Of a DNA stretch of 46,896 bases, positions 1 to 46,896 are shown piece after piece. The translations under genes were made by a program, and so were the position numbers. The notes under the pieces were generated by a model that did no database searches, was not told the DNA's origin, and was given only the letters and a program-made list of their open reading frames with translations. The DNA lies in assembly GCA_903945495.1 (NCBI GenBank), contig CAJAVU010000020.1:1-46896 (forward strand), given 5' to 3'. The first letter of the stretch is position 1. Every line of letters begins with the position of its first letter. The stretch comes from an uncultured Flavobacteriales bacterium (lineage in GTDB: Bacteria; Bacteroidota; Bacteroidia; Flavobacteriales_D; Crocinitomicaceae).

Positions 1-523
1 CGTAATATTGTTTTGGAGAAATTCCCCAATCAAAAAAATCGACAAACCATGCAGCAAGAATAAACCCAACAGTACCCCAAACTCGAATAGGGGGAAAGAC
101 TTTCACAATATCGAAATTGTTTTTTTCTAATAATGCATAAGATATTGAATTACCTAAAGCAATTGTTGGCATATAAAACATGGAAATTAAAAATACAACG
201 GGATAAAACGAATTGAAGTCTTTTAGATTATATAGAAAAATCATCAATCCGGCCAAGGTTAAATGACAAATCCCTAGTAATTTGTTAGCACTAATCCATT
301 TGTCAGCAATGATACCTATGATGGCTGGCATAAATAACGATGCAATTCCCATTGTCCCATAAACCGCACCAATTTGAATTCCAGAAAATTTAAGATCCAC
401 AGCCAGATATGCTCCAGTAGATAATAACCAAGCACCCCAAGCAAAAAATTGCAGAAAACTCGTTAATGTTAATTGATACTTTAAAATAGAGTGGCGGTTA
501 GTATTTTCTGAGTCGATTAGCAT
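1..523 (-). CDS. MFS nucleoside permease-like transporter, 5' part only
   Basis: The gene begins at the ATG complementary to 521-523 and runs off the left edge, leaving about 174 N-terminal residues. The translation starts MLIDSENTNRHSILKYQLTL and continues through hydrophobic segments typical of major facilitator helices (FLQFFAWGAWLLSTGAYLAV, then SLFMPAIIGIIADKW with a motif-A-like loop, then two further helices). The FFAWGAWL start and the GIIADKW loop resemble the NupG/XapB nucleoside:H+ symporter family common in Bacteroidota, which takes up nucleosides across the inner membrane. It starts 12 nt after the stop of the DUF151 nuclease gene, so the two are probably cotranscribed. The substrate is inferred from family resemblance, and the C-terminal half cannot be seen. 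Confidence 0.82.
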   Translation of the reverse strand, partial: MLIDSENTNRHSILKYQLTLTSFLQFFAWGAWLLSTGAYLAVDLKFSGIQIGAVYGTMGIASLFMPAIIGIIADKWISANKLLGICHLTLAGLMIFLYNLKDFNSFYPVVFLISMFYMPTIALGNSISYALLEKNNFDIVKVFPPIRVWGTVGFILAAWFVDFFDWGISPKQYY

Positions 524-535
524 AGTTCAAAGGGA

Positions 536-1129
536 TTAATTACTTGTGCGCTTGTTGATTTCGTCGCGAATTCTCGATGCTAGCTCGTAATCCTCATTTT
601 CGATGGCTTCATTTAATTGAACTTCAAGTTCATCAACTGTATAGGAACCTAAAGATCCTTCAGATGCTTTTTCTAATTCTTCTTCAATATTGAAATCATC
701 GTTGTCTTTATCTTGATTTTCATCCATCAAAATACCTGCACTCGACAAAATACTTTCAAAGGTATAAATCGGGCAATTGAAACGAACGCCAATTGCAATT
801 GCATCAGAAGTTCTAGCATCAATTTCTGTTACTTGACCATCACGCTCACAGATAAGCTTAGAGTAAAAAATACCTTCAACTAAATTGTAAATAACGATTT
901 CTGTAACATTGATAGAAAAAGATTGAGCAAAATTCTTAAAAAGGTCGTGTGTTAAAGGACGTGTTGGAGTCATTTTTTCCAATTCAATAGCAATTGCTTG
1001 CGCTTCAAATCCACCAATAATTATTGGCAATTGTCGTTTTCCTCCTGACTCAGCAAGTACCAAAGCATATGCTCCAGATTGCGTTTGACTGTAAGATAAC
1101 CCAGCTATATCAAGTTTTATTTTCTCCAT
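536..1129 (-). CDS. Bifunctional nuclease family (DUF151) protein with C-terminal UVR domain
   Basis: A 197-residue protein. Residues 1 to about 130 form a DUF151/bifunctional nuclease domain (MEKIKLDIAGLSYSQTQSGA, then LPIIIGGFEAQAIAIELE and DARTSDAIAIGVRF). After an acidic linker, residues about 160-195 look like a UvrB/UvrC-type UVR motif (YTVDELEVQLNEAIENEDYE, then ASRIRDEINKR), a predicted helical hairpin for protein contacts. Family members have been reported to have DNase/RNase activity, but the cellular role here is unknown. An in-frame ATG lies 33 nt upstream at 1162. I chose 1129 because the domain begins there and a purine-rich GAAGG precedes it. The gene lies downstream of etfBA beyond a strong hairpin and shortly before the permease gene. 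Confidence 0.9.
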   Translation of the reverse strand: MEKIKLDIAGLSYSQTQSGAYALVLAESGGKRQLPIIIGGFEAQAIAIELEKMTPTRPLTHDLFKNFAQSFSINVTEIVIYNLVEGIFYSKLICERDGQVTEIDARTSDAIAIGVRFNCPIYTFESILSSAGILMDENQDKDNDDFNIEEELEKASEGSLGSYTVDELEVQLNEAIENEDYELASRIRDEINKRTSN

Positions 1130-1163
1130 CCTTCTACTAATCCTTCGAGTTTCAAGAAACAAT

Positions 1164-1187
1164 TAGGGAAGCAATTTTGCTTCCCTA
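1164..1187 (-). terminator. Hairpin between etfA and the DUF151 gene, probable attenuator or terminator
   Basis: A perfect 9-bp inverted repeat, TAGGGAAGC with GCTTCCCTA, closes a 6-nt A/T loop 42 nt after the etfA stop. On the minus strand it is followed by TAATTGTTTCTT, which is only a broken U-tract, so termination may be partial and some readthrough into the nuclease and permease genes is plausible. It could equally act as an mRNA 3'-end stabiliser. Confidence 0.55.
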
Positions 1188-1228
1188 CTGTATCAATATC
1201 AATGTAAAAATAATATTTCTATTAAATA

Positions 1229-2173
1229 TTAGTGTCCTGATGAACGGAATTTTTTAACCGCTTCAGTTAAACGTGGCAATACTTCAAATGCATCACCAAC
1301 AACACCGTAATCTGCAGCTTTAAAGAATGGTGCTTCGGCATCCGTGTTAATCACGACGATTACTTTAGAACCATTTACTCCAGCCAAATGTTGAATCGCA
1401 CCAGAAATACCAGCAGCAATGTACAAGTTAGGACGAATTGCAACACCTGTTTGACCAACGTGTTCGTGGTGAGGTCTCCAACCAATATCAGCAACTGGAC
1501 GAGAACAAGCAGTAGCTGCACCCAAAGCACTTGCTAAATCTTCAACCATTCCCCAGTTTTCTGGACCTTTTAATCCGCGACCTGCAGAAACTACTAATTC
1601 AGCTTCTGGCAATGGAATTTCTCCCTCAGGTTTTTTCGTGCTTACGATTGTGATTTTTGAATCTCCTGCATTTCCTGCGAAATCTTCAACTGTGCAAGCA
1701 GCACCATTTGCCTCTGGCTGAATACTGTTTGGTAACAAAGAAATAATCTTCACTGCAGAGTTAACTTTCACTGCTCCGAATGCTTTCCCTGAAAACACGT
1801 TCACGTTAACAGTTCCGTCTGCACTTGGAACAGCAATAGCTCCTGAAATTAAACCAGCTTTTAAACGAACTGATAATCTTGGCGCAACTGCCTTCGCAAT
1901 AATGTCGTGTGAGAAAACAATTGAAGTCGCTCCCGAAGCTGTTGCAGCTGTTGCAATTAAACGTGTTAATTGTTGTGCATCATCTCCATTCAATGCACGA
2001 TCAACAAGTACTTTTGTTGCTCCGTAATTTCCTAAAGTTGCAAGCGTTGCAGCATCAGCATTACCTGAAGTAATCACTGTAACATCAGCGCCTAATTTTT
2101 TTCCGTAAGTAACAGCTTCAAAAGCAGATTTATGCAATCCATTGTTACTATTTATATATACTAAAACTGACAT
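1229..2173 (-). CDS. etfA: Electron transfer flavoprotein subunit alpha
   Basis: A 314-residue FAD-binding alpha subunit of the soluble ETF heterodimer, which takes electrons from acyl-CoA dehydrogenases and passes them to ETF:quinone oxidoreductase. The N-terminal half (MSVLVYINSNNGLHKSAFEA onward) is the alpha/beta domain. The C-terminal half carries the FAD signature: GRGLKGPENW near residue 198, then GQTGVAIRPNLYIAAGISGA, HLAGV, and a closing region VINTDAEAPFFKAADYGVVG. Length is normal for the family. It follows etfB by 10 nt and shares its promoter. ETF supply fits the paaG/paaH-like beta-oxidation genes elsewhere in the window. Confidence 0.97.
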   Translation of the reverse strand: MSVLVYINSNNGLHKSAFEAVTYGKKLGADVTVITSGNADAATLATLGNYGATKVLVDRALNGDDAQQLTRLIATAATASGATSIVFSHDIIAKAVAPRLSVRLKAGLISGAIAVPSADGTVNVNVFSGKAFGAVKVNSAVKIISLLPNSIQPEANGAACTVEDFAGNAGDSKITIVSTKKPEGEIPLPEAELVVSAGRGLKGPENWGMVEDLASALGAATACSRPVADIGWRPHHEHVGQTGVAIRPNLYIAAGISGAIQHLAGVNGSKVIVVINTDAEAPFFKAADYGVVGDAFEVLPRLTEAVKKFRSSGH

Positions 2174-2183
2174 AATCTGGTTT

Positions 2184-2924
2184 TTAAATAACTTTTGCTT
2201 CGTTGTGTAACAATTCTACCAATTCATCCATGTTCGTTGGGTCAATCATTTTACATGCTGATTTTGCGTTTGGCATTGTATAAGAAACATAAGATGTTAA
2301 TGTGTCAACTGCAACTGGCGCAACAACTTGTAACGGCTTAGTTCTAGCAGCCATAATTCCACGCATATTTGGAATACGTTGTTCAGCCATTCCTTTTGCA
2401 CACGAAACTACAGCTGGTAAAGCAACTTGAACAACCTCAAGTCCACCAACGATTTCTCTTTCTAATGTTAAGGTATTTCCACTAACATCCAATTTTGTAG
2501 CTAAAGAAACAAATGGTAAATCTAGAGATTCAGCAATCATCCCAGCAACTTGAGAACCATTGTAATTAATTGTCTCTTTCCCTGTCATAACCAAATCGAA
2601 ACCATTTGATTTTGCGTACTCAGCAATTTGAACCGCCGTGTAATATGCATCAGTTGGTTCAGCATCAATGCGAACTGCATCATCTGCTCCAATTGCTAAG
2701 GCTTTACGAATAATCGCTTCATCTGCTGCAGAACCAACAGAAACGATTGTTACGTTTCCACCAAGAGTTTCTTTAATTTCAAGTGCACGCACAAGGGCAT
2801 ACCACTCATCATACGGATTCACAATGTATTGAACACCATTCTCATCGAATTTAGTGTTGTTGTCTGTGAAGGCAATTTTCGAAGTTGTATCTGGTGATTT
2901 ACTGATACATACAAGTATTTTCAT
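2184..2924 (-). CDS. etfB: Electron transfer flavoprotein subunit beta
   Basis: A 246-residue ETF beta subunit, the AMP-binding partner of etfA. It begins MKILVCISKSPDTTSKIAF and contains the family segments NPYDEWYALVRALEIKE, GADDAVRIDAE and DLVMTGKETINYNGSQVAGM. The open frame extends 23 codons further upstream, to 2993, but that extension overlaps the promoter, while the conserved N-terminus begins exactly at the ATG at 2922-2924. The gene is first in a two-gene operon with etfA and is divergent from pdhB. Confidence 0.97.
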   Translation of the reverse strand: MKILVCISKSPDTTSKIAFTDNNTKFDENGVQYIVNPYDEWYALVRALEIKETLGGNVTIVSVGSAADEAIIRKALAIGADDAVRIDAEPTDAYYTAVQIAEYAKSNGFDLVMTGKETINYNGSQVAGMIAESLDLPFVSLATKLDVSGNTLTLEREIVGGLEVVQVALPAVVSCAKGMAEQRIPNMRGIMAARTKPLQVVAPVAVDTLTSYVSYTMPNAKSACKMIDPTNMDELVELLHNEAKVI

Positions 2925-2948
2925 GTTCTCGTTATTTTCTATCGTGCG

Positions 2949-2981
2949 CAAATTTAAAACAAATATTCTCATACGATGCAA
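2949..2981 (-). promoter_or_regulatory. Bacteroidota-type promoter for etfBA
   Basis: Read on the minus strand, TTG (2979-2981) is followed after 22 nt by TAAATTTG (2949-2956). This matches the TTG/TAnnTTTG consensus of the Bacteroidota housekeeping sigma factor. It leaves a leader of roughly 20 nt before the etfB ATG. Confidence 0.65.
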
Positions 2982-3102
2982 TGTTTTAGACACAAGTTTG
3001 AAAAGTTTTTTGAATTGAATCAGCGATCAAAAATGTATTGAAAGTTATCATTTGGATTTACTCACCAAATTAACCGAATTGTGAACTTTTAAGCTTCTGC
3101 TT

Positions 3103-3131
3103 TTGTCTTTCAACTTATATTATTATTTTTG
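3103..3131 (+). promoter_or_regulatory. Bacteroidota-type promoter for pdhB
   Basis: TTG at 3103-3105, an 18-nt spacer and TATTTTTG at 3124-3131 fit the consensus. The start codon of pdhB lies 35 nt further on. With the etfBA promoter it makes a divergent control region within 2925-3166. Confidence 0.65.
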
Positions 3132-3166
3132 GCGTCCACTTGTGGAATAAATTTAGTCGATAAAGT

Positions 3167-4144
3167 ATGAAAACGGTACAATTTAGAGAAGCCTTAAGAG
3201 AAGCAATGTCAGAAGAAATGCGTCGCGATGAAGGTGTTTTTTTAATGGGTGAAGAAGTTGCTGAATACAATGGAGCTTATAAAGTTTCACAAGGTATGTT
3301 GGATGAGTTTGGTCCAAAACGTGTTATTGACACACCTATTGCAGAATTAGGTTTCGCTGGAATTGCTGTTGGTGCATCGATGAATGGTTTGCGTCCGATT
3401 GTAGAGTTTATGACATGGAACTTTGCGATTTTGGCGGCTGATCAAATTATTAATAGTGCTGCAAAAATGTTGCAAATGTCAGGTGGGCAATATCATTGTC
3501 CAATTGTATTTAGAGGAGGAAACGGAACTGCTGGACAATTAGCAGCAACACACTCTCAATCATTTGAAGCATTTTATGCGCATGTTCCAGGATTAAAAGT
3601 TATTACACCATCAAATCCTTATGATGCAAAAGGTTTATTGAAAGCGGCTATTCGTGACAATGATCCAGTTGTATTCTTGGAGTCAGAAAAAATGTATGGT
3701 GATAAAGGTGAAATTCCAGAAGGAGAATACATCATTCCGATTGGAGTTGCAGATATTAAAAGAAAAGGTACAGATGTAACAATCGTTTCTTTTGGTAAGA
3801 TTATCAAAGTTGCGTATGAAGCAGCTGACGTTCTAGCGAAAGAAGGAATTTCAGTTGAAATCATCGATTTGAGAACTGTTAGACCAATTGATTACGCATG
3901 TGTTGTTGAGTCTGTCAAGAAAACAAATCGCTGTGTAGTGGTTGAAGAGTCTTGGCCGTTAGCGTCTATTTCATCTGAAATCGCTTATCATTTGCAACGA
4001 TATGCATTTGATTATTTGGATGCGCCAGTTATGCGCGTGACACAAACGGATACACCTTTTGCTTTTTCTCCAACTTTAATTGATGAGGCTTTGCCAAATG
4101 TTGATCGAATTGTAAAAGCTGTTAAAAGTACATTGTACAGATAA
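3167..4144 (+). CDS. pdhB: Pyruvate dehydrogenase E1 component subunit beta
   Basis: A 325-residue E1-beta subunit of the pyruvate dehydrogenase complex, which with E1-alpha decarboxylates pyruvate using thiamine diphosphate and acetylates the E2 lipoyl group. Visible signatures are MKTVQFREALREAMSEEMRR, the thiamine-diphosphate contact region FLMGEEVAEYNGAYKVSQGM, DTPIAELGFAGIAVGAS, the phosphate-loop region GGNGTAGQLAATHSQSFEAF and the C-terminal transketolase domain VTIVSFGKIIKVAYEAA with VVVEESWP. Length is normal. E1-alpha and E2 are not in the window; in many Bacteroidota they are encoded elsewhere. A branched-chain 2-oxoacid E1-beta is the main alternative. The gene is monocistronic, with its own promoter and terminator. 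Confidence 0.95.
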   Translation: MKTVQFREALREAMSEEMRRDEGVFLMGEEVAEYNGAYKVSQGMLDEFGPKRVIDTPIAELGFAGIAVGASMNGLRPIVEFMTWNFAILAADQIINSAAKMLQMSGGQYHCPIVFRGGNGTAGQLAATHSQSFEAFYAHVPGLKVITPSNPYDAKGLLKAAIRDNDPVVFLESEKMYGDKGEIPEGEYIIPIGVADIKRKGTDVTIVSFGKIIKVAYEAADVLAKEGISVEIIDLRTVRPIDYACVVESVKKTNRCVVVEESWPLASISSEIAYHLQRYAFDYLDAPVMRVTQTDTPFAFSPTLIDEALPNVDRIVKAVKSTLYR

Positions 4145-4165
4145 CAATTTTTTAAATAGCTACAG

Positions 4166-4196
4166 AAAAGAGGATCTAAATAGGTCCTCTTTTTTA
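4166..4196 (+). terminator. Intrinsic terminator of pdhB
   Basis: AAAAGAGGATCT pairs with AGGTCCTCTTTT around an AAAT loop (12 pairs including one G-T wobble), and the 3' arm runs directly into a T-tract. Because of the A-rich 5' side, it could also work in reverse. Confidence 0.88.
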
Positions 4197-4358
4197 ATTT
4201 ATTGTCACACTACAAATAGATTGTAATTGTTAATAATTCGCACTTGAATTTTAAGAATTAGTATAGTTTGGTAGTTGGTTAAAAACGAGATATTTCAATT
4301 ATTTTGAAAGATGTAAACAAGTTTCTGTTAAAAAACTTCAGATTTTTTTATTAACAGG

Positions 4359-4388
4359 TTGGTTTATAAAATTAATTATCTATCTTTG
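4359..4388 (+). promoter_or_regulatory. Strong promoter of the ribosomal protein supercluster
   Basis: TTG at 4359-4361, a 19-nt spacer and TATCTTTG at 4381-4388 match the Bacteroidota consensus. The element is followed by CACCCC. The same 16-nt stretch TCTATCTTTGCACCCC and the same 19-nt spacing recur in the promoter at 46729-46758. Confidence 0.8.
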
Positions 4389-4390
4389 CA

Positions 4391-4411
4391 CCCCTCAAAG
4401 TGTATTTGGGG
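4391..4411 (+). promoter_or_regulatory. Hairpin at the 5' end of the rpsL-operon transcript
   Basis: CCC-t-CAAA pairs with TTTGGGG around a GTGTA loop: seven pairs with one bulged T. It would sit at or within a few nt of the expected transcription start. It could stabilise the 5' end or take part in autoregulation; neither is shown. Confidence 0.45.
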
Positions 4412-4444
4412 CAATTATATATTTATAAAAATTAAGAGTATTTT

Positions 4445-4822
4445 ATGCCAACTATTCAACAATTAGTTCGCAAAGGAAGAACAGCGGTAGTGAAGAAGAG
4501 TAAATCTGCTGCACTTGATTCTTGTCCACAGCGTAAAGGGGTATGTGTACGTGTTTACACCACTACTCCGAAAAAACCGAACTCTGCAATGCGTAAAGTT
4601 GCAAGGGTGCGTCTGACTAACGGTAAGGAAGTCAACGCTTACATCGGTGGTGAAGGTCACAACTTACAAGAGCACTCGTTAGTGTTAGTTCGTGGTGGTA
4701 GAGTAAAAGATTTACCAGGGGTTCGTTATCACATCGTTCGCGGTGCTGAAGATACAGCCGGAGTAGAAGGAAGAACTCAACGTCGCTCTAAGTATGGAAC
4801 TAAGAGACCTAAACAAAAATAA
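4445..4822 (+). CDS. rpsL: 30S ribosomal protein S12
   Basis: S12, 125 residues, lies at the decoding centre of the 30S subunit and monitors codon-anticodon pairing. It begins [12 protein letters not shown] and contains the nearly invariant loop [20 protein letters not shown] (residues 39-58) and [15 protein letters not shown]. The lysines in both loops that are altered in streptomycin-resistant mutants (Lys44 and the Lys of RVKDLPG) are the wild-type residue. First gene of the cluster, 56 nt downstream of the -7 element, and 15 nt ahead of rpsG. No clear Shine-Dalgarno sequence is present. Confidence 0.99.
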
Positions 4823-4837
4823 TTAAAGCTTTAAGAG

Positions 4838-5308
4838 ATGAGAAGAAGAAAAGCCAAGAAAATAGCCATTCTCCCGGATCCAAAGTTCAACGATGTTGTA
4901 GTAACAAAATTCGTTAACAACTTGATGTACGACGGGAAAAAGAATTTAGCGTTCAAAATATTCTACGAAGCAATTGAAATCGTAGACAAAAAAATTGAAG
5001 ATCAAGAAGGATTAGATGTTTGGAGAAAAGCATTGGAAAATGTTACTCCAAGTGTTGAGGTTCGTAGCCGTCGTGTTGGTGGAGCTACTTTCCAAATCCC
5101 AACTCCAGTGCGTGAAGATCGTAAAGCATCTTTAGCAATGAAATGGTTGATAGGTTACTCACGTAAACGTAATGAGAAAACGATGGCTGGTAAATTAGCA
5201 TCAGAAATCATTGCTGCTTCGAAAGAAGAAGGTGCTGCCTACAAAAAGAAAGAAGATACATTAAGAATGGCTGAGGCTAACAAAGCGTTCTCACATTTTA
5301 GATTTTAA
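4838..5308 (+). CDS. rpsG: 30S ribosomal protein S7
   Basis: S7, 156 residues, initiates assembly of the 30S head by binding the 3' major domain of 16S rRNA and contacts the E-site tRNA. It starts [19 protein letters not shown] and carries the core signature around [19 protein letters not shown], then [19 protein letters not shown]. Length matches the bacterial norm. It sits 5 nt ahead of fusA, the conserved str-operon order, so the three genes are probably one transcript with coupled translation. Confidence 0.99.
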
Positions 5309-5313
5309 TCATT

Positions 5314-7416
5314 ATGGCTAGAGATCTTAAATTTACCCGTAACATCGGAATTGCTGCTCACATTGATGCTGGTAAAACAACAACAACAGAGCGTATTTTG
5401 TATTATTCTGGTGTGAATCACAAAATTGGTGAGGTACACGAAGGTGGTGCTACAATGGACTGGATGGAGCAAGAGCAAGAGCGTGGTATTACTATTACGT
5501 CTGCAGCTACTACAGTAAACTGGAAATATAGAGGACAAGATTACCATATTAATATTATTGACACACCGGGACACGTTGACTTTACAGTTGAGGTGAATCG
5601 TTCGTTACGTGTATTAGATGGTTTAGTATTCTTGTTTTCAGCTGTTGATGGTGTTGAGCCTCAATCAGAAACAAACTGGAGACTTGCAAATAACTACAAC
5701 GTTCCGCGTATTGGTTTCGTAAACAAAATGGACCGTCAAGGTGCTGATTTCTTAAACGTGTGTAAACAAGTGAAAGAAATGTTGGGTAGTCACGCATTAC
5801 CTTTACAAATCAATATTGGTGACGAAGATAATTTCAAAGGAGTTGTTGATTTAATTAACTTCAAAGGAATTGTTTGGAATGAAGACATGGGAATGACTTT
5901 CCAAGAAGTTGAAATTCCAGCTGATATTATTGATGAAGCAAGAAGATTACGTAGTGAATTATTAGAAGCGGTTGCTGAATTTGACGAATCATTGATGGAG
6001 AAATTCTTCGAAGATGAGAACTCATTGACAGAACGTGAAATTTTAGATGCGTTGCGTCAAGCTACAATTTCTGGAAAAGTAGTTCCAATGATGTGTGGTT
6101 CATCTTTCAAAAACAAAGGTGTTCAAGCAATGTTGGATATGGTAATGGAAATTCTTCCTTCACCATTAGATGTTGAAGCGATTTCAGGTATCAATCCTAA
6201 AACAGATGAAGAGGTAACTCGTCAACCGTCTTACGATGAGCCTTTCTCAGGTTTAGCATTTAAAATCGCTACCGATCCTTTCGTAGGTCGTTTGTGTTTT
6301 ACACGTGCTTATTCAGGTAAATTACCAGCTGGTTCTTACGTATTGAATACTCGTACAAATAACAAAGAGCGTATTTCTAGAATCTTCCAAATGCACGCTA
6401 ACAAACAAAATCAAATTGATGAGTTAGGAGCAGGAGATATTGGAGCATTAGTTGGATTTAAAGATATCCGTACAGGAGATACTTTATGTGCGGAGAATGC
6501 GCCAATCATTTTGGAATCTATGAACTTCCCTGATCCAGTTATCGGTATTGCAATTGAGCCTAAAACTCAAGCTGATCAAGATAAATTAGGAGTAGGTTTG
6601 TCAAAATTAGCAGAAGAAGATCCAACATTCCGTGTGAATACTGACGAGGAAACTGGTCAAACTATTATCTCTGGAATGGGTGAGTTACACTTAGAAATTA
6701 TTGTTGACCGTTTGAGACGTGAGTTCAAGGTTGAAGTAAACCAAGGTGCTCCTCAAGTTTCTTACCGTGAGAATATTACAGCAGGTGTTGATCACAGAGA
6801 AGTTTACAAAAAACAATCAGGTGGTCGTGGTAAATTTGCCGATATCGTTGTTAAAATTTCTCCACAAGATAACGCTGAAAAAACTGGATTAGAATTCGTT
6901 AACAGCATTAAAGGTGGTAACATTCCAAGAGAGTTTATTCCTTCAGTAGAGAAAGGATTTAAAGAATCAATGAAAAATGGTGTATTAGCTGGTTTCCCAG
7001 TTGACGCTATGAAAGTTGAATTAATGGATGGTTCTTTCCACGCTGTCGATTCAGATTCATTATCATTCGAATTATGTGCTAAAATGGCATATAAAGCAGC
7101 ATTGAAAAATGCTCGTCCAGTTCTTCTTGAGCCAATCATGAAAATGGAAGTGGTTACACCAGAAGAAAACATGGGTGATATCGTAGGTGACTTAAACAGA
7201 CGTCGGGGTGTAATTCGTGGAATGGATGATAGAGCAGGATCAAAAGTTGTTAAAGCGGATGTTCCTTTATCTGAAATGTTCGGATATGTAACTCAATTAC
7301 GTACCCTTTCTTCAGGTAGAGCAAGTTCTTCAATGGAGTTCTCACACTATGCTGAGGCACCGAAGAATGTTGCGGATGACGTAGTGTCAAAAATTAATGG
7401 TAAAGTTTCAGCATAA
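5314..7416 (+). CDS. fusA: Elongation factor G
   Basis: EF-G, 700 residues, is the GTPase that drives translocation of tRNA and mRNA. The G domain has the P-loop [19 protein letters not shown] (from about residue 15), switch [14 protein letters not shown] and NKMDR for guanine specificity. Domains II to V follow, including [20 protein letters not shown] and the domain IV tip region ending in [19 protein letters not shown]. Full length with no internal disruption. In the str operon of many bacteria tuf follows here, but in this genome rpsJ comes next after 10 nt. Confidence 0.99.
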
Positions 7417-7426
7417 TACTTAGGTA

Positions 7427-7732
7427 ATGAGCCAAAAAATAAGAATTAAATTAAAGTCGTACGATCACAATTTGGTTGACAAATCGGCAGAAAAAATAGT
7501 AAAAACTGTAAAAGCTACTGGTGCTGTAGTTAGTGGACCAATTCCATTACCAACACACAAAAGAATTTACACAGTTTTGAAATCGCCACACGTAAATAAA
7601 AAAGCGCGTGAGCAGTTTGAATTATGTTCATACAAAAGATTGTTAGATATCTACAGTTCTTCTTCTAAGACTGTTGATGCACTAATGAGATTAGAGTTGC
7701 CTAGTGGGGTTGACGTAGAAATTAAAGTTTAA
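7427..7732 (+). CDS. rpsJ: 30S ribosomal protein S10
   Basis: S10, 101 residues, is a 30S head protein that also serves as NusE, the NusB partner in rRNA transcription antitermination. It starts [20 protein letters not shown] and contains the signature [20 protein letters not shown] with KKAREQFE. Usual length. It follows fusA directly, fusing the str and S10 operons without an intervening promoter that I can recognise. Confidence 0.99.
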
Positions 7733-7750
7733 TAATTAAATAGTTAAAGT

Positions 7751-8365
7751 ATGCCAGGAATTATTGGTAGAAAAGTCGGAATGACTAGCATCTACAGTGC
7801 CGAGGGTAAAGCAATGCCATGCACGGTTATAGAAGCTGGTCCTTGTGTTGTGACTCAGATCAAAACACAAGACAGAGATGGTTACGAGGCTGTTCAATTG
7901 GGTTTTGGAGACCGTAAAGAAAAAAACACTCCAAACGCATTGAAAGGTCACTTTAAAAAAGCTAACACAACTCCAAAAGCGAAGTTGGTGGAATTTAAAG
8001 GTTTCGATAACGTTAATCTCGGAGATAATATTGATGTAAACATTTTCGAGGAAGGTGAATACGTTAGTATCATTGGAACATCAAAAGGAAAAGGTTTCCA
8101 AGGGGTTGTAAGACGTCATGGTTTCGGTGGAGTTGGTCAAGCAACACACGGACAACATAACCGTCTAAGAGCACCAGGATCAATCGGAGCTTGTTCTTAT
8201 CCAGCACGTGTATTCAAAGGAATGCGAATGGGTGGACAAATGGGTAACAAGCGCGTTGTGATGGAGAATCTTGAAGTTTTGAAAGTTCTCGCAGACAAGA
8301 ATTTAATCGTGGTGAAAGGATCAATTCCTGGATCTAAAGGTGGAACCATAACAATTAATAAGTAA
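7751..8365 (+). CDS. rplC: 50S ribosomal protein L3
   Basis: L3, 204 residues, is a primary 23S rRNA binder whose long loop reaches the peptidyl transferase centre. It begins [20 protein letters not shown] and has the loop segment [19 protein letters not shown] followed by [20 protein letters not shown] and [11 protein letters not shown]. Its stop codon overlaps the next start by one base (TAATG), implying translational coupling with rplD. Confidence 0.99.
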
Positions 8366-8991
8366 TGGAAGTAAAAGTATTTGACGCGAAAGGAAAAGCT
8401 ACTTCTAAAAAGGTAACGCTTTCAGATTCAGTTTTTGGTATCGAACCAAATGATCACGCAATTTACTTAGATGTTAAGCAACACTTGGCGAATCGTCGTC
8501 AAGGAACGCATAAAGCAAAAGAAAGAGCAGAAATATCTGGATCTACGAAAAAAATTAAGAAACAAAAAGGAACTGGTGGTGCACGTGCTGGTAGTATCAA
8601 ATCTGGTACTCGTGTAGGTGGTGGACGAATCTTCGGACCAAGACCAAGAAACTACCATTTCAAGTTGAATGTTAAGTTGAAAAGATTGGCAAGAAAATCA
8701 GCATTTTCTTACAAAGCTCAAAATGAATCTATCATGGTGCTTGAAGATCTTAATTTCGACGCAGCTAAAACAAAAGATTTCAAATCGTTGTTGGCAGCAT
8801 TGAAACTTGAGAACGAAAAAGTTCTTATGATTTTAGGAAGTCAAAATGACAATGTTTATTTGTCATCACGTAACCTAGGAAGAGTTAAAGTCGTTACAGC
8901 TGATTCAGTAAATACATTTGATGTATTGAACGCGAAGAAAGTTGTATTGGCAGAGAGTTCAATTGAAGTAATCGAAAAGATTCTAAACTAA
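8365..8991 (+). CDS. rplD: 50S ribosomal protein L4
   Basis: L4, 208 residues, lines the nascent peptide tunnel through its extended loop and in E. coli also represses the S10 operon. It opens [20 protein letters not shown] and carries the tunnel loop region [20 protein letters not shown] then [12 protein letters not shown]. No S10-type leader is identifiable here, because rpsJ directly follows fusA, so the E. coli mode of L4 control is unlikely to apply unchanged. One-base overlap with rplC and 3 nt ahead of rplW. Confidence 0.99.
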
Positions 8992-8994
8992 TTG

Positions 8995-9294
8995 ATGATG
9001 AAAACAATTATCAAAAAGCCAATCATCTCAGAAAAAGCAACTGGAACGAGTGAGAAATTCAACCGTTTTACATTTGCTGTAGATAGAAAGGCGAATAAAA
9101 TAGAAATTAAAAATGCTGTCGAGAAGATGTATGGTGTCAGTGTAACTGAAGTTCGTACAATGAATTATGGCGGTGGTAAATCCTCTGTTAAGTATACTAA
9201 CAAAGGTATCGTTGAGCAACCAAGTAAGCTATGGAAAAAAGCTGTAGTTACTGTTGCAGTAGGAGAAACGATTGATTTATTTAATAATTTTTAA
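8995..9294 (+). CDS. rplW: 50S ribosomal protein L23
   Basis: L23, 99 residues, sits at the tunnel exit and forms the docking site for trigger factor and SRP. The sequence reads MMKTIIKKPIISEKATGTSE, then NRFTFAVDRKANKIEIKNAV and a basic loop before KLWKKAVVTVA. Two adjacent ATGs (8995 and 8998) and a preceding TTG are possible starts. I give 8995; 8998 is equally plausible. Spacing to rplD is 3 nt. Confidence 0.97.
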   Translation: MMKTIIKKPIISEKATGTSEKFNRFTFAVDRKANKIEIKNAVEKMYGVSVTEVRTMNYGGGKSSVKYTNKGIVEQPSKLWKKAVVTVAVGETIDLFNNF

Positions 9295-9305
9295 GCAGTT
9301 GACTA

Positions 9306-10130
<825 letters not shown>

Positions 10131-10137
10131 GTAAGAT

Positions 10138-10416
10138 ATGAGTCGTTCGTTGAAAAAACCACCTTTTGTACATTACAAGTTAATGAAACGAGTGGATGAT
10201 GCACAAGCGTCAAGTAGTAAAGCAGTGATCAAAACTTGGTCAAGAGCTTCAACTATAACTCCTGATTTCGTAGGGTTGACATTCGCCGTACATAATGGTA
10301 ACAAGTTTATTCCGGTTTTCGTAACTGAAAACATGGTGGGACACAAATTGGGGGAATTCTCTCCAACGCGTAATTTCCGTGGCCATGGTGGGAATAAAAA
10401 AGATAAGAAAAGATAG
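10138..10416 (+). CDS. rpsS: 30S ribosomal protein S19
   Basis: S19, 92 residues, forms a complex with S13 in the 30S head near the A site. Signatures: [20 protein letters not shown] at the N-terminus, then the core [20 protein letters not shown] and [15 protein letters not shown]. The tail is lysine-rich (NKKDKKR). Normal length and position between rplB and rplV. Confidence 0.99.
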
Positions 10417-10434
10417 AATTTAAATAGCAAAGTC

Positions 10435-10830
10435 ATGGGTGCTAGAAAAAGGTTAAGAGCTGAAAATTTAAAGGCGACGAAAAGTACAACGGCAATTGCA
10501 CGTTTGAATGATTCGCCAATTGCTCCGAGAAAGATGAGATTAGTTGCAGATCTTGTAAGGGGAGTAGAGGTTAACAAAGCTCTAAATATATTGCAACATA
10601 ATGCGAAAAATGCGTCTACAAGCTTAGAGAAGTTATTGCGTTCAGCAATTGCTAACTGGGAGCAAAAAAACGAAGGAAAAAGCATTGAAGAAGAGAAACT
10701 AGTAGTAAAATCAATTGAAGTTGGTGGTGGTGCTATGTTGAAACGAATTCAAGCTGCTCCTCAAGGTAGAGCGCATAGAGTAAGAAAAAGATCAAACCAT
10801 GTTACCATTGTAGTTGATGGTGCTAAATAA
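10435..10830 (+). CDS. rplV: 50S ribosomal protein L22
   Basis: L22, 131 residues, forms part of the polypeptide tunnel constriction with L4. After a basic N-terminal extension (MGARKRLRAENLKATKSTTA) the family core reads LNDSPIAPRKMRLVADLVRG and NALNIL-type helix sequence, then the beta-hairpin RIQAAPQGRAHRVRKRSNHV that projects into the tunnel. The N-terminal extension of about 20 residues relative to E. coli L22 (110 residues) is in keeping with Bacteroidota members. Confidence 0.98.
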   Translation: MGARKRLRAENLKATKSTTAIARLNDSPIAPRKMRLVADLVRGVEVNKALNILQHNAKNASTSLEKLLRSAIANWEQKNEGKSIEEEKLVVKSIEVGGGAMLKRIQAAPQGRAHRVRKRSNHVTIVVDGAK

Positions 10831-10841
10831 GTTAGGATAAA

Positions 10842-11570
10842 ATGGGACAAAAAACAAATCCAATAGGAAATAGACTTGGTTTCATCCACGGATGGGAGTC
10901 TAACTGGTATGGAGGGGATAACTACAGAGATAAAATCATCGAAGATGATCAAATCCGTAAGTACCTTAATGCTCGTTTATCTAGAGCTAGTATCGCGAAA
11001 ATTATTATCGAGAGAACACTTAAACTTGTTACTGTTACGATCAACACAGCTCGTCCTGGAGTTATAATTGGTAAAGGTGGACAAGAAGTAGATAAACTAA
11101 AAGAAGAGTTAAAGAAAATTACGAAAAAAGAGATTCAAATCAATATTTTCGAGGTGAAACGTCCAGAATTGGATGCTCGTTTAGTAGCTGATGGAATCGC
11201 TCGTCAATTGGAAGCACGTATTTCTTTTAGAAGAGCTATTAAAATGGCAATTGCGAGTACAATGCGCATGGGAGCTGAAGGAATCAAAGTTAAGATTTCT
11301 GGACGTTTGAATGGAGCAGAGATGGCTCGTAGTGAGATGTACAAAGATGGACGTACTCCGTTACATACGTTCAGAGCTGACATCGATTATGCAATTTCCG
11401 AAGCACATACAACGTATGGTCGTTTGGGTATCAAAGTGTGGATATGCAAAGGAGAAGTTTACGGAAAACGCGATCTTTCACCAAATGTCGGAATGGCTGC
11501 TCAAGCTGCTAAATCAGGAGCAGGAGCTGGTTCAAGAAAACCAATGGGTGCTAAGAGAAAGAAAAAATAA
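10842..11570 (+). CDS. rpsC: 30S ribosomal protein S3
   Basis: S3, 242 residues, is at the mRNA entry channel and contributes to mRNA helicase activity. It opens [23 protein letters not shown] domain with the GxxG-type loop [18 protein letters not shown] lies near residues 73-90, and the C-terminal domain carries [20 protein letters not shown]. The tail ends in KRKKK. Spacing of 11 nt from rplV and 25 nt to rplP. Confidence 0.99.
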
Positions 11571-11595
11571 AACAGGACAGTAAAATTTACAAAAG

Positions 11596-12024
11596 ATGTT
11601 ACAGCCAAAAAGAACCAAATTTAGAAGAGTTCAAAAAAGTCGAAACAGAGGTCTAGCTCAAAGAGGTAGTACAATTGCTTTCGGTTCTTTCGGACTAAAA
11701 ACATTGGAGCCTGGATGGATTACATCACGCCAAATCGAAGCATCACGTATCGCCGTTACTCGATACATGAAACGTGAAGGAAAGGTGTGGATCCGTATTT
11801 TCCCTGACAAACCGGTTACCTCAAAACCAGCCGAAGTTCGTATGGGTAAAGGTAAAGGTGCTCCAAGTCACTGGGTAGCAGTAGTTAAACCAGGTCGCAT
11901 CATGTTTGAAGCGGACGGTGTTCCTTACGAAATTGCTAAAGAAGCAATGCGTTTGGCAGCTCAAAAGTTACCGGTGAAATGTAAGTTCATTGTACGCAAT
12001 GACTATGTTATACCAGAGAAATAG
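11596..12024 (+). CDS. rplP: 50S ribosomal protein L16
   Basis: L16, 142 residues, binds near the A-site tRNA and helps complete 50S assembly. It begins [20 protein letters not shown] and includes [20 protein letters not shown], the [20 protein letters not shown] signature and [19 protein letters not shown]. Conventional length, between rpsC and rpmC. Confidence 0.99.
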
Positions 12025-12032
12025 TAATTAAT

Positions 12033-12227
12033 ATGAAGCAGCAAGAAATCACAAAACTTTCAGTTGAAGACGTTAAGAGTCGCATCGCGGACTTCTCTGA
12101 GCAACTAGCGAAAATGAAATTGACGCACAGTGTTGCACCAATGGAGAATCCAATTCAGATTCGTAAAGTCAGAAAAACAATCGCAAGATTGCATACTGAA
12201 TTGACTAAACGTGAAGCGCAAGCTTAG
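12033..12227 (+). CDS. rpmC: 50S ribosomal protein L29
   Basis: L29, 64 residues, is an all-helical protein next to L23 at the tunnel exit. Sequence MKQQEITKLSVEDVKSRIAD, then helical SEQLAKMKLTHSVAPMENPI and IRKVRKTIARLHTELTKRE. Starts 8 nt after rplP. Confidence 0.98.
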   Translation: MKQQEITKLSVEDVKSRIADFSEQLAKMKLTHSVAPMENPIQIRKVRKTIARLHTELTKREAQA

Positions 12228-12260
12228 TTGCTTGTTTAAAAAAAAACAAATTAGCTTGAA

Positions 12261-12518
12261 ATGGAAAAGCGTAATTTAAGAAAAGAGCGAGTAGGGATCG
12301 TTACTAGCGACAAAATGCAGAAATCAATTGTAGTTTCTGTGGAGCGTAAAGTAAAACACCCAAAATATGGTAAGTTCGTAAAAAAAACTACTAAATTTGT
12401 AGCCCATGATGAAAACAACGATTGTAATATCGGAGATATGGTTAAAATCATGGAGACACGTCCTTTGAGTAAATCAAAGAACTGGAGATTAGTAGAAATT
12501 ATTGAAAGAGCTAAATAA
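12261..12518 (+). CDS. rpsQ: 30S ribosomal protein S17
   Basis: S17, 85 residues, is an early-assembling OB-fold protein of the 30S body. Visible signatures are [40 protein letters not shown] and the C-terminal [20 protein letters not shown]. The 33-nt gap to rpmC holds an A-tract but no obvious structure. An antisense frame across this gene is only a shadow. Confidence 0.98.
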
Positions 12519-12527
12519 TTTTTTGTA

Positions 12528-12896
12528 ATGATACAAACAGAATCAAGACTTGCAGTAGCAGACAACTCAGGAGCAAAAACTGTTTTGGTAATCCGCGTAT
12601 TAGGTGGAACAAAACGTCGTTATGCTTCGGTTGGAGATAAGATCGTTGTTGCTGTCAAGAGTGCAATGCCCTCTGGTGCCGTTAAAAAGGGATCGGTAGC
12701 CAAGGCGGTAGTAGTAAGAACAAAGAAAGAAGTACGCCGTGCGGATGGTTCTTACATTCGTTTTGATGATAACGCTTGCGTTATTTTAAATCAAGCGGGT
12801 GAGATGAGAGGAACTCGTATTTTCGGACCAGTTGCTCGTGAGCTTCGTGAAAACAACTATATGAAAGTTGTTTCATTGGCTCCTGAGGTACTTTAA
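12528..12896 (+). CDS. rplN: 50S ribosomal protein L14
   Basis: L14, 122 residues, lies at the subunit interface and contacts L19 and the binding site of the silencing factor RsfS. Start [20 protein letters not shown]; later [20 protein letters not shown], the signature [20 protein letters not shown] and [20 protein letters not shown]. Exactly the usual bacterial length. Confidence 0.99.
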
Positions 12897-12908
12897 ATAA
12901 TTGAAGTT

Positions 12909-13226
12909 ATGCAACAGAAATTACACATTAAAGTAGGCGACACTGTTAAGGTTATTAGCGGTGAAGCTAAAGGTCAGGAAGGAAAAATCCTTTCTATCGA
13001 CAGAAAGAAACTGCGTGCAATTGTGGAAGGTGTGAATCTTGTAAAGAAACATGCTAAACCAAGTGCAGCAGACCCTCAAGGAGGAATCGTGGAGAAAGAA
13101 GCAGGTCTTCACATTTCAAACCTTATGGTTGTATCTAAAGGTGTTGCGTCTAGAACAGGACGCCGCGAAGATGCAAATGGAAAATTAGTACGTTATTCAA
13201 AAAAATCAGGGGAGGAGATTAAGTAA
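12909..13226 (+). CDS. rplX: 50S ribosomal protein L24
   Basis: L24, 105 residues, nucleates 50S assembly. The KOW motif is at the N-terminus ([20 protein letters not shown] then [20 protein letters not shown]), followed by [20 protein letters not shown]. Its end codes SGEEIK, and this GGGGAGGAG stretch also places a GGAGG about 11 nt before rplE. The stop overlaps the rplE start by one base. Confidence 0.98.
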
Positions 13227-13777
13227 TGAGTTATTCACCAAGACTTAAGGAAAAGTACAGTGCTGAGATTATTCCTGCATTGACTGAAAAGTTCGGGTAC
13301 AAAACAGTTATGAGAGTACCTAAACTTGAAAAAATTGTGTTGAGCCAAGGAATGGGAGACGCAGTAGCGGACAAAAAGTTAATTGATAATGCCGTTGCGG
13401 ATTTGTCAAGAATTGCTGGTCAAAAAGCAGTTACGACACTATCTAAAAAGGATATCTCTAACTTTAAGTTAAGAAAAGGAATGCCTATCGGTACTAAAGT
13501 TACTTTAAGAGGAAATAAGATGTATGATTTCTTAGATCGTCTTTTAGCTGTTGCTTTACCACGTACTCGCGATTTTCGTGGGATTAATCCAAAAGGATTT
13601 GATGGTAGAGGTAACTTTAACTTAGGAGTAAAAGAGCATATCATTTTCCCAGAAATCGATATCGATAAAGTAAGCCGTATGTTAGGTATGGATATTACTT
13701 TCGTTACATCGGCTGAGAGTGATGAAGAAGCAAAAGCTCTTTTAGATGCATTCGGTTTCCCATTTATTAAAAAATAA
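13226..13777 (+). CDS. rplE: 50S ribosomal protein L5
   Basis: L5, 183 residues, binds 5S rRNA and forms an intersubunit bridge in the central protuberance. It begins [20 protein letters not shown] and holds [40 protein letters not shown] and the conserved [20 protein letters not shown]. It is the one gene here with a purine-rich Shine-Dalgarno-like GGAGG, located in the end of rplX, and it overlaps rplX by one base. Confidence 0.99.
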
Positions 13778-13783
13778 GAAGAA

Positions 13784-14098
13784 ATGGCTAAAGAATCTAT
13801 GAAAGCGCGTGAGCGCAAAAGAGAAAAAATGGTTGTTAGATACGCTAAGAAACGTGCTGAATTAACGAAAGTGTTAAAATCAACAGACGCTTCTGAAGAA
13901 GTACAAGCAGCTAAATGGGATGCAATGATGGCGATTCAAAAATTGCCTGCAAACTCTTCTAAAATCCGTGTTCACAATCGTTGTGGATTAACTGGTCGTC
14001 CAAGAGGATATATGCGTCAGTTTGGTCTTTCACGTGTTACTTTCCGTGAAATGGCTTTAGCTGGTAAAATCCCAGGAGTTAAAAAAGCAAGTTGGTAA
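13784..14098 (+). CDS. rpsN: 30S ribosomal protein S14, long zinc-independent form
   Basis: S14, 104 residues, completes the 30S head. Start [21 protein letters not shown]-terminal core [20 protein letters not shown] and [20 protein letters not shown]. Only one cysteine is present, so the CxxC...CxxC zinc ribbon of the short form is absent and this is the long C-minus type, like the E. coli protein. 6 nt after rplE; a longer 58-nt spacer with two small hairpins follows. Confidence 0.98.
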
Positions 14099-14103
14099 AA
14101 GTC

Positions 14104-14136
14104 TCCGTCAGTTGACGGATTGAAACTCTACCGAGT
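14104..14136 (+). promoter_or_regulatory. Two small hairpins in the rpsN-rpsH spacer
   Basis: TCCGTCA and TGACGGA (14104-14110 and 14113-14119) form a 7-bp inverted repeat with a 2-nt centre, and ACTC/GAGT (14125-14128, 14133-14136) a second short one. No T-tract follows. They may mark an RNA processing site or a regulatory element, or may be chance. Confidence 0.3.
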
Positions 14137-14156
14137 AATTAATAAAAAAAAAGGAC

Positions 14157-14555
14157 ATGTATACAGATCCTATAGCAGATTTTCTAACACGAGTTCGTAA
14201 CGCAAGTGCGGCTGGTTTGAAAATGGTAGAAATTCCAGGTTCGAATGTTAAACGTGCAATGACACAAATTTTATTCGATCAAGGTTATATCACAAATTAC
14301 AAATTTGAAGATGATGACAAACAAGGCGTTATTAAAATCGCTTTGAAATACAATGCATCAACAAAAGTTCCTGCAATTACTAAATTGCAAAGAGCTTCTC
14401 GTCCAGGTTTAAGAAAATACAGTGGGTCTGCAGAGATGCCACGCGTATTGAATGGACTTGGTATTGCAATCGTATCAACTTCTAAAGGTGTAATTACTGA
14501 TAAAGAAGCAAGAAAACAAAACGTAGGTGGAGAGGTTCTTTGCTACGTATATTAA
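14157..14555 (+). CDS. rpsH: 30S ribosomal protein S8
   Basis: S8, 132 residues, binds helix 21 of 16S rRNA and in E. coli represses the spc operon through an rRNA-like site at rplX-rplE. Start MYTDPIADFLTRVRNASAAG; the C-terminal signature is GGEVLCYVY, preceded by GIAIVSTSKGVITDKEAR. I could not identify an S8-type target in the rplX-rplE region, where the genes overlap. Confidence 0.99.
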   Translation: MYTDPIADFLTRVRNASAAGLKMVEIPGSNVKRAMTQILFDQGYITNYKFEDDDKQGVIKIALKYNASTKVPAITKLQRASRPGLRKYSGSAEMPRVLNGLGIAIVSTSKGVITDKEARKQNVGGEVLCYVY

Positions 14556-14573
14556 TTTTAAGAATAGTTAGAA

Positions 14574-15128
14574 ATGTCAAGGATAGGTAAATCCCCAGTT
14601 AACATCCCGAGTGGAGTAGACGTAAAGTTAAACGGAACGAATGTTACCGTTAAGGGTCCTAAAGGTGAATTGTCTCAAGAAATCGATTCTTGTGTTACAT
14701 TAACCATTGAGGACAACACAATAACTTTCAGCCGCGAATCAGATTCACCGACTCATCGTGCAAAGCATGGTTTATACCGCGCTTTATTGCAGAACATGGT
14801 AGTTGGAGTTTCGGAAGGGTACAAAAAGGAGTTAGAAGTAATCGGAGTTGGATACCGTGCAACTACAACTGGTCAACAGTTAGAGTTAGCTTTAGGTTAT
14901 TCTCACCCAATTGTTTTCGAAATTCCTTCAGAAATTAAGGTATCTGCAGACACCCAAAAGGGTAAGGCACCTGTTGTTACGTTAGAATCGTACGATAAAC
15001 AACTTTTGGGCCAGGTCGCTGCCAAAATTCGTTCCCTACGTAAACCTGAACCATACAAAGGTAAAGGTGTTCGTTTCTTAGGCGAAGAAATTAGAAGAAA
15101 AGCTGGTAAATCTGCAGGTAAAAAATAA
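14574..15128 (+). CDS. rplF: 50S ribosomal protein L6
   Basis: L6, 184 residues, binds near the sarcin-ricin loop and supports factor binding. It has the usual duplicated fold: MSRIGKSPVNIPSGVDVKLN and TVKGPKGELSQEI in the first half, then SEGYKKELEVIGVGYRATTT and the C-terminal signature PEPYKGKGVRFLGEEIRRKA. Ends in a basic KSAGKK tail. Confidence 0.99.
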   Translation: MSRIGKSPVNIPSGVDVKLNGTNVTVKGPKGELSQEIDSCVTLTIEDNTITFSRESDSPTHRAKHGLYRALLQNMVVGVSEGYKKELEVIGVGYRATTTGQQLELALGYSHPIVFEIPSEIKVSADTQKGKAPVVTLESYDKQLLGQVAAKIRSLRKPEPYKGKGVRFLGEEIRRKAGKSAGKK

Positions 15129-15140
15129 TAGTTAATAGTT

Positions 15141-15494
15141 ATGGCATTCAGTAAATTAAACAGAAGAGCAAAAATTAAAAGAAGAATCAGAAAGAAAATT
15201 TCTGGTACTTCTAAGGTGCCTCGCCTTTCAGTTTTCCGTAGTAACAAACAGATCTACGCACAGTTGATCGATGATGTGAACGGAGTAACATTGGCATCTG
15301 CTGGTTCTTACAAAAACAAAGCTGTTGAAAAAGTTAATAAAGTTCAACAAGCAGCTGTTATTGGTAAAGAAGTAGCTGAAAAAGCATTAAAAGCCGGAAT
15401 CGAGACCGTTGTATTTGATCGCAATGGATATCTATACCACGGTAGAGTTAAATCATTAGCTGACTCGGCTCGAGAAGGCGGTTTAAAATTTTAA
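15141..15494 (+). CDS. rplR: 50S ribosomal protein L18
   Basis: L18, 117 residues, binds 5S rRNA together with L5. It starts [20 protein letters not shown] and contains [20 protein letters not shown] and [20 protein letters not shown] ending EGGLKF, the usual family C-terminus. 3 nt ahead of rpsE. Confidence 0.99.
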
Positions 15495-15497
15495 AAA

Positions 15498-16016
15498 ATG
15501 GCAGCACAAGTATTGAATAGAGTTAAATCTGCAGATATAGAGTTAAAGGATAAACTCGTTGCTGTAAACCGTGTTACGAAAGTAACAAAAGGAGGTCGTA
15601 CGTTTACTTTCTCAGCTATCGTTGTGGTAGGTGATGAAAATGGTATCGTTGGTCACGGTTTAGGAAAAGCAAAAGAAGTTACAGAAGCAATCACAAAAGG
15701 AATCGATGATGCAAAGAAAAATTTGATCAAAGTTCCAATTTTGAAGGGTACTGTTCCTCATGCTCAAAAAGGTAAATTCGGTGGAGCGGAAGTTTTATTG
15801 AAACCAGCTACAAATGGTACAGGAGTTATCGCCGGTGGTGCGATGCGTGCAGTATTAGAAAGTGTTGGAGTTCATAACGTCTTGGCAAAATCGCAAGGAT
15901 CTTCAAATCCACACAACGTAGTGAAAGCAACAATTGATGCACTTTCTCGTATGAGAGATGCTGTTGCAGTAGCTAAACAACGTGGGATCACATTGGACAA
16001 AGTATTTAACGGTTAA
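15498..16016 (+). CDS. rpsE: 30S ribosomal protein S5
   Basis: S5, 172 residues, acts in translational accuracy and, with S3 and S4, around the mRNA entry tunnel. The double-stranded-RNA-binding-like N-domain reads [20 protein letters not shown] with [20 protein letters not shown]; the C-domain includes [20 protein letters not shown] and [13 protein letters not shown]. Normal length. Confidence 0.99.
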
Positions 16017-16027
16017 TAGTATATCAG

Positions 16028-16204
16028 ATGGCTACAATTAAAATTAAGCAAGTAAGAAGCGCTATTAAACGTCCAGCTGATCAGAAGGCTACGATTAAAG
16101 CGTTAGGATTTAAAAAGTTGAATCAAGTTGTTGAACATGAGGCAACTCCACAAATCCTAGGGATGGTTAAGAAAGTACAACACATGTTAGAGGTTGTTCA
16201 GTAA
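16028..16204 (+). CDS. rpmD: 50S ribosomal protein L30
   Basis: A 58-residue protein I translated directly: MATIKIKQVRSAIKRPADQK, then ATIKALGFKKLNQVVEHEAT, then a helical C-terminus ending MVKKVQHMLEVVQ. This is a complete L30, a small 50S protein with a beta-alpha-beta-alpha-beta fold, in its standard place between rpsE and rplO. Flanking gaps are 11 and 20 nt. It is easily missed because of its length. Confidence 0.97.
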   Translation: MATIKIKQVRSAIKRPADQKATIKALGFKKLNQVVEHEATPQILGMVKKVQHMLEVVQ

Positions 16205-16224
16205 AACATTAAAATCGATTTACA

Positions 16225-16671
16225 ATGAATTTACATAATTTAACTCCAGCAAGTGGATCTGTAAAAAGAGTAAAAAGAATCGCACGTGGTCAGGGATCTG
16301 GTCATGGTGGTACTTCTACTCGTGGACACAAAGGAGCGAAGTCAAGATCTGGATATAAATCTAAGATTGGTTTCGAAGGTGGGCAAATGCCATTACAAAG
16401 ACGTGTACCTAAATTTGGTTTCAAAAACATTAACCGAGTTGAGTACAAAGCAATTAATTTAGATATTATTCAATCATTAATTGACCGTAAAAATGTTTCA
16501 GAAATTACACCTGAAGTATTACGTGAAAATGGATTAGTGTCTAGAAATGAGCTAGTTAAAATTTTAGGAAGAGGAGAGTTGAAAGGGAAGATTAATGTAA
16601 CTGCTCACAAGTTTTCAGGATCTGCTAAAGCAGTGATTGAAGGTCAAGGTGGGAATTGTTCAGAAATCTAA
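16225..16671 (+). CDS. rplO: 50S ribosomal protein L15
   Basis: L15, 148 residues, is a late-assembly 50S protein with a long glycine/arginine-rich N-terminal extension: MNLHNLTPASGSVKRVKRIA, then RGQGSGHGGTSTRGHKGAKS and FEGGQMPLQRRVPKFGFKN. The globular C-domain ends KFSGSAKAVIEGQGGNCSEI. 25 nt before secY. Confidence 0.99.
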   Translation: MNLHNLTPASGSVKRVKRIARGQGSGHGGTSTRGHKGAKSRSGYKSKIGFEGGQMPLQRRVPKFGFKNINRVEYKAINLDIIQSLIDRKNVSEITPEVLRENGLVSRNELVKILGRGELKGKINVTAHKFSGSAKAVIEGQGGNCSEI

Positions 16672-16696
16672 TTAACTTTGCCAACATTTTTTTAAA

Positions 16697-18043
16697 ATGA
16701 AACGTTTTATACAGAATATTAAAAACATCTGGAAAGTAGAAGAATTAAGGAAAAGAATCTTATTGACTCTTACCTTAATTCTTGTTTACCGAGTAGGATC
16801 GTTCGTCATTTTACCGGGTGTAAACTACACCGCGTTAATGAATGCGCAAGCTAATGGCGGACAAAACACATTGGAGACGTTACTTTCTCTATTTTCCGGT
16901 GGTGGTTTCACTAATGCATCTGTGATGGCATTAGGAATTATGCCTTACATCAGTGCATCGATTATTATGCAATTACTGGGTATGGCAGTTCCTGCTGTTC
17001 AGAAAATGCAGAATGAGGGTGAATCAGGAAGAAAACGTATCAATAATTACACACGCATACTTACAATTATTATTTGTGCGCTTCAAGCCCCAAGTTATTT
17101 AACCTTGTATGTGCAATCAAAAGGTGCAATGCCTGTTGATGCCAATACGTTCTGGTGGACTCAAACGATTCTTGTGCTTATCGCAGGATCTATGTTTGCT
17201 GTTTGGTTAGGAGAAAGAATTACGGACAAAGGAATTGGTAACGGTATTTCGTTATTGATTACAGTTGGTATCTTAGCTCGTTTACCAGAAGCTTTCATCG
17301 CGGAGTTTGGATTCTCAGTTGAGTCAGGTAACTTAATTAAATTGGTTTTAGAAATTGTTGCCTTTATGGTTGTGATTTTGGGAACGATTTTAATTGTTCA
17401 AGGTGTTCGAAAAATTCCATTAAACACCGCAAAACGTGTTGTTGGAGCGCGAGCAGTTGATGAACAAGGAGCAAGAAGTTATTTGCCAATTAAAGTAAAT
17501 GCGAGTGGTGTAATGCCAATTATCTTTGCGCAAGCAATCATGACGATTCCTGTGATGATTTTTGCTGGTGCAGCGGCTGAAGGCGGTGGATTTATTCAAC
17601 GTACTTTGGGAGATATTTATGGCTTAAGCTACAACGTATTGTTAGCTGTGTTGATTATTGTATTCACGTATTTCTATACTGCGATTATGATCAACCCTCG
17701 TAAAATTGCCGATGATTTAAAAAGAAGCGGTGGTTTTATTCCGGGTGTTCGTCCAGGTGAAGAAACAGCTGAGTACATTGATACGTTAGTTTCTCGCATC
17801 ACGTTCCCAGGATCTTTATTTTTAGCAGCGATTGCAATTTTGCCTTCTATCGCTAAAATGGCAGGGATTAATGATGCGTTTGCTATGTTCTTTGGAGGAA
17901 CTTCTATTTTGATTATGGTTGGTGTTGTTTTAGACACGCTTCAACAAATCGAATCTTATTTATTGAATCGTCACATGGATGGTTTGATGGAAGGTACGAG
18001 AGTTAAAGGTCGAAGATCAGCAAACGAATTATCAGGATTTTAA
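16697..18043 (+). CDS. secY: Protein translocase subunit SecY
   Basis: SecY, 448 residues, is the channel subunit of the SecYEG translocon in the inner membrane. I see ten hydrophobic segments. Signatures include ILLTLTLILVYRVGSFVILP (TM1), the plug region after it, SVMALGIMPYISASIIMQLL (TM2), GNGISLLITVGILARLP and the C-terminal loop region MINPRKIADDLKRSGGFIPG with VRPGEETAEYID. Needed to export the T9SS and lipoproteins encoded later in the window. adk and map, often found after secY, are absent here; infA follows after 3 nt. Confidence 0.99.
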   Translation: MKRFIQNIKNIWKVEELRKRILLTLTLILVYRVGSFVILPGVNYTALMNAQANGGQNTLETLLSLFSGGGFTNASVMALGIMPYISASIIMQLLGMAVPAVQKMQNEGESGRKRINNYTRILTIIICALQAPSYLTLYVQSKGAMPVDANTFWWTQTILVLIAGSMFAVWLGERITDKGIGNGISLLITVGILARLPEAFIAEFGFSVESGNLIKLVLEIVAFMVVILGTILIVQGVRKIPLNTAKRVVGARAVDEQGARSYLPIKVNASGVMPIIFAQAIMTIPVMIFAGAAAEGGGFIQRTLGDIYGLSYNVLLAVLIIVFTYFYTAIMINPRKIADDLKRSGGFIPGVRPGEETAEYIDTLVSRITFPGSLFLAAIAILPSIAKMAGINDAFAMFFGGTSILIMVGVVLDTLQQIESYLLNRHMDGLMEGTRVKGRRSANELSGF

Positions 18044-18046
18044 GAC

Positions 18047-18265
18047 ATGGCAAAGCAAACATCAATTGAGCAAGACGGTGTAATCATCGAAGCCCTTTCG
18101 AACGCAATGTTCAGAGTGGAGTTAGAAAATGGTCACATTATCACAGCTCACATTTCAGGAAAGATGAGAATGTTTTACATTAAGATTCTACCTGGAGATA
18201 GAGTTAAAGTGGAGATGTCTCCTTATGATTTAACAAAAGGAAGAATATCTTTCAGATATAAATAA
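18047..18265 (+). CDS. infA: Translation initiation factor IF-1
   Basis: IF-1, 72 residues, an OB-fold factor that blocks the A site during initiation. Sequence [40 protein letters not shown] and [19 protein letters not shown], ending FRYK as expected. The stop codon lies inside a 6-bp AT-rich inverted repeat (TAAGGA/TCCTTA, 18263-18277). Confidence 0.99.
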
Positions 18266-18291
18266 GGATTTTCCTTAAATAAAGAGAAAAG

Positions 18292-18408
18292 ATGAAAGTT
18301 AGAGCATCAGTTAAAAAGCGTTCTGCAGACTGCAAGATCGTTAAGAGAAAAGGAAGAGTTTATGTGATTAATAAAAAGAATCCTAAACTTAAACAAAGAC
18401 AAGGGTAA
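18292..18408 (+). CDS. rpmJ: 50S ribosomal protein L36, zinc-less form
   Basis: A 38-residue protein I translated directly: [20 protein letters not shown], then [18 protein letters not shown]. The family frame is clear, but three of the four zinc ligands of the E. coli-type protein are replaced (positions 11, 27 and 33 are Ser, Asn and Leu; only Cys14 remains). It should therefore not bind zinc and is the C-minus type. It sits in the normal place between infA and rpsM. Confidence 0.97.
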
Positions 18409-18420
18409 TAGTATAAGAGT

Positions 18421-18795
18421 ATGGCACGTATTGCAGGTATAGATTTACCAAAAAACAAGAGAGGAGTCATCGGATTGACTTACATCTTCGGTATTGGAAG
18501 AAGCACTTCAAAACAAATTTTGAAGGGCAATGGAATTGACGAAAACATCAAAGTTCAAGATTGGAACGATGATCAGTTGGGAGCTATTCGTAACTCGATT
18601 AATGAAATTAAAACTGAAGGACAATTACGTTCTGAAATTCAGTTGAACATTAAACGTTTGATGGATATCGGTTGTCAACGAGGAATTCGTCACCGTTCTG
18701 GTTTACCGTTGAGAGGTCAACGTACGAAAAATAACTCTCGTACTAGAAAAGGTAGAAGAAAAACAGTTGCTAACAAGAAAAAAGCAACTAAATAA
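18421..18795 (+). CDS. rpsM: 30S ribosomal protein S13
   Basis: S13, 124 residues, pairs with S19 in the 30S head and makes bridges to the 50S subunit. Start [20 protein letters not shown]; then [12 protein letters not shown], and the C-terminal signature [20 protein letters not shown] with a basic tail. First of the alpha-operon genes; a 63-nt spacer with a long hairpin follows. Confidence 0.99.
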
Positions 18796-18801
18796 GAGAA
18801 C

Positions 18802-18834
18802 GCACTAACATTTGTTTAAGACAAACGTTAGTGC
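18802..18834 (+). promoter_or_regulatory. Long hairpin in the rpsM-rpsK spacer
   Basis: GCACTAAC-a-TTTGT (18802-18815) pairs with ACAAA-c-GTTAGTGC (18821-18834) around a 5-nt TTAAG loop: 13 pairs with one A.C mismatch. AGCTTACTTAAATT follows rather than a T-tract, so a processing or regulatory element is more likely than a terminator. Confidence 0.55.
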
Positions 18835-18858
18835 AGCTTACTTAAATTAAATTATATA

Positions 18859-19245
18859 ATGGCAAAGTCTAATCAAAAAAAGAAGAAGAATGTCAAAGTA
18901 GAAGCGATGGGTGAAGCGCATATTCAAGCTACCTTCAACAACGTTATCATTTCTTTGACAAACAACGCTGGTCAGGTAATTTCTTGGTCATCAGCGGGAA
19001 AAATGGGCTTCAAAGGTTCTAAAAAGAACACTCCATATGCTGCACAAGTTTCAGCAGAGGATGCAGCGAAGGAAGCACATGACTTCGGATTACGTAGAGT
19101 AAAAGTATTTGTAAAAGGACCTGGAGCTGGTCGTGAATCAGCTATTCGTGCTTTGCACAATGCTGGAATTGAAGTAACTGAAATCATGGATGTTACTCCA
19201 TTACCACACAACGGATGTCGTCCTCCTAAAAGACGTAGAGTTTAA
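18859..19245 (+). CDS. rpsK: 30S ribosomal protein S11
   Basis: S11, 128 residues, lies on the 30S platform near the E-site codon and interacts with the Shine-Dalgarno helix region. Start [20 protein letters not shown]; core [20 protein letters not shown] with [21 protein letters not shown]-terminal signature [19 protein letters not shown]. Normal length. Confidence 0.99.
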
Positions 19246-19256
19246 TATTAATCTAT

Positions 19257-19307
19257 AAAGGGTAATTGAGATCATCGAAGGAAAGCCTTAATTCATGATC
19301 ACTCTTT
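19257..19307 (+). promoter_or_regulatory. Nested stem structure in the rpsK-rpsD spacer
   Basis: Three helices stack in order. AAAGGGT (19257-19263) pairs with ACTCTTT (19301-19307), GATCAT (19270-19275) with ATGATC (19295-19300), and AAGG (19278-19281) with CCTT (19286-19289) around AAAG. One 6-nt bulge lies on the 5' side. The element ends 13 nt before the rpsD ATG, a plausible position for autoregulation by S4, which is inference. Confidence 0.5.
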
Positions 19308-19320
19308 AAAACAAATAAAA

Positions 19321-19929
19321 ATGGCAAGATATACAGGACCAAAATCCAAAATCGCACGTCGTTTCAGAGATCCTATCTTTGGACCAGATAAAGCGTTAGA
19401 AAGAAGAAGCTACGGCCCAGGACAACACGGTCCGTCAAAAAGACGTGGTGGAAAGCAATCAGAATATGCTATCCAGTTGGGTGAAAAACAAAAAGCGAAA
19501 TACACATACGGTATTTTAGAGCGTCAATTCTCTAATATGTTCGAAAGAGCATCTCGTATGAAAGGTATCACTGGTGAGAACTTATTACAATTGTGTGAAA
19601 CACGTTTGGATAATACAGTTTTTCGTTTAGGAGTTGCTCCTAGCCGTCGTGGTGCACGTCAATTAGTTTCTCACAAACACATTACTGTAAATGGTGAAGT
19701 TGTGAATATTCCTTCTTACACTGTTAAAATTGGTGATGTTGTTGGAGTTCGTGAGAAATCTAAATCGTTAGAAGCGATTACTTCTTCATTATCATCAAAC
19801 AGTAAAAAATACGACTGGTTAGATTGGAACAATTCTGATATGTCAGGGAAATTATTAAGCGTGCCTTCACGTGAGATGATTCCTGAGAACATTAAAGAAC
19901 AGTTAATCGTCGAGTTATACTCTAAATAA
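19321..19929 (+). CDS. rpsD: 30S ribosomal protein S4, zinc-less form
   Basis: S4, 202 residues, is a primary 16S rRNA binder and in E. coli the repressor of the alpha operon. Start [20 protein letters not shown]; then [10 protein letters not shown], the S4 RNA-binding domain from about residue 95 ([13 protein letters not shown] with the preceding Cys, then [20 protein letters not shown]), and C-terminal [20 protein letters not shown]. The N-terminal Cys cluster of zinc-binding S4 proteins is missing. Confidence 0.99.
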
Positions 19930-19946
19930 TATTAATCATATTGGTA

Positions 19947-19999
19947 TTCGGCTAAAGGGTTGGATGATTTTCTTCAGTCTTTTTAACCGCGCAACCGAA
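19947..19999 (+). promoter_or_regulatory. Possible long-range stem in the rpsD-rpoA spacer
   Basis: TTCGG (19947-19951) can pair with CCGAA (19995-19999), and inside it GGTT (19958-19961) with AACC (19985-19988), leaving internal loops of six bases on both sides and a T-rich apical loop. The spacer is 95 nt, far longer than the 3-33 nt usual upstream. Evidence is base pairing only. Confidence 0.35.
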
Positions 20000-20024
20000 G
20001 AACAATTAAAAAGAAGAACACAAC

Positions 20025-21017
20025 ATGGCAATTTTAGATTTTCAAAAACCTGACAAGGTTATTATGATTCAGTCCGATGAGCATCACGGACAATTTGAAT
20101 TCCGTCCACTTGAACCAGGATACGGAATTACAGTTGGTAATGCATTACGTCGTATTTTGCTTTCTTCATTAGAAGGTTTTGCAATTTCGTCTATTCGCAT
20201 TGAAGGTGCTGATCACGAATTCACTACAATTAAAGGAGTAGTAGAAGACGTTACTGAAATCATCTTGAACTTGAAACAAGTTCGTTTCAAACAACAAATT
20301 GAAGGAACTGACAGCGAAACAGTTGTTGTTTCAATTTCAGGACAAGATAAACTAACAGCAGGAGATTTAGGAAAATTCACATCTGCTTTCCAAGTATTGA
20401 ATTCAGACTTGGTTATCTGTAACATGGAATCGTCTGTTAAATTAGAAATTGAACTTTCAATTACTAAAGGACGCGGATATGTTCCTGCAGAAGAAAATAA
20501 AATTAGTGGTGCTCCATTTGGAACAATTTTCATTGATTCTATCTACACACCAATCAAAAATGTAAAATTTGCGATTGAAAACTTCCGTGTAGAGCAAAAA
20601 ACGGATTATGAGAAATTGGTTCTTGACATTACAACTGACGGATCAGTTCATCCGAAAGAAGCATTGAAAGAAGCAGCTAAAATTTTGATTCATCACTTTA
20701 TGTTGTTCTCAGATGAGCGTATCACTTTAGATAGTGAAGTAAAAGCTGAAACTGAAGAATTCGACGAAACTTCGTTACATATGCGTCAATTGCTTAAAAC
20801 GAAATTAGTTGATATGGATTTATCAGTTCGTGCTTTGAATTGTTTGAAAGCAGCAGACGTTGAAACATTAGGTGATTTAGTTTCTTACAACAAAAATGAC
20901 TTATTGAAATTCCGTAACTTCGGTAAGAAATCTCTTACTGAGTTAGAAGACTTAGTTGATAACAAAGGTCTTTCATTCGGAATGAATGTTTCTAAATACA
21001 AATTAGATAAAGATTAG
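20025..21017 (+). CDS. rpoA: DNA-directed RNA polymerase subunit alpha
   Basis: RpoA, 330 residues, dimerises to nucleate RNA polymerase assembly. The N-terminal domain (about 1-230) shows [20 protein letters not shown], then [20 protein letters not shown] and [20 protein letters not shown]. The C-terminal domain (about 255-320), which contacts DNA and regulators, has [20 protein letters not shown] and [20 protein letters not shown]. Conserved place between rpsD and rplQ. Confidence 0.99.
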
Positions 21018-21095
21018 TATCGCAATAAATTAGTAATGGCGTAATAGGTGGCTGGGCTTAGGCGATACCTTAGAAAAGATCCAGTTAACCGTTAC
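21017..21095 (+). promoter_or_regulatory. Foldable rpoA-rplQ spacer with pseudoknot topology
   Basis: GTATCGC (21017-21023, starting at the last base of the rpoA stop) pairs with GCGATAC (21062-21068). GTAATGG (21033-21039) can pair with CCGTTAC (21089-21095, one G-T wobble). The order A-B-A'-B' is that of a pseudoknot or of two alternative folds. Function unknown. Confidence 0.35.
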
Positions 21096-21111
21096 TTACG
21101 AAATTTTAAAT

Positions 21112-21666
21112 ATGAGACACGGTAATAAAGTAAACAATTTAGGTAGAAAATCAGCTCACAGAAAAGCGATGCTATCTAATATGGCTGGTTCATTAATTCA
21201 GCACAAACGCATTAACACAACAGTTGCTAAAGCTAAAGCGTTGAGAGGATATGTAGAGCCTTTATTAACAAAAGCTAAAACAGATTCAACTCACTCAAGA
21301 AGAACTGTATTTAGTTATTTACAAAACAAGGACATCGTTTCTGAATTATTCAGAGAAGTTGCTCCAAAAATCGCTAACAGAGAAGGTGGTTACACTCGTA
21401 TCATCCGTACAGGATATAGATTAGGTGATAACGCTGAAATGTGTATGATCGAATTGGTTGATTTCAATGAAATCTATACAAATGAGAAAGCGAAGAAAAC
21501 AACTCGCCGTTCTAGACGTGCAGGTGGTGCGAAAAAAGAAGTTGAAGAAACAGTTGTAGCAGAAACTGAAGTAGTTGAAGAAACTGCACCAGAAGCAGCA
21601 GCTGAAGAAACAGCAGAAACACCAGAAGAAGATACTACTTCTGAGGAGAGCACTGAAGAGAAATAA
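21112..21666 (+). CDS. rplQ: 50S ribosomal protein L17 with acidic C-terminal extension
   Basis: L17, 184 residues, sits near the tunnel exit. The core ([20 protein letters not shown], then [20 protein letters not shown] and [20 protein letters not shown]) ends near residue 121, which is about the full length of E. coli L17 (127). A basic linker follows ([17 protein letters not shown], about 125-141), then a low-complexity acidic tail of Glu, Ala, Thr and Val to residue 184. Extended L17 tails occur in Bacteroidota; their role is not known to me. Last gene of the supercluster. Confidence 0.98.
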
Positions 21667-21690
21667 TCAACTAATTCTCGATAAATGAAA

Positions 21691-21717
21691 GGGTAATGGA
21701 AACATTACCCTTTTTTT
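21691..21717 (+). terminator. Intrinsic terminator of the ribosomal protein supercluster
   Basis: GGGTAATG (21691-21698) and CATTACCC (21703-21710) form a perfect 8-bp stem closed by a GAAA tetraloop and followed by seven T residues. It lies 24 nt after the rplQ stop. Confidence 0.95.
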
Positions 21718-21751
21718 ATTCACAACGTTTCCAGTTTTCAAGATGAAACCC

Positions 21752-21759
21752 TAACTTTG
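21752..21759 (+). promoter_or_regulatory. -7 element of the carA promoter
   Basis: TAACTTTG matches TAnnTTTG. No TTG stands at the right distance upstream; the nearest region is CGTTT at 21727-21731. The ATG of carA is only 15 nt further on, so the leader would be very short. Confidence 0.55.
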
Positions 21760-21774
21760 CGCAAAATAAATTTA

Positions 21775-24184
<2,410 letters not shown>

Positions 24185-24213
24185 GACTAGATAACGTTAA
24201 ATAATTCACAATG

Positions 24214-24242
24214 AAAGGGGAGTATTCCCCCTTTTTTTTTTG
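24214..24242 (+). terminator. Intrinsic terminator of carA-eno
   Basis: GGGGA (24217-24221) pairs with TCCCC (24226-24230) around GTAT, with a shifted register also possible, followed by C and a run of ten T residues. Confidence 0.9.
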
Positions 24243-24268
24243 ATAGTTGTATTTATTCAATATTTTTG
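24240..24268 (+). promoter_or_regulatory. Promoter of the secreted-protein gene group
   Basis: TTG at 24240-24242 (embedded in the end of the enolase terminator T-tract), an 18-nt spacer and TATTTTTG at 24261-24268. The next gene starts at 24324, giving a leader of about 50 nt. Confidence 0.5.
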
Positions 24269-24323
24269 AAAATAATCAGGCAACTTAATTCTTTTCATTC
24301 TCGTCTTAACTCAAATTACTTTT

Positions 24324-24677
24324 ATGAAGAATGCTATACTTGGGATGATTATCCTTTTCGGTTCATTTTTTGGTTTTTCACAATCAACTCAGGAGTCCTC
24401 AACAACATTTTTTGGACAATGCATGGTAGAGGTTCAAAATCAGGAAGAAATGAAAACATTGGAAAATCAATTGAGATTGAATCCATATGTGAAGACTGTT
24501 CGTTTAGATTACACTACGCAACGAGCTTTTATTTTAACAAAAAATATTGAATCGCTTAATGAGGTTGACTTTACTTCATGGTTTAGTCAGTATTCGTCAA
24601 AAGTAAGATGCATTCAAATAGGCGTTTACGGTGTTGATACAATCGCTACTTTCCCTTTTGAAAATTGCACGAAATAA
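24324..24677 (+). CDS. Small secreted protein of unknown function
   Basis: A 117-residue protein I do not recognise. Residues 1-19 (MKNAILGMIILFGSFFGFS) are a clear Sec signal peptide with probable cleavage just after FGFSQ. The mature part is about 97 residues, with alternating short strands and helices: FFGQCMVEVQNQEEMKTLEN, then LNPYVKTVRLDYTTQRAFIL and two later cysteines (VRCIQIG, FENCTK). This order resembles a ferredoxin-like/heavy-metal-associated fold, but no CxxC metal motif is present, so I assign no function. It lies 47 nt before the first large T9SS gene and probably shares its transcript. Confidence 0.75.
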   Translation: MKNAILGMIILFGSFFGFSQSTQESSTTFFGQCMVEVQNQEEMKTLENQLRLNPYVKTVRLDYTTQRAFILTKNIESLNEVDFTSWFSQYSSKVRCIQIGVYGVDTIATFPFENCTK

Positions 24678-24724
24678 ATTTATTAATTGGTTTGAGTTAA
24701 TATTCAAACTTAGTTAAAACAATT

Positions 24725-27499
24725 ATGAGACTATCTACAATCATTCTTTTATTTACTATTTCAATTGTGGCAAGTGCTTACGCACAAACTACAACTACTT
24801 TTAATTATACTGGATCTCCGCAAACATGGACAGTTCCGGCATGTGTCTCGTCAATAAATGTAACTGTTGCTGGTGCAGATGGAGGAGGAAGTTTAGGTGG
24901 AAATGGTGCTGTGGTTACGGCAACGATTCCAGTTGTTCCTGGACAAGTTATTACTGTGAATGTTGGTGGGTCTGGTGGTTCTGCAACAGCAGGATACGGT
25001 GGAGGAGGTTTAGGTTACGCCTCTACAGATGGAAATGCAAATTATAATTCAAGTGGCGGCGGTGGTGCGACTACGATTAGTGTGAACGGAAACCCTGTAG
25101 TTATTGCTGCTGGTGGCGGTGGATCTGGTGGTGGATCTGGTATAGTTGCCGGTGGTGCAGGAGGATGTGCTACTGGTTTAGTGGGGTCTTCAACATTCGG
25201 CTTAGGTGGTACTGGTGGTTCACAAGTTGCTGGTGGTATTGGAGGTACTCCTTGGGCAGCAACGCCTCCTGGTGGCCAAAATGGGTCATTAGGGCAAGGT
25301 GGGAATGGTGGTTTTTGGCAAACAGCGTCGGGCGGCGGCGGCGGCGGCGGCTACTACGGCGGCGGCGGCGGCGGAAACGATGGTTGTTGCACCGGAGCAA
25401 ATGGCGGCGGCGGCGGAAGTGGTGGGTCTAGTTTAGTTCCTGCAGGTGCCGGTTGCACATCTGGCTCTAACAATGGTTCTGGATATGTTTCAATCACATC
25501 CGGAGGGGTTACAGCCTCAAATACAGGCCCTTACTGTGAAGGAGGAACGATTCAATTAAATGGTTCTGCAGGCGGGACTAGTTACAGCTGGACAGGACCT
25601 AATGGTTTCACGTCAAACTTACAAAACCCAACAATTCCAAATTCAACTTTGGCGATGGCTGGGACTTACAGTTTAACAGTTACTGGAACAGGTTGTACGG
25701 ATGCTGCAACAACAAATGTTGTTGTCTTGCCTCCAATTGCACCGAATGCTGGTGTCGATGATACAGTATGTTTTGGAAGTCCAATCAATTTAGTTGGAGT
25801 ATTAAGTGTTGCAACGGATACAAAGCTTTGGACATATTTGGCTACGGGGATTTCTCCTACACCAACAGTTCAAATTTTACCGGCATCAAACAATTTAACT
25901 CCAACTGTAAATGTTAACCAACCTGGTTTATATTCTTTCATTCTTACTGAAACCAATCCTGTTTGTGGAAGTAAAAAAGATACAGTTAAAATTTTCGTTA
26001 AACAAATGACTATAAACCAAGTTACCACGAATACTTCATGCGCAGGTTTTTCGGATGGTACGATAACTTTGAGCGGTCCTCAAGCAACTCAATATAGTTA
26101 TGATAACGGAAATACTTGGACTAGTGTTACGCCTGGTACAGGTTTTGCAACAGGAACTTATAATGTTTGCGTTAGAGATTATAATTTATGCCAAGCATGT
26201 GCGGTTGCTACGATTACCGATCCAGCGCCAATAATAATGAATGTAAGTAATGATACACTTATTTGTGAAAACGGAAGTGCAACTATGACAGCATCGGCAA
26301 TTGGGGGTATTTCATACGATTTCCATTGGGATTTATTCCCAACGACAGCTGCTTCTCAAATTGGTTCTCCGTTGGTAAACACGTATTATGTTGTTCAAGC
26401 TGAAAGCGATTTAGGTTGTTTTTCAAACAAGGATTCAATTTATGTAACTGTAAGACCTCCATTGACAGGTACAATCACACCAGACGTTACAATTTGCCCT
26501 GGATATCCAACAACGCTTACAGCAACTGCTGCAGGTGGAATAGGAACTCCATTTAATTTTGTTTGGAGTAGTGGAGAATCTGGAACGGGTTCTAATCATT
26601 CGATTACTGCGAATCCATCTCAAACAACACAATATTCTGTAACAATTGATGATGCATGTGAATCAACTCCAATCGTACTGACAACGAACGTATTCTTAGC
26701 GCCTTTACCGGTTCCATTAATTAGTGTTGATTTGGATAATGAATGTGAACCAGCAATGTTTGTTTTAACAAATGAAACAGATCCACTGATGAATGGTCAA
26801 AATTATTGGTTATTATCGGATGGACAATATTTTCAAAATCAACAAACGATTGTAACTGACGAAATGTGGTCAGGTTTGTATGACGTACAACTTGTCGTTA
26901 CAAGTCCTTTTGGATGTATTGATTCAACAACATTTATTAATTATTTAACAGTTCATCCTAAGCCTATTGCAGATTTCAGACATAGTCCTAATCCTGCTTA
27001 TATGTTTAATCCAATAGTTAATTTGACAAATTATTCAGTGAATGGAGATAGTTATGAGTGGTTTATTCAAAATGGAAATCCAAGTTTCTCTCAACTTGAA
27101 CATGTTCAAACCACATTCCCTGATGGTGTTGCTGGAGATTATGAAGTTACATTAATCACTACCTCAGAATTTGGCTGTATTGATACTTCAACTCAAATTG
27201 TAATCGTTTTACCTGAAGTACTATTGTATGCTCCAAATACTTTCACTCCTGATGATGACGAATTCAATCAAGATTGGGGAATTCATATTAGTGGAATTGA
27301 TATTTTCAATTTTGAATTGTTAATCTTCAACCGTTGGGGGCAAATAATCTGGGAGTCACATGATCCAGCTGCTTCTTGGGATGGAACATATAATGGAGAA
27401 TACGTTCAGCAAGGCACTTACACCTGGACAATTGAAGCAAAAGATTTGGTTAACGATAGAAAGTACGAGTTTAATGGGTTTATTAATGTGCTTAAATAA
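24725..27499 (+). CDS. Large secreted protein: glycine-rich head, SprB/Ig-like and PKD-like modules, T9SS type B C-terminus
   Basis: 924 residues. Signal peptide 1-20 (MRLSTIILLFTISIVASAYA). Residues about 25-260 form a glycine-rich domain beginning TTTFNYTGSPQTWTVPACVS and packed with GGGG runs. Then come an Ig-like module (YCEGGTIQLNGSAGGTSYSW), a DDTVC-type module from about 338, a SprB-like repeat (about 430-500), two Cys-bearing Ig-like modules (NVSNDTLICENG, TICPGYPTTLTATA) and PKD-like domains. Residues about 835-924 are a gliding-motility type B sorting domain (PNTFTPDDDEFNQDW, IFNRWGQIIWES, WDGTYNGEYVQQGTYTWTIE). It should be exported by Sec, then T9SS, and act at the surface or outside, possibly in adhesion. 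It is followed after 19 nt by a paralog. Confidence 0.9.
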   Translation: MRLSTIILLFTISIVASAYAQTTTTFNYTGSPQTWTVPACVSSINVTVAGADGGGSLGGNGAVVTATIPVVPGQVITVNVGGSGGSATAGYGGGGLGYASTDGNANYNSSGGGGATTISVNGNPVVIAAGGGGSGGGSGIVAGGAGGCATGLVGSSTFGLGGTGGSQVAGGIGGTPWAATPPGGQNGSLGQGGNGGFWQTASGGGGGGGYYGGGGGGNDGCCTGANGGGGGSGGSSLVPAGAGCTSGSNNGSGYVSITSGGVTASNTGPYCEGGTIQLNGSAGGTSYSWTGPNGFTSNLQNPTIPNSTLAMAGTYSLTVTGTGCTDAATTNVVVLPPIAPNAGVDDTVCFGSPINLVGVLSVATDTKLWTYLATGISPTPTVQILPASNNLTPTVNVNQPGLYSFILTETNPVCGSKKDTVKIFVKQMTINQVTTNTSCAGFSDGTITLSGPQATQYSYDNGNTWTSVTPGTGFATGTYNVCVRDYNLCQACAVATITDPAPIIMNVSNDTLICENGSATMTASAIGGISYDFHWDLFPTTAASQIGSPLVNTYYVVQAESDLGCFSNKDSIYVTVRPPLTGTITPDVTICPGYPTTLTATAAGGIGTPFNFVWSSGESGTGSNHSITANPSQTTQYSVTIDDACESTPIVLTTNVFLAPLPVPLISVDLDNECEPAMFVLTNETDPLMNGQNYWLLSDGQYFQNQQTIVTDEMWSGLYDVQLVVTSPFGCIDSTTFINYLTVHPKPIADFRHSPNPAYMFNPIVNLTNYSVNGDSYEWFIQNGNPSFSQLEHVQTTFPDGVAGDYEVTLITTSEFGCIDTSTQIVIVLPEVLLYAPNTFTPDDDEFNQDWGIHISGIDIFNFELLIFNRWGQIIWESHDPAASWDGTYNGEYVQQGTYTWTIEAKDLVNDRKYEFNGFINVLK
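25331..25375 (+). repeat. GGC trinucleotide tract coding polyglycine
   Basis: Seven GGC codons (25331-25351), two TAC codons, then five GGC and one GGA (25358-25375). Another GGC x4 plus GGA lies at 25403-25417. This is an abrupt GC-rich island with a single glycine codon, in a genome and gene that otherwise use GGT and GGA. Confidence 0.9.
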
Positions 27500-27518
27500 G
27501 ATTAAGTCTTAATTTTGT

Positions 27519-30443
27519 ATGTTCAAAACTAATTACTTTGTGAGGTATATAACTTTATTTTTCTTCGTTTTTAAATTTGTTTTTCTTTTCGCTCAACCTT
27601 CAAATAACAATTGTTCAGGAGCGACAGTTTTATCTGTAAATTCAAGTTGTATTGAAACAACAGGAACTACATTAAACGCAACTCAAACAATGCCAGGTTG
27701 CACTGGTGTAGCGAATGATGATGTATGGTATTCTTTTGTTGCAACTCAAAGTAGCATTCAAATTCAAGTTACTGGTTCAGCAGGTTTTAATCCTGTTGTT
27801 CAAGCTTTTTCAGGAATGTGTGGCTCTGGTCCTTCGTTAGGATGTATTAATGCAACTGGAAACGGTGGTGTTGAACTTGTGAGTCTTACTTCACTAATTG
27901 TTGGATCAACCTATTGGTTTCGAGTCTATCATTTTGATGCAGCTACTCCGGCGACTCAAACTTTTACTGTTTGTATAACACCGCAAGCAACAATGCCATT
28001 GTGTTCTGCATCAACTCCAGCAGGAAACACCTGTTCACAAGCAGCGTTAATTTGTGATGTGAATGGATATTGTGGATCAACTTCTGCAACCTATACTTCC
28101 GATTCTTGGCCAGCTTTAAGTACTGCATTTTGTGGGTCAATAGAAAATAATTCTTTTATTCAATTTGTTGCCAATGCATCAACTGTTTCATTAAACGTAT
28201 GGGTTACTAGTTCTACATCCAATCTAGGGATTCAAATTCTTGTGTTTTCGACTCCTGCATGTGGCGGACCAGTAACGGCATATACGTGTGTTTCTCCAAT
28301 GGCGCCATCCCCAACTGCAACTTCATTAACGGCATCAGGTTTAACTCCTGGTCAAACTTATTATATGATGATTGACGGTTATGCTGGTGATGTTTGTAAT
28401 TATGTGATTGGAGTAAACTCTGGAATACAAGTTTCAGGTCAAATTATAAGCTCGGCAACAAATATTTGTGTCGGTTCGCCAGTTACGCTTACCGCAGGCG
28501 GTGGTAATGGTGTTTACACTTGGAATCCATCTCTCGACTTAAGTGCAACATCGGGTTCAGTTGTTATCGCAACACCAACGAATCAAGGTGCTCACGTATA
28601 TACAATGACAACTAATTCAAGTAATCCACTTTGTCCATCAACTTCTGTTTCAACGGTAACAGTCAATGCATTCTCACCACCAACTCCATACGCTGGAATT
28701 GATGATACAGTTTGTTTGGGTTCACCGATTAATTTGGTGGGAACTCAGACAAGTCCTTCGAATGCTATGTTATGGCAGACCCTGACGTCAGGAATCACCC
28801 CAACGCCAACCGTTTCTTTTACTCCTAATTTTAGTAATCTAACTCCAACAGTTACTGTTAATCAACCTGGACTTTATCAATTTATTTTACGTGAAACAAA
28901 TACTTTTTGTGGTATTAATCGAGATACAGTAAGCGTGTTAGTTTTGAATCCCGTTCAAACATTAAGTTTTGTTCCTCCATCTTGTTATGGTCAAAATGAT
29001 GCTGAAATTCATGTTGATAATCCTGATGCAACCGAATATAGTTTTGATAATGGTTTAACATGGCAAACTGATTCTATGTCGGTAGGTTTTTCAGCAGGAA
29101 CATATTCTGTATGTTCCAAGAATTATTTGGGATGTCTGGTATGTTCATCCATTACAATAACAGATCCCACACCAATTCAGTTAAATGTAAGTAATGATAC
29201 CTTGATTTGTGAAAATGGTACAGCTAATTTATGGGCTTCTGCCGTTGGTGGCACCTCGTTTTTGTATCATTGGGATTTCACCTCTGATACGGATGGTATG
29301 CAGCAATTGAGCACTTTGACAGATTCAACAGTTTCCGTTTATGCAGAAAACAATTTTGGATGTCTCTCTTTGACAGAATCGATAAATGTTACAGTGCGGC
29401 CAGAATTAACAGCGTCAATTTCACCAAGCACGGAAATTTGTCCTGGATATCCAACAACGTTAACCGCAACTGCATCCGGAGGAAACAACGGTCCTTATCA
29501 ATTTGTTTGGTCAACGGGCACGGTAACCACAGGTTTGAATAGTTCTCAATTGTTAAATCCGGGAGCTACTACGACATATTCTGTTGTTGTTAGCGATGGT
29601 TGTGAAACTAGTCCAATTACTTTAACGAGTGAGATTGAAGTTTTACCGCTTCCTATTCCTTTGATTTCAACTTTAAGTCCCTCTGTTTGTGAGCCTGCAA
29701 GTTTTATCATACAAAATGAAACGGATCCAAATATGGTGGAGCATTTGTATTGGACAATTTCTGATGGACAACAATTTACTGATCAAGAATCAATTACGAC
29801 AGCACCAATGGATGCTGGAAATTACAATGTTCAATTGATTGTAGAATCGCCAAATGGCTGTATTGATTCAACTACTTTCTATAATTTCTTGACCGTTCAC
29901 CCTCAGCCAATTGCCAACTTTACATATTCACCAAATCCGGTGAAAATGTTCAATACAGAAGTGCAATTGACAAATTATTCGTTCAATGGTGTAAGCTACG
30001 AATGGTTTATACAAGAAGGGAATCCATCGTATTCGCAATCAGAAGATGTACAAACCTTATTCCCAGATGGAGAAACAGGAAGTTATGAGGTTCTTTTGGT
30101 AACGACTTCTGCTTTTGGCTGTTTAGATTCACTCTTAAAAACGGTGGTTGTATTGCCTGAAATATTGTTATATGTACCGAACACTTTTACACCTGATGGA
30201 GACGAATTTAACCAGCAATGGAAAATTTATATGTCAGGAATGGACGCCTATAATTTTGTGATTAGGTTATACAATCGTTGGGGTGAAATTGTGTGGGAAA
30301 GTTTTGATGTGAATGAAACGTGGGATGGAACGTTCAACGGGACATTGGTTCAACAAGGAACATACACTTGGACAATCGAAGCAAAGGATCCGAATAATGA
30401 TGATAAGTTTGAATATTCGGGACATGTTCTCGTTTTAAGATAA
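27519..30443 (+). CDS. Large secreted protein: CUB/PPC-like head, SprB/Ig-like and PKD-like modules, T9SS type B C-terminus
   Basis: 974 residues. The N-terminus MFKTNYFVRYITLFFFVFKF ending in LFAQ is a signal peptide. The head (about 27-385) begins NNNCSGATVLSVNSSC and carries two repeats of a Cys-rich, beta-type domain (DDVWYSFVATQSSIQIQVTG; CSQAALICDVNGYCG, GQTYYMMIDGYAG), like the heads found in many Bacteroidota adhesin-like proteins. From about residue 387 (AGIDDTVCLGSPINLVG) to the end it follows the preceding protein module by module, with nearly equal length (588 versus 587 residues), ending in a T9SS type B domain (YVPNTFTPDGDEFNQQW, LYNRWGEIVWES). Probably produced by tandem duplication. 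Function unknown; surface or extracellular. Confidence 0.9.
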   Translation: MFKTNYFVRYITLFFFVFKFVFLFAQPSNNNCSGATVLSVNSSCIETTGTTLNATQTMPGCTGVANDDVWYSFVATQSSIQIQVTGSAGFNPVVQAFSGMCGSGPSLGCINATGNGGVELVSLTSLIVGSTYWFRVYHFDAATPATQTFTVCITPQATMPLCSASTPAGNTCSQAALICDVNGYCGSTSATYTSDSWPALSTAFCGSIENNSFIQFVANASTVSLNVWVTSSTSNLGIQILVFSTPACGGPVTAYTCVSPMAPSPTATSLTASGLTPGQTYYMMIDGYAGDVCNYVIGVNSGIQVSGQIISSATNICVGSPVTLTAGGGNGVYTWNPSLDLSATSGSVVIATPTNQGAHVYTMTTNSSNPLCPSTSVSTVTVNAFSPPTPYAGIDDTVCLGSPINLVGTQTSPSNAMLWQTLTSGITPTPTVSFTPNFSNLTPTVTVNQPGLYQFILRETNTFCGINRDTVSVLVLNPVQTLSFVPPSCYGQNDAEIHVDNPDATEYSFDNGLTWQTDSMSVGFSAGTYSVCSKNYLGCLVCSSITITDPTPIQLNVSNDTLICENGTANLWASAVGGTSFLYHWDFTSDTDGMQQLSTLTDSTVSVYAENNFGCLSLTESINVTVRPELTASISPSTEICPGYPTTLTATASGGNNGPYQFVWSTGTVTTGLNSSQLLNPGATTTYSVVVSDGCETSPITLTSEIEVLPLPIPLISTLSPSVCEPASFIIQNETDPNMVEHLYWTISDGQQFTDQESITTAPMDAGNYNVQLIVESPNGCIDSTTFYNFLTVHPQPIANFTYSPNPVKMFNTEVQLTNYSFNGVSYEWFIQEGNPSYSQSEDVQTLFPDGETGSYEVLLVTTSAFGCLDSLLKTVVVLPEILLYVPNTFTPDGDEFNQQWKIYMSGMDAYNFVIRLYNRWGEIVWESFDVNETWDGTFNGTLVQQGTYTWTIEAKDPNNDDKFEYSGHVLVLR

Positions 30444-30448
30444 AAGAT

Positions 30449-30472
30449 AAGCTCCAGTAGGAGCTTTTTTTT
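30449..30472 (+). terminator. Intrinsic terminator after the T9SS gene pair
   Basis: GCTCC (30451-30455) and GGAGC (30460-30464) pair around AGTA, extended by AA/TT, followed by eight T residues. Confidence 0.9.
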
Positions 30473-30496
30473 CGCTTCTACTTTTTGATATTCTAT

Positions 30497-30504
30497 TAAC
30501 TTTG
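30497..30504 (+). promoter_or_regulatory. -7 element of the hutU promoter
   Basis: TAACTTTG, identical to the carA -7 element, 18 nt before the hutU ATG. The -33 TTG is not at a normal distance (TTG at 30485-30487 gives only 9 nt), so the assignment rests on the -7 match and on the preceding terminator. Confidence 0.45.
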
Positions 30505-30522
30505 TGCCACAATCCTTATCAT

Positions 30523-32529
30523 ATGACATTAGAAGATTTTCGAAAAGACATTCAAACAGGAATACCATCTCAAATTCCTGCTAAAAAGGAATACGAACCA
30601 TCTATTAATCATGCTCCAAAAAGAAAAGAAATTCTTTCGAAAGAGGAGAAAAAGTTAGCACTTCGAAATGCATTACGTTATTTCCCGAAAGAGCAACACA
30701 GCGAGTTGATTGAAGAGTTTTTAAAAGAATTAAACGATTACGGACGCATTTATATGTACCGTTATCGTCCAGATTATAAAATGTTTGCGCGTTCAATTGG
30801 AGATTATCCAGGAAAATCTGAACAAGCGAAAGCAATCATGTTAATGATTCAAAACAATTTGGATTACGCTGTTGCGCAACATCCACATGAATTAATTACG
30901 TATGGCGGAAATGGCGCTGTTTTCCAAAACTGGATTCAATACCGTTTGACAATGAAATATTTGTCAGAAATGACGGATGAGCAAACGTTAGTAATGTATT
31001 CTGGACATCCAATGGGATTGTTTCCGTCTCACAAAGATGCTCCAAGAGTTGTTGTAACGAATGGAATGATGATACCTAATTATTCTAAACCAGATGATTG
31101 GGAGAAGTTTAATGCGTTAGGAGTAACTCAGTATGGACAAATGACTGCTGGTTCTTACATGTATATTGGTCCACAAGGAATCGTTCATGGAACAACAATC
31201 ACTGTTTTAAATGCAGCACGTAAAATTTCAAAAGAACGTGATGCCATCAAAGGAAAATTATTCGTTACAGCTGGACTGGGCGGAATGTCAGGAGCTCAAC
31301 CGAAAGCAGGAAATATTGCAGGTTGTATTTCTGTAACTGCAGAAGTTAACCCAAAGGCTGTTCATACTAGACATTCTCAAGGATGGGTGGATGAAGTTAT
31401 TGAAGATTTAGATGCTTTGTGTGCACGAGTTCGAATTGCGAAGGAAAAACAAGAAGTTGTTTCAATTGCCTATGTAGGAAATATCGTTGATGTATGGGAG
31501 AAATTTGATCAAGAAAATATTTTCGTTGATTTAGGTTCGGACCAAACTTCGTTGCATAATCCTTGGGCTGGAGGATATTATCCAATTGGCTTGTCGTTTG
31601 AGGAATCAAATAAAATGATGGCTGAAAGTCCTGAGTTGTTTAAGGAGAAAATTCAATTCACACTTCGTGCACATGCGGCTGCTGTGAACAAACACACAGC
31701 GAAAGGAACCTATTTCTTTGATTACGGAAATGCGTTTTTATTAGAAGCATCGCGTGCTGGAGCTGATATTATGGCTGAAAATGGCATTGATTTTAAGTAT
31801 CCATCGTATGTACAAGATATTTTAGGACCAATGTGTTTTGATTTCGGTTTTGGACCGTTCCGATGGGTTTGTGCTTCAGGAAAACCGGAAGATTTACAAC
31901 GCACGGATGAAATTGCTTGTGAGGTTCTTGAAGAAATGATGAAAAATAGTCCAGATGAAATTCAGCAACAAATGGCTGATAACATTCAATGGATTAAAGG
32001 CGCGCAGCAAAACAAATTGGTTGTTGGTTCACAAGCACGTATTTTATATGCGGATGCTGAAGGACGAATGAAAATTGCTGAAGCATTTAACAAAGCAATC
32101 GAACGCGGAGAAATTGGTCCTGTTGTTTTAGGACGCGATCACCATGATGTTTCTGGAACTGATTCACCTTATCGTGAAACGTCAAATATTTATGATGGAT
32201 CCCGCTTTACTGCTGACATGGCAATTCAAAATGTGATCGGAGATAGTTTCCGAGGAGCGACTTGGGTTTCTATTCACAATGGTGGTGGAGTAGGTTGGGG
32301 AGAAGTCATCAACGGAGGATTCGGAATGTTGTTGGACGGAACAGCTGAAGCAGATCGTCGTTTGAAAATGATGTTGCATTGGGACGTAAACAATGGAATT
32401 GCTCGTCGCAACTGGGCGAGAAACGACAATGCAATTTTTGCCATCAAACGTGCAATGGAAGTTGAACCGAATTTAAAGGTGACAATTCCAGAATTTGTAG
32501 ATGATCAATTAGTTGATAAACTTTTCTAA
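30523..32529 (+). CDS. hutU: Urocanate hydratase
   Basis: 668 residues. Converts urocanate to imidazolonepropionate in histidine degradation, using tightly bound NAD. Signatures: YGGNGAVFQNWIQYRLTMKY, the NAD-site region KLFVTAGLGGMSGAQPKAGN, GSDQTSLHNPWAGGYYPIGL and the C-terminal GPVVLGRDHHDVSGTDSPYR with SIHNGGGVGWGEVINGGFGM. It is about 110 residues longer than the B. subtilis or Pseudomonas enzyme and fits the long form seen in Bacteroidota and eukaryotes. A TTG seven codons upstream lies in the -7 element, so I use the ATG at 30523. No hutH, hutI or hutG is nearby. Its stop overlaps the stop of the convergent helicase gene by 4 nt. Confidence 0.96.
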   Translation: MTLEDFRKDIQTGIPSQIPAKKEYEPSINHAPKRKEILSKEEKKLALRNALRYFPKEQHSELIEEFLKELNDYGRIYMYRYRPDYKMFARSIGDYPGKSEQAKAIMLMIQNNLDYAVAQHPHELITYGGNGAVFQNWIQYRLTMKYLSEMTDEQTLVMYSGHPMGLFPSHKDAPRVVVTNGMMIPNYSKPDDWEKFNALGVTQYGQMTAGSYMYIGPQGIVHGTTITVLNAARKISKERDAIKGKLFVTAGLGGMSGAQPKAGNIAGCISVTAEVNPKAVHTRHSQGWVDEVIEDLDALCARVRIAKEKQEVVSIAYVGNIVDVWEKFDQENIFVDLGSDQTSLHNPWAGGYYPIGLSFEESNKMMAESPELFKEKIQFTLRAHAAAVNKHTAKGTYFFDYGNAFLLEASRAGADIMAENGIDFKYPSYVQDILGPMCFDFGFGPFRWVCASGKPEDLQRTDEIACEVLEEMMKNSPDEIQQQMADNIQWIKGAQQNKLVVGSQARILYADAEGRMKIAEAFNKAIERGEIGPVVLGRDHHDVSGTDSPYRETSNIYDGSRFTADMAIQNVIGDSFRGATWVSIHNGGGVGWGEVINGGFGMLLDGTAEADRRLKMMLHWDVNNGIARRNWARNDNAIFAIKRAMEVEPNLKVTIPEFVDDQLVDKLF

Positions 32530-35500
32530 ATAAGTCTCAACTCGTTTAACGAGGAATAAAAAATATAACCCTTCACGGATGGCATGTTCATTTGTTGAAG
32601 GGTTTTTACGTATTCACGCACTTGTTTTCCATCTTTTTTGTTTGGAATTCCCGTTTTATAATCCAAAACAATCGTCTCATCTGCTTTTAAAATGATTCGA
32701 TCTGGACGTTTAATGCTTGTTTCGTCAATAATAATTGATTGCTCATTCATAATTTCATATGCATCATTGAACAATTCATTGAATGCTGAAATCCCATAAA
32801 TGGCGTTGATTTTTTCTTCAATTTGCGGTACAAACCCCAATTCAAGATCTCCTGCTTTCACAAGTTCTGCTAACGTGGAAGTAATGGATGATGGGTTTTC
32901 AATGGCAGCCATGGCTAAATGGAACTGATTTCCGAAACGTTGTTCAATTGAAAGTTGATCTGGTTCGGCTAAATCAACGGAATCTTGCAAGGAAATCTCA
33001 GGAAACCATAAGTTGTCCTTTGAACTTAAAGGTTCAAAAAATGCCGTTGTTCTAACTTCTTCCTTCGCGTGATGAGGCGCTCGAACACCTAAGGAGATTT
33101 TAAGCGCTTCATTTTCAATTTCAGCTTCCGGCATTACTTCGAAACAACTATGAGCGATAGCTCCGAAATTGGAATTGTCAAAATAATTGAAAACAAATAG
33201 ACGTTCCATAGGACGTGTAAAAGCGACATAGCACATATTTACTTTATCCGTAAGAATCTGATCCAATTCATAGCTGTTAAAATTCGCGATTTCGTCGATT
33301 GGACTTTCCTTTTTCAATGTCGAATACAAGATTTTGTCTTCAACCTCAATCAGAAATTTCGATGTGCTTAAAATCGAAGTGTCGAAGTTCAAATAGGGAA
33401 CAATGACAACTGGAAATTCTAAACCTTTCGATTTATGAATAGTCATGATTTTTATAGCATCATCACTTTCCGGCAGTTGAATGGCCAATTTCGATTTTTG
33501 TTCACCGTAATAGCTGATGAATGATTTTAAGTCTGGACCTTTGGCCAGCTCGAATTCAAAAGCAAAATCTGCAAAGTGATGTAAATAGGGATTTTTTAAT
33601 TCGTCCCAACCGAGCATACGGTAAAACGATTGAATTAAATCATATAAATTTTCATATTTACAGAAAAATTCGGCTTTCGACCCGAAATGATCTATAATGA
33701 ATTTATCGTCGTTGAAGTAGGAATATTCTTTTCCATCTTTCCCAGTTTGTTTCGAGAAATAGCTTCGGTAATGTTCAATCGCATTTTGTTTGTGAACGCG
33801 GAAGAATATTTCTGCAAATCGCTTCTTTTCACTTAAATTGGAAGGATTCAATCGGCGTTTTAAATACGAAAGAACCAATTTTACTTTTACTTCATTTTGA
33901 ACTAAAAGTGATTCTGCCGAAACAATTTTATATCCTGCTTTTGTCAGTTCAATTGCCCATATATTTGCACGTTGATTTTTATCTGCCAACAAACAAATGT
34001 CTCCACGATTAAATCCATCCTCTTCACATTCTTGTATTTTTCCAATAATTTTTTGAACGATTTCTAACTCATCAATTTTCGCTTTTTCTGAAATAATTTC
34101 AACGTAACCTGGTAAATTCGATTTTGGATTTTGATAAATCGAATTGTAAAAATCTTGGGACAAAAGCGGCAATTCATTTCTTAATAGCGGGAAAAAGGCA
34201 TTATTGAAATTCACTATCGTTGGTGATGATCGCCAATTATCATCTAGGGACTTAACGCTTCCCATTTGGTCAAAATAATTTGATTTTTGCGAAATTGAAG
34301 CGTCATTTTCCGGATTATAGATTTTTGGGAGTGCAACAAATTGTTCAGCAACGCCATTTTTGAAACGGTAAATTGATTGCTTTGGATCACCAACTATGAG
34401 ATTGATGTTTTCATTTGAAATGGATTCGTGAACCAACGGAACCATGTTCAACCATTGTAGTCTGGACGTATCTTGAAACTCGTCCAATAAGAAATGTTGG
34501 AAACGTGTTCCCAAGCGTTCATAGATAAAAGGTGCTTCCTCGTTTTTAACCAAATCAGAAATCAACTTATTGAATTCGGAGATGCGAATGAGTTGCTCAT
34601 TCTTTTTAATGCTGTCCAACGATTTTGCCATGTATTGCAGCATCGCCATGTTGTAGAAATTCTTCAAAAAGGACTGTAGTACAAAATATTCCTTTGCATG
34701 AATTGTCGCATAGGTATTTAGCTCAACAAGCACATTTTGTAGTTCTTCTGGAAAGCGTTGATTTGGTTTTAGTTCTTTTTCAATTTGATTGGTAACACTT
34801 TTACCTACAGGTAATAATTCAAAATCGGTATAAGTTCCAATTTTTAAAATACCTTTTAAGGTTGTTGATTTCCCTGGAAGTTCGGATTCATCAATGGCCA
34901 AATCTGTATATAATTTGAATACAGATTGACAACGCGTAATAAAGGATTCTCGCTGAATGCGCAGCTGATAATTCATTTCAGTGTAGCGTTCAACGGAAAA
35001 ATCAACTTCAAGTAATTTCTCTATTAATGCTTGGTTCTTTTCTTTGCTCAATATTCCACCGAAATCGATAAGTTGTGAACGAAAATTCCATTGTTCACCT
35101 TCGTCCAAATTGTTTTTTGCGTATTCAAAAACCTTCTTAGTAACATCTAAAACGCCTTGTTTACCCAATTGGTCTAACAACAAATCGACTACTTGTTCAA
35201 TAACCTCCTTTTCATTTAGAATAACCTCAAAATCGTTTGGTAAATCTAGATCACGACTAAAAGAACGTATGAGTTTTAAATTGAACTTGTCAATTGTCAT
35301 CACATGAAAATCTTCATAACGATGCAATATGTTTTGAAGAACAACTTTTGAGCGCAAATGAACTTCGTGAGGATTTATTCCGAGTTCATTCCCTAGCACA
35401 ATTGCATAGTCGTCTGATTTTTTTCCAAATAATTGAGGATAACTTAAAAGATCTAATGCTTGAATGATGCGCGTTTTCATTTCTATAGCCGCCTTATTGG

Positions 35501-35651
35501 TAAAGGTCATTGCAATAATTCGAGAAAAACGACTTGTATCTTTTTTATCTAATAAGAGTAATTCGATATACTCTTTAACCAAATTATACGTCTTACCACT
35601 ACCAGCAGAAGCATTGAAAATTTTTAAAGGACGTTTTGAATTATCAGGCAT
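32526..35651 (-). CDS. UvrD-family helicase-nuclease, AddA/RecB-like
   Basis: 1041 residues. A superfamily 1A DNA helicase with a C-terminal nuclease, the type that processes double-strand ends for recombination. Visible are the Walker A ASAGSGKT (14-21), FSRIIAMTFTNKAAIEMKTR, the Walker B box DEFQD (390-394), VGDPKQSIYRFKNG, NWRSSPTIVNFNN, MTIHKSKGLEFPVVIVP and VAFTRPMERL. The C-terminus has a PD-(D/E)xK-type core including VLDYKTG (Asp997, Lys999). Its usual partner, an AddB-like nuclease, is not adjacent, which is unusual for an addAB arrangement. Start MPDNSKRPLKIFNASAGSGK fits the family. The 3' end overlaps hutU tail-to-tail, leaving no room for a terminator between them. Confidence 0.93.
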   Translation of the reverse strand: MPDNSKRPLKIFNASAGSGKTYNLVKEYIELLLLDKKDTSRFSRIIAMTFTNKAAIEMKTRIIQALDLLSYPQLFGKKSDDYAIVLGNELGINPHEVHLRSKVVLQNILHRYEDFHVMTIDKFNLKLIRSFSRDLDLPNDFEVILNEKEVIEQVVDLLLDQLGKQGVLDVTKKVFEYAKNNLDEGEQWNFRSQLIDFGGILSKEKNQALIEKLLEVDFSVERYTEMNYQLRIQRESFITRCQSVFKLYTDLAIDESELPGKSTTLKGILKIGTYTDFELLPVGKSVTNQIEKELKPNQRFPEELQNVLVELNTYATIHAKEYFVLQSFLKNFYNMAMLQYMAKSLDSIKKNEQLIRISEFNKLISDLVKNEEAPFIYERLGTRFQHFLLDEFQDTSRLQWLNMVPLVHESISNENINLIVGDPKQSIYRFKNGVAEQFVALPKIYNPENDASISQKSNYFDQMGSVKSLDDNWRSSPTIVNFNNAFFPLLRNELPLLSQDFYNSIYQNPKSNLPGYVEIISEKAKIDELEIVQKIIGKIQECEEDGFNRGDICLLADKNQRANIWAIELTKAGYKIVSAESLLVQNEVKVKLVLSYLKRRLNPSNLSEKKRFAEIFFRVHKQNAIEHYRSYFSKQTGKDGKEYSYFNDDKFIIDHFGSKAEFFCKYENLYDLIQSFYRMLGWDELKNPYLHHFADFAFEFELAKGPDLKSFISYYGEQKSKLAIQLPESDDAIKIMTIHKSKGLEFPVVIVPYLNFDTSILSTSKFLIEVEDKILYSTLKKESPIDEIANFNSYELDQILTDKVNMCYVAFTRPMERLFVFNYFDNSNFGAIAHSCFEVMPEAEIENEALKISLGVRAPHHAKEEVRTTAFFEPLSSKDNLWFPEISLQDSVDLAEPDQLSIEQRFGNQFHLAMAAIENPSSITSTLAELVKAGDLELGFVPQIEEKINAIYGISAFNELFNDAYEIMNEQSIIIDETSIKRPDRIILKADETIVLDYKTGIPNKKDGKQVREYVKTLQQMNMPSVKGYIFYSSLNELRLI

Positions 35652-35743
35652 TGAAGAATGAAATTATCGTGTAAAATTGTAAGTTGACAATTAGTCAATA
35701 AAAATAAGGAAAATAAGTTCTGTTTTTGTAAATTTGTTAGAAT

Positions 35744-36502
35744 ATGATCATGAAACTGAATACACTATATTTGCTTTTAATTCTTGTTTTGTCACTCGTG
35801 TCATGCAAGGATGACGTTGTTGAAGAGCCAATTCCAGAATTAGATTACCTCAAAATTACCCTGCAACCTGTTCTTGGAGCCAATGATTTGGCTTTAAATG
35901 ATACAATCACGACGGTTGAAGGTTATAAGGTGCAATACACCGATTTGAAATGTTATTTTTCAGATGTAAAAAACGGTGGAAATACATTGGCGCAAGCAGG
36001 TTTGTTCGATTACAAACAGAACGGTACATTTTTATTGCAGGCAGTTGGAAAGAAAGGAGATTATTCATCTTTGACGGCTTATTTAGGAGTTGATCCAGCA
36101 GTGAATCATAATGATCCATCTGCATTCCCAAACAGCAGCCCGTTAAACATTGCGAATGCAAATGACATGCATTGGGATTGGAATCCAGGTTATATTTTTA
36201 TAAAAGTTGAGGCGAAAGTTGATACCATTGTTGACGGAGTGAACAATTTAGATCATTTTGTTGTTTTGCACGTTGGAACAGATGCCTTTATCCAAAGCTT
36301 GAGTTTTAGCTCCTTGAATTGGCAAACAGTTACAGACCATCTTGCGGTTTTACCGTTAAAACTAGATATGGAAAAGTTCTTACAGAATGGTGCTCAAACA
36401 ATTGATTTAAAAACGGAGCACACGACACATTCTGCTGCTGGACAAGAAGCATTGAGCATTAAAGTTATTCAGAATTTCAAGGATGCAATAAGTACCTATT
36501 AA
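35744..36502 (+). CDS. MbnP-like lipoprotein (kynurenine copper-site family)
   Basis: 252 residues, or 250 if the second Met at 35750 is used. A lipoprotein signal peptide ends in LVSC with the lipidated Cys21, followed by KDDVVEE. The mature part matches the MbnP family: YLKITLQPVLGANDLALNDT, YKVQYTDLKCYFSDVK, and the strongly conserved-looking MHWDWNPGYIFIKVEAK with Trp144 and Trp146, then LDHFVVLHVG. In characterised MbnP, a periplasmic copper-binding protein first found in methanobactin operons, a Trp is converted to kynurenine by the diheme enzyme MbnH and forms part of the copper site. The next gene is an MbnH-like enzyme starting at the very next base. Which Trp is modified here is inference. 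No methanobactin genes are in view. Confidence 0.83.
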   Translation: MIMKLNTLYLLLILVLSLVSCKDDVVEEPIPELDYLKITLQPVLGANDLALNDTITTVEGYKVQYTDLKCYFSDVKNGGNTLAQAGLFDYKQNGTFLLQAVGKKGDYSSLTAYLGVDPAVNHNDPSAFPNSSPLNIANANDMHWDWNPGYIFIKVEAKVDTIVDGVNNLDHFVVLHVGTDAFIQSLSFSSLNWQTVTDHLAVLPLKLDMEKFLQNGAQTIDLKTEHTTHSAAGQEALSIKVIQNFKDAISTY

Positions 36503-37576
36503 ATGAAATATCTTTTCTTCTTATTTATTGGTGTTGTAATTTTTCTCTCTTGTAAAAAGGATAAAACAGGTTATTCACCCGAGCCGTATGTTTTGGAAAT
36601 ACCATCGCATTTTCCTGACATGATTATTCCGGAAGATAATCCAATGACCGTTGAAGGTGTTTTTTTAGGGAGAAAGTTGTTTTATGAAAAGCAGCTGAGT
36701 GGTAACAATACTATGTCATGCGGGGCTTGTCATTCGCCTTCAAGTTCTTTTTCAGATCCGAATCAATTTTCAACTGGTATTGACGGGGTTCAAGGAACTC
36801 GGAATTCAATGGCCTTGATCAATCTTGGCTGGCAAAATTTCTTTTTTTGGGATGGGCGATCGCAAACATTAGAACAGCAAATTCTTGAACCTGTTCCAAA
36901 TCCAATTGAAATGCATCAATCTTGGACAGATGCTGTTGCCAAATTGAATGCTAGTCAAGACTATAAAAATTTGTTTTACAAGGCCTTTGGAACTACAAAA
37001 ATTGATTCAACGTTGGTGTCAAAAGCAATTGCTCAATTTTTACGAACAATGATTTCGGGTTCTTCAAAATATGATGTTATGTATAAATACATTAATGGAA
37101 TCAGTTTATCAGCACAAGATCAAGTAACATTGGCAACTGTTTCAAATGATGAATGGGCAGGTTATGATTTATTTAAAAGTTTAAATGGTGCAGATTGTTT
37201 TCATTGCCACAACGGAGCATTAATGCAAGTCAGTAAATTTAGTAACAACGGACTAGATTTAACGTTTACTGATATAGGAAGAGGTGCAATAACAGGATTA
37301 GCATCGGATAATGGGAGATTTAAAGTTCCAACTTTGCGTAACATTGCACTTTCAGGGCCGTATATGCATGACGGAAGGTTTTCAACCTTAGATCAAGTTA
37401 TAGAACATTATTCGACAGGAATTAACCAAAGTTCGACAATTGATCCATTGATTGAATATGCATTTCAAGGCGGAGTGCAATTGGATAGCCAAGAGAAAAA
37501 TCAACTAAAGCAGTTTTTGCTTACGTTGACTGATTATAAATTTATTAATAATCCGGATTTTCGAGATCCGAATTAA
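36503..37576 (+). CDS. MbnH-like diheme cytochrome c peroxidase family lipoprotein
   Basis: 357 residues. The N-terminus MKYLFFLFIGVVIFLSCKKD is a lipoprotein signal with Cys17. Two c-type heme motifs are present: CGACH (Cys73, Cys76, His77) and CFHCH (Cys232, Cys235, His236). Other bacterial cytochrome c peroxidase/MauG features include GRKLFYEKQLSGNNTMSCG, RNSMALINLGWQNFFFWDGR and the late KVPTLRNIALSGPYMHDGRF. Family members use a high-valent diheme state either to reduce peroxide or to oxidise tryptophans in a partner protein (MauG, MbnH). Zero-base spacing to the mbnP-like gene strongly favours the MbnH role. Anchored at the periplasmic membrane face. Confidence 0.9.
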   Translation: MKYLFFLFIGVVIFLSCKKDKTGYSPEPYVLEIPSHFPDMIIPEDNPMTVEGVFLGRKLFYEKQLSGNNTMSCGACHSPSSSFSDPNQFSTGIDGVQGTRNSMALINLGWQNFFFWDGRSQTLEQQILEPVPNPIEMHQSWTDAVAKLNASQDYKNLFYKAFGTTKIDSTLVSKAIAQFLRTMISGSSKYDVMYKYINGISLSAQDQVTLATVSNDEWAGYDLFKSLNGADCFHCHNGALMQVSKFSNNGLDLTFTDIGRGAITGLASDNGRFKVPTLRNIALSGPYMHDGRFSTLDQVIEHYSTGINQSSTIDPLIEYAFQGGVQLDSQEKNQLKQFLLTLTDYKFINNPDFRDPN

Positions 37577-37596
37577 GTACATGCATCGAATTTTCG

Positions 37597-37604
37597 TTTC
37601 TTTG
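37597..37604 (+). promoter_or_regulatory. Near-consensus -7 element before the 37622 gene
   Basis: TTTCTTTG followed by CACC differs from TAnnTTTG at one position and lies 17 nt before the ATG at 37622. No -33 TTG is visible at the right spacing. Weak candidate. Confidence 0.3.
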
Positions 37605-37621
37605 CACCAACTTTACGAAAA

Positions 37622-39043
37622 ATGATTGACGAAAGAAGATTAACAACAGAGGAAAAAGCACTTAAAATTAACTTGACATCTGATATTTATGGATGTTTCG
37701 CTGAGATTGGTGCTGGGCAAGAGGTGGCAGCTAACTTTTTCAAGGCAGGAGGTAGCTCGGGGACAATCGCTTACACACAATCAGCTTATGACATGAAAGT
37801 GTCTGATTCTATGTACGGTGAAGCATCACGTTATGTTTGCGAAGAGCGTCTGCTAACGATGCTTGGAACGGAATACGAAACATTAAAATACCGTTTACCA
37901 AATAAATACAAAGAAGCGAGATTCTTTGCTTTTTGTAATACAGTTGAATCGTTAAATTACCACAAAACAAATCAAGGTCAAGGTTGGGTTGGAATCCGTT
38001 TTCAATTGGATTTGGAAGCAGAACCAAATGACGTGATTTTGCATATCAAAATGCACGATAATAGTCACAAAGCACAGCAAGAGGCCTTAGGTATTTTAGG
38101 TGTAAATTTAGTGCATGCCTGTTATTTTCACCATGACGATTTAAATGAATTTTTGACAAGTTTAGTTCATCGCCTTCCACGTGATCGAATGGAAATAGAT
38201 ATGATGCGCGTATCAGGGCCAGATATGGACAATACTGATAACCGAATTATAGCATTGAATTTGGTAAAAAGAGGAATCACAGACGCAACCATGTTTGATT
38301 TGTCAGGACACGTTTTACAACCTGCAACGGCTTTATATAAAAAGAACATTTTGTTGATGCGAGGCCGTTTTAGACCAGTGACAAAAGTGCACATCGACAT
38401 GATTGAAGCGGGTAAAAAACAATTCTTGAAAGAACCTGGAGTTGATGATGATCATTTAAGTGTCATTTTCGAATTGACCTTAAAAGATTTAACAGCAGAC
38501 GGTAAAATCTCTGATAAAGATTTTGTTGATCGCGCTGAACTGCTTGGATCTCTGGGGTATACAGTAATGATTTCAAACTATTTGAAACATTATAAAATGG
38601 TTGACTATTTAGCGACCATTGCACGCGGAAAACGAATGGGATTAATTCTAGGAGTTTACAATCTTCACACAATTTTTGACGAACGATATTACGATAATTT
38701 GCCAGGAGGCTTACTTGAGGCATTCGGTAGAGGATTTGGTCACGATGTAAAAATGTTTGTTTATCCAGCAATCAATGTAGAGGATGGAGAGATTTACGGT
38801 TTGCACAATGTGAAAATTCAGCAACACCTTCATGGCTTATTGACGTATTTAAAAGACAATAATAAAATGGAAGCGATTGAAAATTATGATCAACGCTTGC
38901 TGCATATTATGTCCGATGACGTTCTTTCAAAAATCAAAGCTGGGGCTTCAAGTTGGGAAGATGACGTACCGTATGAGGTTGTTAAAGCAATTAAGTATTT
39001 CGAACTTTTTGGATACCACGAAGTAAAAGCAACAGCACTTTAA
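37622..39043 (+). CDS. Conserved protein with degenerate nucleotidyltransferase-like motif
   Basis: 473 residues, no signal peptide or membrane segment, probably cytosolic. I recognise it as a widely conserved-looking protein but not with a proven function. The N-terminal half reads TSDIYGCFAEIGAGQEVAAN, later FFAFCNTVESLNYHKTNQGQ and ALGILGVNLVHACYFHHDDL. At 247-257 is RGRFRPVTKVH, which resembles the GRFQPxHxGH start motif of NadM/NadR-type adenylyltransferases but with TKVH where HxGH is expected. The C-terminal half has DRAELLGSLGYTVMISNYLK and LPGGLLEAFGRGFGHDVKMF. A nicotinate-nucleotide adenylyltransferase label would be a guess from this motif. It is followed after 3 nt by a WYL regulator. 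Confidence 0.75.
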   Translation: MIDERRLTTEEKALKINLTSDIYGCFAEIGAGQEVAANFFKAGGSSGTIAYTQSAYDMKVSDSMYGEASRYVCEERLLTMLGTEYETLKYRLPNKYKEARFFAFCNTVESLNYHKTNQGQGWVGIRFQLDLEAEPNDVILHIKMHDNSHKAQQEALGILGVNLVHACYFHHDDLNEFLTSLVHRLPRDRMEIDMMRVSGPDMDNTDNRIIALNLVKRGITDATMFDLSGHVLQPATALYKKNILLMRGRFRPVTKVHIDMIEAGKKQFLKEPGVDDDHLSVIFELTLKDLTADGKISDKDFVDRAELLGSLGYTVMISNYLKHYKMVDYLATIARGKRMGLILGVYNLHTIFDERYYDNLPGGLLEAFGRGFGHDVKMFVYPAINVEDGEIYGLHNVKIQQHLHGLLTYLKDNNKMEAIENYDQRLLHIMSDDVLSKIKAGASSWEDDVPYEVVKAIKYFELFGYHEVKATAL

Positions 39044-39046
39044 GTT

Positions 39047-40063
39047 ATGCCGCACATTAAAAACGCACTGATTCGTTATCGCATTATTGATCGTTGTATT
39101 CGCAATAAATACAAACAATATCCTTCTAAACAAGAATTGCGTGAAGCATGTGAGGAGACATTGTATGGTTCAAATGACGGTGCGAACATTTGTGATTCAA
39201 CAATCGAAAAGGACATGTTTGCCATGCGAATGGAACATGATGCGCCAATAAAGTATAGTAAACGCCATGGAGGTTACTATTATGAAGATCCTGATTTTAC
39301 AATTAATGATATTCCATTAACAGAGGAAGATTTGAGTGCGATAAAATTCGCAGCAAATACCTTGATGCAATTTCGTGATGCAGATATGTTCAAGCAATTC
39401 GGAAATGCAATTGATAAAATTGTGGATCGTGTATCCATTTCAGCAAATCCATCCGATAAAGAATTAAATAATTTTGTACAATTTGAATCAGCTGTGTCGA
39501 GCGGCGGGAATGAATTTTTGCCATTGCTCTTGGATGCAATTAGAAACAACCGCATCGTAACTTTTGAATATTCAAGTTTCGTAACAGGAAACTCAAAAGG
39601 TCGAATTGTTAGTCCACTCTTATTAAAAGAATATAGAAATCGCTGGTATTTAATATCGTTTGATGAGTCCAAAAAAGACATTATTACGTTTGCATTGGAC
39701 AGAATGAGTGAGTTAATATTGACAGAGGAAGAAGCGAATAAACCAAGTGATTTTCATCCGGATAATTATTTCAAATATGCGATTGGAATTACTTCTGATA
39801 ACAAAAGTATTCCGTACACTATCGTATTGAAGACCGACAATGTAGCTGCTAAATACATTGAATCTCAACCATTTCACAGTTCTCAAAAAATAATAAAAAC
39901 AGGAAAAAATCGTACAACTTTCGAATTGAATGTTTATCTTTCAGAAGAATTGATTCGAACAATTTTATCCTACGGCGGTGAAATTGAAGTTGTTGCTCCT
40001 ACAATATTAAGAGAACAAATAGCAAAACGAATCAGTTCTATGGTTGCTAACTATAAAAACTGA
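39047..40063 (+). CDS. WYL domain-containing transcriptional regulator
   Basis: 338 residues. The N-terminal region (MPHIKNALIRYRIIDRCIRN, with ICDSTIEKDMFAMRMEHDAP and YSKRHGGYYYEDPDF) is the winged-helix DNA-binding part typical of this class. The central WYL domain has the hallmark RNRWYLISFDE near residue 200, and a C-terminal WCX-like extension follows (IPYTIVLKTDNVAAKYIESQ). WYL domains are thought to sense ligands, often nucleic acids or nucleotides, and regulate stress or defence genes. Located 3 nt after the 473-residue protein and 11 nt before a histidine kinase. No defence genes are seen nearby. Confidence 0.92.
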   Translation: MPHIKNALIRYRIIDRCIRNKYKQYPSKQELREACEETLYGSNDGANICDSTIEKDMFAMRMEHDAPIKYSKRHGGYYYEDPDFTINDIPLTEEDLSAIKFAANTLMQFRDADMFKQFGNAIDKIVDRVSISANPSDKELNNFVQFESAVSSGGNEFLPLLLDAIRNNRIVTFEYSSFVTGNSKGRIVSPLLLKEYRNRWYLISFDESKKDIITFALDRMSELILTEEEANKPSDFHPDNYFKYAIGITSDNKSIPYTIVLKTDNVAAKYIESQPFHSSQKIIKTGKNRTTFELNVYLSEELIRTILSYGGEIEVVAPTILREQIAKRISSMVANYKN

Positions 40064-40074
40064 TTATCTGAAAA

Positions 40075-41844
40075 TTGAAACTGCACGTATTCATAACATG
40101 CATCTTATTCGCTTTTACACTTTCTGCCCAGGAATTAAGTAAATCGTATTTTGATATCAATGATTTAATTATCGTTGACAGTAAAAAAGCGAAAGAAATA
40201 ATTGATTCACTCGAATTTGTTTATCTAAAAAATAGCGATGAACGAAAATTAGCTGAATTGAAGTTAAATGCAATTGAATATTATCGATCTATTGGAGACT
40301 TTTCGCATATGAAACATATTTTATATGACGAACTTCAAAAAGTTGATGAATCTACACCTTTGCGAATAAAACTTGGCTTAGATTTTTTCCTAGCAGCGAA
40401 TAGTGGATTTGAACAGAAAGACAAGCAATTTCTTAAAATAAATTCAAGAGTGTTGGCAGCCGCCAAATTACACCATTTTCCATTTCTGGAATCGCAGTCT
40501 CTGATATTGTTTGGAAATTATTTTGTGCGCGACGGACATTATGAAAAAGGTCAGTGGTATTATGCGCAAGGTTTAAAACTTGTGAAAAAATTGAATTTAC
40601 CCTATTGCAGTGAAGTAGCTGAAATGAAAAGAGGTATTGGCTATTTTTATGAAGGAAAAACCCAAGATGCGTTTCGCTTTTTTCATAAAGGCTTACAGTA
40701 CAGTAAACAAAAAAATCTGAACAAAAGTTATTGTCAGTATTTGACATATATAGCTGAAGCGCATTTATTTAATGACGATTTAGATAGTGCTTATTACTAT
40801 TATAATGAATTTTTACAATGGAAGGACAAGGCAGATATTCGCGATGTTTATGGAACTTACACCGGGTTGGAATATTATTTCAGTAGAATAGGCAATATTG
40901 ATTCAGCCTACCATTACTCAAAATTAGTAATTGCTGTAGATGATTCAATTGAGCAAACAATGGACAAAGAACTTGGAGATGAATTTGAGTTCATGTACAA
41001 TGAAGCAAGAAATAAGGAACTCATAAAGGCGAAAGACAAGGAAGTAGCAGATCAAAAAGAGAAAAACAAAAATCAATGGATTTTATTTTCAATTATTGGT
41101 AGTGTTTTATTGACTTTTTCAGGAATGCTGGGCTTTTCTAATCGTCAAAAAAATAAGTTGAATATTCAATTATCCGAACAAAAAGAGGCCATTGCTCAAA
41201 AAAATTCGATCATTGATTCTGCTCTAAAGGAGAAAGAAGTGCTTTTGAAAGAAATTCACCATCGTGTAAAAAACAACTTACAAGTAATTTCGAGTTTATT
41301 GAATTTGCAATCCAAAGGAATAACAGATGAACATGCTCGGCAAGTGTTGGAAGATGGAAAGGAACGTATTCAAGCGATTGCGTTAATCCACCATCGTTTG
41401 TATCAAAATGAAGTATTGGCTTATATTACAATGCAAGATTATCTTCCTGATTTAATTAGTCAGTTGAAAAGAACTTATGTTTCGGCGGACAAACAAATCC
41501 AAACGAAAATCGAAACGAATGCAGTTCGTATTTCAATGGATAATGCTGTTCCATTGGGGTTAATTGTTTGTGAAATGATTACTAATGCCTACAAACATGC
41601 TTTTCAAGGAAAAACAATTGGTGAAATTTGGGTTGAACTAAAACCTTCATCAGAACAAAGTTTTTACGAATTAACCATTGAGGACAATGGCGTTGGTATC
41701 AAAGAAGGAATCAACTTCCCGCAAGAAGGTTCATTAGGTGCTGAAATTATTACTGCCTTGTCAGAACAATTGAATGGTGAACTTTTCATGACAAGTTCCG
41801 AAGAAGGAACAAAATTCAAGCTGATTTTTCAAGACGCACACTAA
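40075..41844 (+). CDS. Sensor histidine kinase, HisKA_2 type with TPR-like sensor region
   Basis: 589 residues. The start is a TTG at 40075: it is immediately followed by a good signal sequence ([18 protein letters not shown]), whereas the next in-frame ATG is about 78 codons later and would remove it. Residues about 25-310 are helical with TPR-like repeats ([54 protein letters not shown]). One membrane segment (about 334-355) and a coiled coil follow. The kinase core has [20 protein letters not shown] with the phospho-acceptor His395 (or the adjacent His396), an N-box with Asn504 ([11 protein letters not shown]) and DNGVG at 537-541. No response regulator gene is adjacent, so the partner is unknown. 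Confidence 0.92.
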
Positions 41845-41886
41845 GTAGTTTAATTTTCTCTGTGTATCTTCGTCAAAACTTTTTTT

Positions 41887-42660
41887 ATGGAACTTCTTGT
41901 ATCGCTGAATAATGGCGTTTGTGAATTGAAATTAAACAGACCAGCCGTATTTAATTCGTTTAATCAAGCAATGGCTTTTGCACTTCAAAAAGCACTTGAT
42001 GAAGCTGAATTGAATGATGAGGTAAGAGCAATCGTAATTACTGGAGAAGGGAAAGCATTTTGCGCCGGTCAAGATTTAGCGGAAGCAATGGATCCAGAAG
42101 GACCAGAATTGCAATCAATTGTAAAAGATCATTACAATCCAATCATTGAACGAATTCGTGCAATTGAAAAACCAATTATCGCAGCAGTGAATGGTGTAGC
42201 AGCTGGAGCTGGAGCAAATATTGCATTGGCGTGTGATATTACAATTGCGAAGAAAAGCGCAAGTTTTATTCAAGCATTTTCTAAAATTGGTTTGATTCCG
42301 GATTCAGGAGGCACGTTCTTCTTGCCTAGAATTATCGGATCTCAAAAAGCATTGGCATTGATGATGACAGGTGATAAAATTTCTGCCGAACAAGCTGATT
42401 CTATGAACATGATTTACAAAGCAGTGGATGATGAAGTCTTTGAAAGTGAGGTAAAAAACTTTGCTGAAATAATTGCGGCATTGCCAACTCGTGGTTTAGG
42501 CTTAACGAAAAAAGCAGTAAACGCAACTTTTGCAAACAATCTTACTCAGCAATTAGCGTTGGAAGAAGAGTTGCAAACAGAAGCCGGTCAAACCTATGAT
42601 TTCCGTGAAGGAGTAAATGCCTTTTTAGAAAAAAGAAAACCAGTTTTTAAAGGGAAATAA
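41887..42660 (+). CDS. Enoyl-CoA hydratase/isomerase, PaaG-like
   Basis: 257 residues. Crotonase fold: LKLNRPAVFNSFNQAMAFAL, the first oxyanion-hole segment GKAFCAGQDLAEAM, the second VAAGAGANIALACDITIAKK, then SASFIQAFSKIGLIPDSGGT. The run from AAGAGANIALACD to IPDSGGTFFLPR resembles PaaG, the 1,2-epoxyphenylacetyl-CoA isomerase/2,3-didehydroadipyl-CoA hydratase of phenylacetate degradation. A general enoyl-CoA hydratase remains possible, because the ring-epoxidase genes are not visible in this window. Followed by a PaaH-like dehydrogenase, its expected next step. Confidence 0.88.
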   Translation: MELLVSLNNGVCELKLNRPAVFNSFNQAMAFALQKALDEAELNDEVRAIVITGEGKAFCAGQDLAEAMDPEGPELQSIVKDHYNPIIERIRAIEKPIIAAVNGVAAGAGANIALACDITIAKKSASFIQAFSKIGLIPDSGGTFFLPRIIGSQKALALMMTGDKISAEQADSMNMIYKAVDDEVFESEVKNFAEIIAALPTRGLGLTKKAVNATFANNLTQQLALEEELQTEAGQTYDFREGVNAFLEKRKPVFKGK

Positions 42661-42669
42661 ATTTTATAT

Positions 42670-42704
42670 CACGAATCACGAATCACGAATCACGAATCAC
42701 GAAT
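42670..42704 (+). repeat. Five tandem copies of CACGAAT
   Basis: Five perfect, head-to-tail 7-bp units fill most of the 60-nt gap between the paaG-like and paaH-like genes. Copies abut without spacers, so this is a simple tandem repeat of the kind that changes copy number by slippage, and not a CRISPR array. Confidence 0.95.
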
Positions 42705-42720
42705 TTTCAAATCATAACGA

Positions 42721-43878
42721 ATGGTAGTAGGAGTTTTAGGTGCAGGGACAATGGGTGCAGGAATTGCTCAAGTGGCGGCACAAAATGGAAGTGAAGTTGT
42801 ATTGGTTGACCTTAACCAAGAAATGTTGACCAAAGCAGAGAATAATCTCGATAAAGTGTTGGCGCGTTTGGTAGAGAAAGGTTCAATTTCAGAAGATGAA
42901 AAAATCAATATTCAGGGACGAATTACGTATTCAACTGATGTACATGATTTCAAGTCAAGCAAAATTGTCATTGAAGCAATTGTAGAAAAGTTGGAGGTAA
43001 AACACAACGTTTTTGCTAATTTGGAAACGATTGTTTCGCAAGAATGTATTTTGGCGAGTAACACATCTTCGTTATCAATTGCAAGCATTGGTTCGGTGTT
43101 AAAAAATTCTTCACGGGTAATTGGAATTCATTTCTTTAATCCAGCGCCATTAATGCCATTGGTTGAAATCATTCCAGCGGTACAAACATCCCAAGAAACA
43201 CTTGATTTTTCAAAGGAATTGATAAGCTCTTGGAAGAAAGTAGGCGTTATTTGTAAAGATACACCTGGATTTATTGTAAACCGCGTTGCGCGACCTTATT
43301 ACGGTGAAGCCTTAAAAATATACGAAGAAGGTCTTGCAGATTTCGCAACAATCGATTGGGCTATGACAACAATCGGAGGATTCCGCATGGGGCCGTTTAC
43401 CTTAATGGATTATATCGGAAATGATGTGAATTATGCCGTGACAGAATCTGTTTTTGCTTCGTTTTATTATGATCCACGTTTTAAACCATCGTTTACACAA
43501 AAACGTCACATGGAAGCTGGATTTTATGGACGAAAATCGGGAAGAGGCTATTATAATTACGCTGAAGGAACAGTGTTGCCTCAAGCAAATGAAGATAAGG
43601 TGTTAGGACAAAAAATTGTCAATCGTATTTTAGCAATGTTGATTAACGAAGCTATCGATGCAGTTTTCCTAAATGTTGCAACGAAAGAAGATGTTGATTT
43701 AGCCATGACAAATGGTGTGAATTATCCAAAAGGCTTATTGAAATGGGCAGATGAAATTGGATTGAACAATGTGTTGATGCAATTGGAAGAATTGTTCCAT
43801 GAATATGGTGAAGATCGTTACCGTCCAAACCCACTCTTGCGCAGAATGGTAAAAGAAGGAAAACACTTTTTTAATTGA
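42721..43878 (+). CDS. 3-hydroxyacyl-CoA dehydrogenase, PaaH-like
   Basis: 385 residues. Oxidises 3-hydroxyacyl-CoA to 3-oxoacyl-CoA with NAD. The N-terminal Rossmann motif is VGVLGAGTMGAGIAQVAAQN with the acidic ribose contact VVLVDLNQEM; the catalytic segment includes SNTSSLSIASIGSVLKN and IGIHFFNPAPLMPLVEIIPA, and PGFIVNRVARPYYGEAL bridges to the first C-terminal domain. A second shorter C-terminal domain (about 290-385, MLINEAIDAVFLNVATKEDV) resembles that of the PaaH/PaaC type. Acts after the paaG-like enzyme; electrons from such pathways could feed ETF. Confidence 0.92.
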   Translation: MVVGVLGAGTMGAGIAQVAAQNGSEVVLVDLNQEMLTKAENNLDKVLARLVEKGSISEDEKINIQGRITYSTDVHDFKSSKIVIEAIVEKLEVKHNVFANLETIVSQECILASNTSSLSIASIGSVLKNSSRVIGIHFFNPAPLMPLVEIIPAVQTSQETLDFSKELISSWKKVGVICKDTPGFIVNRVARPYYGEALKIYEEGLADFATIDWAMTTIGGFRMGPFTLMDYIGNDVNYAVTESVFASFYYDPRFKPSFTQKRHMEAGFYGRKSGRGYYNYAEGTVLPQANEDKVLGQKIVNRILAMLINEAIDAVFLNVATKEDVDLAMTNGVNYPKGLLKWADEIGLNNVLMQLEELFHEYGEDRYRPNPLLRRMVKEGKHFFN

Positions 43879-43911
43879 TACAAACTTTAGGATAATTCTG
43901 TATTTTATAAT

Positions 43912-44991
43912 TTAGAAGGAAGATACAATCTTTTTTGCTTGGGATGCATAATAACCATTACTATTTGCAATTTGAGTGAATAGCGTTTTAGCTTCAGCCT
44001 TTTGACCATTCGCTAAATAGCTTTTTGCAGTATACCATTCTGCTTCTTCATTAAAATTGATGAATTTTGTGTCATTGCATGTTGCAAAGGACGAAATAGC
44101 ACTTGAAAACTCCTTTAAATTATAGTAGCATAATCCAGCGTAAAAATTTGCATTTACATCATCAGGATAGGTGTCTAAAATGATTTGAAAACGCGCTAAT
44201 GCTTTTTTATTGTTCCCTTTTGAAAAGATTTCCATCGTTTTATCGATGTATTCGATATATGGAATGTCGACATTTTTCCATTCAGTTGTTTCTTCAATGG
44301 TTGTCGTTTCTCCAATATTCGCAGGAGTTCCTGTCAAAATCATTTGTTTTGTTTCGATTGCCGGTTTTGAGCGATAAGCTCTATAATCAAGCAACTTCAT
44401 GTCATGTAGATAAATTTCTTTTCCAAATGCACTTTCTTTAGCGATTGTTGTTGTTTTAGTATCTGTTGGTTCAATTTGAGAAATGGGTAATCGATCAATA
44501 TCTACTTGATTATTGGATTGACTGTTCGTTTCATTAGACTCATTCTTTTGCTCATTGAAGTCTTTGATGATTGTTTTGATCGCTATTTGCTCTTTTTTTG
44601 GCAATTCAACGAAGGCTTCGATTTCTGTTGGAATGATTAAATCAGTTTCTTCAACTTTTATGCTTGAATTGACTTGTTCTTTTTCGATTTTACTTTGTAA
44701 AGGTTTTTCTGAAGCTTGATACGTTAAAAAGACACCTATTATAATAACAGGAATAATAAGAGCGATGCTCCATAATAATGTAGCGTAATTTTTTGAAAAC
44801 TTCGTATCCAATTTTTTCATGGAATACCCAGCTGCTGAAAGTTCATTCCAACCTTCCAAAGCATCAGCATCAAAATCATTTTCCAATGCTTGCTTTTCTA
44901 TTTCGTGTTTCACTTGTTCATCACGTGTGGATGAATAGTGGTGAATTTGTTCACGAGAAAGATTCGAACTATTTTGTTTATTTGAATTCAT
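43912..44991 (-). CDS. Membrane TPR protein paired with a sigma factor, possible anti-sigma regulator
   Basis: 359 residues. The cytoplasmic N-terminus (1-68) contains HEIEKQALENDFDADALEGW at 29-48, a motif I associate with the cytoplasmic start of many Bacteroidota membrane proteins encoded next to sigma factors. One membrane segment lies at about 69-91 (YATLLWSIALIIPVIIIGVF). A Ser/Thr/Glu-rich periplasmic linker follows, and TPR-like helices fill about 255-359 (NKKALARFQIILDTYPDDVN, ANFYAGLCYYNLKEFSSAIS). The gene overlaps the end of the upstream sigma factor gene by 14 nt, implying coupled translation. An anti-sigma role is inference from topology and context; I see no classical zinc anti-sigma motif. 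Confidence 0.82.
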   Translation of the reverse strand: MNSNKQNSSNLSREQIHHYSSTRDEQVKHEIEKQALENDFDADALEGWNELSAAGYSMKKLDTKFSKNYATLLWSIALIIPVIIIGVFLTYQASEKPLQSKIEKEQVNSSIKVEETDLIIPTEIEAFVELPKKEQIAIKTIIKDFNEQKNESNETNSQSNNQVDIDRLPISQIEPTDTKTTTIAKESAFGKEIYLHDMKLLDYRAYRSKPAIETKQMILTGTPANIGETTTIEETTEWKNVDIPYIEYIDKTMEIFSKGNNKKALARFQIILDTYPDDVNANFYAGLCYYNLKEFSSAISSFATCNDTKFINFNEEAEWYTAKSYLANGQKAEAKTLFTQIANSNGYYASQAKKIVSSF

Positions 44992-45547
44992 TTCGTTCCT
45001 CCAATCGTAGTTTTAAATTTCGTTTTCCATTTTGAATTGCACTTTTAACTTGCATCATGGATAAATTAAGTTCATCGCAGATTTGCTGATAGGACTTTTC
45101 TTTTAAGTAAAAAAGTTCAATGCAAATGCGTTGTTCATCTTTTAATAAGGGAATCACTTCTTCTAAAGCAGTCAGTTTTTGCTCTTTTAGATGTAGGTCA
45201 TCGTTCGCTGGCTCATCACTGTGTTCAAATCCATCAATTGATGAGGTTGAAATTCCTTTCTTACGGAATAACATGAAGCATTCATTTTTAGTAACCATGT
45301 AGAGCCATGATTTAAAATAAGTGATTTCATGTTTTAGAATTTTAGCTGGAAGTAATTCGAAAATTTGAGAAGTTAAATCTTCAGACTCAACTACATTTTT
45401 CAAATACTTCATGCAAGCCCCCATAACGAGATGTCCGTATCGTTCATATAAAACTGCAAGGCATTCGGAATGCTGCTCATTTTTATAAATGATAATCAGT
45501 TCCTCGTCGGATTTTTGGCGATATGCTTTTCGTTTAAATGAGAACAT
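44978..45547 (-). CDS. RNA polymerase sigma-70 family (ECF-type) sigma factor
   Basis: 189 residues. Region 2 includes KSDEELIIIYKNEQHSECLA, VLYERYGHLVMGACMKYLKN and the promoter-melting part YFKSWLYMVTKNECFMLFRK. Region 4, a helix-turn-helix for the -35 contact, reads EVIPLLKDEQRICIELFYLK and SYQQICDELNLSMMQVKSAI. The frame is open for another 106 codons upstream to 45865, but that stretch lies opposite pfkA. I start at the ATG at 45545-45547, which begins MFSFKRKAYRQKSDEELIII and is preceded by a -7-like element. Cotranscribed with the membrane TPR gene and divergent from pfkA. Confidence 0.93.
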   Translation of the reverse strand: MFSFKRKAYRQKSDEELIIIYKNEQHSECLAVLYERYGHLVMGACMKYLKNVVESEDLTSQIFELLPAKILKHEITYFKSWLYMVTKNECFMLFRKKGISTSSIDGFEHSDEPANDDLHLKEQKLTALEEVIPLLKDEQRICIELFYLKEKSYQQICDELNLSMMQVKSAIQNGKRNLKLRLEERNEFK

Positions 45548-45565
45548 TTGATTGTTTAGATGTAC

Positions 45566-45573
45566 CAAAAGTA
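45566..45573 (-). promoter_or_regulatory. -7 element for the sigma factor gene
   Basis: On the minus strand TACTTTTG matches TAnnTTTG 18 nt before the ATG. The expected -33 position (about 45593-45595) has no TTG, so the promoter may need an activator or be recognised by another sigma factor. Confidence 0.4.
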
Positions 45574-45604
45574 ATATTCCATAAAGTTGAATGAAAGTTT
45601 TTTT

Positions 45605-45619
45605 GAAATTAGTAATTTC
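45605..45619. promoter_or_regulatory. 7-1-7 palindrome in the sigma factor/pfkA intergenic region
   Basis: GAAATTA and TAATTTC flank a single G, giving a perfect inverted repeat just upstream of the sigma factor promoter region and 47 nt before pfkA. The size suits a dimeric repressor operator, but its AT-rich content means chance is possible. Confidence 0.3.
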
Positions 45620-45666
45620 ATACCTTATATATAGAATGTGTTTGTGTAAACAAAACAACTTCAAAA

Positions 45667-46638
45667 ATGAAAAAAATCGCTTTTTTAACTTCAGGTGGAG
45701 ATTCTCCAGGAATGAATGCTGCAATTCGTGCAATTGTAAAAACATGTTTACACTATAATATAACGCCTTTTGGAATCTACGATGGATACCAAGGAATGAT
45801 TGAAGGGCGCGGAAAGGAAATGACGTATGCAGATGTAGACAACATAATACAATATGGCGGTACAATTTTAGGTACTGCTCGAAGTGCTGATTTCAAAACA
45901 GCCGAAGGTAGAAAACGAGCTTACGAATTTTTGAATCAAAATCAAGTCGATGGATTAATTGTAGTTGGGGGAGATGGTACGTTTACAGGTGCAACAATTT
46001 TAAGTCAAGAAAACAATATTCCAATAATTGGTTTACCCGGTACAATTGATAATGATATTTATGGAACAGAATATACAATAGGATTTGATACTGCTTTGAA
46101 TACTGTAATTGATGCGGTGGATAAAATAAGAGATACAGCTTCAAGTCATCATCGAATATTTTTTGTTGAAGTAATGGGCAGAGATGCTGGATTTATAGCT
46201 TTACATACTGCATTAGCTTCTGGAGCAGATTCAGTATTAATTCCAGAGACCATTACGGATATTCCAAAACTTGTTGAAGAAATTAAAAGTCATAATAAAG
46301 GAAGACGCAGTACTATTATAATTGTAGCAGAAGGTGATGATGAGGGGAACGCCTTAGATATCTTAACAAAGGTAAAACCACATTTAGATGGTTATGATTT
46401 ACGACATTCTGTATTGGGACATATTCAAAGAGGAGGAAGTCCTTCTGCCTTGGATCGTAAAATTGCGACTAGAATGGGAAGCTACGCTGTAGAGTTGTTA
46501 ATTCAAAATAAGACAGGATTGACCGTTGGGGTCAGAGGTGAACAGTTAACAACATGCCAAATTTCAGAAGCAATTAAAGAACATGGTGCTCCTGATTTAG
46601 CCTATTTAAAGCTAATAGAACTGCTCAGAACAAAATAA
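45667..46638 (+). CDS. pfkA: ATP-dependent 6-phosphofructokinase
   Basis: 323 residues. Phosphorylates fructose 6-phosphate, the committed step of glycolysis. It begins MKKIAFLTSGGDSPGMNAAI. The GGDGT box lies at 101-105; a Gly rather than Asp in the second residue of the preceding phosphate loop region (GGDGT, not GDGGT-type PPi signature) supports ATP use. Catalytic GTIDNDIYGTEYTIGFDTAL and VEVMGRDAGFIAL with LGHIQRGGSPSALDR complete the active site. Full length for the bacterial 320-residue class. Divergent from the sigma factor gene; I found no convincing promoter of consensus type. Confidence 0.97.
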   Translation: MKKIAFLTSGGDSPGMNAAIRAIVKTCLHYNITPFGIYDGYQGMIEGRGKEMTYADVDNIIQYGGTILGTARSADFKTAEGRKRAYEFLNQNQVDGLIVVGGDGTFTGATILSQENNIPIIGLPGTIDNDIYGTEYTIGFDTALNTVIDAVDKIRDTASSHHRIFFVEVMGRDAGFIALHTALASGADSVLIPETITDIPKLVEEIKSHNKGRRSTIIIVAEGDDEGNALDILTKVKPHLDGYDLRHSVLGHIQRGGSPSALDRKIATRMGSYAVELLIQNKTGLTVGVRGEQLTTCQISEAIKEHGAPDLAYLKLIELLRTK

Positions 46639-46896
46639 TCAAAAAAAAAGTTCGAGTATTAATTGATGCTTTATCAGCGAGTTAGAGGGGTTGATTAATA
46701 TTTTTCAAAAAAAGATTGTTCAAAACGCTTGTTTAAATAAAAAGAGTGTCTATCTTTGCACCCCGCTTACAACGGTAAGAGGAATTAATATTGAAAGAAA
46801 GGTAACAAAATTGGAGCTTAAGGAGTAGAAGAAGTTTCAGATGAGTCGAAAAGAGGAGTTTGAAAAAAAATCGAAAAAAAATTAAAAAAAGCTTGC
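46639..46896 (+). other. Noncoding right-hand end with promoter, leader and A-tracts
   Basis: After pfkA there is an A-run but no clear hairpin terminator. The promoter at 46729-46758 is followed by a purine-rich leader and phased A-tracts (46862-46890) ending GCTTGC, whose TTG (46893-46895) could be the -33 element of a second, downstream promoter. This arrangement is reminiscent of Bacteroidota rRNA or tRNA operon starts; the RNA genes themselves would lie beyond the window. Confidence 0.4.
46729..46758 (+). promoter_or_regulatory. Strong promoter near the right edge, probably of a stable-RNA or ribosomal operon
   Basis: TTG at 46729-46731, 19 nt, TATCTTTG at 46751-46758, then CACCCC. Core and spacing equal those of the rpsL promoter. 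A short hairpin CTTAC-AACG-GTAAG (46766-46779) follows at the expected transcript start. The leader then continues to the window edge without an ORF. Confidence 0.7.

Follow-up and report, generated by a model that had tools for sequence, protein, structure and literature searches.

Organization of the locus

The window, as we call the whole stretch of 46,896 nucleotides analysed here, carries on its forward strand two directly adjoining genes: an mbnP-like gene at positions 35744-36502, coding for a predicted lipoprotein of 252 amino acids, and an mbnH-like di-haem gene at positions 36503-37576, coding for a predicted lipoprotein of 357 amino acids. As a preliminary description of this DNA had stated, the stop codon of the former (36500-36502) directly adjoins the ATG of the latter at 36503. 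Translation of mbnP is likelier to start at the ATG at 35750, two codons 3' of 35744, because it is M3, and not M1, that hardly varies among the aligned orthologues. Scans for sigma-70 promoters and terminators gave no signal above shuffle level.

Both proteins had been described as lipoproteins, and a lipobox-like sequence indeed closes both N-termini (LVSC in MbnP, FLSC in the enzyme), its Cys being invariant in the alignments (C21 in 18 MbnP sequences, C17 in 41 enzymes), but a stricter lipobox pattern is not universal among orthologues, being satisfied by 49/74 complete MbnP and 46/76 complete enzyme sequences. We infer export and lipid anchoring for both proteins. The stretch CKDD stands after the lipobox of MbnP, and CK(D/E)(D/E) occurs in 18/74 complete MbnP orthologues; the surface-export signal optimum in Capnocytophaga, described as C-X-K-(D/E)2-X (PMC5080379), differs from it.

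Identity of the MbnP protein

The first gene product had been taken to be MbnP-like, and the ORF at 35744-36502 matches the MbnP family PF20243 at 9e-22 (78.3 bits, cut-off 27), while falling short of the equivalog level of TIGR04052, MbnP_like_WxW (36.1 bits against a curated cut-off of 140). An AlphaFold model of the protein, computed from 60 window and orthologue sequences (mean pLDDT 93.4), had as its sole strong match in the PDB the MbnP of Methylosinus trichosporium, 7l6g (Foldseek 3e-06; VIA Z 16.2 over 196 residues, rmsd 3.0), the next entry reaching Z 4.5. The fold search was decisive here, because phmmer with the single MbnP sequence found no match in the PDB up to E 1 and a profile of the six MbnP paralogues of the genome ranked 7l6g, at a mere E 0.06, behind an unrelated chain (0.055).

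The HWDWNPGY segment pointed out in the preliminary description is present, with Trp144 at 36173-36175 and Trp146 at 36179-36181. It belongs to an MHWDW motif (36167-36181, forward strand) comprising Met142, Trp144, which is the predicted kynurenine site, and Trp146. In the profile alignment (E 0.06), M142-x-W144-x-W146..G149 faces M-A-W-N-W..G of 7l6g, and His176 (36269-36271, forward strand), a candidate copper ligand, faces a His of 7l6g within VHVG. His176 is invariant in the six paralogues and in 60 aligned orthologues, and the residues invariant across the six paralogues are Y71, G115, N121, M142, W144, G149, Y150 and H176; among the aligned orthologues, Trp146 and Tyr150 are conserved to the same degree as Trp144. 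The four-Cys motif in the PDB molecule name of 7l6g is absent from the window MbnP, whose only Cys are C21, in the lipobox, and C70. In the Methylosinus protein, MbnH is said, in a 2021 PNAS report, to turn the first Trp of WxW into kynurenine for Cu(I) binding.

Identity of the di-haem enzyme

The ORF at 36503-37576 belongs to PF03150, CCP_MauG (1e-53), and its top NCBIfam match is TIGR04039, MbnH, at 251 bits, under the curated equivalog cut-off of 362.85. Since both the TIGR04052 and the TIGR04039 scores lie under their cut-offs, the two proteins fall within the broad families yet diverge from the curated narrow ones. The closest PDB sequence by phmmer is Methylosinus MbnH, 6e1c (5.6e-46), which is also the best match of a weak enzyme model (pLDDT 70) at Z 22.9, with CcP-type entries at up to 19.9 and MauG at up to 17.6.

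Both CxxCH motifs ascribed to the enzyme were recovered on the forward strand, CGACH (residues 73-77) at 36719-36733 and CFHCH (residues 232-236) at 37196-37210, and their residues C73, C76, H77, C232, C235 and H236 are conserved in 131/131 aligned enzymes of the order-level set, as is Glu136 of a PIEM motif (36908-36910, forward strand). The enzymes of the relatives were called with a profile built from the genome's own copies, and 135/136 have two CxxCH motifs. Trp116 (36848-36850, forward strand), the probable inter-haem Trp, which we take to be at the position of CcP Trp94, is invariant in 41 aligned orthologues and present in 96/131 order-level enzymes. Tyr303 (37409-37411, forward strand) aligns with a Tyr of 6e1c and with a Met of 1iqc, and stands in the place of the distal Tyr ligand of MauG and MbnH. 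This position is Tyr in 73/73 orthologous enzymes and, among the 131 full-length relatives, is occupied by Y in 121, F in 7, K in 2, L in 1 and M in none. A Tyr that is never replaced by Met sets the enzyme apart from peroxidases of the 1iqc type. A reservation comes from BthA, a di-haem peroxidase by its PDB title, which has a Tyr463 that was mutated to Met; this Tyr appears to occupy the same position as Tyr303, so that a Tyr ligand would be compatible with peroxidase activity.

Two identities were rejected for the enzyme: a plain CcP, as Met does not occur at the Tyr303 position and the best match is MbnH, and a MauG of the mau cluster, as the TIGR03791 score of 162 bits is far under the cut-off of 443.85.

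Conservation of the pair outside methanobactin clusters

Neither methanobactin nor transporter nor TonB genes had been seen alongside the pair, and a Pfam check of five flanking genes, coding for a UvrD-type helicase, a 473-aa protein, a WYL regulator, a histidine kinase and urocanase, found none either; likewise, these neighbours include no copper gene. The gene for the 473-aa protein (37622-39043, forward strand) lies directly downstream of the pair and has no Pfam or NCBIfam match. The MbnB family PF05114 gave no match at E 0.001 in the whole genome, which is 99.99% complete, and the possibility of a methanobactin operon remnant was rejected on this ground.

Orthologous loci were taken as the best 80 of 200 relatives. 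Because the search patterns included the MxWxW or the GYIF stretch, conservation of the motif in these 80 loci is partly built in; the pairing is not. Most of them belong to metagenome-assembled genomes labelled Crocinitomicaceae, Fluviicola, Flavobacteriales or Flavobacteriia, the named strains including Fluviicola chungangensis and two Brumimicrobium; some have other labels from Bacteroidota (Chitinophaga, Chryseobacterium), and one has the label Glaciecola. Judging by these labels, the window probably comes from Crocinitomicaceae. In 77/77 testable orthologous loci (the remaining 3 end at contig ends) mbnP is followed by an MbnH-like gene, in 73 of them within 25 bp. As judged by sequence motifs, a divergent UvrD-type helicase precedes the pair in 62/69 testable loci and the gene for the 473-aa protein follows it in 65/72. 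The pair is therefore an old orthologous chromosomal unit among housekeeping-type genes, outside any methanobactin cluster.

The association extends to MbnP genes in general among relatives of the same order, in loci that represent most of the matches listed in a survey of 59 genomes and were called with a profile built from the genome's own copies. With 9/124 MbnPs cut by contig ends set aside, an MbnH-like gene lies no more than 1.3 kb from 111/115 testable MbnPs, and in 110 cases it is downstream and on the same strand, which argues that the pairing is not due to chance. MbnP occurs in 57/59 of the sampled relatives, with at most five copies among the matches listed, and in 19/79 other genomes of a phylum sample, with at most two copies among the matches listed. 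The lack of methanobactin genes beside the pair thus holds for the tested neighbours and, as regards the MbnB family, for the genome, but standing alone does not make the pair unusual, with six such pairs in this genome and MbnP in nearly all the sampled relatives. Indeed, MbnP/MbnH pairs far beyond methanobactin producers were described already in 2013 (PMC3621798). A side observation concerns CP034120.1 (L231), a chromosome labelled Glaciecola amylolytica, a gammaproteobacterial name, in which the pair lies in the gene order of Fluviicola chungangensis (L218); the name may be wrong and the genome one of Bacteroidota.

Six pairs in one genome

The genome, of 3.64 Mb, codes for six MbnP proteins over the PF20243 cut-off, a family without a match in 14 control genomes. 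It also has eight matches to the MbnH model, all under the model cut-off, and at E 0.001 the model also matches di-haem proteins in 2/14 control genomes; for this reason, "MbnH-like" in our counts denotes this di-haem type and not proven MbnH. An MbnH-like gene lies directly downstream of mbnP in 6/6 cases, and of the remaining two enzymes one adjoins the pair on C49 and the other, on C47, is alone. Identity between the window copy and the other five MbnPs is only 20-24%. WxW is present in 5/6 paralogues, the copy on C87 having MAWPVSM instead.

Three of the eight MbnH-like enzymes (L018:8503-9552, minus strand; L019:3956-4951 and L017:8587-9576, both plus strand) lack the probable inter-haem Trp, namely the second copy on C49 (F), that on C3 (F) and that on C87, which has Arg at this position and in which nearby loops are absent. 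Two of the MbnP paralogues (L018:6430-7395 and L019:2973-3956, both plus strand) end in a type IX secretion tail of family PF18962, which in the second scores slightly under the cut-off.

None of the tested neighbours of the window pair points to copper, but neighbours of paralogous pairs do. Near the C49 pair, on the opposite strand, lie genes for a multicopper oxidase bearing a type IX secretion tail, an HMA protein (just above the cut-off) and an HMBD protein. The C38 pair is preceded by genes for an ECF sigma factor and for a protein that matches Metal_resist below the threshold, and is followed by one for a YHYH protein. MbnPH-like genes have also been reported in copper-linked cruR operons (PMC9426467). 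The presence of five further, diverged pairs suggests several envelope copper proteins matured by dedicated enzymes.

Relationship between the WxW motif and the partner enzyme

Among readable MbnPs of the order, WxW was found in 115/116 paired proteins, a set that includes the genome's own six, versus 1/4 unpaired ones (Fisher p 6e-5, kinship ignored; two of the unpaired, L145 and L168, look like one clade). Under a narrower pairing rule the figures were 107/109 and 1/4 (p 2e-4, kinship likewise ignored). The link between motif and partner is nevertheless imperfect and follows no simple rule. L110 is unpaired yet keeps WxW, without the Met, and L116 is unpaired and keeps one Trp. Each of the four genomes whose MbnP is unpaired does have a match to the MbnH model elsewhere, the sole one in G026 being an open frame of 645 aa and possibly a protein of another type. 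With the WxW-less L145 MbnP as a query, 9/296 phylum genomes were matched, and all nine hits were ordinary WxW MbnPs with an MbnH-like gene. In these loci combined with those of the phylum sample (4/37 rows being duplicates), every MbnP has a same-strand MbnH-like gene, and 5/33 distinct proteins are without WxW, in the place of which they have WPxxM, WxxW or no Trp.

A W(x)(W)P..M.GGGYH-type motif, from which the second Trp may be absent, recurs in several MbnPs (L017:7832-8590, plus strand, and those of L279, L281, L086, L117 and L116) and possibly represents an alternative copper site. A Cys-rich protein of the CHCxRNLTPAGVMISH or CDxCxVYL type adjoins or lies close to the unpaired MbnP in 4/4 cases (L145:7490-8557, L168:7327-8388 and L110:7718-8677, minus strand; L116:5666-6601, plus strand); the two that were searched have no Pfam or NCBIfam match. 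Since the 18-member L145 cluster of such proteins adjoins other MbnPs too, mostly directly upstream, it is not specific to the unpaired ones.

Predicted function and alternative explanations

Homology at the level of sequence, profile or predicted fold, together with the MxWxW motif, His176, the haem motifs, the MauG-type Tyr and the conserved adjacency and order, identifies the window genes as a true MbnP/MbnH pair, and the family assignment of the preliminary description stands. Going by these sequence features, we consider it probable that, once MbnP is exported, its Trp144 is converted to kynurenine by MbnH, which completes a Cu(I) site for copper acquisition or buffering. According to this model, both proteins would be exported and lipid-anchored, the di-haem enzyme would be converted by peroxide or oxygen to a two-electron-oxidised, bis-Fe(IV)-like state, and in this state it would pull electrons from Trp144. 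The resulting kynurenine, with His176 and probably Met142, would form a high-affinity Cu(I) site, through which the matured MbnP may acquire, buffer or pass on copper at the cell envelope.

The closest known system is the MbnP/MbnH pair of Methylosinus trichosporium OB3b (7l6g and 6e1c), a recognised pair of neighbours (PMC3621798). It has in common with the window pair both folds, MxWxW, the conserved His, the two CxxCH motifs and the Tyr at the ligand position, at identities of 16% for MbnP and 34% for MbnH. In contrast to the OB3b proteins, those of the window are predicted lipoproteins without the four-Cys motif, encoded among housekeeping-type genes and not in a methanobactin operon. The copper proteins MopE/SACCP and CorA/CorB of methanotrophs, in which kynurenine is made from Trp, are likewise encoded beside a di-haem CCP-type protein (PMC3912023). 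In the MopE/CorA-type site, as given in the same source, copper is bound with two His, water and Kyn, whereas the candidate ligands in the window protein are Kyn144, H176 and probably M142; neither MopE/SACCP nor CorA appears among the top 50 matches listed for the MbnP model in the fold searches. MauG, which acts in TTQ biosynthesis of methylamine dehydrogenase, is a further di-haem enzyme with Trp in another protein as the target of its oxidation, and Tyr294, named in a PDB title, is its haem ligand; its substrate protein differs from MbnP. Bacterial cytochrome c peroxidases such as Nitrosomonas 1iqc share the fold and the haem motifs, have Met at the Tyr303 position in the case of 1iqc, and have, to our knowledge, no MbnP partner.

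Kynurenine is not the only conceivable product. The enzyme could modify Trp144 or Trp146 by hydroxylation, to N-formylkynurenine or by a crosslink to the other Trp or to Tyr150, and the site might then bind another metal or have a redox role. Its relative MauG makes a two-Trp crosslink (PMC3912023), Trp146 and Tyr150 are as conserved as the presumed target, and paired MbnPs with the variant motifs WPxxM and WxxW exist; we nevertheless regard such a product as unlikely, given that the nearest relatives by both sequence and fold are MbnP and MbnH, and not MauG, and that the Trp is accompanied by a conserved His176 and Met142. It would be quite improbable that the enzyme is an ordinary periplasmic peroxidase that detoxifies H2O2, with MbnP an independent metal-binding lipoprotein that is merely co-transcribed. 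Although PF03150 takes in bacterial CcPs, CcP-type entries match the enzyme model with Z up to 19.9 and BthA appears to join Tyr with a peroxidase name, this explanation has to contend with the tight, conserved adjacency in a fixed order, with Tyr303 and the absence of Met from this position in all 131 enzymes, with the absence of WxW from 3/4 unpaired MbnPs and with MbnH being the best match by sequence and fold.

The pair might also be a functional relic, in which the orthologues are kept while MbnP, no longer handling copper, has some structural role in the envelope. The tested neighbours include no copper genes, and MbnP diverges faster than the enzyme of the same locus, with identities of, for instance, 79 versus 92% in L147, 47 versus 68% in L132 and 38 versus 60% in L131. 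Set against this, the motif residues (partly through the search patterns) and the haem ligands are invariant in the aligned orthologues, and the flanking genes are kept in 62/69 and 65/72 loci, so that we give a relic very little credence.

Since earlier publications describe MbnP/MbnH pairs that lie outside methanobactin operons, the window pair is of a recognised kind; less expected are the presence of six pairs in a single genome and the two-enzyme version found in relatives. Among the matches listed in literature searches on MbnP, MbnH, MauG, kynurenine and copper, there was no report of MbnP in Flavobacteriales. If maturation to kynurenine holds for the window pair, a group of Bacteroidota would routinely carry out the Trp-to-kynurenine conversion known from copper proteins of methanotrophs. 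The pair, without methanobactin genes, would then allow the role of MbnP alone to be studied cleanly, and the six natural paralogues with their motif and enzyme variants constitute a built-in series for the residues that the enzyme needs.

Tandem enzymes in relatives

Two tandem MbnH-like genes lie beside mbnP in 21 loci of same-order relatives (L078, L085, L087, L088, L092, L093, L096, L098-L102, L105, L106, L108, L111, L112, L120, L124, L128 and L154). In 20/21 of these, exactly one copy is without the probable inter-haem Trp corresponding to window W116, which is replaced by R, M, A, K, S or V. The Trp-less copy is the MbnP-proximal one in 19 loci, in nine of which it also lacks Tyr303. Both haem motifs are retained in the Trp-less copies, which suggests a heterodimer of a catalytic and a non-catalytic enzyme.

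A wider reading, possible but on balance doubtful, is that Flavobacteriales have a multi-copy kynurenine-copper system with up to six MbnPs per cell, of which some are lipid-anchored and others carry a type IX tail. Each would have a di-haem tryptophan oxidase to itself, in many cases an obligate heterodimer of a canonical enzyme and a co-encoded partner that no longer has the inter-haem Trp. Were it true, kynurenine copper sites would be a general envelope copper strategy of the order and not a methanotroph speciality. Replacement of the probable inter-haem Trp also occurs where the enzyme is single: for MbnPs of at least 300 aa in the order-level set that have one enzyme, the position of Trp116 is F or Y in 11/14 readable cases.
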